NCBI RefSeq assembly: GCF_015207505.1
Contig: NZ_JADEWT010000006.1
Span: 1-64,000, forward strand
Origin: Tychonema sp. LEGE 06208
GTDB lineage: Bacteria > Cyanobacteriota > Cyanobacteriia > Cyanobacteriales > Microcoleaceae
Length of the DNA stretch: 64,000 nt
Reading direction: 5' to 3'
How positions within the stretch are numbered: the first letter of the stretch is position 1; every line of letters starts with the position of its first letter. The notes beneath the pieces were generated by a model. That model worked only from the letters and a program-made list of their open reading frames with translations. It had not been told where the DNA came from and made no database searches. A program made the position numbers and the translations under genes. Positions 1 to 64,000 of the stretch are shown one piece after another.

Positions 1-131
1 GGAGAGTGGGAGATGGGGAGATGGGGAGAGTGGGAGAGGGAAAAATCTTCCCTCGAACCTCTTTCTTCTTCCCTCGAACCTCTGACTAATGACCAATGAC
101 TAATGACTAATGACTAATGACTTCAAAATGA
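1..131. repeat. Low-complexity and heptamer repeats
   Basis: The left edge holds GGGAGAG/GGGGAGAT-type purine repeats, followed by a short array of TAATGAC/CAATGAC heptamers that runs to the end of the antiporter gene. Such short tandemly repeated repeats recur in almost every intergenic region here. No gene is visible. Confidence 0.8.
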
Positions 132-2447
132 CTAATCGCTAAACAGCTTTTCGCTGACTTGAGCCGTGACAAAAGGCAGCTTTAAGGCAGGTTGCGGAAC
201 CGGGGGCGAGGCCGTCCGCTGCATCAAGCCGAGCTCGTAGAAGCCGCCGCACAGCAGCAAACGATCGCCCTCTAGCAAACTGCTAGTTCCATCCGGCCAG
301 CGAGTAAATTTCCCTTCCCGGCGGATCGCCCGCACTTGCACGCCGTACTGGGCGAGTACATCTACCTCTGACAGTTTTTTGCCAGCCCAAGGGCTTTTTG
401 GTGGCAGCCTCAGCCACTGACAAGAACTGTCGCCATGCGGCACAGAAACTTCCCCCTTCGCCAGCAATTCAAAACTGATGAGTTCTTCCGGTTCTCCCAC
501 GACAAAAACTCGATCGCCCAACTGCAAAGCTGTCTTTCCGTTGGGATAATCAATTTCCTCGCCATCTTTGCGGACGATCGCCATCACGCTGACCCCTGTC
601 AACTGCCGCAAATTAGTTTCTTCCAGAGTCATGCCGGCGATCGGAGAGCCCTGTGGCAAGTTGTACCACTCGCTGTTCATATCTCGAACCGCCACCTTCA
701 AATCCCGCGAAATCGCCAAAGGTTCGCGCGCCGGCCGCAATTCCAGATAGCGGCTGCTGCGAATTTGCTGGACTTCCCGCCCGATCGCCATTGGCGAGAC
801 ACCTATGCCGCCGAGCAAGTGGGCCGACAGTTCTAAACTAGCCTCAAACTCTGGCTGCACAACTTCCCACGCACCTAGTTGATAAAGCAGTTCGATGTCT
901 TTATCTTGGTTGGCCTGCACGACAATATCCAAATCGGGAACTAATTCTAAAGCCCGCTTCAGACACAAGCGAGTGCTCATGGGATCGGGAAGGGCGATCG
1001 CCATTGAAGCAGCCCGTTCGATCCCGGCAGATTCCAAAACGTGCAAGCTAGCAGCATTCCCGTAAATGTAGGGAATTCCTAGCACTCTGCAATCTTGAAT
1101 TCTCCTTTCTGACTCATCGATCACCACAATTGAACAGTTGCGGCCCTGCAGTATTTTGACTAAATTTTTGCCAACTCGCCCGTAGCCACAAATCACAACA
1201 TGATTTTGTTCCGGCAAATTTTCCGCGATTTCCACAGGTTGAGATGTTTCGTCAAAATATCGCTGCAAAGGCCCGAAATTTTCCGCCCAATTCAATAATT
1301 GCGGCACACTTCTCAATACAAACGGAGTCAGCACCAAGGTGACTGCTGTCGTTCCTAAAATTAATAGATAAACTTCTCGCGAAACCAGTCCCATCATTTG
1401 ACCGGAACTAGCGAGTACAAAGGAAAATTCTCCGATTTGAGCTAAGCCCAAACCTACGATCAATGCTGTTTTTAACGGATAACCAAATAGTCGGACGAGG
1501 GGCGTGATTATCAAAAATTTGCCAACAAATACTAGAAATACCAGTCCCAGAATTAATTCTAGATGGCTCCAGAGAAACATCGGGTCGATTAACATACCGA
1601 TGGTGACAAAAAATAAGGATGCAAAAATATCTCGCAAAGGCTCAACGTAAGTTAGAGTCTGGTCGGCATATTCCACCTCAGAAATCATTAAGCCCGCCAC
1701 AAATGCGCCCATCTCGATCGAGAAACCCAAATATTCTGTCAGCAGCGCAATACCTAAAGCCAGAACCACAACTCCCAGCAAAAACAGTTCGCGGCTTTCT
1801 GTTTTCGCGAGATAGCGCAGCAATTGCGGGACAATCCAAATGCCTGCAACTACAGCACCAGCAGCAAATAAGCCGATCCGCAGCAGAGCCCAAGCTACCG
1901 TCATGCCGATCGCCTCTGCAGGCTCGTTGAGAGCCGGCAAAACTGCTAACATCAGCCCCAATGCTAAGTCTTGAACTACTAATATTCCCAGCATGACTTG
2001 GCCGTGGGAAGTACCGCTTTCGTTGCGTTCCATCAAGCACTTGAGTACAACTGCTGTAGAGGAAAGCGACAAAATCGACCCTAAAAACACGCCTTGAGCG
2101 GGCGATTCTACCCAGCCCACGCCCAAGGAAATTGCAGTTGTAAAGGCGATCGTCAGCACAATTTGCAAGCCCCCCCCGCCCAGACTAATTGCTTTAACTT
2201 TCTGGAGTTCGGCGAAGGAAAACTCTACTCCCAAAGCAAACAACAGAAAGGCAACACCGAATTCAGCGAGGGTGTCTACCTGAATTAATTCTTTAATCAG
2301 CCCCAAACCTGCAGGCCCAATTACGATCCCTCCTAGGAGGTATCCGAGGATTACTGGCTGTCGCAACAGCGATGCAAAGAGTCCTCCTGCTGCGGCAGCA
2401 GCGAGAACTATAACTAAGTCAACGATCAGTCGGAAGTCTTCTTGCAC
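132..2447 (-). CDS. KefB-type monovalent cation:proton antiporter with RCK domains (CPA2)
   Basis: Predicted K+(or Na+)/H+ antiporter of the CPA2 family in the inner membrane. Residues ~1-395 form the Na+/H+-exchanger membrane domain with about a dozen hydrophobic segments. Residues ~412-530 form a TrkA_N/RCK_N Rossmann domain with the nucleotide-binding stretch HVVICGYGRVGKNL. Two TrkA_C-like modules follow (~590-660 and ~685-750), each with the typical 'GDR(V/L)' turn. A length of 771 aa is normal for KefB proteins with a duplicated C-terminal RCK_C. RCK domains usually let NAD(H) or c-di-nucleotides gate transport; the ligand here is unknown. The gene is divergent from the acyltransferase, with a 118-bp AT-rich promoter gap. 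Confidence 0.9.
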   Translation of the reverse strand: MQEDFRLIVDLVIVLAAAAAGGLFASLLRQPVILGYLLGGIVIGPAGLGLIKELIQVDTLAEFGVAFLLFALGVEFSFAELQKVKAISLGGGGLQIVLTIAFTTAISLGVGWVESPAQGVFLGSILSLSSTAVVLKCLMERNESGTSHGQVMLGILVVQDLALGLMLAVLPALNEPAEAIGMTVAWALLRIGLFAAGAVVAGIWIVPQLLRYLAKTESRELFLLGVVVLALGIALLTEYLGFSIEMGAFVAGLMISEVEYADQTLTYVEPLRDIFASLFFVTIGMLIDPMFLWSHLELILGLVFLVFVGKFLIITPLVRLFGYPLKTALIVGLGLAQIGEFSFVLASSGQMMGLVSREVYLLILGTTAVTLVLTPFVLRSVPQLLNWAENFGPLQRYFDETSQPVEIAENLPEQNHVVICGYGRVGKNLVKILQGRNCSIVVIDESERRIQDCRVLGIPYIYGNAASLHVLESAGIERAASMAIALPDPMSTRLCLKRALELVPDLDIVVQANQDKDIELLYQLGAWEVVQPEFEASLELSAHLLGGIGVSPMAIGREVQQIRSSRYLELRPAREPLAISRDLKVAVRDMNSEWYNLPQGSPIAGMTLEETNLRQLTGVSVMAIVRKDGEEIDYPNGKTALQLGDRVFVVGEPEELISFELLAKGEVSVPHGDSSCQWLRLPPKSPWAGKKLSEVDVLAQYGVQVRAIRREGKFTRWPDGTSSLLEGDRLLLCGGFYELGLMQRTASPPVPQPALKLPFVTAQVSEKLFSD

Positions 2448-2565
2448 AATTTTATGAAAAAATTATAAAGTTATATTATAGTATCTAATGTGTTGACTAT
2501 GTTTAGTGGTTGGACTATAGTTGAGGAACCAGCACGACGGCTACCCTTAACTAAGGTATTTTCTA

Positions 2566-3660
2566 ATGACACAGAGTTCAACTCCTCACAAAAAGCTTAA
2601 GCTCTTGCAAGTTTATCGAGGCATTGCGGCTTTATTGGTGGTCATGGTTCACATTTACTTTACGAGCGCGGAAACCTTAAATCAAATTACTTTTTTACAT
2701 TTATTTAAGACTGGGTGGAGCGGTGTAGATTACTTTTTTGTATTGAGCGGTTTTATCATGGTATACGTTCACGGCTCGGCGATAGGTAAAAAAGACCAGT
2801 TAAAATCTTTTTTAGTCAAGCGCGCCGTGCGAATTTATCCGATATACTGGATAATTACTCTGACTGTTTGGTGTTTATTTCTAGTAATTCCAGGTTTTGC
2901 TAACAATCAAGATTTAAGTGTGGGAAAGGTAATTGCGTCGCTGCTCTTGATTCCTCAAAAAGACAAGCCCATTCTGCAGGTAGGTTGGACTTTAATTTAC
3001 GAAATATATTTTTATTTATTGTTCAGCATAGCTATCTGGCTGAAGCCTAAACATTCTGTGCCTATTCTTTCGGGTTGGCTATTGGTAACGTTTTTAGTTT
3101 TTCGTAAGATTATAAAATTACCCCAGGATTCTTTTTTGCTGGAAACAGTATTTGGAGAGATGAATCTAGAATTTGTTTTGGGCTGCTTGGCTGCGTATAT
3201 TGTGATTAAATATAACAATAGTATCGGTAAATACAGGTGGATATTGTTTGGGATAGGAAATTTAGGATATGTTATTGTAGGAGTGCTCGCCGCATGGGGA
3301 AACATATGGTTCTCGCGCATCCTTAGTTTTGGAATGCTAGCAACTCTGTTAATCATTGCTATCACCTTGATAGACCTCAAGGATTCCCCGAAAATTCCTG
3401 ATCTTTTAATTTTCTTGGGAGATGCCTCATACTCGATATTTTTGACCCACTTCCCAGTGATTTCAGCAATTACAAAAATAGTGCAAAAGGCAAATTTAGG
3501 AAAATATTTCGACGGTTTCTTTGCTCCCGCTCTAGTGGCAGTGTTCGCCGTAGTTTTCGGTTGCATATTCTACTCTCTGATAGAAAAACCATTGACAGTT
3601 TTTCTGCGGAAAAATTTTGTAGAAAAAATGTTTATTCCTAAAGCAGAAGGCAGAATCTAA
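2566..3660 (+). CDS. Acyltransferase family 3 membrane protein
   Basis: A 364-residue integral membrane protein of the acyltransferase-3 (OafA/NodX-like) family, which O-acylates cell-surface sugars or peptides. About ten hydrophobic segments run from residue ~15 to ~350. The N-terminal segment contains the family's 'RGIAALLVVMVHIYF' block with the conserved Arg and His, and 'GVDYFFVLSGFIM' (~55-67) matches the next signature block. 'FLVKRAVRIYPIYW' is the R-x-x-R-x-x-P-x-Y-W-like motif. The substrate cannot be read from the sequence. The ATG at 2566 has no strong Shine-Dalgarno sequence, but no better start lies nearby. The gene is AT-richer than its neighbours, as is common for surface-polysaccharide genes and possibly a sign of transfer. 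Confidence 0.88.
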   Translation: MTQSSTPHKKLKLLQVYRGIAALLVVMVHIYFTSAETLNQITFLHLFKTGWSGVDYFFVLSGFIMVYVHGSAIGKKDQLKSFLVKRAVRIYPIYWIITLTVWCLFLVIPGFANNQDLSVGKVIASLLLIPQKDKPILQVGWTLIYEIYFYLLFSIAIWLKPKHSVPILSGWLLVTFLVFRKIIKLPQDSFLLETVFGEMNLEFVLGCLAAYIVIKYNNSIGKYRWILFGIGNLGYVIVGVLAAWGNIWFSRILSFGMLATLLIIAITLIDLKDSPKIPDLLIFLGDASYSIFLTHFPVISAITKIVQKANLGKYFDGFFAPALVAVFAVVFGCIFYSLIEKPLTVFLRKNFVEKMFIPKAEGRI

Positions 3661-3866
3661 AAAAGCCGAAGGTTTGCCGGCGTTAGAAGCTAAAAATCCC
3701 GATACTTTCGGCTGTGGAATGAATCTACTTCTAACTGGTTATTGTTACTTTCGGACAGAGAGAGCCTAAACTGTGATTTTAGTCATCAAAAACTCACTGA
3801 GTCTAGATATTTGAGATGTATAGTCAACAGAAATATCTGCTTGACAACCCTTAAGGAAAGCTAACT

Positions 3867-4808
3867 ATGATAATGACTGTGAATCGACGCAAGTGCGGGC
3901 AAAGTGCAAAAATAATTGCGGCTGCTATTTTCCGGTGGCGAGGGTTCAAGGCAAACCAGCTAACGGTGAGTTTGAGTGGGGGAATTGTTGCCAGCATTTT
4001 CAGTCTGGTATCGCCCGTGCAAGCTTTGCAGGTAGTTGTCACTCCACAAAATCCCGAACTGGGAGATACGCTGTCAGTAATTATTCAGGTTGACGGTAAC
4101 GGCGGGGAAACTCCAACAGTTTCTTTACAGCAGAAAAACTACCCCGCGTTTCCAATGGGCAACGGCCGCTTTCGGGCCCTGTTACCGACGACACCGGTAG
4201 AGAAACCCGGTGCCCGCGTTTTAGAAGTCGCAGGTGACGGACAGATACAGAAGTTGAACGTGCAAGTGCGCGATCGAAATTTTCCCACTCAGTCCATCTG
4301 GCTACCTCCGGGTAAAGACTCCGAAGGTACAGATGCCGAGTTCGATCCCGTAGACGCATTTAAAGCACTGGTGACACCCGAAAAGTTTTGGAACGGCAAA
4401 TTATTGCGCCCTAACTCTGGAGAAGTTACCACTATTTATGGCGTGCAGCGATACTATAATGGAGTATTTGCTAAAGACTACTACCACCGCGGCGTGGATT
4501 ACGGCGGTGCTTACGGTTCCCCTATAATCGCACCCGCAGCAGGTCGGGTGTCTCTGGTGGGACGCGAATCCCAAGGGTTTAAAATCCACGGAAATGTCGT
4601 CGGTATCGACCACGGTCAAGGGGTAGCAAGTATTTTGATGCACCTCAGCCGAATTGATGTCAAGGAAGGCGATTTCGTCAAAGCCGGTCAAGTAATCGGT
4701 GCTTTGGGGTCAACTGGAGCTGCGACAGGCCCTCACCTGCATTGGGGGCTGTACGTGCACGGGCAGTCTGTCGATCCCGTACCTTGGCGGCTTCAGGGAA
4801 TTGAGTAG
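3867..4808 (+). CDS. M23 family (LytM-type) metallopeptidase, exported
   Basis: A 313-residue putative peptidoglycan endopeptidase. The N-terminus is basic and followed by a hydrophobic stretch ending near 'VSPVQALQ' (~residues 35-52), which looks like a signal peptide or anchor. A beta-rich region (~55-140) precedes the LytM domain (~180-310). Zinc ligands are visible: His and Asp in 'HRGVDYGGAYGSP' and the HxH of 'GPHLHWGLY'. 'GSPIIAPAAGRV' and 'ILMHLSRI' are family signatures. The catalytic set is complete, so it is probably an active hydrolase rather than a degenerate LytM factor. AAGGAAA about 9 bases upstream supports the ATG at 3867; another ATG lies two codons downstream. Confidence 0.9.
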   Translation: MIMTVNRRKCGQSAKIIAAAIFRWRGFKANQLTVSLSGGIVASIFSLVSPVQALQVVVTPQNPELGDTLSVIIQVDGNGGETPTVSLQQKNYPAFPMGNGRFRALLPTTPVEKPGARVLEVAGDGQIQKLNVQVRDRNFPTQSIWLPPGKDSEGTDAEFDPVDAFKALVTPEKFWNGKLLRPNSGEVTTIYGVQRYYNGVFAKDYYHRGVDYGGAYGSPIIAPAAGRVSLVGRESQGFKIHGNVVGIDHGQGVASILMHLSRIDVKEGDFVKAGQVIGALGSTGAATGPHLHWGLYVHGQSVDPVPWRLQGIE

Positions 4809-5015
4809 GAATTTATACGGGTTTTGACGAATAAAGCCGTCAATTATGGGGTAAGTTTGTGGCTAGGGTGTTTAGATAACTGTTATGGGTTATCAGTATT
4901 GAGTTAGGATTTGTCTAAAAATTCTCAACTCAATCCTCAAAACTCGAATCTCAAGACGCTAACAATAGCGTCTTCACAAAACTCTATTAATGATGCCGTT
5001 GAGTGGGAAGCATAT

Positions 5016-5552
5016 ATGAGTATTGAAAAAATTGTTGAACAAGCTTTGCAAGACGGCTATTTAACGCCCTCTATGGAAGCTGAGGTGGGACGGATCTGCA
5101 ACACGGCTTCGGAATTGTCGATCGAAGAGTATATGGCTCTCGATCGCCTGATGGGCTCGTTGTTAACCGGGGAAGTCGTGGTTCTGCCCCGCAAACAGTT
5201 CATCAACGTGATGGAAGAGTTGGTGCTCAGCGAGGCGATCGCCAGGGTGGCCGAGATTGAGGAGAAGACTGACCTGAGTCTGGATGTGGGAGATATTGCG
5301 GCTTATGCTTTAAATAGGCTGCCGCCTCTGTATGCTACTACGGAAGAGGGAGCTCATTTTCAAAGAGCTAGGGCTAAAGAACAACTTCACGATTTGATTT
5401 CCAAAGAAGTCAACGCAGCGATCGCCCGCAACTTGGACAGGCCAGACACCCCAAACCCCACAGCTTTGGGCAAGTCTTCTGGAAACGAAGTTCTTTCACA
5501 GCTAAGCACTTGGCTGCAAGCTAACGCCACTAATTTTGAGCAGCAGCCTTAG
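5016..5552 (+). CDS. Late competence development protein ComFB family
   Basis: A 178-residue ComFB-domain protein. The reading frame opens upstream at a TTG (4911), but the first ATG at 5016 begins the conserved part (MSIEKIVEQAL), and a GGGAAG stretch 6 bases upstream favours it. The domain has a helical core with 'NVMEELVLSEAIARV' and 'DVGDIAAYALNRLPPLYATTEEGA', typical of cyanobacterial ComFB proteins. Members of this family bind cyclic di-nucleotides in cyanobacteria and are linked to phototaxis, pili and competence. No cofactor site can be proved from sequence alone. A strong hairpin follows the stop. Confidence 0.8.
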   Translation: MSIEKIVEQALQDGYLTPSMEAEVGRICNTASELSIEEYMALDRLMGSLLTGEVVVLPRKQFINVMEELVLSEAIARVAEIEEKTDLSLDVGDIAAYALNRLPPLYATTEEGAHFQRARAKEQLHDLISKEVNAAIARNLDRPDTPNPTALGKSSGNEVLSQLSTWLQANATNFEQQP

Positions 5553-5581
5553 TACAACAAACTACTCTATCTTGCTTAAAT

Positions 5582-5613
5582 CAATCCCGCTCTCTTGAGA
5601 GAAAGCGGGATTT
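5582..5613 (+). terminator. Rho-independent terminator after comFB
   Basis: The arms AATCCCGCT and AGCGGGATTT enclose a ~12-base loop and end in a short T-run, 30 bases after the ComFB stop codon. The GC-rich stem and T-tail fit intrinsic termination. Confidence 0.65.
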
Positions 5614-5672
5614 CTAGTTCTTGAGCAACCCAGATCGATCGCGCGTCCGGTTCATTTAGCGGACACAATGTA

Positions 5673-5773
5673 ATATCAAATCCTCTCTTCATCGGAATAG
5701 TAAATTCACAGTTAACAGTTAACAGTTAACAGTTAACCGTTAACATCACCAGGAGTGCGACTGGAATTGATAT
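5673..5773. repeat. Composite inverted-repeat element with heptamer core, copy A
   Basis: The left end reads ATATCAAATCC then TCTCTTCATCGGAATAG. The middle is an array of (CAGTTAA) heptamers. The right end is GGAGTGCGACTGGAATTGATAT. The outer 11 bases form imperfect terminal inverted repeats (ATATCAA-TCC / GGAATTGATAT). The same left and right modules recur at 19210-19353 and 55502-55639 with different heptamer arrays between them. Confidence 0.75.
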
Positions 5774-5792
5774 GACTTGTTTTTTCCAACGA

Positions 5793-6506
5793 TTAATTGT
5801 TGCTGTCAGAAGAGTCTGCCGTGGGGCTGACGGTAACTTTTGCCTCTCGCTTTTCCCGTTTTTTCCGTTCCGCTTGGATGACATCTTGAAGCACTATTCG
5901 CGCTTGGGCCATTTTTTCCAAATTGCTGCGGTACAAATCTAAATCTTTGCTAACTTTTTCTTCAGGGAGGTGCAAGGCCGCACTGATTTTGGCGATCGCG
6001 CCGTTTCGCGTTTCTTGGTCTTTTACCATTTCGGGGTCGGCTTTTTCTAACAACGAAAACAAGCCGATCGCGAACAAGCGACTGTACTTAAATTGAGGGT
6101 TGCTGGCGATCGCCCCTAAAGATGCTTGCAAATCTCCTGTATCTTCAAAGCTGGTGGAGCGATCGAGCCACGAGAGCAAATCTGACCCAGAAAGTCTGCC
6201 CGCCATGCTTTCCAAGCGCTGAGCGTCTTGTTTGTAGCGTTCGGGATCGTCTTCTAGGGACTTACACAAAGCGTTAAAAATCGAAAGTCTGTCTGCTTCA
6301 GGGACGTACCCGAGCATGAATCGATCGAAAGCTGTCACCACGCCCAAAGCATAAATCGGGTCGTATTGAAAATCGGCATTCGCCGAAAGCAAGTGCATTT
6401 CTACCATCAACTCTTCCACCACCCGACGGTAAATTGAGTTGATCGGTCGAGTGTGAATCGTATAGAAACTTCGCTTAGTATCTGAAACTGTACGGTTATT
6501 GTTCAC
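5793..6506 (-). CDS. thf1: Thf1/Psb29, photosystem II biogenesis protein (Psp29)
   Basis: A 237-residue Thylakoid-formation 1 / Psb29 protein. The whole body matches the family: the N-terminal '[35 protein letters not shown]', the central '[20 protein letters not shown]', '[16 protein letters not shown]' and a C-terminal charged helix '[14 protein letters not shown]' suggesting coiled coil. In cyanobacteria Thf1 associates with FtsH proteases and is needed for PSII repair and for stability under high light or nitrogen stress. It is soluble or peripheral at the thylakoid, with no signal peptide. The gene stands alone on the minus strand, and its downstream side is occupied by repeat element A. 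Confidence 0.95.
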
Positions 6507-6837
6507 CTGATGTCTTATAGATAAATAATTTTGCAGCAGCGCGCGCCGCGTGAGTAAAGTCGTGAAAGTCTATGGGCTTTGCTGACAAAAATTGCCAGTT
6601 TTTTTTATTTGTACCAGCCCTCAAGCGAGGCAAAATTTTATCTAAAAGATTTTGCGCGCGATCGGCAGCCACAAATAAACTGTCGCACTACCAGGGCAAA
6701 ACCCAAGTATCTTTACAATCATAGCTCTTCTGGGATCGCTCACCAATCTAATCTTCTGACTTGCCCGCCCAGAACTGGCAACCCATATCACAATAAATGC
6801 TGAATGTCAAGTCTAAATACTGAAAAATCCAACAAAT
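6507..6837. other. Intergenic region without recognised gene
   Basis: This 330-bp gap between divergent thf1 and the lyase gene must carry both promoters. I see no conserved ORF, RNA or repeat in it, only scattered AT-rich tracts. Confidence 0.5.
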
Positions 6838-7488
6838 ATGACAATTTCTCCTGAATTAATAGCTTTAGCCCAGTACATGGCGGGCGAATTTGACAACCGG
6901 GAACAAGCGCTAGCAGACCCGGCTTGGTACGTCCACCTTCGTTTGTGGCAAAGACCCCTGCCTGCGGATATATTTTCCGAGCCTGGGATTGCCCTGTTTG
7001 CCGAACAAGCCAACATTCTGGAACTAGACAAGCCCTACCGCCCCCGCATCGTGCAACTGAGGCACGCAAAGACAGCGCCGGGACTTATAGAAGCTCAGTA
7101 TTATATGTTCAAGGATATTGCAGCCGTCAAAGGAGCAGGTAGCAACCCCGACTTGTTAGCAAAACTAACCAGGGAGGAAATCGAATTCCTCCCTGGCTGC
7201 ACCCTCTCCGTGGCGGTGCAAAATTTAGCCTCAAACCGCTATCGTTTTCGGGCATCTCTGCCGGAGGGAACTCACTGCGGCTTTGCCTACGGCGGGCAAA
7301 ATTACCAAGTAGACTTGGGATTTGAAGCAGCAGGGGAGGAATTTCTCAGCTACGACAAAGGAATAAGCCCCACGACAGGCAAGGCTATCTGGGGAGCTTT
7401 AATGGGCCCTTTGAGATTTGTCAAGCGCCAAGATTTTGCTTCTGAGATACTGGCCAATAGGTTTGGGAGCAAATCAGACGGCGGTTGA
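6838..7488 (+). CDS. CpcT/CpeT-type phycobiliprotein chromophore lyase
   Basis: A 216-residue chromophore lyase of the CpcT/CpeT (T-type) family. These proteins attach phycocyanobilin or phycoerythrobilin to a cysteine of the phycobiliprotein beta subunit (beta-Cys153/155). Diagnostic blocks are 'LAQYMAGEFDNREQALADPAWYVHLRLWQRPLP' near the N-terminus, 'QYYMFKD' mid-protein, 'LPGCTLSV' and 'SYDKGISPTTGKAIWGALMGPLRFVKR' at the C-terminus. Length fits the family (~200 aa). There are no phycobilisome structural genes nearby, so CpcT versus CpeT cannot be settled here; the sequence looks closer to CpcT. An inverted repeat overlaps its stop codon. Confidence 0.88.
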   Translation: MTISPELIALAQYMAGEFDNREQALADPAWYVHLRLWQRPLPADIFSEPGIALFAEQANILELDKPYRPRIVQLRHAKTAPGLIEAQYYMFKDIAAVKGAGSNPDLLAKLTREEIEFLPGCTLSVAVQNLASNRYRFRASLPEGTHCGFAYGGQNYQVDLGFEAAGEEFLSYDKGISPTTGKAIWGALMGPLRFVKRQDFASEILANRFGSKSDGG

Positions 7489-7671
7489 AACCGCGTCTAG
7501 ACAAATAAAATCAGCCTCCGTGGACTAAAGAAGAACAGCGCGTAATTTTCACCGTCTTTGTCTTTAACCTGCACGGCTGCAGGTTTTGTTTGACTTTCTG
7601 GCGATTGCAATCGCGCGGTCTTCTTCTGCGGAGACAAGTTTTGTTTGACAAGAAGCGGTTTCAACCGCCGG
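7477..7671. repeat. ~195-bp element with GCGGTTTCAACCGC terminal inverted repeats
   Basis: CGGCGGTTGAAACCGC (7479-7494) and its exact reverse complement GCGGTTTCAACCGCCG (7655-7670) bound a stretch with no credible gene; the first arm overlaps the lyase stop codon. The same motif forms a perfect hairpin at 33309-33344. It looks like a small non-autonomous repeat. Confidence 0.55.
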
Positions 7672-7734
7672 ATTTTCTGGGCGAGTCTCAAGCTTAAATT
7701 GTCCTTACGCCGCAACCGATATCGGCGGGATCGC

Positions 7735-8112
7735 TCAACTGGCGCGCGGCACCCCCTCTAAAGCTTCTTCTTCCGTTTCAAAGATTTCAAACACAGAATC
7801 CATCATGGTGACTTCAAACACCAGTTTGGCTTCTGGATGAACATTGCAAATGCGGAAACTTCCCTTAACTTTATCCGCATCGCGCATACCGGCTACCAAT
7901 GAGGTCAGGCCAGAACTATCGATAAAGTTTACCTGACCAAGATTCACGACGACATGGCGGCTGAGTTTGGAAATACACTCTTGCAACTTGAGGCGGAATT
8001 GCCAAGCTGTCGTGATGTCCAACCGTCCTGTCGGTGCTAAGACGATAACTGTTGTACCGTCAGATAGCGTGTGGGTTTTTTGATCAATATGAATCACTGA
8101 CCCTTCCCTCAA
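7735..8112 (-). CDS. STAS-domain anti-sigma factor antagonist
   Basis: A 125-residue single-domain STAS protein of the SpoIIAA/RsbV type. The signature 'VVNLGQVNFIDSSGLTSLVAGM' (~55-76) contains the D-S-S-G motif whose serine is the usual site of phosphorylation by an anti-sigma kinase. The C-terminus ('VFEVTMMDSVFEIFETEEEAL') is the usual last helix. Such proteins act by partner switching in sigma-factor or general signalling control. No kinase or sigma factor is adjacent, so the partner is unknown. The gene ends 46 bases before hemF on the same strand (hemF upstream), so read-through from hemF is possible. Confidence 0.85.
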   Translation of the reverse strand: MREGSVIHIDQKTHTLSDGTTVIVLAPTGRLDITTAWQFRLKLQECISKLSRHVVVNLGQVNFIDSSGLTSLVAGMRDADKVKGSFRICNVHPEAKLVFEVTMMDSVFEIFETEEEALEGVPRAS

Positions 8113-8157
8113 ATTTATTACTATTTATCGCGGTGGTTACTTTCCCAGTAGTTTAAC

Positions 8158-9201
8158 TCAGGTCGGTGACTGCTGAGGCATCCAATTCGCCCAATCTTGC
8201 GGTTTTAAGAACTTCGAGTAGAGTTCGGCTTCTGGAGAGTTGGGTTCTGGCTCGAAACAATACTCCCAGCGTACCAAAGGTGGCAGGGACATGAGAATCG
8301 ATTCGGTGCGTCCGTTGGTCTGCAAGCCAAAGGTTGTGCCTCGATCGTACACCAAGTTAAATTCAACGTAGCGGCCGCGGCGGTAAAGTTGGAAATCGCG
8401 CTCGCGCTCGCCGTATTCTTTCGATCGGTGCTTTTCTATAATTGGGGTGTAAGCCGGCAAAAATGCGCGACCGCAGTCCTGTACGAAGGCGAACAGCGAC
8501 TCCCAGCTTCTGGGTTCTGGGTTTCCGGCATTCTTGCTGTATTCAGCAGCTTTTCCTTTGACATTCTGGTCGCGGTAAAGCGGGCCTTGACCGTTTTGGT
8601 AGTCAAAAAACAGGCCGCCTACACCGCGAGTTTCTTGGCGGTGCGGCAGGTAGAAATATTCGTCGCACCAGAGTTTAAATGTCTGGTAATAGTCCGAGTG
8701 GTGTTTGTCGCAAGCTGCTTTCAGAGTTTTGTGAAAATGAGCTGCATCCTCAGCCAACGGGTAATAAGGAGTCAAATCGACACCGCCACCAAACCACCAA
8801 ATCGGCCCAGCCTCAAAATAGCGGTAATTGAGGTGAACCGTAGGCAAGTAAGGATTGCGGGGGTGCAGCACCATCGAAGTCCCAGTCGCGTAAAAATCGT
8901 GACCTGCCGCTTCTGGGTGCTTCGCAAGAATCAAAGCCGGCAAACTTTCGCCCCAAACTTCGGAAAAATTAACTCCGCCTTGTTCAAAAACATTGCCTTC
9001 GCGCATCACGCGAGAACGTCCGCCCCCGCCTTCGGAGCGTTCCCAAGAGTCTTCCTTAAATTTGCTGCCACCGTCGAGCTGTTCGAGGGCTTGACAAATT
9101 TCATCTTGTAGGGTTTTCATAAATTGGCTGACTCTAACTCTAGAGTCAGCGGGCGGCAAAAACACAGAAGAGTTGGTTTTAAGTGTGGTAGAAACTGTCA
9201 T
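8158..9201 (-). CDS. hemF: Oxygen-dependent coproporphyrinogen III oxidase
   Basis: A 347-residue HemF. It converts coproporphyrinogen III to protoporphyrinogen IX using O2, feeding haem and chlorophyll synthesis in the cytosol. Family signatures are unmistakable: '[27 protein letters not shown]', '[18 protein letters not shown]', '[14 protein letters not shown]', '[22 protein letters not shown]' and '[22 protein letters not shown]'. Length matches cyanobacterial HemF (~340 aa). The ATG at 9201 gives the usual short cyanobacterial N-terminus. It is divergent from mrp with a 176-bp promoter gap and followed by the STAS gene. Confidence 0.97.
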
Positions 9202-9377
9202 AAGAATTTCTGTTGTCAGATTTGAGTCTTAGACGGGGGATGATTTCCCAATCCAGTCGGCATTGTAATTATGCCACCGCAGGTCTGCAAATGATCGTAA
9301 TGAAGATACATTAAAAAATAGCAACAAAAATATACTTTAAATTGCGATCGAAAATTCGCTAACCCAATTGCAGAGCT

Positions 9378-10463
9378 ATGGTGGAGAACACAATGCCCGA
9401 GACACTCGATATTAGTTCAGTTTTAGAGATCCTGCGACCCGTGCAAGACCCCGAACTGCAAAAAAGTTTGGTGGAATTGAACATGATTCGTAACATTAAA
9501 ATTGACGGCGGTACAGTCAGTTTTACTTTAGTGCTGACAACGCCTGCTTGCCCGCTGCGAGAATTTATTGTCGAAGATTGCCAAAAAGCGGTCAAAAAGT
9601 TGCCAGGAGTCGAAAAAGTGGTGGTGGAAGTGACAGCCGAAACGCCGCAACAGAAGGGAGTGACCGATCGCCAAGGAATAGAAGGAGTCAAAAATATTAT
9701 CGCAATATCCAGCGGCAAAGGGGGCGTTGGCAAAAGCACGGTAGCGGTAAACGTGGCTGTAGCGCTGGCGCAAACCGGCGCGAAGGTGGGTTTGCTAGAT
9801 GCGGATATCTACGGGCCCAATGACCCAAATATGTTGGGTTTGGGAGACGCGAAAGTGATGGTTAGGGACGGAAAAAGCGGGGAAAGCCTCGAACCGGCTT
9901 TCAACTACGGCGTCAAATTGGTGTCAATGGCGTTTTTAATTGACAAAGACCAGCCTGTAATTTGGCGCGGCCCGATGTTGAACGGGATCATCCGGCAGTT
10001 CCTCTATCAGGTGAATTGGGGCGATTTAGACTATCTGATTGTCGATATGCCTCCGGGTACGGGAGACGCACAGTTGACAATGGCGCAAGCGGTGCCGATG
10101 GCTGGTGTGGTAATTGTGACGACGCCGCAGACGGTGGCTTTGTTGGATTCCCGCAAGGGGTTGAAGATGTTCCAGCAGTTGGGAGTCTCGGTATTGGGAA
10201 TTGTGGAAAACATGAGCTATTTTGTCCCGCCGGATATGCCTGACAAGCAATATGATATTTTCGGTTCCGGTGGCGGGGAAAGGACGGCTGCGGAGTTGGG
10301 AGTGCCGCTGTTAGGCCGCATTCCGCTGGAAATTCCGCTGCGGGAAGGTGGCGATTCCGGTGTGCCGATCGTGGTGGGACAACCGGATTCTGCTTCGGCG
10401 AGGGAGTTGCGGGCGATCGCGGGTAGGATTGCTGGTAAGGTTTCGGTAGCAGCCTTAGCCTAA
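9378..10463 (+). CDS. mrp: Mrp/NBP35-family Fe-S cluster carrier ATPase (ApbC)
   Basis: A 361-residue P-loop ATPase of the Mrp/ApbC family, thought to assemble or carry Fe-S clusters. An N-terminal MIP18/DUF59-like domain (~5-90, 'LEILRPVQDPELQKSLVELNMI') precedes the ATPase. The deviant Walker A 'SSGKGGVGKSTVAVNVAVALA' is at ~108-128, followed by 'GLLDADIYGPN' and 'DYLIVDMPPGTGDAQLTM'. The stretch 'SYFVPPDMPDKQYDIFG' replaces the usual CxxC (normally C-P-x-C), so the classical bridging cysteines are absent. This is common in cyanobacterial Mrp. Start at 9378; a second ATG five codons later is possible. Confidence 0.93.
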   Translation: MVENTMPETLDISSVLEILRPVQDPELQKSLVELNMIRNIKIDGGTVSFTLVLTTPACPLREFIVEDCQKAVKKLPGVEKVVVEVTAETPQQKGVTDRQGIEGVKNIIAISSGKGGVGKSTVAVNVAVALAQTGAKVGLLDADIYGPNDPNMLGLGDAKVMVRDGKSGESLEPAFNYGVKLVSMAFLIDKDQPVIWRGPMLNGIIRQFLYQVNWGDLDYLIVDMPPGTGDAQLTMAQAVPMAGVVIVTTPQTVALLDSRKGLKMFQQLGVSVLGIVENMSYFVPPDMPDKQYDIFGSGGGERTAAELGVPLLGRIPLEIPLREGGDSGVPIVVGQPDSASARELRAIAGRIAGKVSVAALA

Positions 10464-10491
10464 CAAAATTAGTCGGGGACGCATCGGTGCC

Positions 10492-10557
10492 GAGAAACCG
10501 GGTTTTTGTGATGTTTACTTCGTTGCAGCCTGCCGATTCATAAAAAACCCGGTTTCT
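10492..10557. terminator. Inverted repeat built from GAAACCGGGTTT, possible terminator
   Basis: GAGAAACCGGGTTTTT and AAAAAACCCGGTTTCT form the arms of a long-loop hairpin just after mrp. The same arms occur at 12289-12353 and around 57600-57720, so this is a dispersed repeat that may serve as a terminator. Confidence 0.5.
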
Positions 10558-10712
10558 TGAGTCCCAGCGCCTCCCGAACTAACTTTTAGTCTCCTTCGGG
10601 GGATGTTCCTAGGAACTCAGATGAGGGATGTTCTGCCTTGGGTTTTAGGCTCAAGTCTCGATCGCCAAAAAACAGTAAACTATAAACAGTCAAACTTAAC
10701 TTTCAAACAATT

Positions 10713-10904
10713 ATGATTTTTCCAGGTTCGGCAGTTCGAGTTAAAGATAAGGGCGAGATTTACTACGGCTTTCAAGGACTTGTCCAGCGAGTTACCGACG
10801 GGAAAGTCGCGGTATTGTTTGAAGGCGGCAACTGGGACAAGCTGATATCATTTCGGCTGTCGCAGTTAGAACTTGTGGATGCTACGGCTGGTCGGGTGAA
10901 GTAG
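10713..10904 (+). CDS. ndhS: NAD(P)H-quinone oxidoreductase subunit S (NdhS)
   Basis: A 63-residue protein whose SH3-like fold is seen in '[27 protein letters not shown]' and '[27 protein letters not shown]', matching NdhS (DUF3252). NdhS is the peripheral subunit that forms the ferredoxin-binding site of the NDH-1 complex on the thylakoid, supporting cyclic electron flow. Length is as expected for cyanobacterial NdhS, which lacks the plant extension. The gene is monocistronic: a repeat hairpin precedes it and a heptamer array follows it. Confidence 0.92.
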
Positions 10905-11244
10905 TCATTGGTCATTAGTCATTGGTCATTAGTCATTGGTCTGAAGAGAATTGAGAATTGGGAATTGGTAAGCTAACCAAAACCTGAACACTCACGGAAT
11001 AAGCTGTCGCGCATTGAGATTGTATATTCAGGACGTGCTTTGAGACCAACCCACTCACAGTTAGATTGTTTGTTGGTAGACAATTGAAATGCTCAAAAAC
11101 AGATAGTTAATAAGTAACAGAAAACCAATGACTAATGATCAATAATTAATAACCAATAACTAACAACCAATAACCAATAACTAATAACCAATAACTAATA
11201 ACCAGTAACTAATAACCAATAACTAATAACTAATAACTAAAATT
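10905..11244. repeat. Heptamer repeat arrays (GTCATTA / ACCAATA)
   Basis: This 340-bp gap has GTCATTAGTCATTG repeats at the left and about a dozen (TAACCAA/TAACTAA) units at the right, reaching the start codon of the next gene. The unique middle (10960-11100) contains no recognisable gene. The array supplies the AT-rich leader of the HAS-barrel gene. Confidence 0.8.
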
Positions 11245-11913
11245 ATGCGTTTACCTTTACCCCAATTTGCTACAAAAGAGCGCCATCCCGATCGCATTGC
11301 TGAGGTAATCGAGACGGCAACTTCGGAATTTATGGCTCAATGTTTGGAACCGGATGACTTGAGTTTTCCGGTGATGCCGCCTTTTGGAAGTTGGGTTAAG
11401 GCGCTGGATGAAGAGTCAAAAAATCAAATCTACGGTGTGGTTTATTACGCGACGACTAGCCCGATCGACTCGGTGCACAGAGCTCGCGCCTTGGGTTTGT
11501 CGCTAGAAGAGTTGCGGGAAGAACAACCGCAGATTTTTGCGATGCTCAAAACCGAGTTTAGAGTGGCGATTGTCGGGTATGAAGCGCCACCGGAAAAGTT
11601 CAACGGTAACGGCCCGTCGAGGGGTAAAATTTATCAGTATTTGCCGCCGCGCCCGCCGCAAATTCACCAGGCGGTTTATTGTTGCGAACCGGATGAGGTG
11701 ATTGATTTTACGGTGAAGTTGGATTTTTTGAGGACGCTGCTGGGGGTGACTAATGCGCCGGTGGATGCGCTGACGGCGGCGACGATTCGGGAGATTTATC
11801 AGTTGCGAATGCGCGATCGATCTTGGTTGGTGGAAGCGGGCAGGAGTTTGAGTGTTTTGTTGAAGGATGATTATGACAGGTTGCGGTTGATTTTGAGTCA
11901 GATTCATCCGTAG
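11245..11913 (+). CDS. HAS-barrel domain protein (cyanobacterial conserved)
   Basis: A 222-residue soluble protein conserved in cyanobacteria, recognised as HAS-barrel-like. The N-terminal part ('VIETATSEFMAQCLEPDDLSFPVMPPFGSWVKAL') and the central 'IYGVVYYATTSPIDSVHRARALGLSLEELREEQPQIFAML' resemble the HerA/ATP-synthase barrel domain. The C-terminal helices 'LDFLRTLLGVTNAPVDALTAATIREIYQLRM' are of unknown role. No catalytic motif is seen, and the function is unknown. It lies 36 bp upstream of the Rieske gene on the same strand and probably shares its transcript. Confidence 0.65.
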   Translation: MRLPLPQFATKERHPDRIAEVIETATSEFMAQCLEPDDLSFPVMPPFGSWVKALDEESKNQIYGVVYYATTSPIDSVHRARALGLSLEELREEQPQIFAMLKTEFRVAIVGYEAPPEKFNGNGPSRGKIYQYLPPRPPQIHQAVYCCEPDEVIDFTVKLDFLRTLLGVTNAPVDALTAATIREIYQLRMRDRSWLVEAGRSLSVLLKDDYDRLRLILSQIHP

Positions 11914-11949
11914 AATATGGGATAAGTAAATAGAAAAGTATAATTTTTT

Positions 11950-12249
11950 ATGTGGGTAGAGATCGCAGCGCTAAATCAGATTCCCGAACGGGATATTTTG
12001 AAAGTAAAAGTTGAGGATATTTCGCTGATTTTGAATCGCCAAGGTGCAAATATCACTTGTTACCGCAATGCTTGCACGCATTTAGAATATCCGATCGATA
12101 TGGGTAAGGTTGATAGCGGTATCATTACCTGTCCGTTTCACAAATTTAGGTTTAAGTTAGATACTGGTAAGTGCTTGAATTCACCGGATTCGCTGGAATC
12201 TTATCCGGTAAAGATTGAGGGCGAGATCGTTTTTGTCAATATCGATTAG
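11950..12249 (+). CDS. Rieske [2Fe-2S] domain ferredoxin-like protein
   Basis: A 99-residue stand-alone Rieske domain. The cluster ligands are complete: C42-x-H44 in 'ACTHLEYP' and C61-x-x-H64 in 'CPFHKFRF'. It has no membrane anchor, so it is a soluble electron carrier of the NirD/biphenyl-ferredoxin type rather than a cytochrome b6f subunit. The redox partner is not evident: no oxygenase or reductase is adjacent. It lies just downstream of the HAS-barrel gene and converges on the PEP-CTERM gene, with a GAAACCGGG inverted repeat between them. Confidence 0.85.
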   Translation: MWVEIAALNQIPERDILKVKVEDISLILNRQGANITCYRNACTHLEYPIDMGKVDSGIITCPFHKFRFKLDTGKCLNSPDSLESYPVKIEGEIVFVNID

Positions 12250-12288
12250 TCATAGTTTACTTGTTTTCTGAGTCCCCAGCGCCAAGCC

Positions 12289-12353
12289 AAGAAACCGGGT
12301 TTCTCCGATAATTTAGGCATCCTCACCGAGATTGAGGAAGAAACCCGGTTTCT
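12289..12353. terminator. Inverted repeat between convergent genes, likely bidirectional terminator
   Basis: AAGAAACCGGGTTTCT and AGAAACCCGGTTTCT form a 15-bp inverted repeat with a ~34-base loop between the convergent Rieske and PEP-CTERM genes. It belongs to the same dispersed GAAACCCGG family as 10492-10557. Confidence 0.5.
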
Positions 12354-12372
12354 GAGTCAGGGCGCGCGCTTT

Positions 12373-15240
12373 TCAACTTACCGTTTTTGCGCGACGCTGA
12401 CGGAGGAAAATCGCCAAAAGCCCGATCGCCCCAACGATCAAAAGCAGCCATTCTTCCGGTTCAGGAACCCCAGAAACATTCAAAGGATTGCTAGGTTTAG
12501 TCAACTCCTCCTTACCCGATTCTACCTCGCGTTCAAATCGATCGTTTTTACCTTCCGCCGCCTTTAGCTGCGCCCTTTGCTCGTCATTAACTAACACAAT
12601 CATCGAAGAATAGGGCGTGACGACTTTAAAAGTTTTAGCAAGCGAGTGCATCGCATCCAATTGAGTCAATTGATTAGCAGTTTTCTGCTTGCTGAGTGCC
12701 GTTATCAACTGTCGCGCCGCTATCGGTTTAAAACCTTCATTTTCATCATTAGTTATTTTCGGAACCCCTGCAGCCACCTTCGGAGTTTTGGCATAACTCC
12801 AAGCATAACCATCAACAACATTAACTACAGATTTCCCCGACGCTGCCATCGTCGCCACTCGCTGCATTGCTTCTTTGATATCGGTAGAAACTCCGCCGCC
12901 GCTATCTTGAATCACCTTTAAAGTAGCGTCGTCATAGCCAGGGGGCAAACCTCCTAAATGCACTGTCCATAAAGGTGCAGCTAGGGAAACGCTGGTTTTG
13001 CGATCGTCCGATAACTCGTAACTGTGGCGATCGCTCACCAAGAATACAGTATCATAACTTCTATTGCCGCGCAACTGTGCAAACTGTTGCAGAATATCCT
13101 TAGGTTGGACAGTACCATAAAACGTCAACTTTCCTACATCAAAACTGCGTAGATTTTCCACCAACCTCGGCGGCATCCCCGCCGCACTCGACACATATAA
13201 ATCCACACTGTTTGTAGCTAAAACATTCTTTTTTAACCAATCAAAAGTCTCCTTAAGTTCTTGACTTTCTGCCGCCATACTCCGAGAAGTATCCAGCACC
13301 AAAGCCAACTTTTTAACGTTTGGCAAAAAGTAATTTATCTCAATCAGCGGCTGAGCCGAAACAGTATTTTGGCCTGGTAAATTCGCTAAATACGGTATTG
13401 TTTTTGGCGTTGCAACTGCGGGTAAAAATGCTGGAAGCCAAGTTTCTTTTGCCTCCTTACCCTTGTATTTAATCTCCTTTCCAGCGATAACTCGGCGAGT
13501 ATTTTGATTCCAAAAAATATTGCGTTTTTCCGCTAAACTCGGCATCGCCCAACCCTGGGCTTGTCGCAGGACTTTGTAAGTCAGCCACAAGTGCATTTCC
13601 GTCGGCCCATTAGTAGGTGCAAACTCTCGTTTAGGCGGAACAGGAAAAGCTCGCAAGCGATATTGTTTCGGGCCAATTTGTTCGAGCAAAGCCGGATCTA
13701 CCCTTTCTACTACCTGCTGGTTGTAAACTTGTTGGGCGGCACCTCTGGGCGACACAGTAAAAGCAAAACGCTTTTGCAAATCCCCAGTATCGCCCAGCCA
13801 AACTCCTGTAACTGCGGCGCTTTCCGGCAGAGAAAAGTAATAAAATACTTCTTGCAAGTTGGGCGTTTGATTTTTGTAAACTTCGTAGATTTGAACGTCA
13901 GCCCAATCGCCGTTTTCTTTGACTGTAACTTCTTGGGAATCCAACCATACTTTTTCCTCATTGACATTCAACAAACCAGCCTTAGCTTCTTCCCGGTTAG
14001 ATGTTGACTGCACCGCGTGTTTTACTGCTTCTGTGTCACCTTTTTGAATTTCAGTATCGAAGAATCCAGCGTAAAGTTTTTCGGCTTTTTTGACATCGGA
14101 ACCGGAGCCTTGATACAAAAACGACGACATTAAAATATTATAGCTGTTCTGTACGCTTTTAGCTGCTTGGTCAGGCAGATTTAAAGTATTTTTGTACAGC
14201 GAGTAAATGTGGTCATTTTCTCCCACAGTGCTCAGGTAGCGGTAAGGAGACAAATAGGCGTTAACTAAGCCCGATCGAATCATATCAGACTTGGCTAATA
14301 AAGTTTGACGCGCCGTCTCATTAGCTGCGGGAGTTTCCAGAATTTTCATTGCTTGAATTTGCGGCTGCTGCTGCAAAGCTGCGAAAATAGCCAACCAAGC
14401 TGCCATAACTCCCAAGCTGCCCGCGATTGCTTGATTTTTTCCGTATTGCGAAGCAAAACTCTTTAATATTTTGCGGGCAGATTGGATGTAGAGAAAGCCG
14501 TAAAGCGAAGGCATTACTACGAATAAGCTGGAGGTAAAACCAAACAAGATTAAGGATAATGGCAGCCACCAAATTATTTCAAATGAACTGTACTTGAAAG
14601 ATTCAATCAGTGGTGTCACCCAAGCAAAACTAAAAAATCCAACTATTATCACAATTGCGACAGGCAGTGCGTAAAACATCAGCAATGCGGCTGCCCAAAT
14701 GCCAACTAGCAACATTAAGCTGTGAACTCCTAACTGTATCCAGGCAATTTGTTTGTTGCCAATTAATCCACTCACAGGTTGCGGTTTGCTTTCAGCATCT
14801 TGAGATGTTGCAACATCTTGAATATTTTCTATTTTTCCTAAATATCCGTAGAAGATTTCTACTAAAAATCCTGCTATACACAATCCTATTGTCCCAATAA
14901 TTTGAGAGCTAGGTGGATTTAGTTCCCGCAGCAGAAATAACCTGATTAAGCAGAGCAAAAATAAGGGCGCTTCTACGCCGTAAAAAAGACGCATTAGCTG
15001 CAATGGTTGGTTGCTAAAACGCTTGTTGAATCCGATGGTTGTAAATACTGTCGGTACGGCTATTAGTGCTGTTAAGGTTAAGGAAAATTCCAGGGGGATA
15101 ATTCCGTCTATTGTGGCTTGGATTAACGGGATTCCCAGGTAGGGCAAAATTCCCAGATAAACAATTGACAAAAACGTCAGGTTCCACAGCCAAAATATTA
15201 ACTGAAAAATTATGTTCAATGCCAGCTTAATTTTTTTCAT
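12373..15240 (-). CDS. PEP-CTERM family integral membrane protein (TIGR02921-type), VIT and VWA domains
   Basis: A 955-residue protein with about eight to ten hydrophobic segments in residues ~1-280. A VIT-like domain (~405-540, 'VNEEKVWLDSQEVTVKENG', 'YYFSLPESAAVTGVWLGD') and a von Willebrand A-like domain (~640-800, 'LALVLDTSRSMAAES' MIDAS start) follow. The extreme C-terminus is a PEP-CTERM sorting signal: 'VPEPEEWLLL', a hydrophobic helix and 'RQRRAK'. It fits the TIGR02921 family found with cyanobacterial exosortases. It overlaps the exosortase gene by 14 bp on the same strand, so the two are translationally coupled. It is probably an envelope protein handled by that exosortase; its precise role is unknown. 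Confidence 0.85.
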   Translation of the reverse strand: MKKIKLALNIIFQLIFWLWNLTFLSIVYLGILPYLGIPLIQATIDGIIPLEFSLTLTALIAVPTVFTTIGFNKRFSNQPLQLMRLFYGVEAPLFLLCLIRLFLLRELNPPSSQIIGTIGLCIAGFLVEIFYGYLGKIENIQDVATSQDAESKPQPVSGLIGNKQIAWIQLGVHSLMLLVGIWAAALLMFYALPVAIVIIVGFFSFAWVTPLIESFKYSSFEIIWWLPLSLILFGFTSSLFVVMPSLYGFLYIQSARKILKSFASQYGKNQAIAGSLGVMAAWLAIFAALQQQPQIQAMKILETPAANETARQTLLAKSDMIRSGLVNAYLSPYRYLSTVGENDHIYSLYKNTLNLPDQAAKSVQNSYNILMSSFLYQGSGSDVKKAEKLYAGFFDTEIQKGDTEAVKHAVQSTSNREEAKAGLLNVNEEKVWLDSQEVTVKENGDWADVQIYEVYKNQTPNLQEVFYYFSLPESAAVTGVWLGDTGDLQKRFAFTVSPRGAAQQVYNQQVVERVDPALLEQIGPKQYRLRAFPVPPKREFAPTNGPTEMHLWLTYKVLRQAQGWAMPSLAEKRNIFWNQNTRRVIAGKEIKYKGKEAKETWLPAFLPAVATPKTIPYLANLPGQNTVSAQPLIEINYFLPNVKKLALVLDTSRSMAAESQELKETFDWLKKNVLATNSVDLYVSSAAGMPPRLVENLRSFDVGKLTFYGTVQPKDILQQFAQLRGNRSYDTVFLVSDRHSYELSDDRKTSVSLAAPLWTVHLGGLPPGYDDATLKVIQDSGGGVSTDIKEAMQRVATMAASGKSVVNVVDGYAWSYAKTPKVAAGVPKITNDENEGFKPIAARQLITALSKQKTANQLTQLDAMHSLAKTFKVVTPYSSMIVLVNDEQRAQLKAAEGKNDRFEREVESGKEELTKPSNPLNVSGVPEPEEWLLLIVGAIGLLAIFLRQRRAKTVS

Positions 15241-16783
15241 TTTTTGCTGTTTTTAAGCTATAATTAACGGTGTTATGTACGTTTTTAGCAAAAGATTGGA
15301 CTTCGGAACTTTTGGGGTTTACGGAATTGTCAAAAAGAATTGACACAAGCACCCAAGTATGATTTTTGTGGTTGATGTCGCGGCGGATTCGCTCTAAGAA
15401 ATTATCGGTTGTTTGCTCGGAAGATTGTAGCCAGTAGGTGGCAGATAGTTGGTTGTCTTTGACAGACAGCCAGCGGGCTGCGATGGCAGGAGTTAGCTGT
15501 TTTCTTTCTATGCGGTTGACGGGGATGCCGCTGGCGATAAAGCACAACTCTGGTGCGTGATAAGTCTGCCAGGATGTGCTGGCTACGGTTAGCATGGAAC
15601 CGCGCAAGTTACCGGAGATAAATCTCTTTTTTTCTGTTTTGGTGTCTGGGTAATTGCCGAAGAATTTTTGTTCGCTGGGATTCAGGGGGATTGGTTCGGA
15701 TATGATTTGTTCGGGAAATTTCAGGGGGGCGATCGCTACTTGTTCGCTTTCTACATGATAGAATTGAGAAATTGCTGCCAACACAGCGACGGCCGCAATT
15801 AGTCCGGCTTTTGCTAAGGGCTGATTTTTGAGGATTTCTGCATCTGGTTGCGACTCAAGATTAATTTGTTTGGCTGCGGAAATTTTTGGTATTTTTTGCA
15901 GCATCAACCAACTCACAAAACAAGCGCTAACTAAACCGACTATTCCCAGGGGTACGTGCAGGATTTCGGCATAAATTGGCTGTTGAAAAACTTGGGCAAC
16001 TAATACTAATACGACTACCCGCAAAGCGTTAGCCGAAACTAACATTATGAAGTTGACGGCGCATACTGCGAGCCATTTAAAACCCAATTGACGGCTTTCT
16101 AACCAGGTAGCAGCTAGCAAAAATAGTGTCCCTACTAAGAGGGTTTTAATGCCGCTGCAAGGTACGTCTACTTGAGCGATGCCGTTTTCTAAGACGATGA
16201 TATCGTAGGAAGAAATAGCCCCGATTTGGAAAACCGATAGCAATTTTTCTACTACCTGAGCTGTCAGCACTCGCGCCGGCAAACCCAATCCGTTATTGAG
16301 CTGAGTGTTGAATGGTAAAATACAAGCTAGCAGCCCCGCGATTGGCAGGTTTTTTCGCCAAAAGTTCGGCTCTACCATTAAGCCGTACAGCCCGTAGGTT
16401 CCGAGGATAAATAGCAGGATGGTAATTTGTTTGATGTCTATTATGCACCCTGCGGCGATCGAGCAAACGCTCGCACCCAACATTAATACCAGCGGATAGC
16501 GCCTCACAACGAATTTGGGGGACAATGCGGGCGGGCGAGTTCCCGAAATGAGCGATCGCACTACTAATGCTACAATCAGAAAACTAATTACTATCTTGTA
16601 CAGTGTCGGTATCTCAACAAACGAGGATAACAGCCATTTAACTGCCGAGATATTGGCAAAAAACCAAGTGAGCGACAGTAAAAAAGGAGCTAACCAAACC
16701 AAATTAACCGCAGGATAAGGAGTAACAGAATCTGGAATTCCAGAATCTGGAATATTGGTGCGCTGCATGATACCGCTTGACAT
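15227..16783 (-). CDS. Exosortase (XrtO-like) fused to an EpsI-like domain
   Basis: A 518-residue membrane protein. Residues ~25-320 form an exosortase with about eight membrane helices and the catalytic trio: Cys in 'DVPCSGIKTL' (~209), Arg in 'SANALRVVVLV', His in 'EILHVPLGIVGL'. Exosortases cleave PEP-CTERM proteins at the inner membrane, probably transferring them to an exopolysaccharide carrier. Residues ~345-510 form an EpsI-like (DUF3485) domain ('GSMLTVASTSWQTYHAPELCFIASG'). Pairing with a TIGR02921-type protein suggests the exosortase O group; that subtype call is less certain. ATGs exist at 16783 and five codons inside; the first is used here. Confidence 0.82.
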   Translation of the reverse strand: MSSGIMQRTNIPDSGIPDSVTPYPAVNLVWLAPFLLSLTWFFANISAVKWLLSSFVEIPTLYKIVISFLIVALVVRSLISGTRPPALSPKFVVRRYPLVLMLGASVCSIAAGCIIDIKQITILLFILGTYGLYGLMVEPNFWRKNLPIAGLLACILPFNTQLNNGLGLPARVLTAQVVEKLLSVFQIGAISSYDIIVLENGIAQVDVPCSGIKTLLVGTLFLLAATWLESRQLGFKWLAVCAVNFIMLVSANALRVVVLVLVAQVFQQPIYAEILHVPLGIVGLVSACFVSWLMLQKIPKISAAKQINLESQPDAEILKNQPLAKAGLIAAVAVLAAISQFYHVESEQVAIAPLKFPEQIISEPIPLNPSEQKFFGNYPDTKTEKKRFISGNLRGSMLTVASTSWQTYHAPELCFIASGIPVNRIERKQLTPAIAARWLSVKDNQLSATYWLQSSEQTTDNFLERIRRDINHKNHTWVLVSILFDNSVNPKSSEVQSFAKNVHNTVNYSLKTAKNEKN

Positions 16784-16906
16784 TCACGTTGGTGACATCT
16801 TAGCTCAGCAACATTGGTAATGCCTAGACCTGAAATTTAAGTTTTGTCAAGCTTTTATTTTTTCTACAGACAAGCTAGCGTTATAATAATTTCAGCGGAG
16901 GTAAAA

Positions 16907-17374
16907 ATGAGCGAAAAAAGTCCGGGATACAAAATTGTTAGCGATAACCGACAAGCGCGGCATCTCTATGAAATTATAGAGACCTATCAGGTGGGCATCG
17001 AGTTGAAAGGAACCGAAGTTAAATCTATTCGGGAAGGAAAAGCGAATTTGCGGGACGGATACGGCTTAGTTCGGAACGGCGAACTGTGGCTGATCAACGT
17101 TCATATTTCGCCTTGGAGAAGTGCTAGCAACTATTTTAATCACGAACCAAGACGCACTCGCAAATTGCTGATGCACAAGCAGGAAATTCGTAAACTAATT
17201 GGGAAAGTGGAAGAAAAAGGTTTGACTTTAGTGCCGTTAAAAATGTATTTGAAAGGCGGCTGGGTTAAACTCGATATCGGTTTGGGTAAAGGTAAAAAAT
17301 TGTATGACAAGCGCGAAGATTTGAAGAAACGCGAAGACAAGCGGGATATGGAACGCGCAATCAAGCAATTTTAG
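16907..17374 (+). CDS. smpB: SsrA-binding protein SmpB
   Basis: A 155-residue SmpB, the tmRNA partner that rescues stalled ribosomes. Family blocks: 'YKIVSDNRQARHLYEIIETYQVGIELKGTEVKSIREGKANLRDGYG', 'HISPWRSASNYFNHEPRRTRKLLMHK' and the C-terminal basic helix 'KKLYDKREDLKKREDKRDMERAIKQF'. The frame opens upstream (16844), but the ATG at 16907 has an AGCGGAGGT Shine-Dalgarno sequence 5 bases ahead and gives the standard start MSEKSPGYK. It is divergent from the exosortase gene. The ssrA RNA gene itself is not in this window. Confidence 0.97.
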   Translation: MSEKSPGYKIVSDNRQARHLYEIIETYQVGIELKGTEVKSIREGKANLRDGYGLVRNGELWLINVHISPWRSASNYFNHEPRRTRKLLMHKQEIRKLIGKVEEKGLTLVPLKMYLKGGWVKLDIGLGKGKKLYDKREDLKKREDKRDMERAIKQF

Positions 17375-17393
17375 TGATTGGACGAATATTCTC

Positions 17394-17417
17394 AAAGCCT
17401 GTAAAGAACAGGCTTTT
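17394..17417 (+). terminator. Rho-independent terminator of smpB
   Basis: AAAGCCTGT - AAAGA - ACAGGCTTTT, 20 bases after the smpB stop: a 9-bp stem, 5-base loop and T-tail. Confidence 0.75.
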
Positions 17418-18115
17418 CGAGTCCTATCTACATGAGTTATCGTTTATTTTTGTTAGTAATTAGTAGACTTGAGTTACATAAATATTCGCTTTGTTAACCA
17501 CAGATTTCAGGCAGATAAACACTGACGGATGCAGATAATTCCATGTTATCTGTGTTTGATTTGAGTACAACTCCAGTCTAGTGATTAGCGATTAATCATT
17601 AGATTTGAATTGCTCTTCATTCTCTTTCTGTTATTAAAATACATCTGCGGTTTTCCGATCGATGGAAGATTTATAGCGGTTCTCAAGCGTGGTGAGGATA
17701 GCCCGGTTTGGCCTATGCCCTATGCCCCATGCCCTATGCCCTATACAGGATAGTATCTCATCTTTCTGAGACTCGGCTATATGCAATCAGTCTATTGTCG
17801 ATCGCCCCACAACTAAGTATTATTACTCACAACATCCGTAGCAGTCAAGGCTCTTTCTCCTTTCAAGCTGAGGGCTTGCAGCTTTTTTCTGGCTTTTTTC
17901 TGAAACTATCCGGATAGGTGTTCGAACCCCGCGAAGAATTAACCTATGCTCGAATACATCTAGGTACTGGCAGCATTACCCAAGCATTCGGCTGTGGAGT
18001 TGCAAACCAGAAATGAGAAATAGGCTCAGGTCTAAGTCAATTCGTAAGATGATGATGTCATGAGGGTGGCAATTAAATACGGCAAACAAATTATCACTTA
18101 ACTAACAGTGAAAAT
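17418..18115. other. ~700-bp intergenic region, no gene recognised
   Basis: It holds a short CCCTATG heptamer array (~17711-17752) and otherwise AT-rich unique sequence. A 69-codon frame at 17708-17917 begins inside that array and has no coding character. The promoter of the TPR gene must lie towards the right end. Confidence 0.55.
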
Positions 18116-18841
18116 TTGCCAAAAACGACACCATTAGCTAATATTTTTAATGTCATGAAACAGCCAGGGAAAAAGTATCACCAGTCCAAGTGGGCGGCCT
18201 TCCTGCTCATCCTAACAGTAGGTTTTGGTGGTTGGCAATTTGGGTTGCCGGAACTCGCATCACTGTTTAATAATAGAGGCTTGGAAAACTACAAAGCCAA
18301 TCGATTGGCCGATACTCAACAAGCCTATGAGTTGGCGCTCGTTGTAGACCCCAAAAGCCGCGCGGCTCTTTACAATTTGGGATGGCTTTGCGAAGAGGTG
18401 CAAGATTTGCAATGCGCCCGAGGAAAATATCTGCAAGCTGCCAAACTAGGTCTGCCTGCTGCTTACAGCAATTTGGCGAGGTTATATATTCTTGAGAATA
18501 AAAACTATGCTGCTGCGGTTCACTTGCTGTGGCAAGGTTTGAAAGTAGCTGAGGACGATCGAGTTAAATATTCTTTACTTAAAAATTTGGGATGGGCGCG
18601 GCTGAAACAGGCTCGATATTCAGAAGCATTGCAACATCTGGATGCAGCCATTAAGCTTGATAGTGAAGGCCCAGCAACTTATTGCCTGAAAGCGCAAGTC
18701 CTAGAAGGGATGAAAAAAACGAAGGAAGCGCTACCGCAGTGGAAAATTTGTCTAAAGTATGCGGATTCTCAAGAGTTCGATGAGGATATATGGATAGGAA
18801 TGGCACGTCAACGATTAAAAGAGGAAAAAACAAATAAATGA
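18116..18841 (+). CDS. TPR-repeat protein with N-terminal membrane anchor
   Basis: A 241-residue protein. One hydrophobic segment ('WAAFLLILTVGFGGWQFGLP', ~25-44) precedes about four to five tetratricopeptide repeats (~50-235), e.g. 'YKANRLADTQQAYELALVVDPKSRAALYNLG', 'AAYSNLARLYILENKNYAAAVHLL' and 'AKQARYSEALQHLDAAIKLD'-like units. TPRs bind partner proteins; the helix probably anchors it so that the TPRs lie on the outer (periplasmic) face. The frame starts with TTG at 18116; an in-frame ATG at 18155 (MKQPGKKYHQ) is equally likely because neither has a clear ribosome site. Its TGA overlaps the ATG of the next small gene (ATGA), so the two are coupled. Confidence 0.72.
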   Translation: MPKTTPLANIFNVMKQPGKKYHQSKWAAFLLILTVGFGGWQFGLPELASLFNNRGLENYKANRLADTQQAYELALVVDPKSRAALYNLGWLCEEVQDLQCARGKYLQAAKLGLPAAYSNLARLYILENKNYAAAVHLLWQGLKVAEDDRVKYSLLKNLGWARLKQARYSEALQHLDAAIKLDSEGPATYCLKAQVLEGMKKTKEALPQWKICLKYADSQEFDEDIWIGMARQRLKEEKTNK

Positions 18842-19068
18842 AACGCACATTTTTGCTTTCATCAACCATACTGGCAATTATCACAGTATTGCAGTTCAGT
18901 CAAGCCTCAAAAGCACAGCCCACTCCTGCAACTGTTCAATCTACAGTTAATGAATCATCCGAAACGCCGTTCAGCTCGAATCAGTCAACGTGGCGGCGTT
19001 GCAGAGATAGAGATGGTGGAAATTATCCGTGTCCGAGATTCGTCATGCCTTCGGAGAGCGCAGAATAA
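18838..19068 (+). CDS. Small secreted protein coupled to the TPR gene
   Basis: A 76-residue unrecognised protein. A clear signal peptide (MKRTFLLSSTILAIITVLQF..ASKAQ) is followed by ~48 mature residues rich in Ser/Thr. A C-terminal cluster, 'WRRCRDRDGGNYPCPRF', contains two cysteines able to form one disulfide. The ATG overlaps the TPR stop codon, which strongly supports translation and a functional link: the anchored TPR protein may be its partner. I do not recognise the family. Confidence 0.6.
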   Translation: MKRTFLLSSTILAIITVLQFSQASKAQPTPATVQSTVNESSETPFSSNQSTWRRCRDRDGGNYPCPRFVMPSESAE

Positions 19069-19146
19069 AAGTTATTTTCCATAAATTTTGTAGGGTGTGA
19101 CACCAGCACTTTACATTTGCAGGTATGTAGTATGTAGTAATTTTAT

Positions 19147-19173
19147 GTAGGGTGCGTGCAGCGCGCACCCTAC
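19147..19173. repeat. Palindrome GTAGGGTGCG..CGCACCCTAC
   Basis: A compact hairpin with 10-bp arms. It is one member of the dispersed GGGTGCG(T)CA / TGACGCACCC repeat family also seen at 45114-45175 and 45993-46090. Confidence 0.6.
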
Positions 19174-19209
19174 TATCGATCGTGGCTGTGTTCGTACAGC
19201 CATCAAGTA

Positions 19210-19353
19210 ATATCGTTTCCTCTCTTCATCGGAATAGTAAATTCAAGCGTTGACTGTTGACTGTTGACTGTTAACTGTTGACTGTTGACTGTTGACTGTT
19301 GACTGTTGACTGTTGACTGTTAACATCATAAGGAATACAACCGGATTTGATAT
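19210..19353. repeat. Composite inverted-repeat element with heptamer core, copy B
   Basis: The left module ATATCGTTTCC-TCTCTTCATCGGAATAG and the right module AAGGAATACAACCGGATTTGATAT enclose about ten GTTGACT heptamers. It has the same architecture as copy A (5673-5773) and copy C (55502-55639), with a longer internal array. Confidence 0.7.
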
Positions 19354-19542
19354 AATATCATGTCCGGTCGATTGATAACAATAAAATTGGATCGCACGCG
19401 CGATCCGTTTTTGTGATGGTAATTTACCGGAGATGATATCAAAAGCTCGAAGAGCTCCTGCAACCGGCGAGCTTCGGGGAAAGCACTAAAAGAAACAAAT
19501 GCTTTTTGCAAAAGAACAGATGTTCTGTGCCAGCATTTTTAT

Positions 19543-20982
19543 CTACTCGCTGTCTGTCAAAGCTGAATTTTGCTGCTCCTGCGAGTTCCTGTAAAAACTA
19601 GCAACGATCGCCACCATCAACCACCACAGCATATTAACTTCTGGTCTGTACCAAACGGTATCGACAAAACCGTGGGCCATCATGCCGGTTAAAGTTGCGA
19701 TCGCCGCAATCAACCAAAACCCTTGATTCGATTTAAGATTTGGGGACGCTTCCTCTAAATTAGAGATATTAAATTGCGCGTCGCGCAATTTTTTGATCTG
19801 CAACAAACCTTGATTGACGGTGACAGTCATCAGCCACAGGAAAGACATTAAACCGATAAAGCCTGTTTCTACGGCAATTTCCAGCAGCACGGAATAAGCG
19901 CTCAAAGCAGTGAATTTCGGCTTCATATAAAGCGGATAAACTTTATTAAAGGCAGTATTTCCGGGGCCAATTCCGAGAATTGGCCGATCGCGAATCATGT
20001 CAATCACCGCATTCCAAACATTAATCCGAAAATTGTTGCTGCTGTCGCCGCGGCCGACAAACATACTCGAAACTCGATCGCGCAACGGCGCCACCAAAAG
20101 CACTCCCAAAATTAACGCACCAGCCAAACCTCCCAACCCTAACGGCAGCGCCCAAGTGCGCCAGAACCGAGGCATAGAAGGGCTGTACCAGTACCAAAGC
20201 AGCACTAAAAACACGACAAGCAGAGCCACAAAACCGATCCAAGCACCCCGGCTGTCGGTGTAGCGCAAACACGCGCAATTCACCACCAGCATCGTCAAGG
20301 CTAACAGTTTTGTTCCCCATCCTTTCCACACAAAAAGTGCGGCGGCGCTTAAGGCAATTGCTGGCAGTAAATAGGAACCGAGCAAATTTGGATTGCCCAA
20401 AAAGCTGTAAACTCGCGTGAGATCGGCTTGAGTTGATGTCGGATCGTTCCAAGTAGCTAATGGTGGCACTTGATCGATCCACTGCCGCACGCCGTAGAAA
20501 CTGACTACTAGAGCGACATTTAAATATACTGCAATCAACCAGGAACGCAGGCGGGGGTCTCGCAATATCCGCGCCATGAGGGCAAAAAACAGCAAATACA
20601 GCGTTAGCTTGCCCCAACCGACAAAAGCGGCGGCTTTCACCGGCGACATGGCGGTGGCGACGGTGGCAATACCCCAGTACAGCAGTACCAGCAAGTGAAT
20701 GGGTGTGAGGGCGATCGCGCGATCGTCAGAAACAGTGAGCAGCACCCAAAATGCTGCACCAGCAGCCATCAACAGCCCCACCAAGGCATTGTTCACCAAC
20801 GGGCCCATACTGAACGTCAAGGCCAGCAAACCAAAACCCAGAGGCTCCGCCCACTGCATCAGCCAGCTACTTTCTCGCCAACTGCGCGCATTGCCGATCG
20901 CCCAATTCAATAAATAACTGCCCTTTTGCCACTGAGAGAGCGGCAAATTTGCCAGACTTAACTGTTGCCAAACTGAATTCAT
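19543..20982 (-). CDS. ictB: IctB-type O-antigen ligase-like membrane protein
   Basis: A ~479-residue polytopic protein of the IctB / O-antigen ligase (Wzy_C) family, with about ten to twelve membrane helices and the conserved loop 'NFRINVWNAVIDMIRDRPILGIGPGNTAFNKVYPLYM' (~310-350). IctB was first described as a putative inorganic-carbon transporter in cyanobacteria, but the family resemblance points to polysaccharide ligase/polymerase activity, and its real function is disputed. The open frame extends nine codons upstream to 21009, into heptamer repeats. The ATG at 20982 (MNSVWQQLSL) matches the usual cyanobacterial start and is preferred. Confidence 0.9.
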   Translation of the reverse strand: MNSVWQQLSLANLPLSQWQKGSYLLNWAIGNARSWRESSWLMQWAEPLGFGLLALTFSMGPLVNNALVGLLMAAGAAFWVLLTVSDDRAIALTPIHLLVLLYWGIATVATAMSPVKAAAFVGWGKLTLYLLFFALMARILRDPRLRSWLIAVYLNVALVVSFYGVRQWIDQVPPLATWNDPTSTQADLTRVYSFLGNPNLLGSYLLPAIALSAAALFVWKGWGTKLLALTMLVVNCACLRYTDSRGAWIGFVALLVVFLVLLWYWYSPSMPRFWRTWALPLGLGGLAGALILGVLLVAPLRDRVSSMFVGRGDSSNNFRINVWNAVIDMIRDRPILGIGPGNTAFNKVYPLYMKPKFTALSAYSVLLEIAVETGFIGLMSFLWLMTVTVNQGLLQIKKLRDAQFNISNLEEASPNLKSNQGFWLIAAIATLTGMMAHGFVDTVWYRPEVNMLWWLMVAIVASFYRNSQEQQNSALTDSE

Positions 20983-20997
20983 TTCTATTTTAGATTT

Positions 20998-21208
20998 GTA
21001 ATTAGTCATTAGTCATTGGTCATTAGTCATTGGTCATTAGTCATTAGGGAATTGTTAGCTGTTAACTGTTAACTGTTGACTGTTAACAACTGTTTTCCTG
21101 CCAACTGCCAACTGCCAACTAACAATTAACAACTGCCAACTAACAACTGCCAACTAACAACTGCCAACTAACAACTGCCAACTACCAACTACCAACTGCC
21201 AACTGACT
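20998..21208. repeat. Heptamer arrays (GTCATTG, ACTGCCA, ACTAACA)
   Basis: The gap between ictB and the kinase-like gene is filled by three different heptamer arrays in series: GTCATTG/GTCATTA, GTTAACT and CCAACTA/CCAACTG. No gene. Confidence 0.85.
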
Positions 21209-22102
21209 TCACCCTTCCAACAACTCCGTAGCATTAGTGCAGGGGAGCCAGAGCACGTAGCGATATCCAGATTCCGGGGTGCCTTGAATCGAGAGTTGGC
21301 CGCCTTGAATTTCCACCAACTGGCAGCAAAGCAGCAGCCCCAATCGTTCCCTAGCCCCGTAACCAGCTAACACCGGTGCGGTATCCGCGGCATTCTCGGC
21401 CACCAAAGCCGCCAACTCAGAAAACGCCAGCGTTAACCGCTGGGCACTCTGTATCTGTGTCGTCAGTTGCGGTTCGAGTTCCGGGGAAGAGGTTTCGGAG
21501 TTCGATCGCCAACCGCTACCTGCTGTGGCCTTCAACAAGTAGTCGGAGTAGAGTTTAGCATGGGGCAAACTTTCTCCCAACCAAGGATGAAAAACCCAAA
21601 CTCCGATGTTGATACCGTCTTCTTTCCGAGAAACGTGGACTCGAATCACGCTGCCTGCCCCAGCCGATTGAATAATGCTAAAAATTAAGTGGTGCAGCAT
21701 TTGCTGAACCTTATCCTTATCTGCCAACCAGATGCGCGGCCCGGGCCCGATGGTGAAATTAATTTCTTGCTCTCGCCTACTTGCCGCCGGCGACAGGGTT
21801 GTCACAACTTGCTGACACAAACCTTCTATATCGACTGCGACTCGCTTCAAGGTGAAAGCCGATTCATCGAGATTTGCTAGTTCCAAAATTTCTTCAACTA
21901 GCGATCGCAAACACCGACTGCTGTCTTGAATCACGTCGATATATTCTTTTTGCTTGCTCGTCAACGGCCCGTAAATTTCTTGGCTCAACACGCTCGCCAT
22001 GCCGATGACAGAAGTGAGTGGGGTGAGCAATTCCTGCGCTAAATGATTCAGCAGTTTTACCTTGATTGAGTTAGTCAACAAATCGATAGGTTTGTTATTC
22101 AT
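21209..22102 (-). CDS. Degenerate sensor histidine kinase homologue (pseudokinase)
   Basis: A 297-residue cytoplasmic protein with the layout of a histidine kinase: HisKA-like ~13-80, HATPase-like ~120-290. In the H-box the sequence is 'LNHLAQELLTPLTS', so Gln23 sits where the phospho-accepting His (S-H-E-L-x-T-P-L) should be. The N-box reads 'QQMLHHLIFSIIQSA' without the canonical asparagines. The G1 region ('VWVFHPWLGESLPHA') is unrecognisable, and only the G2-like 'RERLGLLLCCQLVEIQGGQLSIQGTPESG' is well kept. It should therefore not autophosphorylate; a regulatory or scaffolding role is likely. No sensor domain or response regulator is adjacent. Confidence 0.8.
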   Translation of the reverse strand: MNNKPIDLLTNSIKVKLLNHLAQELLTPLTSVIGMASVLSQEIYGPLTSKQKEYIDVIQDSSRCLRSLVEEILELANLDESAFTLKRVAVDIEGLCQQVVTTLSPAASRREQEINFTIGPGPRIWLADKDKVQQMLHHLIFSIIQSAGAGSVIRVHVSRKEDGINIGVWVFHPWLGESLPHAKLYSDYLLKATAGSGWRSNSETSSPELEPQLTTQIQSAQRLTLAFSELAALVAENAADTAPVLAGYGARERLGLLLCCQLVEIQGGQLSIQGTPESGYRYVLWLPCTNATELLEG

Positions 22103-22194
22103 CGGTGATTTTTTTGGTTTTATTATGGCTCGTTGATTATTAGTGGTTCATTATACCTCTTTCTCAAGTCTATAACAACTTGTTGGCAGTTGCA

Positions 22195-22500
22195 GACTTT
22201 AGTTAACTGATGACTGTTGACTGTTAACTGTTGGCTGTTGGCTGTTGGCTGCTGACTGTTGACTGTTAGTTGTTAGTTGTTGTTTGTTAGTTGTTAGTTG
22301 TTAGTTGTTAGTTATTGTTTGTTAGTTATTGTTTGTTAGTTGTTAGGAATTGAGAATGGGAAATTGGGAATTCGTAGCAAGTAACCAATAACCAATAACC
22401 AATAACCAACAACCAATAACCAATAACCAATAACCAATAACCAACAACCAATAACCAATAACCAATAACTACTAACTACTGACTACTGACTACTGACTAA
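22195..22500. repeat. Heptamer arrays (GTTGACT, TTGTTAG, AACCAAT)
   Basis: Consecutive arrays of GTTGACT/GTTGGCT, TAGTTGT and CAATAAC/CAACAAC units up to the acyltransferase stop codon. The unique spacer GAATTGAGAATGGGAAATTG sits between them. No gene. Confidence 0.85.
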
Positions 22501-23939
22501 TTAATCATTGCTTCTAAAGCTGATTGCAAATCTTGAGTGAGTTCGGCAACTGCTAACCGGCGGCCCTTTTGATATCCCTGCCAGCGATCGCCCACTGAGA
22601 GGGGTTCGCCCACGGTCATTTGCACCTGCTGTTTGCCCAAAGAAGGTCGCCCGAAAGGATTTCCGCCTTTGATGCGAGTCAGTACATCCCACAGCAGTAA
22701 AGTTGTTTCTGCCAAACGTTCTGCAGTCAGTTTTTCTTGGACGTACCTGCCGGTAACGGAGACGAAACTTTCGACAAGTCTCATGTGCCACATCCGCAGA
22801 CTTGCTTCTTCGGCGAGGCGATCGGCTAATCCTCTTTCTAAGGGACAAAGTGCTGCAATATCTTTGATATCTTCTCGATAGATATAGTCCCAGCCTGCTT
22901 GTTCCAGACGGCGACAGCGGTCTATCAAACTACCTTTGGGCTTTAAGTTAAAATATTCTTCTGCTACTTGCAAAGCCACGTCTAACAGTGCTGTCAGTCG
23001 AGCAACCATCACTTCATTGCCCGAATCGTTGGCAGTTGTATCTGGTAGCGATAATGATGTTAAAATAGAGGTCGTTGGCTGTATTTTTTTATGATAAAAA
23101 CGGCTGTAAAACTCGGACATTACTGTTAACAAGTGGCTGCCAAGTCGAATCAGGCGCAGATATTGAAATTTGTAATTTTCCTCTTCGGGATCGAAATTTT
23201 CTGCCTCTAAATTGGCGGTGTTGGTGCGGTCTAAGGGTGGGAGTCCGCAATCTATTTCTAATTGAGTTAAAAGTTTTTCTAGGGGTTCCCAAGGCGGGTT
23301 GACATAGCGGTATTGAATGCCGATCGGCACAATTAACACTTTTTCCTCAGTACGTCCGGCTTTGAACAAATCTTCAACGCACCAGAAGCCCATTTGAGCG
23401 ATTCCCGGTTCGAGGGGGCTAACTATTTCATTGTGGCCGTTGGTAGCGCCTTCTGGGGCGGCGGCGATGGGAAATTGGCTGTTGGCGAATAAATCGCGGG
23501 CCGATCGCAATCCGGCGCGATCGATTTTACCGCGAACGATCGGAGTACCGCCGAGGCGAGAATACAGCCAGCCGACTCCAGCACCGGCCCAGAGGGGAAT
23601 TCCGCGATCGTAGATAAAGTGGGAATGTACCGGGAATTGTAGGGGAATGCCTTTGGCGCGCGCTGTTTGGGGTACGAGTTTCCAAATTAGTTGTCCCAAA
23701 CAGTAGGGATCGTCGGAGTTGGGGTGGCGGAAGGCTAGCAGGAAGCGAACTTTCTGATTTTGAAATTGGTGGAATAGTTCGGCGAGGGTTTCGACGTTTT
23801 CGGCTTGAATGTGGCTGATATTCGTCCGAAATCGCAGCCAGCAGGGGAGTATTTGTTGGCAGCCAAGCATTACTAGGGGGTTATAGGCTGGGGGGATGAA
23901 TTCTAGCGGTGGCTGAACTTGGCTAATTGAATTCGGCAT
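22497..23939 (-). CDS. PlsC-like 1-acyl-glycerol-3-phosphate acyltransferase family protein
   Basis: A 480-residue protein with a glycerolipid acyltransferase core at ~65-260. The catalytic HX4D is in 'FRHPNSDDPYC'. 'FPVHSHFIYDRGIPLWAGAGVGWLYSRLGGTPIVRG' corresponds to the substrate-binding block, and 'AAPEGATNGHNEIVSPLEPGIAQMGF' to the EGT-like motif. The remaining ~220 residues are helical and peculiar to a cyanobacterial subgroup. It may acylate a lysophospholipid or glycolipid at the membrane, though no transmembrane helix is evident. It is larger than PlsC (~240 aa), so the exact substrate is open. Confidence 0.8.
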   Translation of the reverse strand: MPNSISQVQPPLEFIPPAYNPLVMLGCQQILPCWLRFRTNISHIQAENVETLAELFHQFQNQKVRFLLAFRHPNSDDPYCLGQLIWKLVPQTARAKGIPLQFPVHSHFIYDRGIPLWAGAGVGWLYSRLGGTPIVRGKIDRAGLRSARDLFANSQFPIAAAPEGATNGHNEIVSPLEPGIAQMGFWCVEDLFKAGRTEEKVLIVPIGIQYRYVNPPWEPLEKLLTQLEIDCGLPPLDRTNTANLEAENFDPEEENYKFQYLRLIRLGSHLLTVMSEFYSRFYHKKIQPTTSILTSLSLPDTTANDSGNEVMVARLTALLDVALQVAEEYFNLKPKGSLIDRCRRLEQAGWDYIYREDIKDIAALCPLERGLADRLAEEASLRMWHMRLVESFVSVTGRYVQEKLTAERLAETTLLLWDVLTRIKGGNPFGRPSLGKQQVQMTVGEPLSVGDRWQGYQKGRRLAVAELTQDLQSALEAMIN

Positions 23940-24008
23940 TTGGGGATTTGAGATTGGAGATTTCTAGACTGCAGTAAGAATTGGAAATTTTTACTGGTTT
24001 TCTACTCT

Positions 24009-24105
24009 ATCAGGACTTACGCAGAAGGAGTAAAAAAACAGGTTTTTTACCCTATAGCCGCGGCTGCAACGACATATTTTGGTAAAAAACCCCCGTTTCT
24101 GCATA
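24009..24105. repeat. ~97-bp element with GACTTACGCA / TGCGTAAGTC-type ends
   Basis: AGGACTTACGCA at the left and TGCATAAGTTTT at the right are imperfect inverted repeats. The inner arms AAAAACAGGTTTTTTACC and GGTAAAAAACCC also pair. A relative with the same ends is at 35845-35937, and single ends occur near 32640, 37145 and 57580. Confidence 0.55.
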
Positions 24106-24251
24106 AGTTTTATATAACTGATATCTTGCACCATTCGAGGGCAAGCTATAAGGGCGGGTTCATCAACAGCCTTCTCATGTTGCAAACAGGTTAAATAAAC
24201 CCGCCCCCACCCACCAAAAAGCTCCTTATTGATATTGGTGCAACAGCTCAG

Positions 24252-24359
24252 ATACAGCAGATTCCACGTTTATGAAGGACACCCGCCTATCGATCTATGT
24301 CGCCGTAGGGACACGGCACTGCCGTGTCCCTACTTCAATAAACCTGGAATACGCTGTAT
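24252..24359 (+). repeat. MITE-like repeat with TGCCGTGTCCC palindrome, copy 1
   Basis: The terminal inverted repeats ATACAGCAGATTCCA / TGGAATACGCTGTAT enclose the perfect palindrome GTAGGGACACGGCA-CTGCCGTGTCCCTAC. Full relatives lie at 30059-30167 and, in reverse orientation, at 33477-33572. Isolated TGCCGTGTCC palindromes also occur at 25018-25105. Confidence 0.75.
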
Positions 24360-24434
24360 AACCCATTTGGGATCTGTGATGGTGAGCTAAAATCAGAAAG
24401 AAATGCCGTAGGGCAGCAGCTTAACTGACTCATA
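24360..24434 (+). repeat. Left arm of inverted repeat flanking the cyanobactin locus
   Basis: The sequence after the MITE (AACCCATTTGGGATCTGTGA, TGGTGAGCTAAAATCAGAAA, GCAGCTTAACTGACTCATA) is matched on the other strand beside the right-hand MITE at ~33396-33476. With the MITEs this gives roughly 180 bp of inverted repetition on both sides of the locus. Confidence 0.7.
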
Positions 24435-24535
24435 GTGGAAAATCATCAGAAAATTGGGTAGAAACCTCGTCCTTTTAGGACGGCTTTATATTACAATATA
24501 ATTGGTCAACGACCCACCCGAGACGATGGATCAAA

Positions 24536-24811
24536 CAGCCTATACGAGCGAAGTTCAGCCTTGTGCTGGCGGCGAAGCAAAATCGGTAGACCGGGAAAAG
24601 AGGATAGGGCAATGGTAAACATCCCTAGAATCAAAACTACGAAGAATTCCGTTTGGTATTCGATACGTAAAAACCGCAGGGCTTGCGGGGTTAGTCTGTG
24701 GAGCGAACATAAGACCAAATCTCTTTTAGGGTGGAGGCAGTTGCGAAGAAGCAGAAATTCAAATCGTGAGGTTTGGGAATCCCCGTACCTTCAGGTCGGG
24801 GTGGATGTCAA
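24536..24811 (+). pseudogene. IS200/IS605-family tnpB 3' remnant and right end
   Basis: The 3' part of a TnpB gene survives without the rest. One frame reads 'VKTAGLAGLVCGANIRPNLF' (~24655-24720), the usual TnpB C-terminal region after the zinc ribbon. A shifted frame reads 'GLGIPVPSGRGGCQ' (~24770-24811), the peptide typically encoded by the right-end hairpin. The hairpin CCCCG-TACCTTCAGGT-CGGGG followed by TGGATGTCAA is a classic IS605 right end, and in intact elements this region overlaps the guide (omega) RNA. A CGTCCTTTTAGGACG hairpin at ~24467-24481 may be a left-end relic. Frameshifts show that it is dead. Confidence 0.6.
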
Positions 24812-24910
24812 TGAGCCATTACTACCCCAGAAGCAGAAAACTAGACCCCCTGTGCGGACAAAGAGACAAATCTGGGAGGGGATATTCGATCGACTAAACA
24901 ATGGCTGTAG
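24811..24910 (+). pseudogene. IS5-family transposase N-terminal fragment
   Basis: It encodes 'EPLLPQKQKTRPPVRTKR' and 'WEGIFDRLNNGC', the N-terminal DUF4096 part of an IS5-family transposase, directly abutting the tnpB right end. Homology stops abruptly after 'NNGC'. A longer, better-preserved copy of the same fragment lies in opposite orientation at 32707-32913. Confidence 0.75.
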
Positions 24911-25156
24911 TAGAAGGATCGAGGCTAGAGGAATGGGAGTTTGTAGGGGCGGCAAGAGGCGATATTTTTTGCAGCCTCATATCAATTCCGTTAGCATCGG
25001 AATGATATAAACGGAGGACACGGCAGTGCCGTGTCCCTACAATCGATCGTGGTAGGGACACGGCAGTGCCGTGTCCTCGCTTATCATTCCGGCACTGCCG
25101 TGTCCTCGCTTATCATTCCGGTGCAGCCGGAATTGATATCACATCACGCCTCCAGC
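24911..25156. repeat. Repeat-rich spacer downstream of the patG-like gene
   Basis: It contains a short ATATCAATTCCG-TTAGCA-TCGGAATGATAT inverted repeat (~24979-25008) that uses the terminal sequence of the composite element. Three or four ACACGGCAGTGCCGTGT palindromes follow (25018-25105), then a GTGCAGCCGGAATTGATAT end module (~25120-25139). No gene. Confidence 0.65.
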
Positions 25157-25325
25157 TTACTTCGGCACAGACCACGATCGCACTTCACCCAAAGTAACGG
25201 GCATGGGATCTCTCACGTCAATAGTGAACCGGAAAACTTTCTTGGCCCGACTGCTGTTTTCTGGGTCAAAAAACTTCAATTTCACATCCCAACAGTCGCT
25301 ATCCAGACGGCAGAAAGGGCTTTTT
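25157..25325 (-). pseudogene. Out-of-frame 3' end of the patG-like gene
   Basis: After codon VEK the annotated frame diverges into a short nonsense tail. Shifting by one base restores 'SPFCRLDSDCWDVKLKFF', 'DPENSSRAKKVFRFTIDV' and 'LGEVRSWSVPK' followed by TAA at 25157-25159. This is nearly identical to the C-terminus of the patA-like gene (30458 onwards). The break is a homopolymer: five T on the plus strand (25321-25325) where the patA copy has six. Restored, the protein would have 723 residues. Confidence 0.8.
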
Positions 25326-27327
25326 CCACTTCAATCCTGTCGAGTTCCATCCCCCTAGCAACCGCTTCTGCAAAGGTGGAGGCAGCTTGGAAGGCGTTGG
25401 TTGCAGCGAAATTGAGGGCGCGATCGTGCGCTGTTTGGCCTAAATTTCGCAAGTCAAAATAGATGCGGTGCAGGAAGCTAGTTAAAGAACGCCCGATCGC
25501 TTCGGAGTTCGTATCGCTGTCAGAGTCGCGCACCGTTTCCAAAGCTGCGGCGATCAGGCTATTGACTCGCCAGCCATACATTCCTCGGGTATTTTGAACA
25601 GTAATTACTGGTACTATTTGGCCAGAAAATAGCTCCACCGTGCGATCGCTCAATCTCCCGGGTATACTCACCCGCTCAATAAAATCTTCGCTATCTTCGG
25701 CAAGCACCTGTCCGGCTAACATTAACTGGAGAGTTTCATACACATCCGCCCCAAAAGGCCCTTTCGGTTCAATGGCATAAACCGGCGTTAATTCCAGATT
25801 CAGCGTCCAAATTAAAGCTTTCCCTTCCGAGGGGTTTTGTTCCAGATAATCAACCATCTGGCGAGCATCGTAGGGATTAGCGGGGACTGCGGTGCCGTCA
25901 ATTTCATAGGCCGGCATCAGTTGTTTGAAGGTATCGCGCCGCGCTTCGCTGCCGAAGTCGTAGCCGAGGGTTCCCAAGGCATAAACTAGGTTTGATGGAA
26001 TGCTGGCGGTGACGGTGCCGGCAGCTTGGCTGGCGGTGACAGGAGTGCTCGACATAGTGGCAATTTCTGAGGGACGGGTTTCCAGAGTGGTGGAAGCAAG
26101 GAGGGGTTGAGACTGAGCTAAAACCCCCTCTTGCTTGCTGGCAAAGGAGTTTTCACCCTTCAATGGTCGGGAAAATTCCGTCGCCGTCGCCCCGATTGGG
26201 GAAAGAGAGAAGACTTGGCCCAGAGGTTCTACAAAATCTGTACGATCGCTGCCAGAGGCGACAACAGCCCTTAGCGGTTCCCCTGTCAGCAACCTCACCG
26301 CACCCGGAATGTTGAGTTTTCCGTGCAAACAGCGCTCTGGTTCTTCTACTTCTTCAGGATCGCAAGGGATGGCGCTGTTTAAAATGGCGGCGCGGACGGC
26401 TTCAGCATCCGGCTTTTCGCCTCGCTGCAATTGCAAGCTCATTAACAGGGCAGAAACGCCGGTAATAATAGGAGCCGCGCAACTCGTGCCTCTTTTCCGC
26501 GTTGGCTCGTCAGTTCCCAACCGCGCCCCTAATATATTTTCTCCAAATGCCATGATGCCTTGCTCGTTGTAGTTACCCCCCCAATTGCTGAATTGGAAGG
26601 GAAGACCGTCATCTCGTATCGCTCCCACTGTGAGAACACCAGGCAACAGGGCGGGGACGCACCAACACTCGCCTTTATCGTTACCAGCAGGTGCGACAAC
26701 TAAAATGCCGTTATCCTGGCACTGCTTGACGGCGCGGGCGATCAGTTCGTGCGCCAGTCCCGTTTGGGTGGGGTGGCAGGCGGCGCAGTGGATGATATTT
26801 GCCCCTTGTTTCATTGCCAAGTTGAAGGCGCGCGCAAGGTTGAGGGGCGAGATGAATTCGCTGCGTTCGCCACTGATGTCGATCGGAATATTGATGCCGG
26901 TGCAGTCTGGAGCCATGCCGGGGACGGGGGAACCGTGCTGGCCAAAAAGTGTACTCGCAACATGGGTGGCGTGGAAATCGGAGCCTAGGCGTATGAGAAT
27001 CGGTTCGGGGATGGTTTTTTTAAAAGCCTCTATTTCTGCTTCTTTGGCTTGAATTTTAGCGTCTTGGGCCCCTGTTTCGTTGTCTTTTTCTAGCTGTGAG
27101 ACTTCTTTTACCAGGGCTTCTAGTGTCCTGAATCTATCGAGATAAACTGGCTCAATGGGTTCGGATTCTTCCTGCCAGTAGGGGCGTAGTTGGCTGAAGT
27201 TGGCCCCAAGGAAGCAGGCGCGGGCCATGTCGGCGGAACCGTCTAGGACGGCAATAGTGATGCGAGGGTCGCCTAGAGTGCGCGTCCAGAGTTCAGGGAG
27301 GCCGGGGATAGCTATGAGGTCGGGCAT
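25282..27327 (-). CDS. patG: PatG-like cyanobactin macrocyclase/protease (S8 family), frameshifted near the 3' end
   Basis: A 681-residue subtilisin-like PatA/PatG-family protein without signal peptide, so cytosolic. The S8 domain (~5-345) has an intact triad: D29 (AVLDG), H119 (DFHATHVAS), S282 (RGTSCAAP), and the oxyanion Asn N216. D29 and H119 are 90 residues apart, because a ~55-residue helical insertion (~60-108, 'DRFRTLEALVKEVSQLEKDN', 'AKEAEIEAFKKTIPE') lies between them. A capping helix-loop-helix at this place distinguishes PatG macrocyclases from PatA. The C-terminal domain (~440-681) is the PatA/PatG-specific domain ('YALGTLGYDFGSEARRDTFKQLMPAYEID'). The N-terminal oxidase of classical PatG is absent, as expected when the product has no heterocycles. 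The last ~42 residues are out of frame (see 25157-25325). Confidence 0.85.
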   Translation of the reverse strand: MPDLIAIPGLPELWTRTLGDPRITIAVLDGSADMARACFLGANFSQLRPYWQEESEPIEPVYLDRFRTLEALVKEVSQLEKDNETGAQDAKIQAKEAEIEAFKKTIPEPILIRLGSDFHATHVASTLFGQHGSPVPGMAPDCTGINIPIDISGERSEFISPLNLARAFNLAMKQGANIIHCAACHPTQTGLAHELIARAVKQCQDNGILVVAPAGNDKGECWCVPALLPGVLTVGAIRDDGLPFQFSNWGGNYNEQGIMAFGENILGARLGTDEPTRKRGTSCAAPIITGVSALLMSLQLQRGEKPDAEAVRAAILNSAIPCDPEEVEEPERCLHGKLNIPGAVRLLTGEPLRAVVASGSDRTDFVEPLGQVFSLSPIGATATEFSRPLKGENSFASKQEGVLAQSQPLLASTTLETRPSEIATMSSTPVTASQAAGTVTASIPSNLVYALGTLGYDFGSEARRDTFKQLMPAYEIDGTAVPANPYDARQMVDYLEQNPSEGKALIWTLNLELTPVYAIEPKGPFGADVYETLQLMLAGQVLAEDSEDFIERVSIPGRLSDRTVELFSGQIVPVITVQNTRGMYGWRVNSLIAAALETVRDSDSDTNSEAIGRSLTSFLHRIYFDLRNLGQTAHDRALNFAATNAFQAASTFAEAVARGMELDRIEVEKALSAVWIATVGM

Positions 27328-28029
27328 TGTAGATTTTAGTAGATGTTAAATGTTAGCGTGCAATGGTAAGGCTCAAGTTAGTTTCAATTTTTTGAAAATT
27401 AGTGAATTTGGTTATAGTTAAGTCTGTAACAGTTGCATTTTTAGTGAACCTAATTATTTATATTATTTTTTATAGAAGTCTGACATTACTGTTACACCTT
27501 TTGTTTCCCTTCAACTCCTTTGATACTACAAATTAAAATTTTCAAGTTTCCGGCAAGAGTTTCTTTTTCGAGGTATACCGTATACTGATTGATTTCTGTA
27601 ATAGGTCTGGCTTTTATTAACCATATTGTTGTGCCAACCATTATCTATAAAATTGTTAGGATTCACAAGATATCCATATTTCTATATGTTCCTAAATAAT
27701 TACCCGAAAACGTCGCCCGTGCCAAGTAGACCAGAAAGTACAAAGGCTTTAGTCAAAATTACAACACCAAAGAGAAGACCCCAACAAAGTGCTACTGGGT
27801 AGTAACCTGCTTGCCAGGGTTCATCTCTCTGACTAAAGTTTTCACTCTCGCCTCAACCAGGCGTCAAAAGCGGTCATCTGAGTCCCCTCGGAGACTCCTC
27901 CCATATCCGGTATCGAAAAACCTAGAAACGACAAGGACTTTACGTCAATTCATCGCGGTAAATTGTGAACCAAAGGAAGTAGAAAAAGACTTTTGAGCTT
28001 TTTTGAGGCGAGTGAGAAAATGGAAACGA
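27328..28029. other. 700-bp gap at the usual position of patF; no gene recognised
   Basis: In cyanobactin operons a PatF (prenyltransferase-like) gene usually lies between the precursor and PatG genes. On the minus strand here I find no PatF-like frame, and stops are frequent. A 61-codon plus-strand frame at 27811-27996 has no recognisable similarity. The part at 27340-27700 is very AT-rich and looks like leader DNA or degraded sequence. Confidence 0.5.
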
Positions 28030-28176
28030 TTACTCGGCGTCGTCGCCCGCAAAAGGAGGAATTGGTATAGGGATGAATATGGACGCCTCGACGCTTTGAG
28101 CAGCTTGGCTGTTGTTATTACCTACAGTTGTCCGCACGACAGGGGCAGTTTGTTGGGGTTTGAGACTCTTTTTCAT
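28030..28176 (-). CDS. patE: Cyanobactin precursor peptide (PatE-like, anacyclamide type)
   Basis: A 48-residue precursor. Leader residues 1-27 begin MKKSLKPQQTAPVVR, matching the K-(K/R)-x-x-x-PQQ-x-APV-x-R leader of cyanobactin precursors. Residues 28-32, SVEAS, correspond to the N-terminal protease recognition site (G/S-V-E-A-S). Residues 33-41, IFIPIPIPP, are the predicted core, ending in proline as PatG macrocyclases require. Residues 42-48, FAGDDAE, are the C-terminal follower cut off by PatG, as in anacyclamide precursors. The core has no Cys/Ser/Thr, so no heterocycles are expected. AGGAAA lies ~9 bases before the ATG. It sits between the LamG/PatC-like and PatG-like genes, the canonical position. 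Confidence 0.88.
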   Translation of the reverse strand: MKKSLKPQQTAPVVRTTVGNNNSQAAQSVEASIFIPIPIPPFAGDDAE

Positions 28177-28479
28177 GATTTTTATTTCCTAATTAAGCGT
28201 GCAATTTGATTAGTAGGGAAAGTTTTTAGTTTTTCCCGTTGGCTAGTGGCTGCAATGAATGCAGAGCGCCTAGTGATTAGCACTTAGAAAGGGATAGTTT
28301 TTTGGGAATCCCTCTGCACTAATAATAGCTACACAATTTTGAAACGTCAAGCATTTTTTTGTTATTTATTTGGCTGGTTTTTATTGTCAACTTCCAGGGA
28401 AAACAGCGGCTGAATCTCTTAAAGATTAACCGCTTTTCGCTTAATTTAGTGATTCCAATGATGGAATTTTTGCCTGCTT
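28177..28479. other. Leader region upstream of the precursor gene
   Basis: About 300 bp of AT-rich sequence between the LamG gene and the precursor gene. It contains the precursor's ribosome site (AGGAAA on the minus strand, ~28186-28191) and an inverted repeat AAACAGCGGCTG / CGCTTTTCGCT-like stretch at ~28400-28440 next to the LamG stop. No second precursor-like frame was found. Confidence 0.4.
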
Positions 28480-29994
28480 TTAACTCCAAATTCTCCCCCG
28501 ACGGAAAGGCACCTTTGGCTTATCTACTTGCGCCTCAGACAACTTCTTCCACCAGTAACCATAATCTTCCAAACCCGTCGAATTTAACAACCGATCCTTC
28601 GGGTCCGGAGCATCAATAATTGGCATTAACGACTGACCCCAAACTGCCTCCCCAAAAATCTTGCCATTTTGAGGTTTTTTCGCCTTCTCCCGCGCCAAAG
28701 TCCCCGACCCTTCTGACAGCGACCAATACCCCACTAACCCCGTTTCATCGCCTTTTAAACGGTGAACTAATTTCGATTGAATTTCCTTAGCGGTGCGGAC
28801 TTTATTCCACAGACGAACCTCGGCAATTTTCCCATTAAACCAATAATCTCCGTAACCCGGTTGCTCCGTGTTCCCCGCACCAATACGGAAGGGACGTTTA
28901 CTATTTGCTTTAAACTTGATATTCTCTCGCTTGCTCACTTCCTGGCCGTTGACATAGAAATAAGCTGTATCAGATTTTCCATCGTACACCCCCGTCAAAT
29001 GTACCCAAACATTAATCTCAATATCCCGCCCACCCAAAACAATCCAACTCGCTCCCACCTCGCCGCTACCCAGCCAAAACTCCCATTTCTGCGAGGGAGT
29101 CGCATAGAACATATAGCCCTTGCAACCATTCACATCCGACCCATCCCGCGACATTAATACCGATCGGTATCCGTCGCCCCCAATGAACATCACCCACGCC
29201 TCAACGGTGAACGTAGCGGGATTGATTTCCTTGGCATAATCAATATCAATCTTGTCATCAATGCCGTCAAAATTCAGCACTGTTTGCAAGCGTTCTTGTG
29301 GAGCATTTGCATTCGTCATAGTCAGCATCTCCTGTGTTTCAATTACTTCGGGGATAACGGGAACCTCAGACAACTCCCAAGTTGCCTCATGAACAATCCC
29401 GTGATTAGCATTTTGAGTCTTGTCGCAAACTGTATTGCCCGTACCTTCATTTAAAGGCCAATAGCCTGCTAGTCCCGGTTCATTTCCTGCCAAACAGCGG
29501 GACATATCAGCTTGAAGTTCTGCTTGAATGCGGCATTTATTCCAGATGCGGACTTCAGAAAGTTGACCCTTCCAAGATTCTGCACCTTGAGGATTTTTCC
29601 TGCCAATTTCCCAACTAATGCTGCTTGATTTGCGCCGCCGGCTGCCGACAAAAGTCTGCATGAGTTCACCATTGACGTAAAAGTGAAGCTTGCTGTTAGC
29701 TTCAAACACCAGCGCTAGATGAAACCAAGTGCCGGCTACAAGCTTAGCTGAGGTAGTATTGTAATTTTTACTCTTATAAATCGTGAATCGGAGCTGGCTG
29801 TTAAATAAACCAAAACCCCAAGCAGGATGCTCCGAAAATACCCTTTGCACCCCCTTAGTTGTTTTAGTTTTCACCCAAGCTTCTACCGTAAAGTTGTTGC
29901 CTAAATCGCAGGAAATATGGGGGAGGGCAACATAACTCTCTACCCCGTCAAAGGTCAGAACTGGTCGGCTGTTATTTAGGAGATTAGTCATCAC
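28480..29994 (-). CDS. Two-LamG-domain protein with PatC-like C-terminal tail
   Basis: A 504-residue protein with two concanavalin-A-like LamG domains (~10-215 and ~235-450). Each starts 'L.FDG..(S/D)' and contains 'FTVEAWV', a 'FYVNGE' strand and 'G..GYW(P/S)L.EG.G'. These domains usually bind carbohydrate or protein. There is no signal peptide. A distinct tail follows (469-504): 'NSTGLEDYGYWWKKLSE' and 'FRRGRIWS'. It is not part of the LamG fold and resembles, from memory, the small PatC/TenC/TruC proteins of cyanobactin clusters. The gene occupies exactly the patC position between patB- and patE-like genes. A LamG-PatC fusion is an inference; the LamG assignment is firm. Confidence 0.8.
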   Translation of the reverse strand: MMTNLLNNSRPVLTFDGVESYVALPHISCDLGNNFTVEAWVKTKTTKGVQRVFSEHPAWGFGLFNSQLRFTIYKSKNYNTTSAKLVAGTWFHLALVFEANSKLHFYVNGELMQTFVGSRRRKSSSISWEIGRKNPQGAESWKGQLSEVRIWNKCRIQAELQADMSRCLAGNEPGLAGYWPLNEGTGNTVCDKTQNANHGIVHEATWELSEVPVIPEVIETQEMLTMTNANAPQERLQTVLNFDGIDDKIDIDYAKEINPATFTVEAWVMFIGGDGYRSVLMSRDGSDVNGCKGYMFYATPSQKWEFWLGSGEVGASWIVLGGRDIEINVWVHLTGVYDGKSDTAYFYVNGQEVSKRENIKFKANSKRPFRIGAGNTEQPGYGDYWFNGKIAEVRLWNKVRTAKEIQSKLVHRLKGDETGLVGYWSLSEGSGTLAREKAKKPQNGKIFGEAVWGQSLMPIIDAPDPKDRLLNSTGLEDYGYWWKKLSEAQVDKPKVPFRRGRIWS

Positions 29995-30058
29995 TTTGAT
30001 TCCTGCTGGCTTCAGAGTTTAGATATGAATTGGCTCTGCGGGCAAAGTTTCCCATTTC

Positions 30059-30167
30059 ATACCGCAGATTCCACATTTATGAAGTACACCCGCCTATCGT
30101 GAGCTTCCCCCCCGTAGGGACACGGCACTGCCGTGTCCCTACTTCACAAACCTGGAATACGCTGTAT
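30059..30167 (+). repeat. MITE-like repeat with TGCCGTGTCCC palindrome, copy 2
   Basis: ATACCGCAGATTCCACATTTATGAAG at the left, the central ACACGGCACTGCCGTGT palindrome, and CCTGGAATACGCTGTAT at the right. It lies inside the cyanobactin operon between the patB- and LamG/patC-like genes and might attenuate transcription. Confidence 0.75.
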
Positions 30168-30229
30168 CTAAACTTTTTAGTTTAAAAATCAGCCGTTATT
30201 TTTGGCGAAAAAGAGGAGAAAAGTGGTTT

Positions 30230-30445
30230 TTACCGCCTGCCCCCCCAGCAGCCACAGCTAGAACTTTTAAGTTGTTGATAGCTCCGGTAAGCAAACGGCG
30301 CCGGGTCATTGTAATTTGCCCCGTGCATCAATCGGATGCGAATGTCAACCAACTCTTCTGACCGACCATTCACTACATCGACAGAGCGGTGGGGGTGAAT
30401 GAGTTCTGGTCTTTTCACCGGTGGTGATAATTTTGGCAGATTCAT
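30230..30445 (-). CDS. patB: PatB-type small cyanobactin-cluster protein
   Basis: A 71-residue soluble protein with 'KRPELIHPHRSVDVVNG', 'EELVDIRIRLMHGANYND' and a Ser/Cys/Gly-rich end 'SSSCGCWGGRR'. Its size, position immediately downstream of the patA-like gene (12-bp gap) and pattern fit the PatB/AcyB/McaB family of cyanobactin clusters, whose biochemical role is unknown. The Cys-Gly tail could look like a RiPP core, but there is no SVEAS-type cleavage site before it and no AYDG/AGDD follower after it, so a precursor role is unlikely. Confidence in coding is good; the family name is from memory. Confidence 0.7.
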   Translation of the reverse strand: MNLPKLSPPVKRPELIHPHRSVDVVNGRSEELVDIRIRLMHGANYNDPAPFAYRSYQQLKSSSCGCWGGRR

Positions 30446-30457
30446 AATATGTCCAAA

Positions 30458-31342
30458 TTAGTAAGGAGTAGACCAAGAACGCACTTCGCCCAGCGTCACC
30501 GGGATCGTGTCGCTCACATCAATGGTAAAGCGGTAAACTTTCTTAGCACGGCGGCTATTTTCTGGGTCAAAAAACTTTAATTTCACATCCCAGCAATCAC
30601 TATCAAGCCGGCAGAACGGGCTTTTTTCTACCGTAATGCTGTCGAGTTCCATGCCTGTTGCCACTGCTGCGGCGAAGGTAGAAGCCGCTTGGAAAGCGTT
30701 AGTAGCAGCAAAATTTAGCGCTCGGTCTTGGGAAGTTGTCCCTAAGTTCCGCAAATCGTAGTAAATCCGGTTGAGGAAGCTACCGAGGGTGCGTCGCATC
30801 GTTTCTTCGGTTGCTTCTGTTGCCGTGGCGCGGACTGTTTCTAAAGCGGCGGTGACGAGGGTATTAACTTTCTAACTGTAAATTCCTCGCGTGTTGTGCG
30901 GTTCGATCACCGGCACTACTTGGCCAGAGAATAGTTTAACGGTTTTGCCGCTCAGAACCCCCGGAATGCTGACTCGTTCCACATAGTCTTCACTGTCTTC
31001 CGCCTCTACTTGGCCTGCCAAAAATTCTTGCAAAAGACCGTACACGTCGCGGCCAAAAGCTCCGACCGGCTCAATGGCGTAAATGGGTGTCAGTTCCAGG
31101 TTTAGCGTCCAAATTAAAGACTTCGCCTCTGAGGGGTTTTGTTCGAGATAGTCTGCCATCTGGCGGGCATCGTAGGGATTAGCCGGCACGGCGGTATTGT
31201 CAATTTCATAGGCCGGCATCAGTTGCTTGAACGAGTCGCGCCTCGCCTCGCTGCCGAAGTCGTAACCCAATGTTCCCAAGGCGTAGACAAGCTGGACATC
31301 TTCGAGGTCGCTGGGTGCTTGGCTGGGGGCGATGCCGGTCGA
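30458..31342 (-). pseudogene. C-terminal domain of the patA-like gene, separated by in-frame stops
   Basis: The same reading frame continues after the TGA at 31343-31345: 'VYALGTLGYDFGSEARRDSF' through 'HNTRGIYS', then a TAG at 30872-30874 where the patG-like copy has Trp ('RGMYGWRVN'). It then runs on with 'KVNTLVTAALETVR' to 'LGEVRSWSTPY', stopping at 30458. Counting from 32443 the stops are codons 367 (TGA) and 524 (TAG) of 662. There is no frameshift, and the domain sequence is otherwise well conserved, so the lesions look recent. Separate translation of the two pieces from TTG/ATG codons is possible but unsupported. Confidence 0.8.
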
Positions 31343-32443
31343 TCAGTTGTTGCTCATAATAGAATTGCTTGGGCTGCTAAATGAACGAATTTGTGTGGAT
31401 GTTAGTAGAGATTCGGGGGTGGGTGGGAGAGATGTTGAAGAAAGCAGTGCGCTTTCTAAGCTTTCTTGTAGTTGCTGTTGGGCTTGTACGGTTTCTTCTA
31501 AAACTGTTTGAGTTATTCCTTCGCAACCGCAGCCAGCAGCCTCGACGCCTTCTAATTGCTCTGACATTTTTCCTCCTTGTATTAAATAACTTGCACCCAA
31601 AACATTGAGCTTGCCAACTAGACAGCGGTCTGCACTTTCTGTATCGGCATAGCAGGGTAAGGCACTTTTTAAAATGGCCTCCCGCACTTTGCTCGGATCG
31701 GGCTTTTGTCCCTGCTTAATTTGCAGGCTGAGCAACAAAGCAGCCACCCCTGAAATAACGGGGGTGGCAAAGCTGGTGCCGCTAAGTCGGGTAGTGCCTC
31801 CTCCGGGCTTGGCTCCTAGGATGTTTTCTCCCGGGGCTAGAATACCTTGATCCTTGTAGGTTTTTCCCCAGTTACTAAAATTTAGAGGCTGACCTCGATC
31901 GTCCATTGCTCCCACTGCCAAAACTGCCGGCAGTGCAGCAGGTACGTGCAAGCAATTGCAACCGTCGTTCCCAGCCGCAGCCACGATTAAAACGTTGTTG
32001 TCGTTGCACAGTTGCACGGCACTTTCGAGCCAGCCTTCGGCTTCGCCTATTTCGGTCAGTTGACCGCCGCTGATGTTGATAATATGAGCGCCCGCGCTGA
32101 CAGCACTTTCGATCGCACGAGCTATATCTAGCTGAGACACCCTAGATCGGTTGTCGGAAAAGATGGGAACGATTAATCCCCGGCATTTAGGGGCAATTCC
32201 GGGTATTTCTGAGCCGTGTTGCCCGAAGATTATGCTGGCAACGTGGGTACCGTGCAGAGACATGGCACCGGTGGCAGATAGTTCTTCCTGCACCAATGTG
32301 GGTAGCCGTTGGAGGTTTGCTCCGGCCAAACAAGCGTGATCCCGGTCTACTAAGCCATCTAGTACCGCTACACAAACTTGGGAATCACCGCCAGTTTTTT
32401 CCCAAAGGCTTTGAATTCCAGGAATTTGGGTTACATCGGCCAT
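31343..32443 (-). CDS. patA: PatA-like cyanobactin maturation protease, S8 domain
   Basis: Subtilisin-like protease of the PatA/PatG family, 366 residues up to a TGA stop. The start MADVTQIPG at 32443 aligns with the patG-like start; the frame opens 12 codons earlier. The triad is complete: Asp in 'VAVLDGLVDRDH', His in 'SLHGTHVAS', Ser in 'LSGTSFATP', plus the oxyanion Asn in 'AAAGND'. Asp and His are only 35 residues apart, without the macrocyclase insertion, so this is the PatA-type enzyme expected to remove the leader after the SVEAS site. It has no signal peptide. The PatA/PatG C-terminal domain continues in the same frame beyond the TGA (30458-31342). Confidence 0.82.
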   Translation of the reverse strand: MADVTQIPGIQSLWEKTGGDSQVCVAVLDGLVDRDHACLAGANLQRLPTLVQEELSATGAMSLHGTHVASIIFGQHGSEIPGIAPKCRGLIVPIFSDNRSRVSQLDIARAIESAVSAGAHIINISGGQLTEIGEAEGWLESAVQLCNDNNVLIVAAAGNDGCNCLHVPAALPAVLAVGAMDDRGQPLNFSNWGKTYKDQGILAPGENILGAKPGGGTTRLSGTSFATPVISGVAALLLSLQIKQGQKPDPSKVREAILKSALPCYADTESADRCLVGKLNVLGASYLIQGGKMSEQLEGVEAAGCGCEGITQTVLEETVQAQQQLQESLESALLSSTSLPPTPESLLTSTQIRSFSSPSNSIMSNN

Positions 32444-32706
32444 TAAATTTATAAAATCCTTTGGCTTAGAGCGTCTCAAGCCTCAAGAACAGAAGCTTTC
32501 AAAATATAATAAGTAATTTTGTCCTCACAAACATTTTGTTTTGTAACATTTAATTTTAAATTTTGTAAAATTTTTTACTGGTGGCCCCGCCATCCAATAA
32601 AAAACCTAAATTTTGTCTTTTAGCTATTAATTTTTTAATCAAAACTTACGCCAAACTGTTTGTAATGCCCCGATACAGTGGCGTTACCTGGTCTAGAATT
32701 CCCTGA

Positions 32707-32913
32707 CTAGCGCCACTCCTTGTCATGCCAGAATACGGTCGAGTAGGGGGGCAAGTCTCTGGGCAGATCGCACCAATTACAGCCATTCTTTAGTCGATCA
32801 AATATCCCCTCCAAGATTTGTCTCTTTGTCCGCACAGGGGGTCTAGTTTTCTGCTTCTCGGGTAGTAAGGGCTCAAGGATTTCCCACTTTGACACTCTCA
32901 GGGCTAAAGCCAC
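32707..32913 (-). pseudogene. IS5-family transposase N-terminal fragment, right copy
   Basis: It encodes 'SKWEILEPLLPEKQKTRPPV' and 'LEGIFDRLKNGCNWCDLPRD' then 'PPYSTVFWHDKEWR', the DUF4096 N-terminal domain of an IS5-family transposase; the DDE catalytic part is missing. It is the reverse-oriented partner of 24811-24910. Together the two fragments bracket the cyanobactin genes. Confidence 0.8.
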
Positions 32914-33080
32914 TCAGATTCTTAAGACATTCCGGCCTTAATATCCCTATTGCTAGGGTTCCTGGGCGCAATCCTGTTGCCTAAAAAGGTGGGCTGCTAT
33001 CCTTGTATTTGAACAAGATCCTCAAGCGTTTAGGGTCTTTAACCCAGGTTTCGCGGAGTCCCCGCGTACCGATACCAAGT
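32895..33080 (-). mobile_element. Possible IS605-type right end / structured remnant
   Basis: Read on the minus strand, this ends in GAATCTGAGTGGCTTTAGCC and CTGAGAGTGTCAA, which looks like a degenerate IS605 right end. It is preceded by CCCTA-GCAA-TAGGG and other small hairpins, as in a TnpB guide-RNA region. As in the left arm, it directly abuts the IS5 fragment. No protein-coding similarity was recognised, so the call is tentative. Confidence 0.35.
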
Positions 33081-33308
33081 TAGACTTTTGATTCTTTTTT
33101 GGGTTGAACTTAATCTTGATTGCTATTTTTCCTTACTTTGCAGCCAGTTACTCAATAGCAATCAATTTAATTTCTACTTATTATGAATATACACCAAAAA
33201 CATTGATCAAACCAAACTTGTCACATATCTTAAGAAATTCAATACTGACACTTCCACTTGTAAAGCCGTTTTAATACCTTTTATACTTTTCAAATGTTAA
33301 GAATTAAG

Positions 33309-33344
33309 AAAGATTCACGGCGGTTAAAACCGCCGTGAATCTTT
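33309..33344. repeat. Perfect 17-bp hairpin AAAGATTCACGGCGGTT / AACCGCCGTGAATCTTT
   Basis: A near-loopless perfect inverted repeat in an otherwise gene-free stretch (32914-33476). It shares the GCGGTT..AACCGC core with the element at 7477-7671 and could also terminate transcription in either direction. Confidence 0.65.
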
Positions 33345-33395
33345 CATCTCAGGTCTAAAGACTCAGAGTTTTCCGCTTACCGAGTGTTTTTTATA

Positions 33396-33476
33396 AGTCA
33401 GTTAAGCTGCGGTCGTAGGGCATTTATTTCTGATTTTAGCTCACCATCAGAGCTGCCAAATGGGTTATACAGCGTA
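33396..33476 (-). repeat. Right arm of inverted repeat flanking the cyanobactin locus
   Basis: On the minus strand it reads AACCCATTTGGCAGCTCTGA, TGGTGAGCTAAAATCAGAAA, GCAGCTTAACTGACTTATA, matching 24360-24434 with few differences. Confidence 0.7.
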
Positions 33477-33572
33477 TCCCAGGTTTGTGAATTGTAGGGA
33501 CACGGCAGTGCCGTGTCCCTAGGGGGATCTATCGCTCCGGGGTGTACTTCATAAATGTGGAATTTGCTGTAT
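33477..33572 (-). repeat. MITE-like repeat with TGCCGTGTCCC palindrome, copy 3 (inverted)
   Basis: ATACAGCGTATCCCAGGTTT at the left, the ACACGGCAGTGCCGTGT palindrome, and ATAAATGTGGAATTTGCTGTAT at the right. It is in reverse orientation to copies 1 and 2. Confidence 0.75.
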
Positions 33573-33667
33573 ATAAATAGATGCCTAATTTTTTTGCTTA
33601 ACCGCAGAGGACACATAGGAATAGACGATATAGATCATCTTAAAGCCCCAATCCCAAATCTCAAATC

Positions 33668-35674
33668 CTATTGTGCGGGTTCAAGAATCACTTCTTGGAA
33701 GTTAATCACATCCGATCGCGGATCGCAATGTGTGACTTTGACTTCTAGCCGATCGCCAATTTCGACCGATCGACCAAATCGCATCGCCAATTCTAAGCCC
33801 AATTCTTCCAATAAAATCAATGCGAGATTGCTATCTTCCCTCAGCCAGCGCAGCATTAAAGCTTCCCAAACTCGATCGGGATTGCGCCGCAAATATTCCA
33901 ATCCCCAATAGCGGTTAGTTTGGCGTTCGACGGTAGAAGCTTCTCTGACTGCGGTGCCGAGACACATCACAATATCCTGTATTTCTTGGGCAGAAAAAGG
34001 CAGTGGTTCGCCCCGCAGGTGGGCTTTAATTTGGAAGTGAGCCAGCAAGTCGGTATAGCGGCGGATGGGAGAAGTAACTTGAGCGTACAATTCCAAACCC
34101 AAGCCTGCGTGACGTCCGGGGGTCAAGCCCATTTCGCTGCGGGGCATACAGCGGCGCAGGGCGCAAGCGCGGGCGGGGCCTGCGGGTACGGCCAGCAGTT
34201 CTTCATCGGGGGGGAGTTCTGGCTGGGGCTGATAGCGGTAGGGTATTGGCAGGCTGTGAGTTTGACCGTAGCGGGCGGCGACTTCGCCAGCTAAAATCAT
34301 CATTTCAGCTACTAGCATTCGGGCTGTGGACTCGTCGATGACGTGGATGTCGATGTCCTCGCCGTGGACTTTAATGACGGATTCGGGCATGAAAATGTTG
34401 ATTGCGCCTTGGACTTCGCGCCATTTTTGCCGCAGTTTGGCCGCAATGGCGATCGCCCCTATTTCCGGTTCTGCTTCGATTCCCAACTCCAGCATTTCGT
34501 CTACATCATCGTAGGTTAAGCGGTAGGTTGGTTTGATCTTGCTGATGTGGATGCTGTAATCTTGAGCCGCGCCGATTTCGTCTAAGGTGACGCTAAAGCT
34601 GAGGGCGTTGCACTCTTTGCCTTGAACCAAGCTCATCGGCCCGGCGGCCAATGCTGAGGGAAACATCGGGATCGAGCCGGTGGGCAGATAAACTGTAGTG
34701 GTGCGCTTTCTGGCTTCGAGGTCGAGTTCGTCTCCGGGGGAAAGCAAGCTGGTGGGATCGGCAATGTGTATCCACAGCCGTTGCTGGCCGTTTTCGAGGA
34801 ATTCTAAGCTTAGTCCGTCGTCGATTTCGGTGGTGCTTTCGTCGTCGATCGTGTAAACCTTGAGGTGAGTTAAGTCGAGACGGTTTGTCTCCGAGTCGGT
34901 TGGGGGATTTTCTAGGCAGCTTTGGGCCACTTCTAATACCTTTGCGGACAATTGTAGGGGAATTTGGCTGCGCCGCAAAAACAGGTTTTCGTGGGTGCTC
35001 CACAGGCCGAGATCGACTAGGAGTTGAAATGCTGCTTCGGGGTTTTCGGAGCGTTCTAAGCTGGCTAAAGTTTCTAAGGCCGGGGTGCGGTGCGTGGCTT
35101 CTTCTCCGAGGGTTGCAAAGCGTTCTAGGGCGTCGAGGCGAGTTCGATCGCTATTAATCCACTCGACATTTTCCCCAGCCAGCCGCTGTTTGACTCGATC
35201 CCAAAATCCTTGGGATTCTTGGTGTCGCTGCTGTTCTACTTCTTGCTGGTGTTTGATTTCGGCTACTTGGGCGGCCGATCGCGGTTCGTAACGATCGCCC
35301 TTTTGTTTGAAATACAGTTTGTCTGTTGAGAGCAAACAGTATGCTGCGTAGCACTGGGCCGGAGTGCGATCGGAAAATAGCAGCATGGCGAGGGATTCGG
35401 GATCTGTGCTTTCTCCGTCGCCCACTAGGAGTTCCCAAGCGACTTCTAAACTCGACGGATCTGAGTAACCTTCTACTTCTTTAAGAAATTTGGGAATGTC
35501 GGAGGGTTTGTAACTTTCTCCGACTGCTTCGTAGCTAATTTGCTTGGGCGGTATGCTGTGCGGTTGGCCTTTTTCGTCTACCACTACCCAGTTTTTCTTG
35601 CCGTCGGGGCGATCGGCAACTGCCAGACGGCGATCGCCGTGCACTCTAAATTCTACTAACGTTCCCTTCTCCAC
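33668..35674 (-). CDS. Ribonuclease II/R family 3'-5' exoribonuclease (RNB domain)
   Basis: A 668-residue exoribonuclease. The RNB domain (~265-590) starts with 'LTHLKVYTIDDESTTEIDDGLSLE', whose Asp residues coordinate the catalytic metal. 'LWIHIADPTSLLSPGDELDLEARKRTTTVYLPTGSIPMFP' and 'QVTSPIRRYTDLLAHFQI' (with the conserved R-Y-x-D) are hallmark motifs. The N-terminal ~60 residues look like a small beta domain, and the C-terminus resembles a short S1-like domain. It is shorter than E. coli RNase R (~810) and near RNase II size (~640), so RNase II-like is preferred. It lies downstream of rpmG-rpsR on the same strand, an arrangement consistent with RNA metabolism. Confidence 0.9.
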   Translation of the reverse strand: MEKGTLVEFRVHGDRRLAVADRPDGKKNWVVVDEKGQPHSIPPKQISYEAVGESYKPSDIPKFLKEVEGYSDPSSLEVAWELLVGDGESTDPESLAMLLFSDRTPAQCYAAYCLLSTDKLYFKQKGDRYEPRSAAQVAEIKHQQEVEQQRHQESQGFWDRVKQRLAGENVEWINSDRTRLDALERFATLGEEATHRTPALETLASLERSENPEAAFQLLVDLGLWSTHENLFLRRSQIPLQLSAKVLEVAQSCLENPPTDSETNRLDLTHLKVYTIDDESTTEIDDGLSLEFLENGQQRLWIHIADPTSLLSPGDELDLEARKRTTTVYLPTGSIPMFPSALAAGPMSLVQGKECNALSFSVTLDEIGAAQDYSIHISKIKPTYRLTYDDVDEMLELGIEAEPEIGAIAIAAKLRQKWREVQGAINIFMPESVIKVHGEDIDIHVIDESTARMLVAEMMILAGEVAARYGQTHSLPIPYRYQPQPELPPDEELLAVPAGPARACALRRCMPRSEMGLTPGRHAGLGLELYAQVTSPIRRYTDLLAHFQIKAHLRGEPLPFSAQEIQDIVMCLGTAVREASTVERQTNRYWGLEYLRRNPDRVWEALMLRWLREDSNLALILLEELGLELAMRFGRSVEIGDRLEVKVTHCDPRSDVINFQEVILEPAQ

Positions 35675-35974
35675 TTGCCAGCTTTATTAATTTTTATTGG
35701 AATATTTCACTCTTGCTATTTGTCTGGTTGCGATCCGGGGATTTTAGATTTTGGATGTTTATCTTTTTTACATCTCTTGTTAAAACTAACATCTAAAAAG
35801 TTGGGCTTTTTGTGCTTTAATTTTTAACTTTTTAGATTTTGATTAAGACTTACGCACCACCGACTAAATACCCAATCTTGCGCTCGATTAGCGATTTTCG
35901 CTTGCGACAAAAAGACGTTGTTTTCGCGTAAGTCCTATCTTTCCAAAATCTAAAATCTAAAATCCAAAATCGAA
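35675..35974. repeat. Repeat-bearing gap between rpsR and the RNase gene
   Basis: It contains the ~93-bp inverted-repeat element 35845-35937 (AGACTTACGCACC ... GCGTAAGTCCT), related to 24009-24105, and a (TCTAAAA) heptamer array at ~35945-35970. No gene. Confidence 0.6.
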
Positions 35975-36190
35975 TTAGCCTTCTTGATTTACGAAGGGCA
36001 TCAAAGCTACAATTCTTGCTCTTTTGATGCTTCTGGTCAAATCTCGCTGCTGTTTTGCCGTCAAACCGGTAATCCGGCGGGGCAGTATTTTACCGCGTTC
36101 TGTGACGTATTTTTTGAGCAACTCGACATCTTTGTAGTCGATCGGGTCTCCTGGCTTGATTGGCGAAACGCGCCGGCGAAAGTAAGTCAT
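35975..36190 (-). CDS. rpsR: 30S ribosomal protein S18
   Basis: A 71-residue S18: '[65 protein letters not shown]' is the full family pattern. It binds 16S rRNA with S6 in the 30S platform. It lies downstream of rpmG on the same strand, the usual cyanobacterial order, but here the two are separated by a ~170-bp heptamer array. Confidence 0.98.
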
Positions 36191-36358
36191 GGTTCTTTGT
36201 TTGTTGACTGTTAACTGTTGACTGTTAGTTTTTAGTTATTAGCCGTTAGTTGCTAGGCATCAGGAAAGCATTTGTTAGTTATCTGCTGTTCGCGGGTCAA
36301 TGTCAATTGCCAACGACTGATGACTGATGACTGATGACTAATGACTAATGACTAATGA
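36191..36358. repeat. Heptamer arrays between rpmG and rpsR
   Basis: GTTGACTGTTAACTG units, then TAGTTAT-like sequence, then (CTGATGA/CTAATGA) units. They have expanded inside what is normally a compact ribosomal-protein operon. Confidence 0.8.
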
Positions 36359-36547
36359 CTACTTAATCTCTTTGTGGGCAGTGTGCTTGTTGCAATGGGG
36401 GCAGAACTTTTTGAGTTCCAGCCGCGCCGTCGTGTTGCGACGGTTCTTGGTGGTGGTGTACCGAGACACGCCTTTGGAGCGTTTGCTCGCGTTGGTTCGG
36501 CACTCAGTACACTCTAGAGTAATTATGATCCGGACACCTTTAGCCAT
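36359..36547 (-). CDS. rpmG: 50S ribosomal protein L33
   Basis: A 62-residue L33 with both CxxC pairs ('CTEC' and 'CPHC'), hence the zinc-binding C+ form. '[13 protein letters not shown]', '[31 protein letters not shown]' is the typical pattern. First gene of the rpmG-rpsR unit; ATG at 36547. Confidence 0.98.
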
Positions 36548-36585
36548 AATTCTAAATAAATTTCGACTAATTTAAACACAATTTA

Positions 36586-37119
36586 TTATCGTCTCACACT
36601 GGTCTGCACTTGGTCAAGTAATCTTCTAACTTTGATGTCGAGGGAGTAGCCGCGCTTGGTGCCGATGACGATCGTCTTGCTGAGTCGATCGTGAAAAGCT
36701 TGGGGAAACCGGGCGGTGTCGATGAAGGCAGTGCTACAGTCGATCGCCAGCGGCAGAATCAGCAGCAAGACGGCGGCGTTGGTAGATGTGAGCCCGCCTA
36801 CACCCGCAAAGGCTAGGGCGGCGCAAATGCCCAGCAATCCCTCGCGCTTGCAAAGTTTCTGCACTCCGGGAATCCGTTCGAGTCTAACATCGATAATTTT
36901 CATGTCCAACGCCCAGCGCCCAAGACTTTGACCGTGGTTTTTCCTGACAATGGGTACGCGCAGGATCATCCACAGCAGGAAAAAAAAGATGGTTTGGACG
37001 ATCGGATTTGCGCCGAGAAGCAAGCTGGGCAACCCAACTGCGATCGCGTCGATGCAGAAAGCAGCAGCGCGACGGCCTATCGATACTTTCGGAAGCAAGG
37101 GAACTAAATCGGAACTCAT
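36586..37119 (-). CDS. RDD family membrane protein
   Basis: A 177-residue protein from the preferred ATG at 37119 (MSSDLVPLLPKVSIGRR); the frame stays open 27 codons further upstream, but that extension has no family likeness. The RDD domain shows 'VSIGRRAAAFCIDAIAVGLPSLLLG' with the R..D pattern and 'HGQSLGRWALDMKIIDV', the usual cytoplasmic loop. There are three to four hydrophobic segments. RDD proteins are small membrane proteins of mostly unknown function; some act as Na+(K+)/H+ antiporters. It lies 39 bp upstream of rpmG on the same strand. Confidence 0.8.
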   Translation of the reverse strand: MSSDLVPLLPKVSIGRRAAAFCIDAIAVGLPSLLLGANPIVQTIFFFLLWMILRVPIVRKNHGQSLGRWALDMKIIDVRLERIPGVQKLCKREGLLGICAALAFAGVGGLTSTNAAVLLLILPLAIDCSTAFIDTARFPQAFHDRLSKTIVIGTKRGYSLDIKVRRLLDQVQTSVRR

Positions 37120-37220
37120 GGGCCAAAAAGAATTACTTTGAAATGCGTAAGTCTTGTTTCTATCATAATCCAAATCAAGGGGCTTGCAGCCGTAGGGCAT
37201 AGCGTCAAGGCGCAGCTACA

Positions 37221-37508
37221 TTAATAAACGTCATCATGGCTTCCAATATCCACCAATAGAATAACCATTTCTAATAATTCCTCATCGTCAGAAAATTTAA
37301 AAATTATTCTGCAATCGTAAGCAACAGAACAAGACCATAACCCGGCTAAATCCCCTCCTAACTTGTGAGACTTCAAAGATGGCATAAATGGATCATCTGT
37401 CAACAGCCTTAAAACCTTAGCAATTTGATCCTTTAATTGTGGATTTTTCTTTGTAATCTTCCTAAAAGACCGATTAAATCCACTACTCCAGACAACTTCC
37501 ATCATCAT
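37221..37508 (-). CDS. RelE/YafQ-type mRNA interferase toxin
   Basis: A 95-residue toxin of the RelE superfamily, YafQ-like: 'FNRSFRKITKKNPQLKDQIAKVLRLL', 'SHKLGGDLAGLWSCSVAYDCRIIFKF' and a C-terminal 'LVDIGSHDDVY'. The conserved 'GLWS', R-x-I and the penultimate His-containing 'GSHDDVY' are typical of ribosome-dependent RNases. Three ATGs in a row mark the start, and the gene overlaps the antitoxin's 3' end by 26 bp, which is standard type II toxin-antitoxin coupling. Confidence 0.87.
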   Translation of the reverse strand: MMMEVVWSSGFNRSFRKITKKNPQLKDQIAKVLRLLTDDPFMPSLKSHKLGGDLAGLWSCSVAYDCRIIFKFSDDEELLEMVILLVDIGSHDDVY

Positions 37509-37713
37509 CTCCTAGTAAATCTGCGATCAAATCATCAACGCTTCCTCTCTTTGCTGTCCCATTCTTAAATGCCTGCATCACCTCCTGAGCATTAGCCAAA
37601 ATTTCAGCCCGCCGATTTTCAATCCGTCGCTTGCGGATCAACTCAAATAAACGCTCCTGATCTTCTATTGTCAATCTTTCAATAGACTCAATAATTTCTT
37701 GAAAAGTCATCAT
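37483..37713 (-). CDS. Antitoxin of the RelE/YafQ-type pair
   Basis: A 76-residue acidic, helical protein ('TFQEIIESIERLTIEDQERLFELIRKRRIENRRAEILANAQEVMQ') typical of cyanobacterial antitoxins upstream of RelE-like toxins. The C-terminal 'DDLIADLLGDDDGSCLE' would wrap the toxin. It is probably autoregulatory, but no clear DNA-binding fold is visible. It is the first gene of the pair. Confidence 0.82.
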   Translation of the reverse strand: MMTFQEIIESIERLTIEDQERLFELIRKRRIENRRAEILANAQEVMQAFKNGTAKRGSVDDLIADLLGDDDGSCLE

Positions 37714-37767
37714 CTAACCTCCTTAATAATTCCCCAAGATATTAGCAATACCTTTAATAACCCGTTC

Positions 37768-37920
37768 TCAATTAGGCAAATAATTATCGCCTTTGTTGAT
37801 AAATTCCAAAATGCGATCGACATAAACTCGATCTAGTTCTAAATTCAGAGAAACTTGTTCTCTACCAAAACCCGATCCTGAATCAAACAGCTTCACCCAT
37901 GCACCGACTGACAAAAGCCA
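37768..37920 (-). pseudogene. Short orphan coding fragment
   Basis: A ~50-codon stretch without a start codon reads 'AWVKLFDSGSGFGREQVSLN' and continues '.LELDRVYVDRILEFINKG', stopping at 37768. It has protein-like composition and may be the end of a decayed gene next to the toxin-antitoxin pair. The family is not recognised. Confidence 0.3.
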
Positions 37921-38079
37921 CTAACATCACGATCGGTCTCCCTGCCACATTTCACTATATTATACTAGGTGATTAGGGCATTTGAAATCGCTGAAACCAT
38001 TGATTTTATTGCTTCTTGGTTTTTTCTTCGGCTATAGTTGCCAAGCTCAAAAGTTAAACTTTTAGTCAAAAACTACAGA

Positions 38080-38934
38080 ATGTCTGCAAAAGCGATATCG
38101 CCCCGTCCCAAAACCCCAAAACAGCAAGTGTTAGTCAGACTAGCCCTCGCCGTAATTGCTGCCGTTATCATCTTTAACATTCCTCACTCCTTACTTCCCG
38201 TGTTTACAGAATCCCTATCCCAAGCAACCCCGCCACCAGAAATCCAAAACCTCCTCGCCGGCAAGGGCAGAATTGTCACAGTAGGCGACAGCATCACCGA
38301 AGCCGGCAAATATCCCGGAGGTTACGTTTGGCTGCTGCAACGCTATCTGAATGCCCTGTATCCCGATCGCCAAATCGAAGTCGTCAACGCCGGCATCTCC
38401 GGTAACAAGGCGAGTGATATGCAGGCGCGTTTTCAGAAAGATGCGATCGACAAACAGCCAGATTTAATCACCATTAACGCCGGAGTCAACGACGTTTGGC
38501 ACGCCTTCTTCGACTTCCAAAAGCTTCAGTTTCATCCCCAAGGCAACCTAGCCACCGGAGTATCGCTAGCAGAATACATAGACAAAATAACCCAAATGGT
38601 GCAGGCATCAAAAGCCGCCGGAATTCGAGTTGCCCTGCTTTCTCCTACTCCAATTCGCGAAATTCTGGACGGCCCGGAAAATCGCAGATTGCAAGAATAC
38701 GTAGTAGCGATGAGAGAAATCGCCAAACAAAATCAGTGCTTGTTTATCGATTTAAATGCACCTTTTCGGGAAGTAATTAGCACCTATCAAAAACACGCGG
38801 GAAAAACTCTGAATTTGTTAGCAGCCGATGGAGTTCATCCAAATCCATCGGGATATAGAATTATTGCTTTTACTATCTTGCGCGGTTTAGGCGTACCCGC
38901 CCAGGATATTGAGAATTTGCAGGTAAAAAATTAG
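38080..38934 (+). CDS. SGNH/GDSL hydrolase, membrane-anchored or exported
   Basis: A 284-residue protein from the ATG at 38080; the frame extends 14 codons upstream to a TTG. A hydrophobic segment (~20-42) acts as signal or anchor. The SGNH domain (~60-280) has block I 'IVTVGDSITEAG' (catalytic Ser), block II Gly in 'VNAGISGNKASDM', block III Asn in 'ITINAGVNDVW', and block V 'ADGVHPNPSGYR' (catalytic Asp and His). It is probably an esterase or deacetylase acting on envelope polysaccharide. It is followed by heptamer repeats. Confidence 0.88.
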   Translation: MSAKAISPRPKTPKQQVLVRLALAVIAAVIIFNIPHSLLPVFTESLSQATPPPEIQNLLAGKGRIVTVGDSITEAGKYPGGYVWLLQRYLNALYPDRQIEVVNAGISGNKASDMQARFQKDAIDKQPDLITINAGVNDVWHAFFDFQKLQFHPQGNLATGVSLAEYIDKITQMVQASKAAGIRVALLSPTPIREILDGPENRRLQEYVVAMREIAKQNQCLFIDLNAPFREVISTYQKHAGKTLNLLAADGVHPNPSGYRIIAFTILRGLGVPAQDIENLQVKN

Positions 38935-39085
38935 TCAGTAGTCAGTAGTCAGTAGTCAGTAGTCAGTAGTTATTGGTTATTGGTTATTGGTTATTGGTTA
39001 TTGGTTATTGGTTATTTGTTATTGGTTATTGGTTATTGGTTATTGGTTATTTGTTATTGGTTATTGGTTATTGGTTATTTGTTAG
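38935..39085. repeat. Heptamer arrays (CAGTAGT, GGTTATT)
   Basis: CAGTAGT x ~5, then about fifteen TTGGTTA/TTTGTTA units. They create a spurious open frame of repeating 'GYWLLVI'. Confidence 0.9.
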
Positions 39086-39166
39086 CTCTAATGCCCAATT
39101 TCCAATGCCCAATGCCCAATTCCCAATCCCTCCGCAACGCTAGAGCCCAATTCCCAATTCCCGTTA

Positions 39167-40066
39167 TCATTCAACCGGCGGATGATACCGCTTCAACCAA
39201 CAGCTACCAATAATCACCAACGCCACCACAACAATAATTTCAGTCCAAAAAAACGATAGGAAATCGCTAGCAGTTCCCACTGGTGGCACCCCCGGCTGAG
39301 CGTTGCGAATTGCCGGAAAAGCAAACAGCATTACACCAGTCCAGCTCAGCATTCCCACTTCCGGCAACTTGCCAGATTTCATCACTTTTAGTGCTAGCAA
39401 CAGCGCCATAATTGACAGCACCCACATGATGACAATAATCACCAAGGCAAAGAATTTCACTGGAAGCGATCGAGTTGCAGAAACATCGATGTAAATAAAG
39501 ATAGATGAATTTTCTTCCAGCGGCTTATAACTAATATCGAAGCCAGGAACATCAGCATTAAATTTAAATTTCAGCGGCACTGGATTTACTTGAAAAGGAG
39601 CAAATTTTTTGCCTATCGAAGCCAGCGGATCGAGGGAAATTGCTACTTTAGCAATGTGCGTATCAAAGGGATAATTGTTAATTTTGCCCTCGATTAAGTT
39701 AAACTTTAATGCAGGTACAATCATCGGCTTACCTTCTTTAAAGGTAATTTCTGAATCTTCTACATTCGCACCGTTAACGGTCATTAACAAATCTTGAGCA
39801 GGGTAAGTTGGCCCTTTTTTATAAATACCTTTTAGTTCAAATTGCAAGCGAGTTTCTAATTGGTTTTTCACTGGATCTACTCCAATTACTGTCATTGTGA
39901 CCTCAACCAAGCCTTTTGGTGTTACAGAGATTTCTGGAGATAATTTGTAAGGCTCTTGGGCATTAGCATTGTAAGAGTAAATAGATAAAATAATTGCCAA
40001 AAATATGACTGTGCTGCAAATTAAAACGAGTATTTTTTTGAGATGATTGTTGTTTACAATTTGCAT
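39167..40066 (-). CDS. DUF4436-like membrane protein
   Basis: A 299-residue protein. An N-terminal hydrophobic segment (~10-32) is followed by an extracytoplasmic beta-rich domain (~38-200, with '[18 protein letters not shown]', reminiscent of the Cys-loop/DUF4436 'YPFD' motif). Three membrane helices lie at ~208-232, ~242-262 and ~270-292, with a short basic tail. It fits DUF4436-type proteins, whose function is unknown. The gene stands alone on the minus strand. Confidence 0.65.
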
Positions 40067-40238
40067 TAATTATGGAGATTTGATACTTTAAAATCTTGTG
40101 AGCTTTTCTACAGCAAACCCTTGACAACAAAGGTTTAATCCTTCGGACTTTAGTCCTAGTTATGGATGCGGACTCGCATTCCGAACGATCAAACCTTTTC
40201 CATCGCAATTTGAGTTCCTCTTGCATCGCTAACAGTTA

Positions 40239-41735
40239 CTACGAATCGATAGGAAGCAGTACATTTGGTGTAAAACTTCCGTGCAAACCGTAGGGAATGT
40301 GCTGTTTTAAATGGAGGCGCGCTAGGGGCCCTTTGGTGATGTCGCTAGCATCTAGAATCGCTAAGGTCGATCGATGATTAGCTGCATCATACATCAAAAC
40401 CAGCAGCCAGCCGTCATCCTCCGCCATAGCATCGGGACGGGGAACAAAAACAGGTTCCCCCGCAAAACCGCGCGGCGCAGCACTCCAAATTTGCTGTTCT
40501 CCTGTCTGGAAATCCATTTTAAGAATAGCTTGCAAAGGAGCATTTCCCGCCGGAGCATCCGCAGCGCCAATATAAAGATATCGGTAAGGCTGTCCGACGT
40601 TGTTGGGATGCAATGTCGGAAACTCGCAGCACCGAGTTTCAATTACTTGATGGTTGACAGTTTTTTCATTCAAATTTAACTTAAACCGCCACAATTCCCC
40701 CGCTGGAATGCTGTCAAAATCAAGCTCGCGAAAATCGCCGTCCGCCTCGACGGTTGGGAATGAGTCGTAGCAAACAGAGTCAACAAAAACTTCGCCGTTT
40801 TCTTCCCAGGCGTTGCAGTGGTGGAAGACAAAGCAAGGTTCGGTTTCTAATACTTTTACCTCGTCGGTGCCGTTGCGGGGAATTAAAATTGCTTGCGTCG
40901 GGCGGTTGGGCGAAAATTGAATGCACTGGGATGCACTCCGCATTCCTAACAAGAATGGTAGGGGATTGAAGCTGACGGGATTTTGGAAGAATATGCAGTA
41001 ATTCGGGGTAATTACCATGTCGTGCAGGAAGGCAAAACCGGGGATTGCGTGGGCGTGTTTTTGTAAAAGTTTGCCGCTTGTGTCGAGTTCGTAAATGGTA
41101 ATTGTACTTGACAAACCGGGCTTGACGGAAAAGTTGACTAATCTGTCTCCGGCTCCATTTTTGCCTTTTTCAATTCTGGGGTGGGCAGCGAAGGCTTCAC
41201 CGGGTTCTAAGATGCCGTCTAGGGTGTCTAATCCGAGTGTTTCTAGGCTCCGGGGGTCGAGTCTGTAGGGCTGTGCTGCTTCCCAGAGTGCTAGCAGTTT
41301 GTCGCCCCAATAAATGATGTTGGTGTTGGCTATGTTTTTGATTTTGACGTCAAAGATGTTGCTAAGCCAGCCTCCGGGTTTCTGTGTGCCGAAAACGCCT
41401 CGGTGCAGGATTTTTCCGGCTTTTTGTTCGGCGAGGTAGCCTTCGGTGCGGACGAATCTGTTGCGGAAGTGGGCGCGGCCGTCGGAAATTGCGATCGCAC
41501 AAACCATCCCGTCGCCGTCGAAGGGGTGATGGATGCGCTGGCCGTTGACATCTAGCAAACCGGGTCCGTTGCGAAAGAATGTGCCTTGCAAGCTTTCTGG
41601 GATTTCGCCTTCTATGTCGTCAATCCAGTAGTCGGATTCGTTGGGTTGGGATTCGTAGCCGCGCTGCCAGTCTGTGCGATCGTATGATGGTTTTTGGGCC
41701 GCTGTTTGGGGTTGGGAATTTTGTAAGTTTTGCAT
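40239..41735 (-). CDS. Carotenoid oxygenase (RPE65/CCD family)
   Basis: A 498-residue non-haem iron dioxygenase that cleaves carotenoids or apocarotenoids. Four His ligands can be proposed from conserved contexts: 'FAAHPRI', 'FLHDMVITPNY', 'VFHHCNAWEE' and the C-terminal 'GLHGSFTP'. 'GTFFRNGPGLLDVNGQRIHHPFDGDGMVCAI' is the N-terminal family signature. Size matches cyanobacterial apocarotenoid-15,15'-oxygenase (~490 aa), which makes retinal. It is cytosolic or membrane-associated. Substrate specificity cannot be told from the sequence. Confidence 0.92.
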   Translation of the reverse strand: MQNLQNSQPQTAAQKPSYDRTDWQRGYESQPNESDYWIDDIEGEIPESLQGTFFRNGPGLLDVNGQRIHHPFDGDGMVCAIAISDGRAHFRNRFVRTEGYLAEQKAGKILHRGVFGTQKPGGWLSNIFDVKIKNIANTNIIYWGDKLLALWEAAQPYRLDPRSLETLGLDTLDGILEPGEAFAAHPRIEKGKNGAGDRLVNFSVKPGLSSTITIYELDTSGKLLQKHAHAIPGFAFLHDMVITPNYCIFFQNPVSFNPLPFLLGMRSASQCIQFSPNRPTQAILIPRNGTDEVKVLETEPCFVFHHCNAWEENGEVFVDSVCYDSFPTVEADGDFRELDFDSIPAGELWRFKLNLNEKTVNHQVIETRCCEFPTLHPNNVGQPYRYLYIGAADAPAGNAPLQAILKMDFQTGEQQIWSAAPRGFAGEPVFVPRPDAMAEDDGWLLVLMYDAANHRSTLAILDASDITKGPLARLHLKQHIPYGLHGSFTPNVLLPIDS

Positions 41736-41759
41736 GGGTAGAATAAGCTTTTATTGATT

Positions 41760-41936
41760 TAACCGCAGAGACCGCAGAGGGCGCAGAGAGGCTGAAAGTG
41801 GGAGAGTGGGAGAGTGGGACAATAGGAAAGGGACACAAAGGCATTGGTCATTAGTCAAAATTGAAGAAATCCCAAATTTTGAATTCTTCCTAATCACTAA
41901 TAACTAATAACTAATAACTAATGACTAATGACTTCT
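41760..41936. repeat. Dispersed AACCGCAGAG repeat and heptamers
   Basis: AACCGCAGAGACCGCAGAGG, then GTGGGAGA units, then TAACTAA/TAATGAC heptamers. The AACCGCAGAGGACACAGAGA-type repeat recurs at ~33600 and ~53060. Confidence 0.7.
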
Positions 41937-43388
41937 TTAGCTATCTGCGGTGCGTTTTTCTGACCTGACTGTCGGTACTAAGTCAGGAAAATATTCGGGT
42001 ATGAAGTTCTGTCCGCCTTGTTTTGCGCCTCCTAGTTCTGCTTCTAGTAGGGGGAGTGATTGTCGATCGTTTTGGTCGCCACTTTCTGCATTTTCTGCAG
42101 GAAGCCAATTTAGGAATGGCAGGGGTAGCAGTGTGGAGAGGTTTGTGATGATTATTAGCAGCCAGAGGTTGTCGAAATTGCTCTCAGTAATTCCGAGTAA
42201 GTGGGTCAAAAGTGCACCGCCTTCGTGGGACAAAAGTCCGGCTAAGTTGGTGACTGACATTAACACGGCAAATAATGTAGCTTCGACACCGGGAGGACAC
42301 AATCGCGCCGAGAGAACTAGCACCGGCATATAGGCAATTTGTCCGATTACTGTCAGGATCAGGCTGTCTCCGATGCTGAACCACTGGTCGTCTATTCCTA
42401 ATGCTCGATTGGCATGAGTTACTAATAATAATGTAGTCATACCCAAGGCTGTGGCAATTACTGTTGACCAGCCGAAAATTACTCTAAATGGAATTGCTTT
42501 GAGGTATCGCTGAAACAGCCAAATACCGAGGAGGGAAGCAATGCTGGTGACGAGGCGCACTCTACCGAGAAATTCTGGTTGAAAGCCTAGTTCGTTGGTG
42601 GTGAAGAAGAAGAAGGCGGAGTCTGAGCTTGGGGTGGCTTGCCATAGGAATAGAAAGGCGGTGGGCAACCAAATTGTTTTTTGGGTAACAGCTTGACGCA
42701 GTTGTTTGAATTGGTTTTTTACTGTGTCAAAGTGGGCTTGTTTGTTGACTTTTTCTTCCTCAATTAACCAGGCTGTTGCTGATACGATTAGGGGGAAAGA
42801 TGCGGTGATTAAAAAGATAGTGTGGGTGCTCAAGTGTTGCATCAGGTAGCCGCTGAGGTAGGCGGTGATTAGTCCGCCGAGGGCTGATGCACCCCAGGAT
42901 AAGGATTGCAGGGAACCTGCGTCGGCGACGGATTCTTTTCTAGCTCTTTCGACTATGAGGGAGTCGGCGATGACGTCGCTGACGGCGAGGGAGAGGGAAC
43001 TCAGGGCGATCGCCCCTGTGGCGGCCAGTGGCGTGTGTACAATTGTTGCGAGGCTCACCCATGCTGACGTGCCCAAGAGCCCGGAGAGGACGATGTAAGG
43101 TCGTCTGCGGTAGCCGAATATGGGCAAACCGTCCGACATGAAGCCGAACAAGGGTTTGATAATCCAAGGTAGGGCGACAACACCCATCATTGCTGATACT
43201 TCGGCCGGAGTCATGCCAAGATCGTCTTTCAGGAAGAAGCTGACGGCTAAGCGAGCTAGTCCGAGAATGCCTTGGACGAAGTAAATCAGTAAGATGGCTA
43301 TGAGTTCGGGGGTTGGCTCATTCCCGAAGAATACTTTTTCTTTTAAAGATTCTTTGAGTTTGCTGGCGCCAGAGGGTGAAAGAAGCAT
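41937..43388 (-). CDS. Folate/biopterin transporter (FBT) family MFS protein
   Basis: A 483-residue, 12-helix transporter. 'PTPELIAILLIYFVQGILGLARLAVSFFLKDDLGMTPAEVSAM', 'LPWIIKPLFGFMSDGLPIFGYRRRPYI' and 'ALSSLSLAVSDVIADSLIVERAR' are the characteristic FBT motifs (compare cyanobacterial Slr0642, a folate transporter). It probably moves folates or pterins across the plasma membrane. The C-terminal ~45 residues are hydrophilic. The start ATG at 43388 is followed closely by the conserved N-terminus. Confidence 0.9.
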   Translation of the reverse strand: MLLSPSGASKLKESLKEKVFFGNEPTPELIAILLIYFVQGILGLARLAVSFFLKDDLGMTPAEVSAMMGVVALPWIIKPLFGFMSDGLPIFGYRRRPYIVLSGLLGTSAWVSLATIVHTPLAATGAIALSSLSLAVSDVIADSLIVERARKESVADAGSLQSLSWGASALGGLITAYLSGYLMQHLSTHTIFLITASFPLIVSATAWLIEEEKVNKQAHFDTVKNQFKQLRQAVTQKTIWLPTAFLFLWQATPSSDSAFFFFTTNELGFQPEFLGRVRLVTSIASLLGIWLFQRYLKAIPFRVIFGWSTVIATALGMTTLLLVTHANRALGIDDQWFSIGDSLILTVIGQIAYMPVLVLSARLCPPGVEATLFAVLMSVTNLAGLLSHEGGALLTHLLGITESNFDNLWLLIIITNLSTLLPLPFLNWLPAENAESGDQNDRQSLPLLEAELGGAKQGGQNFIPEYFPDLVPTVRSEKRTADS

Positions 43389-43609
43389 TTGTGCAATATT
43401 TCTTAATGAATCTAAATATTATATAACACATTCTTAATGGGTTGCGGAAACTGTCGAAGGTGGGATGCTAGGGTGACGGGCGACTGCCAGCGGGTATAAA
43501 ATTGTGATGAGCCTGGATTTAAGGACTTTTTGCGATCGATGAAAGCAGAAATTAGAATTGTCTCTCTGGCTGTGGTTTTGGTTTGAGGATTGGGGGCTAA
43601 TTTAGCTTT

Positions 43610-43969
43610 ATGGCTCAGCGATTTCGATCGGTTTCTGTAGATGGCGTTGATGCGCCTGCTGATTTGTTTGAAAGAAACAAAAATAAGGTTTTTCAGTGGC
43701 CTGCGGTGACTACTTTTCGCAGGGGAGAACGCCTGCAAGCGGTGACGGGAAATCATGCCGAGCAAATTATGATTGCTGATTTTCCGGGTAAACCTTGGCT
43801 GCCGATTTTAACGGATCGGGGTAATTGTTTTGTGCGGACTAATTCGGGAAAATTCTACTACTTTGAATTTTTTGAAATAATTAACCGCGAAGACGCGAAG
43901 TACGCGAAGCAAGAAAAGAAAGAGATGTCACAAATACTGAAAGGAGTATTTTATGATTGTGAATCCTGA
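43610..43969 (+). CDS. Hypothetical protein ending in a dispersed repeat
   Basis: A 119-residue unrecognised protein. Residues 1-85 look like a compact beta-rich domain ('AGDRLQAVTG'-like 'RRGERLQAVTGNHAEQIMIADFPGKPWLPILTDRGNCFVRTNSGKFYYFEF'). The tail, 'NREDAKYAKQEKKEMS', is the translation of a dispersed AACCGCGAAGACGCGAAGTACGCGAAG repeat, which seems to have replaced the original stop. It overlaps the cupin gene by 17 bp. Moderate doubt remains whether the repeat-encoded tail is real. Confidence 0.5.
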   Translation: MAQRFRSVSVDGVDAPADLFERNKNKVFQWPAVTTFRRGERLQAVTGNHAEQIMIADFPGKPWLPILTDRGNCFVRTNSGKFYYFEFFEIINREDAKYAKQEKKEMSQILKGVFYDCES

Positions 43970-44414
43970 AAATGTGCCGGATATTACAGGCTCTAAATAT
44001 CCCCTGCAATTTCAATCGGCGGTGGCGGGAAGGGTGAAAAAACGCTTGGGGAATGCTGCTGGATTGCAGAATTTTGGGGTAAATTTGGTGCGGCTGGCAC
44101 CGGGAAGTTGTTCTGCTCTGAGACATTGGCACTCTCGTCAAGATGAGTTAGTGTATGTTCTGGAAGGGGAGATTACTCTGATTTCTAATGCGGGTGAGGA
44201 AGTGCTGCAACCGGGTATGGCGGCGGGTTTTCGGGCTGGTGATCCTGACGGGCATCATTTGGTTAACCGCACGAATGCTGATGTGGTTTATCTGGAAATT
44301 GGCGATCGCACTCCGGGAGATTCAGCAAATTATCCCGATGACGATTTAGTTGCTAAAGCTGACGGTAATAGTTGGATTTTTACGCACAAAAACGGCGAGA
44401 TTTATGAGGGTTAA
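43953..44414 (+). CDS. Cupin domain protein
   Basis: A 153-residue cupin. Motif 1 'LRHWHSRQDELVYVLEGEITLI' holds the metal-binding His/Glu set (H-x-H...E), and motif 2 is 'GMAAGFRAGDPDGHHLVNRTNADVVYLEIGDR'. This class is often annotated as a sugar-isomerase-like or transcriptional-regulator-type cupin, but no activity can be assigned. AGGAG lies 7 bases before the ATG. It is followed after 6 bp by a methyltransferase gene, so the two form an operon. Confidence 0.85.
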   Translation: MIVNPENVPDITGSKYPLQFQSAVAGRVKKRLGNAAGLQNFGVNLVRLAPGSCSALRHWHSRQDELVYVLEGEITLISNAGEEVLQPGMAAGFRAGDPDGHHLVNRTNADVVYLEIGDRTPGDSANYPDDDLVAKADGNSWIFTHKNGEIYEG

Positions 44415-44420
44415 AAAATT

Positions 44421-45056
44421 ATGAGTCAAGTGAATCTTTGGACTTCGGCGGAACACGCTTTGTGGTATCTGGCTAAGGCTGATGGTATTCCTCACCGCAC
44501 TGAGGGTGAGGCGGTTTTGTTGGAGGAGGTGCCGCAAACTGTGCGCCGGATTCTGGATGTGGGCACGGGTGATGGACGGTTGTTGGGTTTGCTGAAGTGC
44601 GATCGCCCGAATGTTGAGTGTGTGGCGATCGACTTTTCCCCGACAATGCTGGAAAAAGCCAGAATTCGCTTTGCTGATGACAAGAATGTCACGGTAATCG
44701 AGCACAATTTTGACGAATCGCTGCCGGATTTGGGCAAGTTTGATGCGATCGTTTCTAGTTTTGCGATTCATCACGTAAATAACCATCGCAAATTAGCCCT
44801 CTACACCGAGATTTTTGAGCTTTTGGAACCCGGAGGCATTTTTGGAAATTTGGAGCACGTAGCGTCCCCAACAAAGGCTTTACACGAGAAGTTTCGAGAG
44901 GCGCTTGGTATTAGCGATTCGCCCGACGATCCGTCTAATAAATTGCTCGATGTGGAAACGCAATTGCGCTGGTTTAGGGAAATTGGTTTTGGTGAGGTAG
45001 ATTGTTATTGGAAGTGGCGGGAACTCGCTTTATTAGTTGGGGTGAAACCTTTTTAG
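44421..45056 (+). CDS. Class I SAM-dependent methyltransferase
   Basis: A 211-residue methyltransferase. Motif I 'ILDVGTGDGRLLGLL' is at ~45-59, motif II 'ECVAIDFSPTMLEKAR', and post-I 'FDAIVSSFAIHHVNNHRKLALYTEIFELLEPGGIFGNLEHV' gives motifs IV-VI. It resembles small-molecule methyltransferases of the Methyltransf_11/25 type. The substrate is unknown; the cupin upstream in the same operon might act on the same compound. Confidence 0.87.
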   Translation: MSQVNLWTSAEHALWYLAKADGIPHRTEGEAVLLEEVPQTVRRILDVGTGDGRLLGLLKCDRPNVECVAIDFSPTMLEKARIRFADDKNVTVIEHNFDESLPDLGKFDAIVSSFAIHHVNNHRKLALYTEIFELLEPGGIFGNLEHVASPTKALHEKFREALGISDSPDDPSNKLLDVETQLRWFREIGFGEVDCYWKWRELALLVGVKPF

Positions 45057-45435
45057 CTGCGGGTAAGGACTGCATTGTCGTGTCCTTTTAAAATTGGAAA
45101 TAGTCACAATTAGTAAGGTGCGTCATATTTTTAAACCCTCAATAATCGTTCTAGAAATTCACCTGACGCACCCTACAGCTTGATTTGAGTATGCCAGTTG
45201 TCTAAGTCCTGAATATAAGAGGTTGCTGTCGTAGTATAAGTCGATCGCGAACAGTTCTGGTTATTTTCAAATAACCAACAGAGTATTAAGGAGAGAACAG
45301 GCGAACTCTTAACCCAAACGATACAGAAAGCAACCGTTTTTTGGAGTAGCAAGCAAATTGAACCTCCAATTTACACTTTTAGTTAGTTGGATGGAAGATA
45401 TTGTCCGGTCGCTCGCACATTGGGATATTACTCAG
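45057..45435. repeat. Gap with GGTGCGTCA inverted repeat
   Basis: TAAGGTGCGTCA (45114-45125) and TGACGCACCCTA (45164-45175) pair across 38 bases. The rest is unique, with no gene recognised. The same repeat arms appear at 45993-46090. Confidence 0.55.
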
Positions 45436-45909
45436 TTAGAGGGCTGCTTTAAGAGTTATCAACCAAACGACCGAATTAACAGCAAACAAAAAGGTATAAA
45501 AAATATAGATTGATGGAGCGCAGATAGCTCGACCTAAAGAAGGCACTTTAAATATTTTCAAAAAACCGAGCGGGTGAACTAAACCTTCCGGTATAGAACG
45601 GGTCTTAAAACTTTCATCTAAGGCCCTTTCATCATTCAAGAATTGGGTGATTGCATGGACTCTTTGTATGTGATAAAATTGCACCCTCCAGTAGGTTGCT
45701 TCTAAAAACCAGAAACCAAAAATTACAACATATCCCAGCGGAACCAAGGCATCTATTTTGTTGGCAAACACCCAACCAATCAACGCTACCCAAATGGTAA
45801 TTGCCGCAGTTTTTAACTGCAGCAAAATTGTATTGAAATTAGCTATTTTTGTCTCTAGTTGCTCTGCTCCTTGTTGCAGCATTGCTAGCTGAAATTCAAA
45901 TCGATCCAT
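45436..45909 (-). CDS. Hypothetical membrane protein
   Basis: A 157-residue protein. A helical N-terminus (~1-30) with possible coiled coil ('LQQGAEQLETKIANFNTILLQLKTAAI') is followed by two close hydrophobic helices (~33-50 and ~56-72) and a C-terminal one (~130-153). The family is not recognised. A stand-alone gene flanked by GGTGCGTCA repeats on both sides. Confidence 0.6.
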   Translation of the reverse strand: MDRFEFQLAMLQQGAEQLETKIANFNTILLQLKTAAITIWVALIGWVFANKIDALVPLGYVVIFGFWFLEATYWRVQFYHIQRVHAITQFLNDERALDESFKTRSIPEGLVHPLGFLKIFKVPSLGRAICAPSIYIFYTFLFAVNSVVWLITLKAAL

Positions 45910-45974
45910 GTTTGATTCCGCGAACGTTTATATTAGAGTTATCCAAAAAATTATAATCTTCTTTTCTTTCGGTG

Positions 45975-46100
45975 TCGTTAGAGAACTTCGCCTGACGCAC
46001 CCTACAAGTCGATTTTAGATTATACAGTAAGGTGCGTCAGCTCCCGAAATTCCCGATCGCCGTTAGAGAACTTCACCTGACGCACCCTACAAGTCGATTG
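45975..46100. repeat. Direct and inverted copies of the TGACGCACCCTAC repeat
   Basis: GTTAGAGAACTTC-CCTGACGCACCCTACAAGTCGATT occurs twice in direct orientation (~45978-46013, ~46062-46098), with an inverted TAAGGTGCGTCA between them. Confidence 0.7.
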
Positions 46101-46149
46101 TTGTGTGACAGTTACGTGCAGGACTATTAAATTCACGAACCTTACTAAA

Positions 46150-47388
46150 TTAAATTAAATCCGATACTTGAGGTTTAATTCGGCGCTCGTACCAGTTCAT
46201 CAACGGGGTGGCGCTAATGCCGTGGACTATCACAGAAATTACGATGGTTGTAAAGGTAATCCAGGCAATTATTTCGGCATTTTCGCCTTTTAAACCTTTA
46301 CCAAAAGCATAGGTAAGATAATAGATAGAACCGACACCACGAATGCCAAACCAACCGCACAGCAAGCGGCTGGCGGGATGCAAAGGACTGCCTAGCGTAC
46401 TGATCCAAGCTCCCACAGGCCGGATCAAAAAGATTAACAATCCAGCTACTAAGAGCGAGTAGCCTCCATAAGCGAGCATAGGTTCTAGGCGCAGGAGCGA
46501 ACCTAAGAGTAAAATAGTTCCTACTTCCATTAACTTTTCAATGCGCTCGGTAAAATTTAGTTGGGAAAGCGGTTTGTCGGGGTTGCGGTAACTGCGCTGC
46601 ACGACTATTCCTGCTACAAAAACTGCGAGGAATCCGTAGCCGTTGACTACTTCTGTGAGGGAATAGGTGAGCAGAATTGTGCTGAGAGCGATGAAATCTT
46701 CCATTAATTCGTCGGCCGGTCTGTAGCGTTGCAATTGGCGATCGATCCAAGTGACGGCTTTAGCTACTAAAATGCCCATCACGAGACCTGCGGCGATCGC
46801 CCAAATTAAGTCAACTGCTACCCACTGCGAAAACCAGTTCGACCAGTTGTCATCTTTGATCGCATAAATTCCGAAGTAAACAAAGGGAAAAGATAAAGCA
46901 TCGTTTAAACCGCCTTCCGATGTTAAACCAAAACGCAATTCATCGCGATCCTCTATATTAGCTACTTGAACTTCTGACGCTAAAACTGGGTCGGTGGGAG
47001 CGAGAATTGCTCCCAATAAAATAGCCGGGCCCCAATCTAATTTCACAAACCAATGAGCTAGCGCAGCCACAGCAAAAATCGAAATTGGCATTAAAAAACC
47101 GATCAGCCGCGCTGTGGAATTCCAAGCCCAAAGTTGCAGCGGGCGATTCATTTTTAAGCCGCAACTGAACAGAGAAACAATCACTACAAATTCTGTAAGT
47201 CTTTCTAAAAATATAGCTTCGGGGCGCAATTCAATCAGCTTGATACCGTAAGGCCCGAACCCGATACCGACAACTAAATAAATTAAGGCATAAGACAGTG
47301 GCAATCGCGAAATCCATCCCGAACCCAAGGTGACTGTCAGCAGGAGGATGCCAATCGCTAGCAAGTTGAGAATGTAATTATCTACCAT
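46150..47388 (-). CDS. CPA1/NhaP-type Na+(K+)/H+ antiporter
   Basis: A polytopic (~12-helix) cation:proton antiporter of the CPA1 family, ~412 residues from ATG 47388 (MVDNYILNLLAIG); the frame also has an ATG at 47433. The ion-binding region 'LLGAILAPTDPVLASEV' (~145-160) carries the conserved Thr-Asp-Pro. 'LTSEGGLNDALSFPFVYFGI' carries the Asn-Asp pair of electrogenic-type sites. 'GWFGIRGVGSIYYLTYA' is the late Arg-containing helix. It lacks the C-terminal cytosolic regulatory domain of larger CPA1 proteins. Confidence 0.9.
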   Translation of the reverse strand: MVDNYILNLLAIGILLLTVTLGSGWISRLPLSYALIYLVVGIGFGPYGIKLIELRPEAIFLERLTEFVVIVSLFSCGLKMNRPLQLWAWNSTARLIGFLMPISIFAVAALAHWFVKLDWGPAILLGAILAPTDPVLASEVQVANIEDRDELRFGLTSEGGLNDALSFPFVYFGIYAIKDDNWSNWFSQWVAVDLIWAIAAGLVMGILVAKAVTWIDRQLQRYRPADELMEDFIALSTILLTYSLTEVVNGYGFLAVFVAGIVVQRSYRNPDKPLSQLNFTERIEKLMEVGTILLLGSLLRLEPMLAYGGYSLLVAGLLIFLIRPVGAWISTLGSPLHPASRLLCGWFGIRGVGSIYYLTYAFGKGLKGENAEIIAWITFTTIVISVIVHGISATPLMNWYERRIKPQVSDLI

Positions 47389-47519
47389 AGCGATCGCACT
47401 TTTAATCAGGTTTAACAAGTGCGATTTTCGCATCTAAAAGCTTTTGGCGCATCTACCAACCGCTAGAGTCTGTTATCCTCCGAAAGTTATATCTATTTGT
47501 TATCTGTTATGTGTTATTT

Positions 47520-47633
47520 GTTACTAACAACTAACAACTAACAACTAACAACTAACAACTAACAACTAACAACTAACAACTAACAACTAACAACTGCCAA
47601 CTGCCAACTGCTTTCCTAACAACTGCCAACTGA
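47520..47633. repeat. Heptamer array (AACTAAC, CCAACTG)
   Basis: About ten ACTAACA units followed by ACTGCCA units, running up to the stop codon of the kdpD-like gene. Confidence 0.9.
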
Positions 47634-48773
47634 CTAATGACTTTTTTCGGTAGCGATGATGTGCAAATCTACGTGTTTGAGCGATCGCACTAACTGTTGA
47701 GTCAAAGAACCCCGCAGCAGCAATTTCCACCGCGATTGCTGGCTTTCACCGATCACAATTTGAGTAATGCGATACTCTTTAGCTACATCGGAAATTGCTT
47801 TGGCTATTTTATTACCGTTGACTCGCAAAAATTGTCCATTAAATTCCTGACAGAGTTTCTCACAAGTTTCAACGTGCAAGCTTTCTGATTTTGTTAAAAA
47901 TTTGTCTGGATCGTTAACAAACAAAGCATAAAAGGGAGCATTCATGTAGTTAGCAATCCTCCCGCCCCGCCGCAGCAGTTGCAAGGAATTGGGATAAGTC
48001 GAGACGCATACTAAAACTCGTTCGTGAATGTTGCAATATTGACCTTTTAAAGTTGCTGCGTCCTCTTCAACGTTGTCTGCCACTTCTCGCAGGGCGAGTT
48101 CTCGCAAAGCAATTAAATGACGGCGCTGGAAAAAGTTTTTTAAAGATTGTTCAATTTTTTCGGGTGCATAAATTTTGCCTTCTCGCAACCGTGTCTCTAA
48201 AGTTTCCGGCGTGACATCGATAACCACTACTTCGTCAGCTTCTTCTAGAATGCGATCGGGAATTCTTTCTCTGACTACAACTCCGGTAATTCGTGCTACT
48301 AAATCGTTGAGGCTTTCGATGTGCTGAATGTTAAGGGTGGAGAAAACATCAATTCCAGCATTCAGAACTTCTTCGACATCTTGATATCGTTTTTCTCGCT
48401 GAGAACCGGGAATATTTGTATGGGCTAGTTCGTCAATTAATGCTAATTGGGGGCGGCGCAATATGACGGCTTCCACATCCATTTCGGCGAGCATTTTTTC
48501 GCCGCGCAGCATTTGTTTTCGCGGCAATATTTCTAATCCTTTTCCTTTTTCGGCGGTTTCTTTTCGCCCGTGGGTTTCTAACAGTCCGACAACTACGTCA
48601 ATGCCTTCTAATTTGAGTCGATGCCCTTCTTCCAGCATTCGGAAAGTTTTGCCCACACCGGGGGCCATGCCGATAAATATTTTGTGCTTTCCCCGGCGGG
48701 TGCGATCGCAATTGCGGTAGGGTTGGGCATAAACCGCGTCTGAATTGTTGGTGAGTTCGCTAGAGTGAATCAT
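47634..48773 (-). CDS. kdpD: Short KdpD: N-terminal sensor module of the Kdp system, without kinase
   Basis: A 379-residue protein equal to the N-terminal half of E. coli KdpD. The KdpD domain (~28-240) has Walker A 'GMAPGVGKTFRML' and the 'LIDELAHTNIPGSQREKRYQDVEE' block. A universal-stress-protein-like domain (~250-375) has the 'QIVIGESQQSRWKLLLRGSLTQQLVR' G-x-S motif. The membrane segment and histidine-kinase domains are absent. Truncated KdpD of this kind is known from Anabaena. It probably senses K+ or osmotic state and modulates another partner. It is the last gene of the kdp cluster, separated from kdpC by a ~390-bp repeat array. Confidence 0.9.
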   Translation of the reverse strand: MIHSSELTNNSDAVYAQPYRNCDRTRRGKHKIFIGMAPGVGKTFRMLEEGHRLKLEGIDVVVGLLETHGRKETAEKGKGLEILPRKQMLRGEKMLAEMDVEAVILRRPQLALIDELAHTNIPGSQREKRYQDVEEVLNAGIDVFSTLNIQHIESLNDLVARITGVVVRERIPDRILEEADEVVVIDVTPETLETRLREGKIYAPEKIEQSLKNFFQRRHLIALRELALREVADNVEEDAATLKGQYCNIHERVLVCVSTYPNSLQLLRRGGRIANYMNAPFYALFVNDPDKFLTKSESLHVETCEKLCQEFNGQFLRVNGNKIAKAISDVAKEYRITQIVIGESQQSRWKLLLRGSLTQQLVRSLKHVDLHIIATEKSH

Positions 48774-48784
48774 AGCTTAATAGA

Positions 48785-49155
48785 TAAGTTGGCAGTTGGC
48801 AGTTGGCAGTTGGCAGTTGGTATTTGGCAGTTGGCAGTTGTTAGGAAAGCAGTTGGCAGTTGGCAGTTGTTAGTTGGTAGTTGTTAGTTGTTAGTTGTTA
48901 GTTGTTAGTTGGCAGGAAAACAGTTGTTAACAGTCAACAGTCAACATTCAACAGTCAACAGTCAACATTCAACATTCAACAGTCAACAGTCAACAGTTAG
49001 CTGTTAACAGCTAACAATTCCCTAATGACTACTGACTACTGACTAATGACTAAGGACTAATGACTAATGACTAATGACTACTGACTAATGACTAATGACT
49101 AATGACTAATGACTAATGACTACTGACTAATGACTACTGACTAATGACTACTGAC
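48785..49155. repeat. Long heptamer mega-array between kdpC and kdpD
   Basis: It runs GGCAGTT x many, GTTAGTT, CAACAGT/CAACATT, then TGACTAC/TGACTAA up to the kdpC stop. At ~370 bp it is the longest array in the window, and it interrupts a co-directional operon. There is no palindromic direct-repeat/spacer structure, so it is not CRISPR. Confidence 0.9.
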
Positions 49156-49161
49156 TCTAAA

Positions 49162-49791
49162 TTATTGTAAACTATCGAGAGCTAAATTGAGTTTGAGGAC
49201 GTTAACTCCCGGTTCGCCGAAAATTCCGAGAAATCTGCCGTCTGTATTTTTGGATACCAACATTTCTACTTGATTGAGATTGATCGATCGCACTTTTGCT
49301 ATCCGCTCAATTTGCGCCCTAGCTGATTCTACACTAATGTGCGGATCTAGACCAGAGCCGGAGGTGTAGACTAAATCAGCAGTCGGTTTGATGCCAGCTT
49401 GGTTGAGGCGGGCTAATTCTACTTGCACGCCTTGAAAACCATCTTTTTCATTGCCTCGATTCAGCAAATCCGAGTTACTGGGAGCAAGGTTGCTAGCTCC
49501 CGAAACCCCCGTTCTTTGAGCTAAATTATCTGCCTTTGTAGGATCGAAATCAGTAGGTGCAAAGCTGCTGTAATTGGTGGTGGTGGGGCGGCTCCAAAAA
49601 TATTTATCCGAACTGAATGATTGACCGATTAAGGATGAACCGACTACAACTCCCTGCTTACTAATTAAGCTCCCATTTGCCTGCGAGTTGAAAGCGAGTT
49701 GACCGATTGCTAGCATTATCAAGGGATAAATAATAGCCGTGATTCCCCACAAGACTAAGGTTACGCGAATCGCTCTGATTAATTCTCTCAT
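49162..49791 (-). CDS. kdpC: Potassium-transporting ATPase subunit C (KdpC)
   Basis: A 209-residue KdpC. An N-terminal membrane helix ('VTLVLWGITAIIYPLIMLAIGQLAF') is followed by the periplasmic domain with 'GSSLIGQSFSSDKYFWSRPT', 'SGASNLAPSNSDL' and 'TSGSGLDPHISVESARAQIERIAKVR', all diagnostic. KdpC stabilises the KdpA-KdpB complex and tunes ATP affinity. Confidence 0.96.
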   Translation of the reverse strand: MRELIRAIRVTLVLWGITAIIYPLIMLAIGQLAFNSQANGSLISKQGVVVGSSLIGQSFSSDKYFWSRPTTTNYSSFAPTDFDPTKADNLAQRTGVSGASNLAPSNSDLLNRGNEKDGFQGVQVELARLNQAGIKPTADLVYTSGSGLDPHISVESARAQIERIAKVRSINLNQVEMLVSKNTDGRFLGIFGEPGVNVLKLNLALDSLQ

Positions 49792-49889
49792 AAATTACCT
49801 CAATGAAGGAAGAAGGAAGTTCGGCAACGGATTATGTAACGGATGTAACGGATGTAACGGATTTTGTAAGGGGTGTAATGGATGTTTGC
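49792..49889. repeat. GTAACGGAT nonamer array
   Basis: About five GGATGTAAC-type units between kdpC and kdpF. On the plus strand they create a spurious Cys-rich frame (CNGCNG). Confidence 0.8.
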
Positions 49890-50159
49890 TTAAAATCTTT
49901 CCGGTTGGAAAATTACAGTAAACAAATAAACTGCGAGTCCGATGATTACTAAACCCAAAAGGCTTAAACCCCATGCAGCTTTTTTAGTTAAACCTTCATC
50001 CGTAGCGGCATACACAGCGGGAGCTATTATCAAGTTAAAGCACATTACTAGAAATAGCTGCACCGGGATTGGGTGGCGTTTACACAGCATTTCTCCTAAC
50101 TCAACGGTGTCTTGAAAATCTCTAGGCAAAACATCATTCAGCAAAGCGTTTCGTTTCAT
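49890..50159 (-). CDS. kdpF: KdpF-like small subunit with N-terminal extension
   Basis: An 89-residue protein. The last ~28 residues, 'AWGLSLLGLVIIGLAVYLFTVIFQPERF', match KdpF (L-x(5)-Y-L-x(4)-P-E-x-F), the single-helix stabilising subunit of the Kdp ATPase. An extra N-terminal part carries another hydrophobic segment ('VQLFLVMCFNLIIAPAVYA'), as in other cyanobacterial KdpF-type proteins. The position next to kdpC supports the call. Confidence 0.78.
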   Translation of the reverse strand: MKRNALLNDVLPRDFQDTVELGEMLCKRHPIPVQLFLVMCFNLIIAPAVYAATDEGLTKKAAWGLSLLGLVIIGLAVYLFTVIFQPERF

Positions 50160-50238
50160 GATTTTTCCTTTTTTTTACATTAAATTGCTTGACAATTTGA
50201 AATGAGCATCGACGAGGCAGAGCCTGGGAACGAGTCTG

Positions 50239-50847
50239 TTAAGCTTGCTCTGGTCGATCGCGCAGTGCATTGCGAAACTCAACTACAGCATCGTATTGAT
50301 CGGGGATATTTGCACAACGAACGAACAATGTTAAATCCAAATCAGGTAGCAATTCACTGCGATCGACTTGTTTGTATTCTTCGTCTTGCAAACGGTACAG
50401 GGCTAGCTTGCCTTTTCTCCAAAACCACACTTCGGGAACCTTGACTCGCCTGTAGATTTCCAGAGTATTTACTCCGCCGCTGGTGACAACTACTTCTATT
50501 ACAATGTCGGGAATCTCTTTCTTAGTTTCCAGATTGAATGATTCATCAGGCTCTTTCCTTCCTCCTAGTTGGATACTGCCGAGAGTCTTGCTACCACGCT
50601 TGTAAAATCGGATGTTTGCGTGTTGAAAATAAGCCAGCAGTAAGAGACTGATAGTGCTTTTACCATCTTCATGTTCTTCTGAAAGAGGAGACATAATATC
50701 TAAGGTTCCATAGAGGTAGGCTAGCCGCACATTTGGAAAATCTTCTAAAGCTGCTTCTATTGCTTCCAATTTCTCCCAGCTAACATCATAAAGCGTGAGG
50801 CACTGGTTGCTTTCACTGACTGGTTTATCCAAAAGTTGAGGATTCAT
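50239..50847 (-). CDS. Uma2 family PD-(D/E)XK endonuclease-like protein inside the kdp cluster
   Basis: A 202-residue Uma2 protein: 'YDVSWEKLEAIEAALEDFPNVRLAYLYGTLDIMSPLSEEHE', then the nuclease-like core 'PDIVIEVVVTSGGVNTLEIYRRVKVPEVWFWRKGKLALYRL' with the D...E-x-V pattern. Uma2 genes are extremely numerous in cyanobacteria, and their role (a restriction-like or mobile nuclease is suspected) is unproven. It lies between kdpB and kdpF in the same orientation, where no gene belongs in a canonical kdp operon, so it looks like an insertion. Confidence 0.85.
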   Translation of the reverse strand: MNPQLLDKPVSESNQCLTLYDVSWEKLEAIEAALEDFPNVRLAYLYGTLDIMSPLSEEHEDGKSTISLLLLAYFQHANIRFYKRGSKTLGSIQLGGRKEPDESFNLETKKEIPDIVIEVVVTSGGVNTLEIYRRVKVPEVWFWRKGKLALYRLQDEEYKQVDRSELLPDLDLTLFVRCANIPDQYDAVVEFRNALRDRPEQA

Positions 50848-50946
50848 AGGTCATTTTGCAATGAGTGGTTTTCAGATGAGCGTCGAGGCAGAACCTCTAA
50901 ATCTATTCTATCCATTAAATCTCGTACTCTGCTCGCTACCGAACCT

Positions 50947-53043
50947 CTATGCTAGCCCGACTGCGGTAATCAACACATCGATTATTTTGATGGCGATAAA
51001 CGGCGCGACTGCTCCGCCCAATCCGTAGATTAAAATGTTCCGCTGCAATAGTTGATTTGCTGTCAGCGGTCGAAATTTCACCCCGGTTAATGCTAGGGGA
51101 ATTAATGCGGGAATAATTAAAGCATTGTAAACTAATGCGGATAAAATTGCTGATTGACCGCTGGCTAAACCCATGATGTTTAATGCGCCAACGGGGGCAA
51201 ACATGGCGGGAATAATTGCAAAATATTTGGCGATGTCGTTGGCTAGGGAAAATGTAGTCAGCGCGCCGCGAGTAATTAGCAATTGTTTGCCAATTGTCAC
51301 TAAGTCAATGAGTTTTGTGGGGTCAGAATCTAAGTCCACCATGTTCGCAGCTTCTTTCGCGGCTTGGGTTCCAGAATTCATCGCGAGTCCCACGTTTGCT
51401 TGGGCTAGGGCGGGTGCGTCGTTGGTTCCGTCTCCCGTCATTGCTACTAATTTGCCTTCGGCTTGTTGCTTGCGAATTACTTCGATTTTGTCTTCGGGAG
51501 TTGCTTCGGCTATGAAGTCGTCAACTCCGGCTTCGTCGGCAATTACTGATGCTGTAATTCGGTTATCTCCGGTGAGCATGATGGTGCGAATTCCCATTTT
51601 TCGGAGTTGGTCAAACCGATCGCGAATTCCCGGTTTAATCACATCTTTCAAATAGATAATGCCGTAGGTGTCGTTACCTTGACAAACCGCTAACGGCGTG
51701 CCTCCCAAGCGCGAAACTCGCTCGTAAGCTGCATCGAGATCCGGCCCGAAATTGCCGCCGCGCGATCGCACAAAACCCTTCACCGCATCCACCGCACCCT
51801 TGCGAACCTCCGTCCCGTCGGGCAAATCGGTACCCGACATCCGGGTTTTTGCCGAAAAATCCAGCCCGGTTGCGTTAGCGCGATCGAAATTCACCGTTGC
51901 GCCCAATTTTTCGGCCAAACGGACGATCGACTTTCCCTCTGGAGTATCGTCAAACACGCTAGCAGCCAGCGCCACACTCGCAACCTGATCCAGCGAGTGA
52001 CCGTTGACCGGAATGAATTCCTCAGCTAAACGGTTCCCCAGCGTGATCGTCCCCGTTTTGTCCAAAATCAGCGTATTCACGTCGCCGCAAGCCTCTACGG
52101 CGCGGCCAGAGGTCGCTATGACGTTAAACTGAGCGACGCGATCCATCCCCGCAATGCCGATCGCGCTCAACAAACCGCCAATGGTTGTTGGAATCAGCGC
52201 CACCAGCAGCGAAATCAGCGTCACCACGCCCACAGGAGTTTTCACATAATTGCCGATCGGCGGAATCGTTGACACCACAATCAAAAACACCAGAGTCAGC
52301 ACCGCCAGCAGCACCGTCAGCGCGATCTCGTTCGGCGTTTTCGAGCGTTCTGCGCCCTCTACCAGCGCGATCATCCTGTCCAAAAAGCCCTTACCGGGGT
52401 CGGCCATCACCCGCAGCGTCAGTTCGTCGGAAAGGATGCGTGTCCCGCCGGTGACGGAACTGGCGATGTCCGAACCCGGTTCCTTGAGCACTGGGGCGGA
52501 TTCGCCGGTGATCGCAGATTCGTCTACAGATGCGACACCTGCGATCACTTCGCCGTCAGCGGGAATGATATCGCCTGCGATCGCTTTAATTTGATCGCCG
52601 CGTCTCAGGGCTGTCGAACTTACTTCTTGAATTGAACCGTCTGGTAAGAGTTTGCGGGCTGTGGTGTCGGCTTTGGTCGATCGCAGCGCGTCTGCTTGTG
52701 CTTTGCCGCGCCCTTCTGCTACTGCTTCGGCAAAATTAGCAAATACCAAAGTGAAGAACAAAATAAATGTGACTAAACCGTTGAAAACTCTCTGATTTTC
52801 GCCGGGAACCGGGCCGAACAGCGTGGGGTCGATCGTTAATAATGCAGTCACAATTGTGCCAACCCACACCACAAACATCACGGGATTTTTCAGCATCACC
52901 CGTGGGTCTAGCTTGACAAAAGCTTCTTTGAAAGCTCTTTGATAAAGACCTTTTGTATTTGCTTTGGGCGTATGTTTGCGAGACTCGCGAGGGCCTCTGG
53001 AACGGAGATTTTTCTGAGAATTAGGGGTATTGGAAGAAGCCAT
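50947..53043 (-). CDS. kdpB: Potassium-transporting P-type ATPase subunit B (KdpB)
   Basis: The 698-residue catalytic subunit of the Kdp high-affinity K+ pump. It has the phosphorylation motif '[13 protein letters not shown]' and the actuator '[21 protein letters not shown]' with TGES. '[10 protein letters not shown]' and '[18 protein letters not shown]' are the hinge motif and P-domain. The N-terminal ~35 residues are an extra basic, Pro/Ser-rich extension compared with E. coli. ATP hydrolysis here drives K+ uptake through KdpA. Confidence 0.98.
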
Positions 53044-53118
53044 AATTTAGATTTTTAATGAACCGCAGAGGACACAGAGAACACGGAGAAAGAGGAGGGT
53101 GAGATTGACAATTTTTTG
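53044..53118. repeat. AACCGCAGAGGACACAGAGA repeat between kdpA and kdpB
   Basis: The dispersed AACCGCAGAGGACACAGAGA-type repeat is inserted between kdpA and kdpB. Confidence 0.6.
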
Positions 53119-54942
53119 CTATTGAGGTGGAGGAGTTGGTGTTGCTTCGGGTGTTGTCGCTTCTGGTGTTGGTGTTACTAAAGGCGAAGGCGTTGCTAAA
53201 GGCGATGGTGTTGCTAAAGGTGGCGCAGTTATCGGTGTGGGTTCAAATTTGCCGCTGCTAATTTCAAATCCTTCTGCAATTGGCCCCAAAGCTAGAACTG
53301 GGAAAAATGTCAGCGCGCCCAGAATTATGATTACTCCTGCGGTTACGCTGGTGAATAAAATGGAATCGGTTCTTAGTGTTCCGGTTGTTTCGGGAACCAG
53401 TTGTTTGTTTGTCATGCTGTCCGCTAGCAACAGCATCGCCACAATTGGAACGTAGCGCCCTAAAAGCAAACTAAAACAGGTGCTTAAATTCCACCAAAGT
53501 CCTGTTGCTGCGGGTTGAGAATCTCCTAATCCTTCAAAGCCAGAACCGTTGTTAGCTGCGGCTGAAGCGTATTCGTACATCACTTGTGAAATGCCGTGGA
53601 ATCCGGGGTTGCTGATGCCGCTCAAGCTGTCGGGAAATGCGAGGGTAATTGCGCCAGGGATTAAAACTGCGATCGGGTGAACTAACAAAACCACGCTGGC
53701 TAAAACAATTTCCTGCTTTTCAATTTTACGTCCCAAAAATTCCGGCGTTCTACCCACCATCAATCCTGTGAGAAATACGCTCAAAATCAGGTAAATAAAT
53801 AAGTAAGCTGTTCCGGTTCCTTGTCCGCCCCAAACAATTTGCAGAAACAAGTTAGACAGAGTAGCAAAACCTGCCGGAGGCATTAAAGAATCGTGCATCC
53901 CGTTCACGGCACCGCACATTGTACCAGTTGTAGTCACTGCCCAAAGTACAGTTTCTGCCCAGCCAAATCTAACTTCTTTTCCTTCTAAATTTGGTTGCAC
54001 GGAACCCAGTAAATTATTGACTTGAGGATTTCCTTGATATTCGCCAACTGCTGCAACGCCAATCAAGGCAACAAACATTATAAATACCATCCAAAAAATT
54101 AGCCATCCCTGTTTTTTGTTGTTGGCAAATCTGCCGTAAGTATGAATGAATGCTGCTGGGATGCAAACCATTGCTAGGATTTCCAGCAGGTTACTAAAAG
54201 GGTTGGGGTTTTCAAAGGGGTGAGCAGAGTTAACCCCGAAAAATCCGCCGCCGTTTTCTCCTAGTTGTTTGATGCTTTCAAAGTGAGCTACTGGGCCGCG
54301 GGCAATAACTTGGGTGCTGCCTTCTAAGGTGGTGGCAACTTGTGGCCCTGCTAGGGTTTCCGGTACTCCTGAAATTAGCAATAGCAAGGCGATTATTAAA
54401 GATAATGGCAGGAGAATTCTGGTGATTGATTGAATTAAATCGATGTAAAAGTTACCTAACGGGCGCCCGGTAAGTCCCCGAATAAAGGCAATTCCTACTG
54501 CTAAACCTGTGGCGGCTGAGGTAAACATTAAAAAACCCAAAGTTAACTGCGATAGATAACTATATGTTGTCTCGCCGGAGTAATGCTGTTGGTCGGTATT
54601 TGTGAGGAATGAAATTGTTGTGTGTAGGGCGGTATCCCAGGTTGGTGCGCTGAGGCTGGTGGGATTTAAAGGTAGCACTCCCTGAAGCATGAAGATTAGA
54701 AAAACAAATATGCCCATTGCTACATTGCTGTATAATAGCGATCGCGCATATTGCCAGCCTGTCATGGAATCTACAACACGGATGTTGCCTGCTTTATAGA
54801 TGAGTTGTTCTACTGGTTTAATGGCGGGATCGAGGATGGTTCGTTCTCCCATGTACACCCGCGCCATGTAATTGCCCAAGATGGGCGCGATCGCGATTAA
54901 AATGATTAGGGTTAATCCGATTTGAGTTAATCCTTGCAGCAT
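53119..54942 (-). CDS. kdpA: Potassium-transporting ATPase subunit A (KdpA)
   Basis: The 607-residue K+-channel-like subunit, with about ten membrane helices. Selectivity-filter-like regions can be seen in '[13 protein letters not shown]', '[24 protein letters not shown]', '[20 protein letters not shown]' and '[14 protein letters not shown]'. The C-terminus is unusual: a ~35-residue tail of Pro/Thr/Ala repeats ('[20 protein letters not shown]') after the normal end, encoded by GGTGTTGCTAAAGGC-like repeats. Its first 16 bp overlap the RCK_C-like gene. Confidence 0.97.
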
Positions 54943-55265
54943 AACTTAGTTAAAAAATCCTCGTTGTTGAATAAATGCGCTTCACTCCTCGGAAAATGGC
55001 TTCGGAAGGAAGTCCACAAAACGGGGTGAGTTTTCTTTAAGGTTACTTCTAGTTCGCAGCCTATCGCCCGATTAATTGCTACTGCTAAGATACGATCTCC
55101 GCAGAAAATCGTTGGAATTTCGCTGGCTAGAATTAATCGATTTTCTCTTGTTAATCCCAAGCAATAGCAGTTATCGGGCAATTGTATGGCACTTAGTGCT
55201 ATGCCGCAATAACTGCTGTTAAATTGGATGGGTACTTGAATGAGTTTTGGTTCTACAAAGCTCAT
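54927..55265 (-). CDS. RCK_C/TrkA_C-like small protein leading the kdp operon
   Basis: A 112-residue soluble protein. Residues ~15-75 ('[45 protein letters not shown]') follow the RCK_C pattern: G-x(3)-x-x-L-x-L-P..., a central strand and 'GDRI'. RCK_C domains in K+ transporters bind small ligands, including c-di-AMP. It overlaps kdpA by 16 bp and is the first gene of the operon, so it is probably a regulatory subunit or sensor for Kdp. The family match is by pattern only. Confidence 0.62.
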
Positions 55266-55769
55266 GAACGACTCCCGTAGGCCGCAAGGTTAGGTTTACT
55301 CTTATTGATTACTCTACTGAATTTTGGGGTGTTTGATAATTAGTCTTAAGATATAAGTTACTGTTTAGGATTTATGCTTGTTTGCTATATATTTTTAGTA
55401 ATAGGCGAATGTTTAGATGATGTCTAAAATCTATACTTGCAGGTATAGATGCTGTGTAAACGCTGTTTCTTGCGGGACAATGTACTGAATATTTCAGGAC
55501 TGATCTCAAATCCTCTCTTCATCGGAATAGTAAATTCACTGTTGACTGTTGACTGTTGACTGTTGACTGTTGACTGTTGGCTGTTGACTGTTGGCTGTTA
55601 ACAGTTAATATCATGTATGAGTGCAGCCGGAATTGATATTACGCACTCCGACTCAAAAAATCGGGTTTTTAGCGCAATTAGGGGCTAAAATTGAGTTGTT
55701 TGGTAAAAAACTAGGTTTTTGAGGGTCAATTCTTTCGGGACTGGTCATTTTAAAATGGATTGATTAGGA
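55266..55769. promoter_or_regulatory. Divergent intergenic region between kdp and the sensor pair
   Basis: About 500 bp that must carry the kdp promoter at the left side. The middle is repeat element copy C (55502-55639). A TCGGGTTTTTAG ... AACTAGGTTTTTGAG repeat pair (~55658-55725) follows. No gene or obvious operator was identified. Confidence 0.5.
55502..55639. repeat. Composite inverted-repeat element with heptamer core, copy C
   Basis: The left module ATCTCAAATCC-TCTCTTCATCGGAATAG and the right module GAGTGCAGCCGGAATTGATAT enclose about eight GTTGACT/GTTGGCT heptamers. Compare 5673-5773 and 19210-19353. Confidence 0.75.
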
Positions 55770-56876
55770 ATGTTTAAAAGCTTATTAAAAATCCCCAAAA
55801 ATGTACTACTTCAAGAGAAGTATTTGCGCGGAAGATGGTCGATCGCCATTTTGTTTGCTATTGTGATCGCGCTGGAATTTAGCACTCCCTCGGAGTATCT
55901 GTTTGGATACTTGTACACGGGGCCGATTATACTGGCAAATTCGCGCTTGAGTCGGTTGGGGAAATTACAAATTACGCTGGTAGCGGCAGCTTTGACTCTG
56001 TTGAATGTGTTTATCCCTCCTGGAGAAACGATCGCCCTAGCAACTTTTGCAAATAGAGCGATCGCAGTTATGGCTTTGGGAGTGACGGGATATTTGAGCG
56101 ATCGCAACCAGCAGTACCAAGAAGCGATCGCAGTCGCCAAAGCTCAGTTGCAGTCTCAGCAGCAGCTAGCCAGCATCCGAGAGGATTTTGTCTCTACTTT
56201 GACTCACGACTTGAAAACGCCGATGCTGGGGGCGATAGAAACAATTAAAGCTTTTAAATCGGCAAAATTTGGCGATGTTACTCCCAGTCAGCAAAAGGTT
56301 CTCGAAACAATGGCGCGATCGCACAAAATGTCGCTACAATTAGTAGAAACCCTGTTAGATATTTACCGCAACGATACTGAAGGTTTGAAACTGCAACTTG
56401 CTCCTGTAAATTTAGTAGCTTTAGCAACAGAGGTAATTGCCACACTCGCAGATTTATCGGCGGCGCGTCGAGTTTATATTAGTACGAGTTACGGAGAGTC
56501 AGATTTCCGTCGCTCTTTGTGGGTAAACGGCGATGCAGTCCAACTTCAGCGCGTTTTTGTTAATTTGCTAACAAACGCGCTCAACCATTCTCCCCGAGGT
56601 GGCAAAGTAGAAATTGTGATGGCATCTCATTCAAATTATCAGGTAGTGAAAGTGAGCGATAGCGGGTTGGGAATTACCGCAGGGGAACTCTCGCACCTAT
56701 TCGAGCGTTTTTATCAAGGAAATAGCGATCGACAAGCTAAAGGATCGGGATTGGGATTATACTTATCTCGCCAAATTATTGACGCGCACGGCGGTATAAT
56801 TTGGGCAGAAAACAAATTACCCCACGGTGCTTTGTTTGGATTCCGACTACCAGCAATCTCCGCCAATGAAACCTAA
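55770..56876 (+). CDS. Membrane-bound sensor histidine kinase
   Basis: A 368-residue histidine kinase. An N-terminal region with four hydrophobic segments (~22-110) is followed by a short coiled coil (~112-138). HisKA has the phospho-acceptor His146 in 'TLTHDLKTPM'. The HATPase_c domain (~230-360) has the N-box 'VFVNLLTNALNHSP', G1 'VSDSGLGI' and G2 'GSGLGLYLSRQI'. All catalytic boxes are intact. It overlaps the response-regulator gene by 11 bp, so the two form a two-component pair. It lies divergent from kdp, whose KdpD lacks a kinase. Confidence 0.93.
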   Translation: MFKSLLKIPKNVLLQEKYLRGRWSIAILFAIVIALEFSTPSEYLFGYLYTGPIILANSRLSRLGKLQITLVAAALTLLNVFIPPGETIALATFANRAIAVMALGVTGYLSDRNQQYQEAIAVAKAQLQSQQQLASIREDFVSTLTHDLKTPMLGAIETIKAFKSAKFGDVTPSQQKVLETMARSHKMSLQLVETLLDIYRNDTEGLKLQLAPVNLVALATEVIATLADLSAARRVYISTSYGESDFRRSLWVNGDAVQLQRVFVNLLTNALNHSPRGGKVEIVMASHSNYQVVKVSDSGLGITAGELSHLFERFYQGNSDRQAKGSGLGLYLSRQIIDAHGGIIWAENKLPHGALFGFRLPAISANET

Positions 56877-57558
56877 TTCTCCCTTACGAATTCTGCTAGT
56901 TGAAGACGACGAACTGTTTCGGTTGGGACTGCAAACTCGATTGCAGCAGGAAAGTTGCTTGCAAATAATTGCCGAGGCGGAAGATGGCGAAACTGCGGTT
57001 GAATTGACTCAAGAATACTTGCCGGATGTGGTGGTTTTGGATGTAGGTTTGCCGGGAATTGGTGGTATTGAAGCGTGCCGCCAAATTAAACAGCGACATC
57101 CAGAAATTCCCATTTTAATTTTAACATCCCATTCCCAAAAATCGTTAATTGAAAGATTGATGGCTGCGGGAGCTCACGGATATTGTCTCAAGGGAATTGC
57201 GGCGGAAACTTTGGTTTTGGCAATTCGATCGGTAGCGTCGGGCGCTTCTTGGTGGGATAAGGGCGCAACTGCGGAAATTAGGGCAGTTTTTACTCATCCT
57301 GAACCTGTGAAAGTCGGGGGAAAATCGGAAGTTTTAGACAATCCGCTGACGAAGCGAGAACAGGAAATATTGGCTTTAGTTGCTAGTGGGAAAAGCAATC
57401 AGGAAATTGCACAAATATTGTACATTGTGCCGGGGACTGTGCGGGTGCACGTTCACGCGATTTTGCAAAAGTTAGAAGTGCGCGATCGCACTCAAGCAGC
57501 AGTGCTCGCCATTCAGAAAGGATTGGTAGCAGAAGAACTGTTAGGCGATCGATCTTAA
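56866..57558 (+). CDS. NarL/FixJ-type response regulator
   Basis: A 230-residue regulator from ATG 56866 (MKPNSPLRILLVEDDELF); an upstream in-frame ATG at 56827 would overlap the kinase more deeply. The receiver domain (~7-125) has the acidic pair in 'LVEDDE', phospho-Asp59 in 'VVVLDVGLPGIGG', Thr/Ser in 'LILTSHSQ' and Lys in 'GYCLKGI'. The LuxR-type HTH (~165-225) reads 'LTKREQEILALVASGKSNQEIAQILYIVPGTVRVHVHAILQKLEVRDRTQ'. It is the partner of the preceding kinase. It is not an OmpR-type KdpE. Confidence 0.94.
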   Translation: MKPNSPLRILLVEDDELFRLGLQTRLQQESCLQIIAEAEDGETAVELTQEYLPDVVVLDVGLPGIGGIEACRQIKQRHPEIPILILTSHSQKSLIERLMAAGAHGYCLKGIAAETLVLAIRSVASGASWWDKGATAEIRAVFTHPEPVKVGGKSEVLDNPLTKREQEILALVASGKSNQEIAQILYIVPGTVRVHVHAILQKLEVRDRTQAAVLAIQKGLVAEELLGDRS

Positions 57559-57919
57559 GTCTGGTAGTTTATAATAATTGAGACTTACGCATCAAACCCA
57601 AAGAAACCCGGTTTTTTTGAGATTGAGGGTTTTCAGGCGTGTATTTTCCCAAAAACCCGGTTTCTAGCTATAATACAGCGTATTCCAGGTTGATTAAATA
57701 CACACTCCCAACCGGGTTTCTTTACAGTTCTTGCATCATATCAATTCCGGTTGCACTCCTCATGATGTTAACTGTTAACTGTTAATTGTTAACAGTCAAC
57801 AGTGCAGGCGATAGTATAGTTTACGGTTGCTGTTGAACGATCGAACCAGTCTTGATGCTGATGACGCAAAGCCTCAAGAAAAGAGAGATCAATAAATCAG
57901 AGGCGGCATTAATTAGTGT
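57559..57919. repeat. Gap with GAAACCCGG repeats and a half copy of the composite element
   Basis: GAGACTTACGCATC, two GAAACCCGGTTT / AAACCCGGTTTC copies (~57603-57665) and a third at ~57708-57722 occur here. An ATACAGCGTATTCCAGGTT end of the MITE family is at ~57672. ATATCAATTCCGGTTGCACTCC plus TTAACTG heptamers (~57738-57803) make a one-ended copy of the composite element. No gene. Confidence 0.65.
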
Positions 57920-60391
57920 TCACCTGCCAACATCTGCGGTTTTACGATTCAAAACATAGTAAATCGCCCAAATTGCCATCGCCCGCAAATAGTGACTCGC
58001 CCGAAAAGTTCCCCCCGCCGTAATCGCTTCCGGCGTGCGAAACTGCAACCCATTTTCATAAATCTGCTTCACCACAGCATCCGTCAATTTAAAAGCTTTC
58101 TCCTCCATCCCCATCTGTACCAAAAAAGCCGCCAACCCAAAATTAATCCCCGTCCAAACTTCCAAAGGATGAGTCGCATTGGGATTTTCCGGCGAACCAT
58201 TCAGCATCACTCCATTTGCCGCACCGAACTCGCCATCGTTGAACTTCAAAAAGCAAGAATCGTACACAGTTTCTAAAGCGCTGACTGCACATTCTGGCGG
58301 CACAATATCCGGCAATCCTAACAGCTTCGCGTAAAAATGACCGCAGAGTTGGTCTGCCATTACCACTTCCGATTTACTCTCGCTGTCCAAACGGTAATAT
58401 TGACCGTTCCACAGTTTTTCTTGATAGCTAGGTCTTGCTTGTAACAGCCAACTGTGATATAATGCAATCTTCTCTTGGGGATTTGGAATTATCTCAGGTG
58501 CTGCATCTTCTAAGATTTCGCCGATCGCGATCGCACTCTCCAGCGCCGCCAACCACAAACCCCCGCAATACGCACTTATTCCCCGCATTTGCCAATCATC
58601 AAACGTCTGATCCGGGGCTCCCGAATTCTCAGGAATGCCGTCCCCATCTTCATCAAAGGTTTTCAGATAAGCCAAAGCCTCAACAATTGCCGGCCAACAA
58701 TCTTGCAAAAACTCGCAATCTGTGCCGCCAGTCAACAAAAAGTCCCGATAAACCTGCAACACAAAATCGCAAGGTAAATCCTTCCACAAATTGCAATCTT
58801 GATAGCTAGTATAATTGGTTTTCTCCCAAGGATGTTCGTTAGGCGCGCCCAAATCGTGCGGTGTCGCACCGACGGCTTTTCTAATCGCCGAAGCTTGATT
58901 CCAGCCCACAATTCTCGGCGTATCGTCACCAGCAGAAATTGCCCTAGCAAAAGCAATCATTACCGACTTTTCTAATTCCGGCCACAGCATCAACAAAGCA
59001 AAAGAACCGTAAAGACGCACGTCTAAACTTTCATACCAACGGTAATCAATGCACTCTAAAACCCCAAATTGACCCTTCGGATCCCGTTCGTCCGCCGCAC
59101 TCCAAAGAGTACCGCCGTCAGTCAAAATGTACAACTCATTAAACAGCGCCATTTTAAAAATTTCTGACAAATCTTTCCGTTCTAAAATCGGTTTTTGCCA
59201 AGCTTCAATATTTTCGCGCCAAGTATCGGAATGCTTCATTGCAGTGCGAACAATCGGCCAAGCATTTTTGCCGTTACGGCCGAAGAAATCTGTATAGCGG
59301 CGGTAGTACCAAACTCCCGATGCAAACTCAGTAACGGGCAAATCCCAAGCTATAATAAAGGGGATTTTGCGAGTTTTTCCCGGTCGAATAGTAAAGCGAA
59401 CTGCGATCGCACAAGCCAACTGTTCTCCGGCGGCTGCGGCTGTCTCATCTTTGTCATCCAACAAGAAACCTTCAGCAGAAAAGTTGCGCCAAATTTCGTC
59501 GCCATTCCCCGCCGGGTTCCAGCGAGTTTGGTAAAATACTTCTACCGCTGGATTAGTAATAGTTGCGATCGCCCATTGTCCATCCCCCTCTTGGGGTTCG
59601 TCCTCAGCAGTCAACCGCGTCATCACGCAACCGATTCGGTGAAAATCTTCCACCAACAAATTCATATTCCCGGCACTTTCTCCCCACCGGGATTGATAGT
59701 CATAAAATGGACTGCCATCATCTCGCACCATCACTTCCGGCGACTTGTTGGCATTAGTAAACCAACCGACAATATTCTCCCAAGTCAGCATGATGCTGAG
59801 AGTAATCGGCGCATCTGTAGGATTGTGCGCTACCCATTCAAACATGGCAACTGGGTAACTGCTTTCCTGATAATTGTTAGGCAAAATTGGCGAAAATTGC
59901 TCGCAGCTTAATTGAGCCTGAAACACATTTTCGTAAACAAACCAACTGCGCGGATACAAAGCATGATAACTCCCCGAAGAATTAGACTCTTCCCCGGTTC
60001 TTTCTTCTTCTTCCCTTCTTCCTTCTTCCTTCTTCTTTTTTCCTTCCGATGGATACCATTTCCAACTAGATAAACTGCCATCGGTAGGCGGTTCAGTGGA
60101 AAGTGCAAAAGCTTGTTTCTTGCCTTGAGTTTCTTCAAAAACGCTGAACTGACAAGCGGGCAAACTGCGAAAAATGTGCTCGCCGCCGTCAATGTGCCAG
60201 AGGTTAAAGTCGCCGCGGGACGATCGCCCGATGCAGCCGGCACCGAACCCACCCAGAGGCATTCCGTGCCAGGGCCCGTCGTCTAGATTGCTGGCGTAGC
60301 GGACTGTATAGGGATTCTCCCAACCCATGCCTATGGGACGTTTCCAGGTTTGTGGGGGGATGTTTGGATGAGATGTGCGATCGTTATTCAT
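57920..60391 (-). CDS. GH116 family beta-glucosidase / glucosylceramidase-like protein
   Basis: An 823-residue protein of the GH116 family (non-lysosomal glucosylceramidase, GBA2-like). The N-terminal beta domain starts 'YTVRYASNLDDGPWHGMPLGGFGAGCIGRSSRGDFNLWHIDGGEH'. The C-terminal (alpha/alpha)6 domain (~430-815) carries 'LFNELYILTDGGTLW' (probable nucleophile Glu) and 'DQTFDDWQMRGISAYCGGLWLAAL' (probable acid/base Asp). There is no signal peptide, so it is likely cytosolic and acts on beta-glucosides. A highly charged run 'GKKKKEEGRREEEERTGEE' (~115-137) is encoded by GGAAGAA-type repeats and is absent from the normal fold, so it is a repeat expansion within the coding sequence. Confidence 0.92.
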   Translation of the reverse strand: MNNDRTSHPNIPPQTWKRPIGMGWENPYTVRYASNLDDGPWHGMPLGGFGAGCIGRSSRGDFNLWHIDGGEHIFRSLPACQFSVFEETQGKKQAFALSTEPPTDGSLSSWKWYPSEGKKKKEEGRREEEERTGEESNSSGSYHALYPRSWFVYENVFQAQLSCEQFSPILPNNYQESSYPVAMFEWVAHNPTDAPITLSIMLTWENIVGWFTNANKSPEVMVRDDGSPFYDYQSRWGESAGNMNLLVEDFHRIGCVMTRLTAEDEPQEGDGQWAIATITNPAVEVFYQTRWNPAGNGDEIWRNFSAEGFLLDDKDETAAAAGEQLACAIAVRFTIRPGKTRKIPFIIAWDLPVTEFASGVWYYRRYTDFFGRNGKNAWPIVRTAMKHSDTWRENIEAWQKPILERKDLSEIFKMALFNELYILTDGGTLWSAADERDPKGQFGVLECIDYRWYESLDVRLYGSFALLMLWPELEKSVMIAFARAISAGDDTPRIVGWNQASAIRKAVGATPHDLGAPNEHPWEKTNYTSYQDCNLWKDLPCDFVLQVYRDFLLTGGTDCEFLQDCWPAIVEALAYLKTFDEDGDGIPENSGAPDQTFDDWQMRGISAYCGGLWLAALESAIAIGEILEDAAPEIIPNPQEKIALYHSWLLQARPSYQEKLWNGQYYRLDSESKSEVVMADQLCGHFYAKLLGLPDIVPPECAVSALETVYDSCFLKFNDGEFGAANGVMLNGSPENPNATHPLEVWTGINFGLAAFLVQMGMEEKAFKLTDAVVKQIYENGLQFRTPEAITAGGTFRASHYLRAMAIWAIYYVLNRKTADVGR

Positions 60392-60601
60392 GTGATTAAT
60401 CTTAGCGCTCGATCGAGCTTTACAATTTTTTTTATTTTATTTTAAACTTTTATCGCTCGAACCAATACCGATATTTCCGAAGATTCTTGACGGTTGATTG
60501 TTGGCTAAAAGTAATTGCGTTCATGGCTGCCGGATTAATCAATTCTCCAATCTAAAATCTAAAATCTAAAATCTAAAATCTAAAACGGTTTGGGCGATCG
60601 C

Positions 60602-61207
60602 CTAACGGGGAAGAATATCATCTAGGCGAATTTGCCATGTCTTTAACAGAGGAGAAATAATCGGTTGACCAAGGCGAAATTGTTGCTGACTGTAATCTTG
60701 GTCAATTAGTTGGCAAACGGTGATAGTAGGTTGTTTTGGTTTACCGATAAAAGCCACACCCCCCAATCCGCGATAATCAACTATCCAATATTCTGGAATC
60801 CCTAAAATAGCATATTCTTCAACTTTTCTGGCGTAATCTGTTTCCCAGTTAGTGCTGACGACTTCTACCACTAATTTAATAGATCGTCCCAGCGTAATCA
60901 CAGGTTCTCTTTCCCAAAGAGGTTCGCTGACAATAGCAGTTTCATCTAACACGACAATATCGGGACGGCGGGCAGTAGCTGCATCTGAAAATGGACGGAT
61001 CAAACAAGTGCGGGGAATGAACCAAGGTAGTTTTTCGGCTGCGATGGCGATGCCGATTTGAGTTGCCAGTTTACCGCTGACGGTTTCGTGGGGGCCTGTG
61101 GGTGACCTGTCAACTAATTCTCCGTCAGCGAGCTCGTAGCGGAAGTTGTCACAATATCGATCGAGGAATGTTTCAAAAGTTAGGATTTTTTGCGCGGTGT
61201 AAGCCAT
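60602..61207 (-). CDS. Uma2 family PD-(D/E)XK endonuclease-like protein
   Basis: A 201-residue Uma2 protein: 'LTFETFLDRYCDNFRYELADGELVDRSPTGPHETVSGKLATQIG', 'RRPDIVVLDET', then 'IKLVVEVVSTNWETDYARKVEEYAILGIPEYWIVDY' giving the D...E-x-V-S...K-x-x-E-Y nuclease-like pattern. It is more canonical than the Uma2 gene at 50239-50847. It is an isolated gene. Confidence 0.9.
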   Translation of the reverse strand: MAYTAQKILTFETFLDRYCDNFRYELADGELVDRSPTGPHETVSGKLATQIGIAIAAEKLPWFIPRTCLIRPFSDAATARRPDIVVLDETAIVSEPLWEREPVITLGRSIKLVVEVVSTNWETDYARKVEEYAILGIPEYWIVDYRGLGGVAFIGKPKQPTITVCQLIDQDYSQQQFRLGQPIISPLLKTWQIRLDDILPR

Positions 61208-61248
61208 TGGAAACTAATAATTTTTTGCTGAAAATCTTATTCTATCAA

Positions 61249-61794
61249 CTAACCAAATCCCAAATCAGAACCTTTCCCCGCGTGAACCAGAGCCAACTTT
61301 TCGTAATGCTTAGCGTGTTCCACCAACTCGGCTGCTTCTTCCTCAGAGACATCCCGCAGGCGTTTGGCAGGCACTCCCGCAACTAGCGTGTGAGGGGGAA
61401 CGTCCTTGGTGACAACCGCCCCTGCACCGACGATAGAGCCTGTTCCCACCCTCACTCCGTCCAGGACGATCGCCCCAATCCCGATCAGGCAGCCCCGTTC
61501 AATGTAAGCTGAGTGAATCACGGCTCGGTGTCCGACTGTCACGAAATCTTCCAAAACAGTCGGTTTCCCCGGATCGCCGTGGAGAATTGCTCCATCTTGG
61601 ATATTGGTACTTAAGCCGATCGCAATTCGCTCTACATCCGCCCGCACCACCGCCCCGTACCAGATACTAGCGCCCGCTGCCACCTCTACCCTGCCGATGA
61701 CAACAGCGCCTTCAGCGACAAAAGCCGCTTGGGACAGATCTGGCCTGGGCCAATAGGAAGGAAGTGCAGGTAGAGGTTCGTTGAGATTGCTCAT
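61249..61794 (-). CDS. Gamma-carbonic anhydrase-like / hexapeptide-repeat protein
   Basis: A 181-residue left-handed beta-helix protein (YrdA/PaaY/gamma-CA group). Hexapeptide turns run from '[38 protein letters not shown]' to '[32 protein letters not shown]'. The three zinc-ligand positions are kept: His in '[10 protein letters not shown]', and the two in '[15 protein letters not shown]'. It could be a carbonic anhydrase, but it is not the carboxysomal CcmM, which has extra SSU repeats. Activity is not proven by sequence. Confidence 0.88.
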
Positions 61795-61900
61795 TTGTTG
61801 GTCGATCGTTATACTTCTAGCAGATTAGCTGGTTGTTGATACGGGATATAATAAGAGTATTTGGCACTTTTGCAGAGAAAATATGCTGGGACGCAAATAA

Positions 61901-62410
61901 ATGATTGAAGTTGCCTTGCAATACCCGATGTTTGGCCCGGAAATTCAGTGTCCCCACTGTCGCCAAACAATTCCGGCTCTAACGCTCACGGATACCTATT
62001 TGTGTCCGCGTCACGGGGCATTTGAGGCAGATCCAAAAACGGGGGAACTGGTTCACCTTCAGTCTGGGCGGCACTGGCGCCGCTGGGAGAATGAATGGTA
62101 TCGCCAGCACACGCACCCCGACGGGATTCGGTTTGAAATTCACGAGGCGCTCGATCGACTGTATACTCAAGGCTACCGAGCAACTCGCGTGATCGTTGCC
62201 CAACGCTATCGGGACTTAATCAGCGCTTATTTGGAACGCAGCACGCCTTGGCGCGGCCAGTCGGAATCGCCACGGCCGAGGCTGTACGGTTTGCCTGTGG
62301 ATTTTAGCCCCGATCCTCAAGAGGACCCTTGCTGGGAAGTGATTAATTTTGATTTGGAAAAAGAGCCGGGAGTTCCGATTAGATATCCCTATTTTCGGTT
62401 GTTTGAATAA
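61901..62410 (+). CDS. TIGR02652 family cyanobacterial conserved protein
   Basis: A 169-residue protein with an N-terminal zinc-ribbon-like part: 'CPHC' (~18-21) and 'YLCPRHGAFEADPKTGELVHLQSGRHWRRWENEWYRQH'. This is followed by a conserved domain ending 'WEVINFDLEKEPGVPIRYPYFRLFE'. It matches the cyanobacteria-specific TIGR02652 family of unknown function. It is soluble. It diverges from the gamma-CA gene with ~105 bp between them. Confidence 0.85.
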   Translation: MIEVALQYPMFGPEIQCPHCRQTIPALTLTDTYLCPRHGAFEADPKTGELVHLQSGRHWRRWENEWYRQHTHPDGIRFEIHEALDRLYTQGYRATRVIVAQRYRDLISAYLERSTPWRGQSESPRPRLYGLPVDFSPDPQEDPCWEVINFDLEKEPGVPIRYPYFRLFE

Positions 62411-62604
62411 GTGAAGGAAGAAGGAAGAGGGAAGAAGGAAGAAGGAAGAGGGAAGAGGGAAGAAGGCTCTATTGCTTTCGCGCTAAAGATGCGACCGTTT
62501 TTAATTACGAATTACGAATTTACCCTCTAAAATCTAAAATCCCCAGCCGGAATTCCTACTTCCCTTCTAAAATCTAAAATCTAAAATCTAAAATCTAAAA
62601 TTGA
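62411..62604. repeat. GGAAGAA and CTAAAAT heptamer arrays
   Basis: GGAAGAAGGAAGAGG units (62414-62467), the same motif found inside the GH116 gene, are followed further on by (AAAATCT) units reaching the next start codon. Confidence 0.9.
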
Positions 62605-63039
62605 ATGCACCACGCCTCGATTCGCACTGCTAACATTCACCGGGCGATCGCCTTTTACGAACAGTTGGGATTTACTGTGAGCGATCGCTTTACTACAGGT
62701 TACACCCTAGCCTGTTGGATGGAAGGTCTCAACGGACGCATAGAACTAATTCAAATCCCGGAACCCAAACCCGCACCGGATGCTTTCGGAGACGAGCATT
62801 ATGTTGGATATTATCATTTATCTTTTGATTTAACGGAGGCGACAACTGACTTGCCTAGCTGGTTGCAGTGTCTGAAAGAACGGTTTGAGGAAGCTGCTAA
62901 AGACCAACCAAACCAGTTTCAAGCTTTGAAAGTTTTATTAGAACCGACTCAACAGGCGATCGGGCAAAATGTTTACGAAGTAGCTTTTATTGCCGATACT
63001 GATGGTTTGCCCTTAGAGTTTATCCGGCGGCTTAATTAG
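62605..63039 (+). CDS. VOC (glyoxalase/dioxygenase-like) family protein
   Basis: A 144-residue protein with the VOC beta-alpha-beta-beta-beta fold in two halves: 'HHASIRTANIHRAIAFYEQLGFTVSDRF' with a likely first metal His, and 'EVAFIADTDGLPLEFIRRL' with the C-terminal Glu. 'YYHLSFDLTEA' provides a further His. It is probably a small metal-dependent lyase or binding protein; the substrate is unknown. Confidence 0.85.
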   Translation: MHHASIRTANIHRAIAFYEQLGFTVSDRFTTGYTLACWMEGLNGRIELIQIPEPKPAPDAFGDEHYVGYYHLSFDLTEATTDLPSWLQCLKERFEEAAKDQPNQFQALKVLLEPTQQAIGQNVYEVAFIADTDGLPLEFIRRLN

Positions 63040-63146
63040 TTAATCACTAACGACTATGGATAATCATTCTCTCTCTCAATCAGAAACTGAGAATAGTTAT
63101 TATTCTTAATACCTCATAATGTTCCCTACCAACTTAACAATATTTT

Positions 63147-63192
63147 TATAAAATCTACTAGATTTTGAGTTAAAAATCTAGTAGATTTTATT
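63147..63192. terminator. 18-bp hairpin ATAAAATCTACTAGATTT / AAATCTAGTAGATTTTAT
   Basis: A perfect AT-rich stem with a ~7-base loop, followed by a T-run, about 110 bases after the VOC stop. It probably acts as terminator for VOC and as insulator before the metal-ATPase promoter. Confidence 0.6.
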
Positions 63193-63205
63193 TTTGACTC
63201 TATAA

Positions 63206-63223
63206 TATGAATATCTGTTCATA
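63206..63223. promoter_or_regulatory. SmtB/ArsR-type metal-sensor operator
   Basis: TATGAATATCTGTTCATA is an imperfect palindrome whose inner TGAATATCTGTTCA (reverse complement TGAACAGATATTCA) matches the SmtB/ZiaR box style (TGAACA-N2-TATTCA). It lies between two TATAAT hexamers (63201 and 63225) and 34 bases before the ATPase start, so a bound repressor would block transcription. Confidence 0.65.
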
Positions 63224-63256
63224 CTATAATCTGTCAGAAAAAACCTAGGAAAAACC

Positions 63257-64000
63257 ATGCAAAAAGCCAAATCGAGCGATTCTGGCTGCTGTAGTCACGA
63301 CTACCACCACGATCGCAGCCATGAGAATCATAACCACGAACACGACCACAACCACGACCACGGAGATTTTAACCTGAATCAAGAATTGATTCCTGTGATA
63401 TTGGTTGTTGTACTGTTTATCGGAGGTTTAATTTTTGAAGAACAACTCCACAACACGCCCTATTCTATAGGTGAATATCTGGTTTTTATCCCAGCCTATC
63501 TTTTAAGCGGATGGAATGTTTTAACCATTGCGGGGCGCAATATTCTGCGAGGTCGATTTTTTGATGAAAATTTCTTAATGACTATAGCAACACTCGGCGC
63601 TGTCGCTATTCACAAACTCCCTGAAGCAGTCGGTGTGATGTTGTTTTTCAAAATCGGAGAACTTTTTCAAGAATTTGCGATCGGGCGATCGCGTCAATCG
63701 ATCCGATCGCTTTTAGAAATTCGCCCAGACAGCGCCAACCTCAAGGACAACGGCGACATCAAAAAAGTTTCGCCAGAAACCGTAGCCGTCGGCGATATTA
63801 TCCTTGTCAAACCGGGAGAAAAAATTCCCTTAGACGGTGAAATTATAGATGGCAATTCTCAGATTGACACATCTGCATTAACTGGAGAATCTGTACCTCG
63901 AACCGTGAAAGTTGGAGAAACAGTTTTAGCAGGAACAATTAACCAGACAGGAGTTCTCACCGTCAAAGTTACCAAACTCTTCGGCGAATCTTCAATCTCC
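63257..64000 (+). CDS. Heavy-metal P1B-type ATPase (ZiaA/CadA-like), truncated by the window edge
   Basis: The first 248 codons of a metal-exporting P-type ATPase. The N-terminus lacks a standard HMA fold and is instead Cys/His-rich ('SGCCSHDYHH', then 'HENHNHEHDHNHDHGDF'), typical of Zn/Co/Cd sensors or binders. Membrane helices follow (~42-62, 68-88, ~100-130). The actuator domain reads 'VAVGDIILVKPGEKIPLDGEIIDGNSQIDTSALTGESVPRTVKVGE' with TGES. The CPC/DKTG regions lie beyond the window. It is probably regulated by an SmtB-type repressor through the operator upstream. AGGAAAA before the ATG supports the start. Confidence 0.92.
   Translation, partial: MQKAKSSDSGCCSHDYHHDRSHENHNHEHDHNHDHGDFNLNQELIPVILVVVLFIGGLIFEEQLHNTPYSIGEYLVFIPAYLLSGWNVLTIAGRNILRGRFFDENFLMTIATLGAVAIHKLPEAVGVMLFFKIGELFQEFAIGRSRQSIRSLLEIRPDSANLKDNGDIKKVSPETVAVGDIILVKPGEKIPLDGEIIDGNSQIDTSALTGESVPRTVKVGETVLAGTINQTGVLTVKVTKLFGESSIS

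Follow-up and report, generated by a model that had tools for sequence, protein, structure and literature searches.

An intact azole-free cyanobactin precursor gene in a probably decaying biosynthetic locus of Tychonema sp. LEGE 06208

Cyanobactin precursors of the PirE type combine the leader motif KKNxxPxxxxPVxR with the follower FAGD (PMC3428304). Such precursors are encoded, together with a pirF prenyltransferase gene and without a heterocyclase, in the piricyclamide cluster of Microcystis aeruginosa NIES843, in which pirA is broken by insertion sequences and pirG is frameshifted, and for which the same paper reports no product by LC-MS (PMC3428304). The autumnalamide (aut) cluster of Phormidium autumnale CCAP1446/10 (loci L008 and L064 in our set, taken as one contig), a strain from the GTDB genus of the organism studied here, has been published with two precursors and the prenyltransferase AutF (PMC9609003). 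As to the enzymes, PatA is described as extremely slow in vitro, and PatGmac alone makes rings in vitro (PMC4282754). PatA and PatG have a C-terminal domain in common, which the structure paper of 2014 describes as present in all pathways characterized by then; in the same paper this domain did not bind the most plausible substrates, it had no known role, and its function was left open (PMC4259220).

The window analyzed in this work, i.e. a stretch of 64,000 nucleotides from Tychonema sp. LEGE 06208, contains a related cluster with the minus-strand order PatA, PatB, LamG-PatC, precursor (E) and PatG (Table 1). Profile matches to the neighbors place E between the PatC-tailed gene (TIGR04447 for the PatC tail, 51.5 bits, cut-off 30; Laminin_G_3, 202.6 bits) and the PatG gene, where the first-pass annotation had located it. 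E is encoded beside PatA and PatG proteases together with PatC and with a PatB recognized by homology and position; the name PatB is presumed from the position of the gene. The PatG frame comprises the S8 macrocyclase domain, PatG_D and part of PatG_C. LamG-like genes occupy the PatC position in seven other loci as well (L061, L062, L063, L064, L012, L017 and L023), and a text search covering part of the literature, figures excluded, returned no paper that contains both LamG and cyanobactin. Palindromic repeats are located behind PatG at 24984-25102, with similar sequence in L061; the Rfam matches to miRNA families over these repeats stayed under the gathering scores and were taken as chance.

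Table 1. Features of the cyanobactin locus in the window
Feature	Position	Strand	Evidence
PatA-type leader protease gene, in-frame stops at 31343-31345 and 30872-30874	30458..32443	-	one frame, 943.8 bits
Protease domain and linker of PatA, ahead of the first stop	31346..32443	-	4h6w alignment over residues 16-314 (378-aa frame)
PatB homologue, 71 aa (name presumed)	30230..30445	-	tblastn, 65-93% identical to stretches of related loci
Fusion of LamG-like domains and PatC (504 aa), PatC tail spanning residues 473-504	28480..29994	-	TIGR04447, Laminin_G_3
Promoter-like site TTGACG-17-TATTAT upstream of E (weak evidence)	28322..28350	-	consensus match
Cyanobactin precursor gene (E), 48 aa	28030..28176	-	TIGR04446 and DUF5840 matches, translation
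Leader (residues 1-32); contains PQQTAPVVR and the cleavage motif SVEAS	28081..28176	-	sequence; similar leaders in other precursor genes
Predicted core IFIPIPIPP, residues 33-41	28054..28080	-	comparison with two autumnalamide precursors with published cores
Follower FAGDDAE, residues 42-48	28033..28053	-	same follower in relatives
IS200-like transposase gene, 3'-terminal remnant (portion behind the Y1 domain); tail-to-tail with E	27730..27963	+	tblastn
PatG-type macrocyclase gene, 681-aa frame, lost near 25318-25325	25282..27327	-	TIGR03895, Pfam domains, 4h6x/4aks alignment
Remaining PatG C-terminal domain, second frame	25163..25324	-	TIGR03895 positions 553-606, 108.9 bits

The aut cluster shares with the window PatA, PatB, LamG-PatC (88% identical) and precursors ending in FAGDDAE or FAGGDAE, and its PatG frame of 740 codons is 71% identical to the PatG of the window; however, its PatA and PatG frames are uninterrupted and its cores are TLRESTAMYP and GLDFRFP. 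The NIES843 cluster resembles the window in its PirE-type precursors, the lack of a heterocyclase, the damaged A gene and the frameshifted G gene, but PatA of the window carries two nonsense codons rather than insertion sequences, and no prenyltransferase gene over the cut-off was found in the window's genome. The cluster of genome G018 (L061) occupies the same genomic place with the same flanking genes, and is 93% identical in DNA over the protease part of PatA and over the 391 PatC codons compared, whereas it represents an azoline-type pathway with a YcaO heterocyclase, a ThcOx oxidase and Cys/Thr-containing cores, and its PatA has no stop. The LamG-PatC gene of G018 is itself split over two frames (126 + 403 codons; L061:5481-6993), i.e. 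there is a lesion in that cluster too.

The relationship to G018 differs along the locus. The dS values are 0.17 for the PatA protease domain, 0.18 for PatC and 0.25 for the PatA C-terminal domain, vs. 0.58 for PatB (71 codons only) and 0.73 and 0.68 for the two flanking genes. At the DNA level, the identity of the PatA protease domain is 93.3% with G018, 73.9% with L062 and 73.1% with L064; for the PatG macrocyclase domain it is 63.6% with G018 and 81.0% with both L062 and L064. By these values the locus (25163-32443) is a mosaic, in which the middle segment, from the precursor to the macrocyclase, was presumably exchanged.

The translation of E, MKKSLKPQQTAPVVRTTVGNNNSQAAQSVEASIFIPIPIPPFAGDDAE (ATG at 28176, stop at 28030-28032), had been proposed as a cyanobactin precursor from a reading of the DNA, and the profile check bears this out: E matches the curated NCBIfam model TIGR04446 of the anacyclamide/piricyclamide PirE family (39.6 bits, cut-off 35, E-value 4.7e-10) as well as Pfam DUF5840 (35.5 bits, cut-off 25). 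In the whole genome (6.55 Mb, 232 contigs) E is the sole place above the TIGR04446 cut-off, with the next best at 13.8 bits. A frame as short as E might in principle be a chance frame without function, but it passes a curated model, is the only such place in 6.55 Mb and sits in the expected slot of the gene order; the score above the cut-off and the genome-wide uniqueness led us to reject this reading, to which we assign a practically negligible probability. E carries KKSLKPQQTAPVVR followed by FAGDDAE, i.e. the PirE leader and follower pattern with Ser in place of Asn, a change common to E, the autumnalamide precursors and the precursors of L062. The frame is intact, and E is a genuine precursor of the azole-free cyanobactin type, one of dozens of like precursor genes in related genomes; both its PirE/anacyclamide-type assignment and the borders of leader, core and follower remain as first described. 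The search for a second precursor elsewhere in the genome gave three other TIGR04446 places with 12-14 bits only, all opposite longer open frames and none with a FAGDDAE-like follower; one has a short leader-like stretch. No relative of E was found in the plasmid records searched, and in the literature texts covered (part of the literature, figures excluded) the word "cyanobactin" never occurs together with "FAGDDAE" or "IPIPIP".

The predicted division SVEAS/IFIPIPIPP/FAGDDAE is well founded, though inferred, because the precursors of L038 and L064 read ...LAAS/TLRESTAMYP/FAGDDAE and ...VEAQ/GLDFRFP/FAGGDAE, in which TLRESTAMYP and GLDFRFP are the published cores of the two autumnalamides (PMC9609003), and because PatA is reported to cleave after GLEAS (PMC4282754). 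Processing at other borders, or a product that stays linear, would make the mass forecast wrong; leader ends do differ among relatives, and with PatA truncated other proteases could trim the peptide. However, SVEAS resembles GLEAS as well as LAAS and VEAQ, with which the leaders of the two precursors with published cores end, and among 39 compared precursors ending in FAGDDAE (the window's own included) 36 have a core that closes with Pro and 3 one that closes with Thr, so that we regard such alternative processing as very improbable.

The whole-genome profile search yielded no match to the YcaO heterocyclase model TIGR03604 at an E-value of 0.001, and for the LynF/TruF/PatF prenyltransferases a best match of 10.6 bits vs. 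the cut-off of 140. Therefore a plain cyclic peptide is forecast, the expected product type being a ring of unmodified residues. The lack of a heterocyclase match, together with the lack of a Pfam oxidase domain match in the PatG frame (which begins with the macrocyclase part), agrees with the earlier expectation of a product without heterocycles. For the cyclic nonapeptide C53H81N9O9 put forward in the first-pass annotation, we recomputed an [M+H]+ of 988.6230. The core had also been called unusually hydrophobic, which is fair but does not make it unique: calculated for the last nine core residues, E ranks third of 39 on the octanol scale, behind LWVWLPWAP and LPAIFFPIP, and on the Kyte-Doolittle scale it ranks fourth. 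In Ile/Pro content E is the highest of the 39 (8/9 residues, the next precursor having 5). IFIPIPIPP is a new core in a known ring-peptide family, and it appears extreme among the cores compared, yet with near neighbors.

Upstream of E, five promoter-like sites were found vs. 2.5 (sd 1.5) in shuffled sequences, which is little proof alone. When the upstream stretches of 12 other precursor genes are aligned, TTGAC recurs in the same position in seven of them, as counted by eye (L006, four genes; L014, one; L064, two), and is absent from the two precursor genes of L061. Judging from the sequence, E is probably transcribed.

Tail-to-tail with E, the transposase remnant was identified by tblastn (42% identity over 78 aa, E-value 1.5e-9); the Y1 domain (PF01797), found in three relatives of the transposase, falls outside the piece preserved in the window. 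In a count covering part of the loci (24 loci, the window included and duplicates dropped, with 56 precursor genes that have a leader), a transposase 3' end (E-value <=0.001) is located 40-75 bases behind the stop codon of 25 precursor genes, as a near-full gene in 7 cases and as a fragment in 18. The other 31 have no transposase end by this distance rule, but they include precursor genes of L016 and L019 with a near-full match ending farther off. We propose that new precursor copies arise along with the end of the transposase gene; the presence of a transposase in such clusters has already been reported (PMC9366434, PMC6162287). The tail-to-tail spacing to the full or 3'-truncated transposase gene is often ~61 bases, with examples in the window, L062, L064, L068, L010, L012, L017 and others. 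The idea that this Y1 transposase is exclusive to cyanobactin clusters was rejected, as relatives are found in genomes without a TIGR04446 match, and also next to other genes. In L077 (G010), a transposase of this family is found tail-to-tail, at 52 bases, with a different PatE-like precursor, which ends in SYEGDDE.

Compared with the intact protease genes of a functional cyanobactin pathway, both PatA and PatG of the window are incomplete. PatA is one continuous homologous frame (TIGR03895 positions 1-606, 943.8 bits) interrupted by one TGA and one TAG, and both stop positions (31343-31345 and 30872-30874) are sense codons in the related copy of G018. PatG is split, with TIGR03895 positions 1-554 in one frame and 553-606 in another; the frameshift is located ~52 residues before the end, near 25318-25325, at a short run of A. 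The portions lost are the whole C-terminal domain of PatA and about the last 52 residues of the C-terminal domain of PatG. The first-pass annotation had described the product as conditional on processing ("if processed"); its precursor and borders stand, but it mentioned neither the stops nor the frameshift, and processing is now the central doubt. A second PatA was sought elsewhere in the genome, but outside the locus no PatA-family place exceeds the cut-off of 421; besides PatA, there are five TIGR03895-type places, namely the two PatG pieces and three weak ones (75, 50 and 47 bits).

To put these lesions in context, 61 genomes of the same family gave 65 TIGR03895 rows, of which 50 cover at least 530 of 606 positions; among the 15 partial rows left there may be more copies that are broken or cut by a contig end. 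In-frame stops occur in only 2 of the 50 near-complete rows (PatA of the window and one in G039), a base rate for stops only, since a frameshift is not visible as a stop. As an assembly control, G018 frames of at least 100 codons were aligned to the window, with which the G018 contig is largely collinear. Leaving aside 13 of the 45 frames without a match and 5 in cyanobactin genes or a repeat, all 27 others align as a single piece. Past the first Met, 26 of them are free of stops, and the remaining one is a 102-codon frame that overlaps another frame. The lesions are thus concentrated in the cyanobactin pathway.

In an undamaged pathway, PatA would remove the leader behind SVEAS, after which PatG would cleave in front of FAGDDAE and close the ring to form cyclo(IFIPIPIPP). 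In this genome the locus is probably in early decay, with two premature stops in PatA, a frameshift in the C-terminal domain of PatG and no prenyltransferase over the cut-off. E, an intact azole-free precursor, is probably transcribed, but ring formation is probably poor at best or absent. We consider it probable, short of a firm prediction, that the product is lost or strongly reduced, with the damaged NIES843 cluster and its undetected product as a precedent (PMC3428304).

The catalytic domains of both proteases precede the lesions and align to solved structures, that of PatA to 4h6w (nearly the whole solved domain) and 4h6v, and the PatG macrocyclase domain to the PatG macrocyclase structures 4h6x and 4aks. 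Compared with G018, dN/dS is 0.10 for the stretch of PatA beyond the first stop (C-terminal domain 0.058), near the 0.087 of a flanking gene, which we take to be RNase R-like; it is 0.29 for the stretch ahead of that stop (protease domain 0.232, linker 0.576) and 0.231 for PatC. The higher values for the PatA front and PatC could mean that these parts are less constrained, or only that little time has passed since the two genomes diverged. Beyond its first stop PatA thus retains signs of purifying selection and, with both catalytic domains ahead of the lesions, the damage to PatA and PatG looks recent, although an assembly error fits these values too.

It may be asked whether the cluster still works, either because the lesions are assembly errors or because the truncated PatA and PatG process E to cyclo(IFIPIPIPP). 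The retained catalytic domains, the activity of PatGmac alone (PMC4282754), the purifying selection behind the first PatA stop and the intact frame of E are all in line with this. However, three separate lesions in two genes of one pathway, next to control frames of which 26/27 are stop-free and 27/27 in one piece, the rarity of in-frame stops (2/50 near-complete family members) and the reported occurrence of the C-terminal domain in every pathway characterized by 2014 (PMC4259220) make a working cluster rather unlikely. More doubtful still is the particular case that the strain makes cyclo(IFIPIPIPP), a ring almost wholly of Ile and Pro with neither prenyl group nor heterocycle, using a PatA that lacks its C-terminal domain and a PatG that lacks part of it. 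We therefore favor loss or strong reduction of the product.

IFIPIPIPP adds one natural core, extreme in Ile/Pro among those compared, to the hypervariable ring-peptide family. The locus also illustrates that a precursor gene alone does not equal a product, as the adjoining processing genes are damaged here. Should a product be found, the locus would offer a test of what the common C-terminal domain of PatA and PatG does; if the ring is indeed still made, it would be a natural experiment indicating that this conserved domain is dispensable in vivo.
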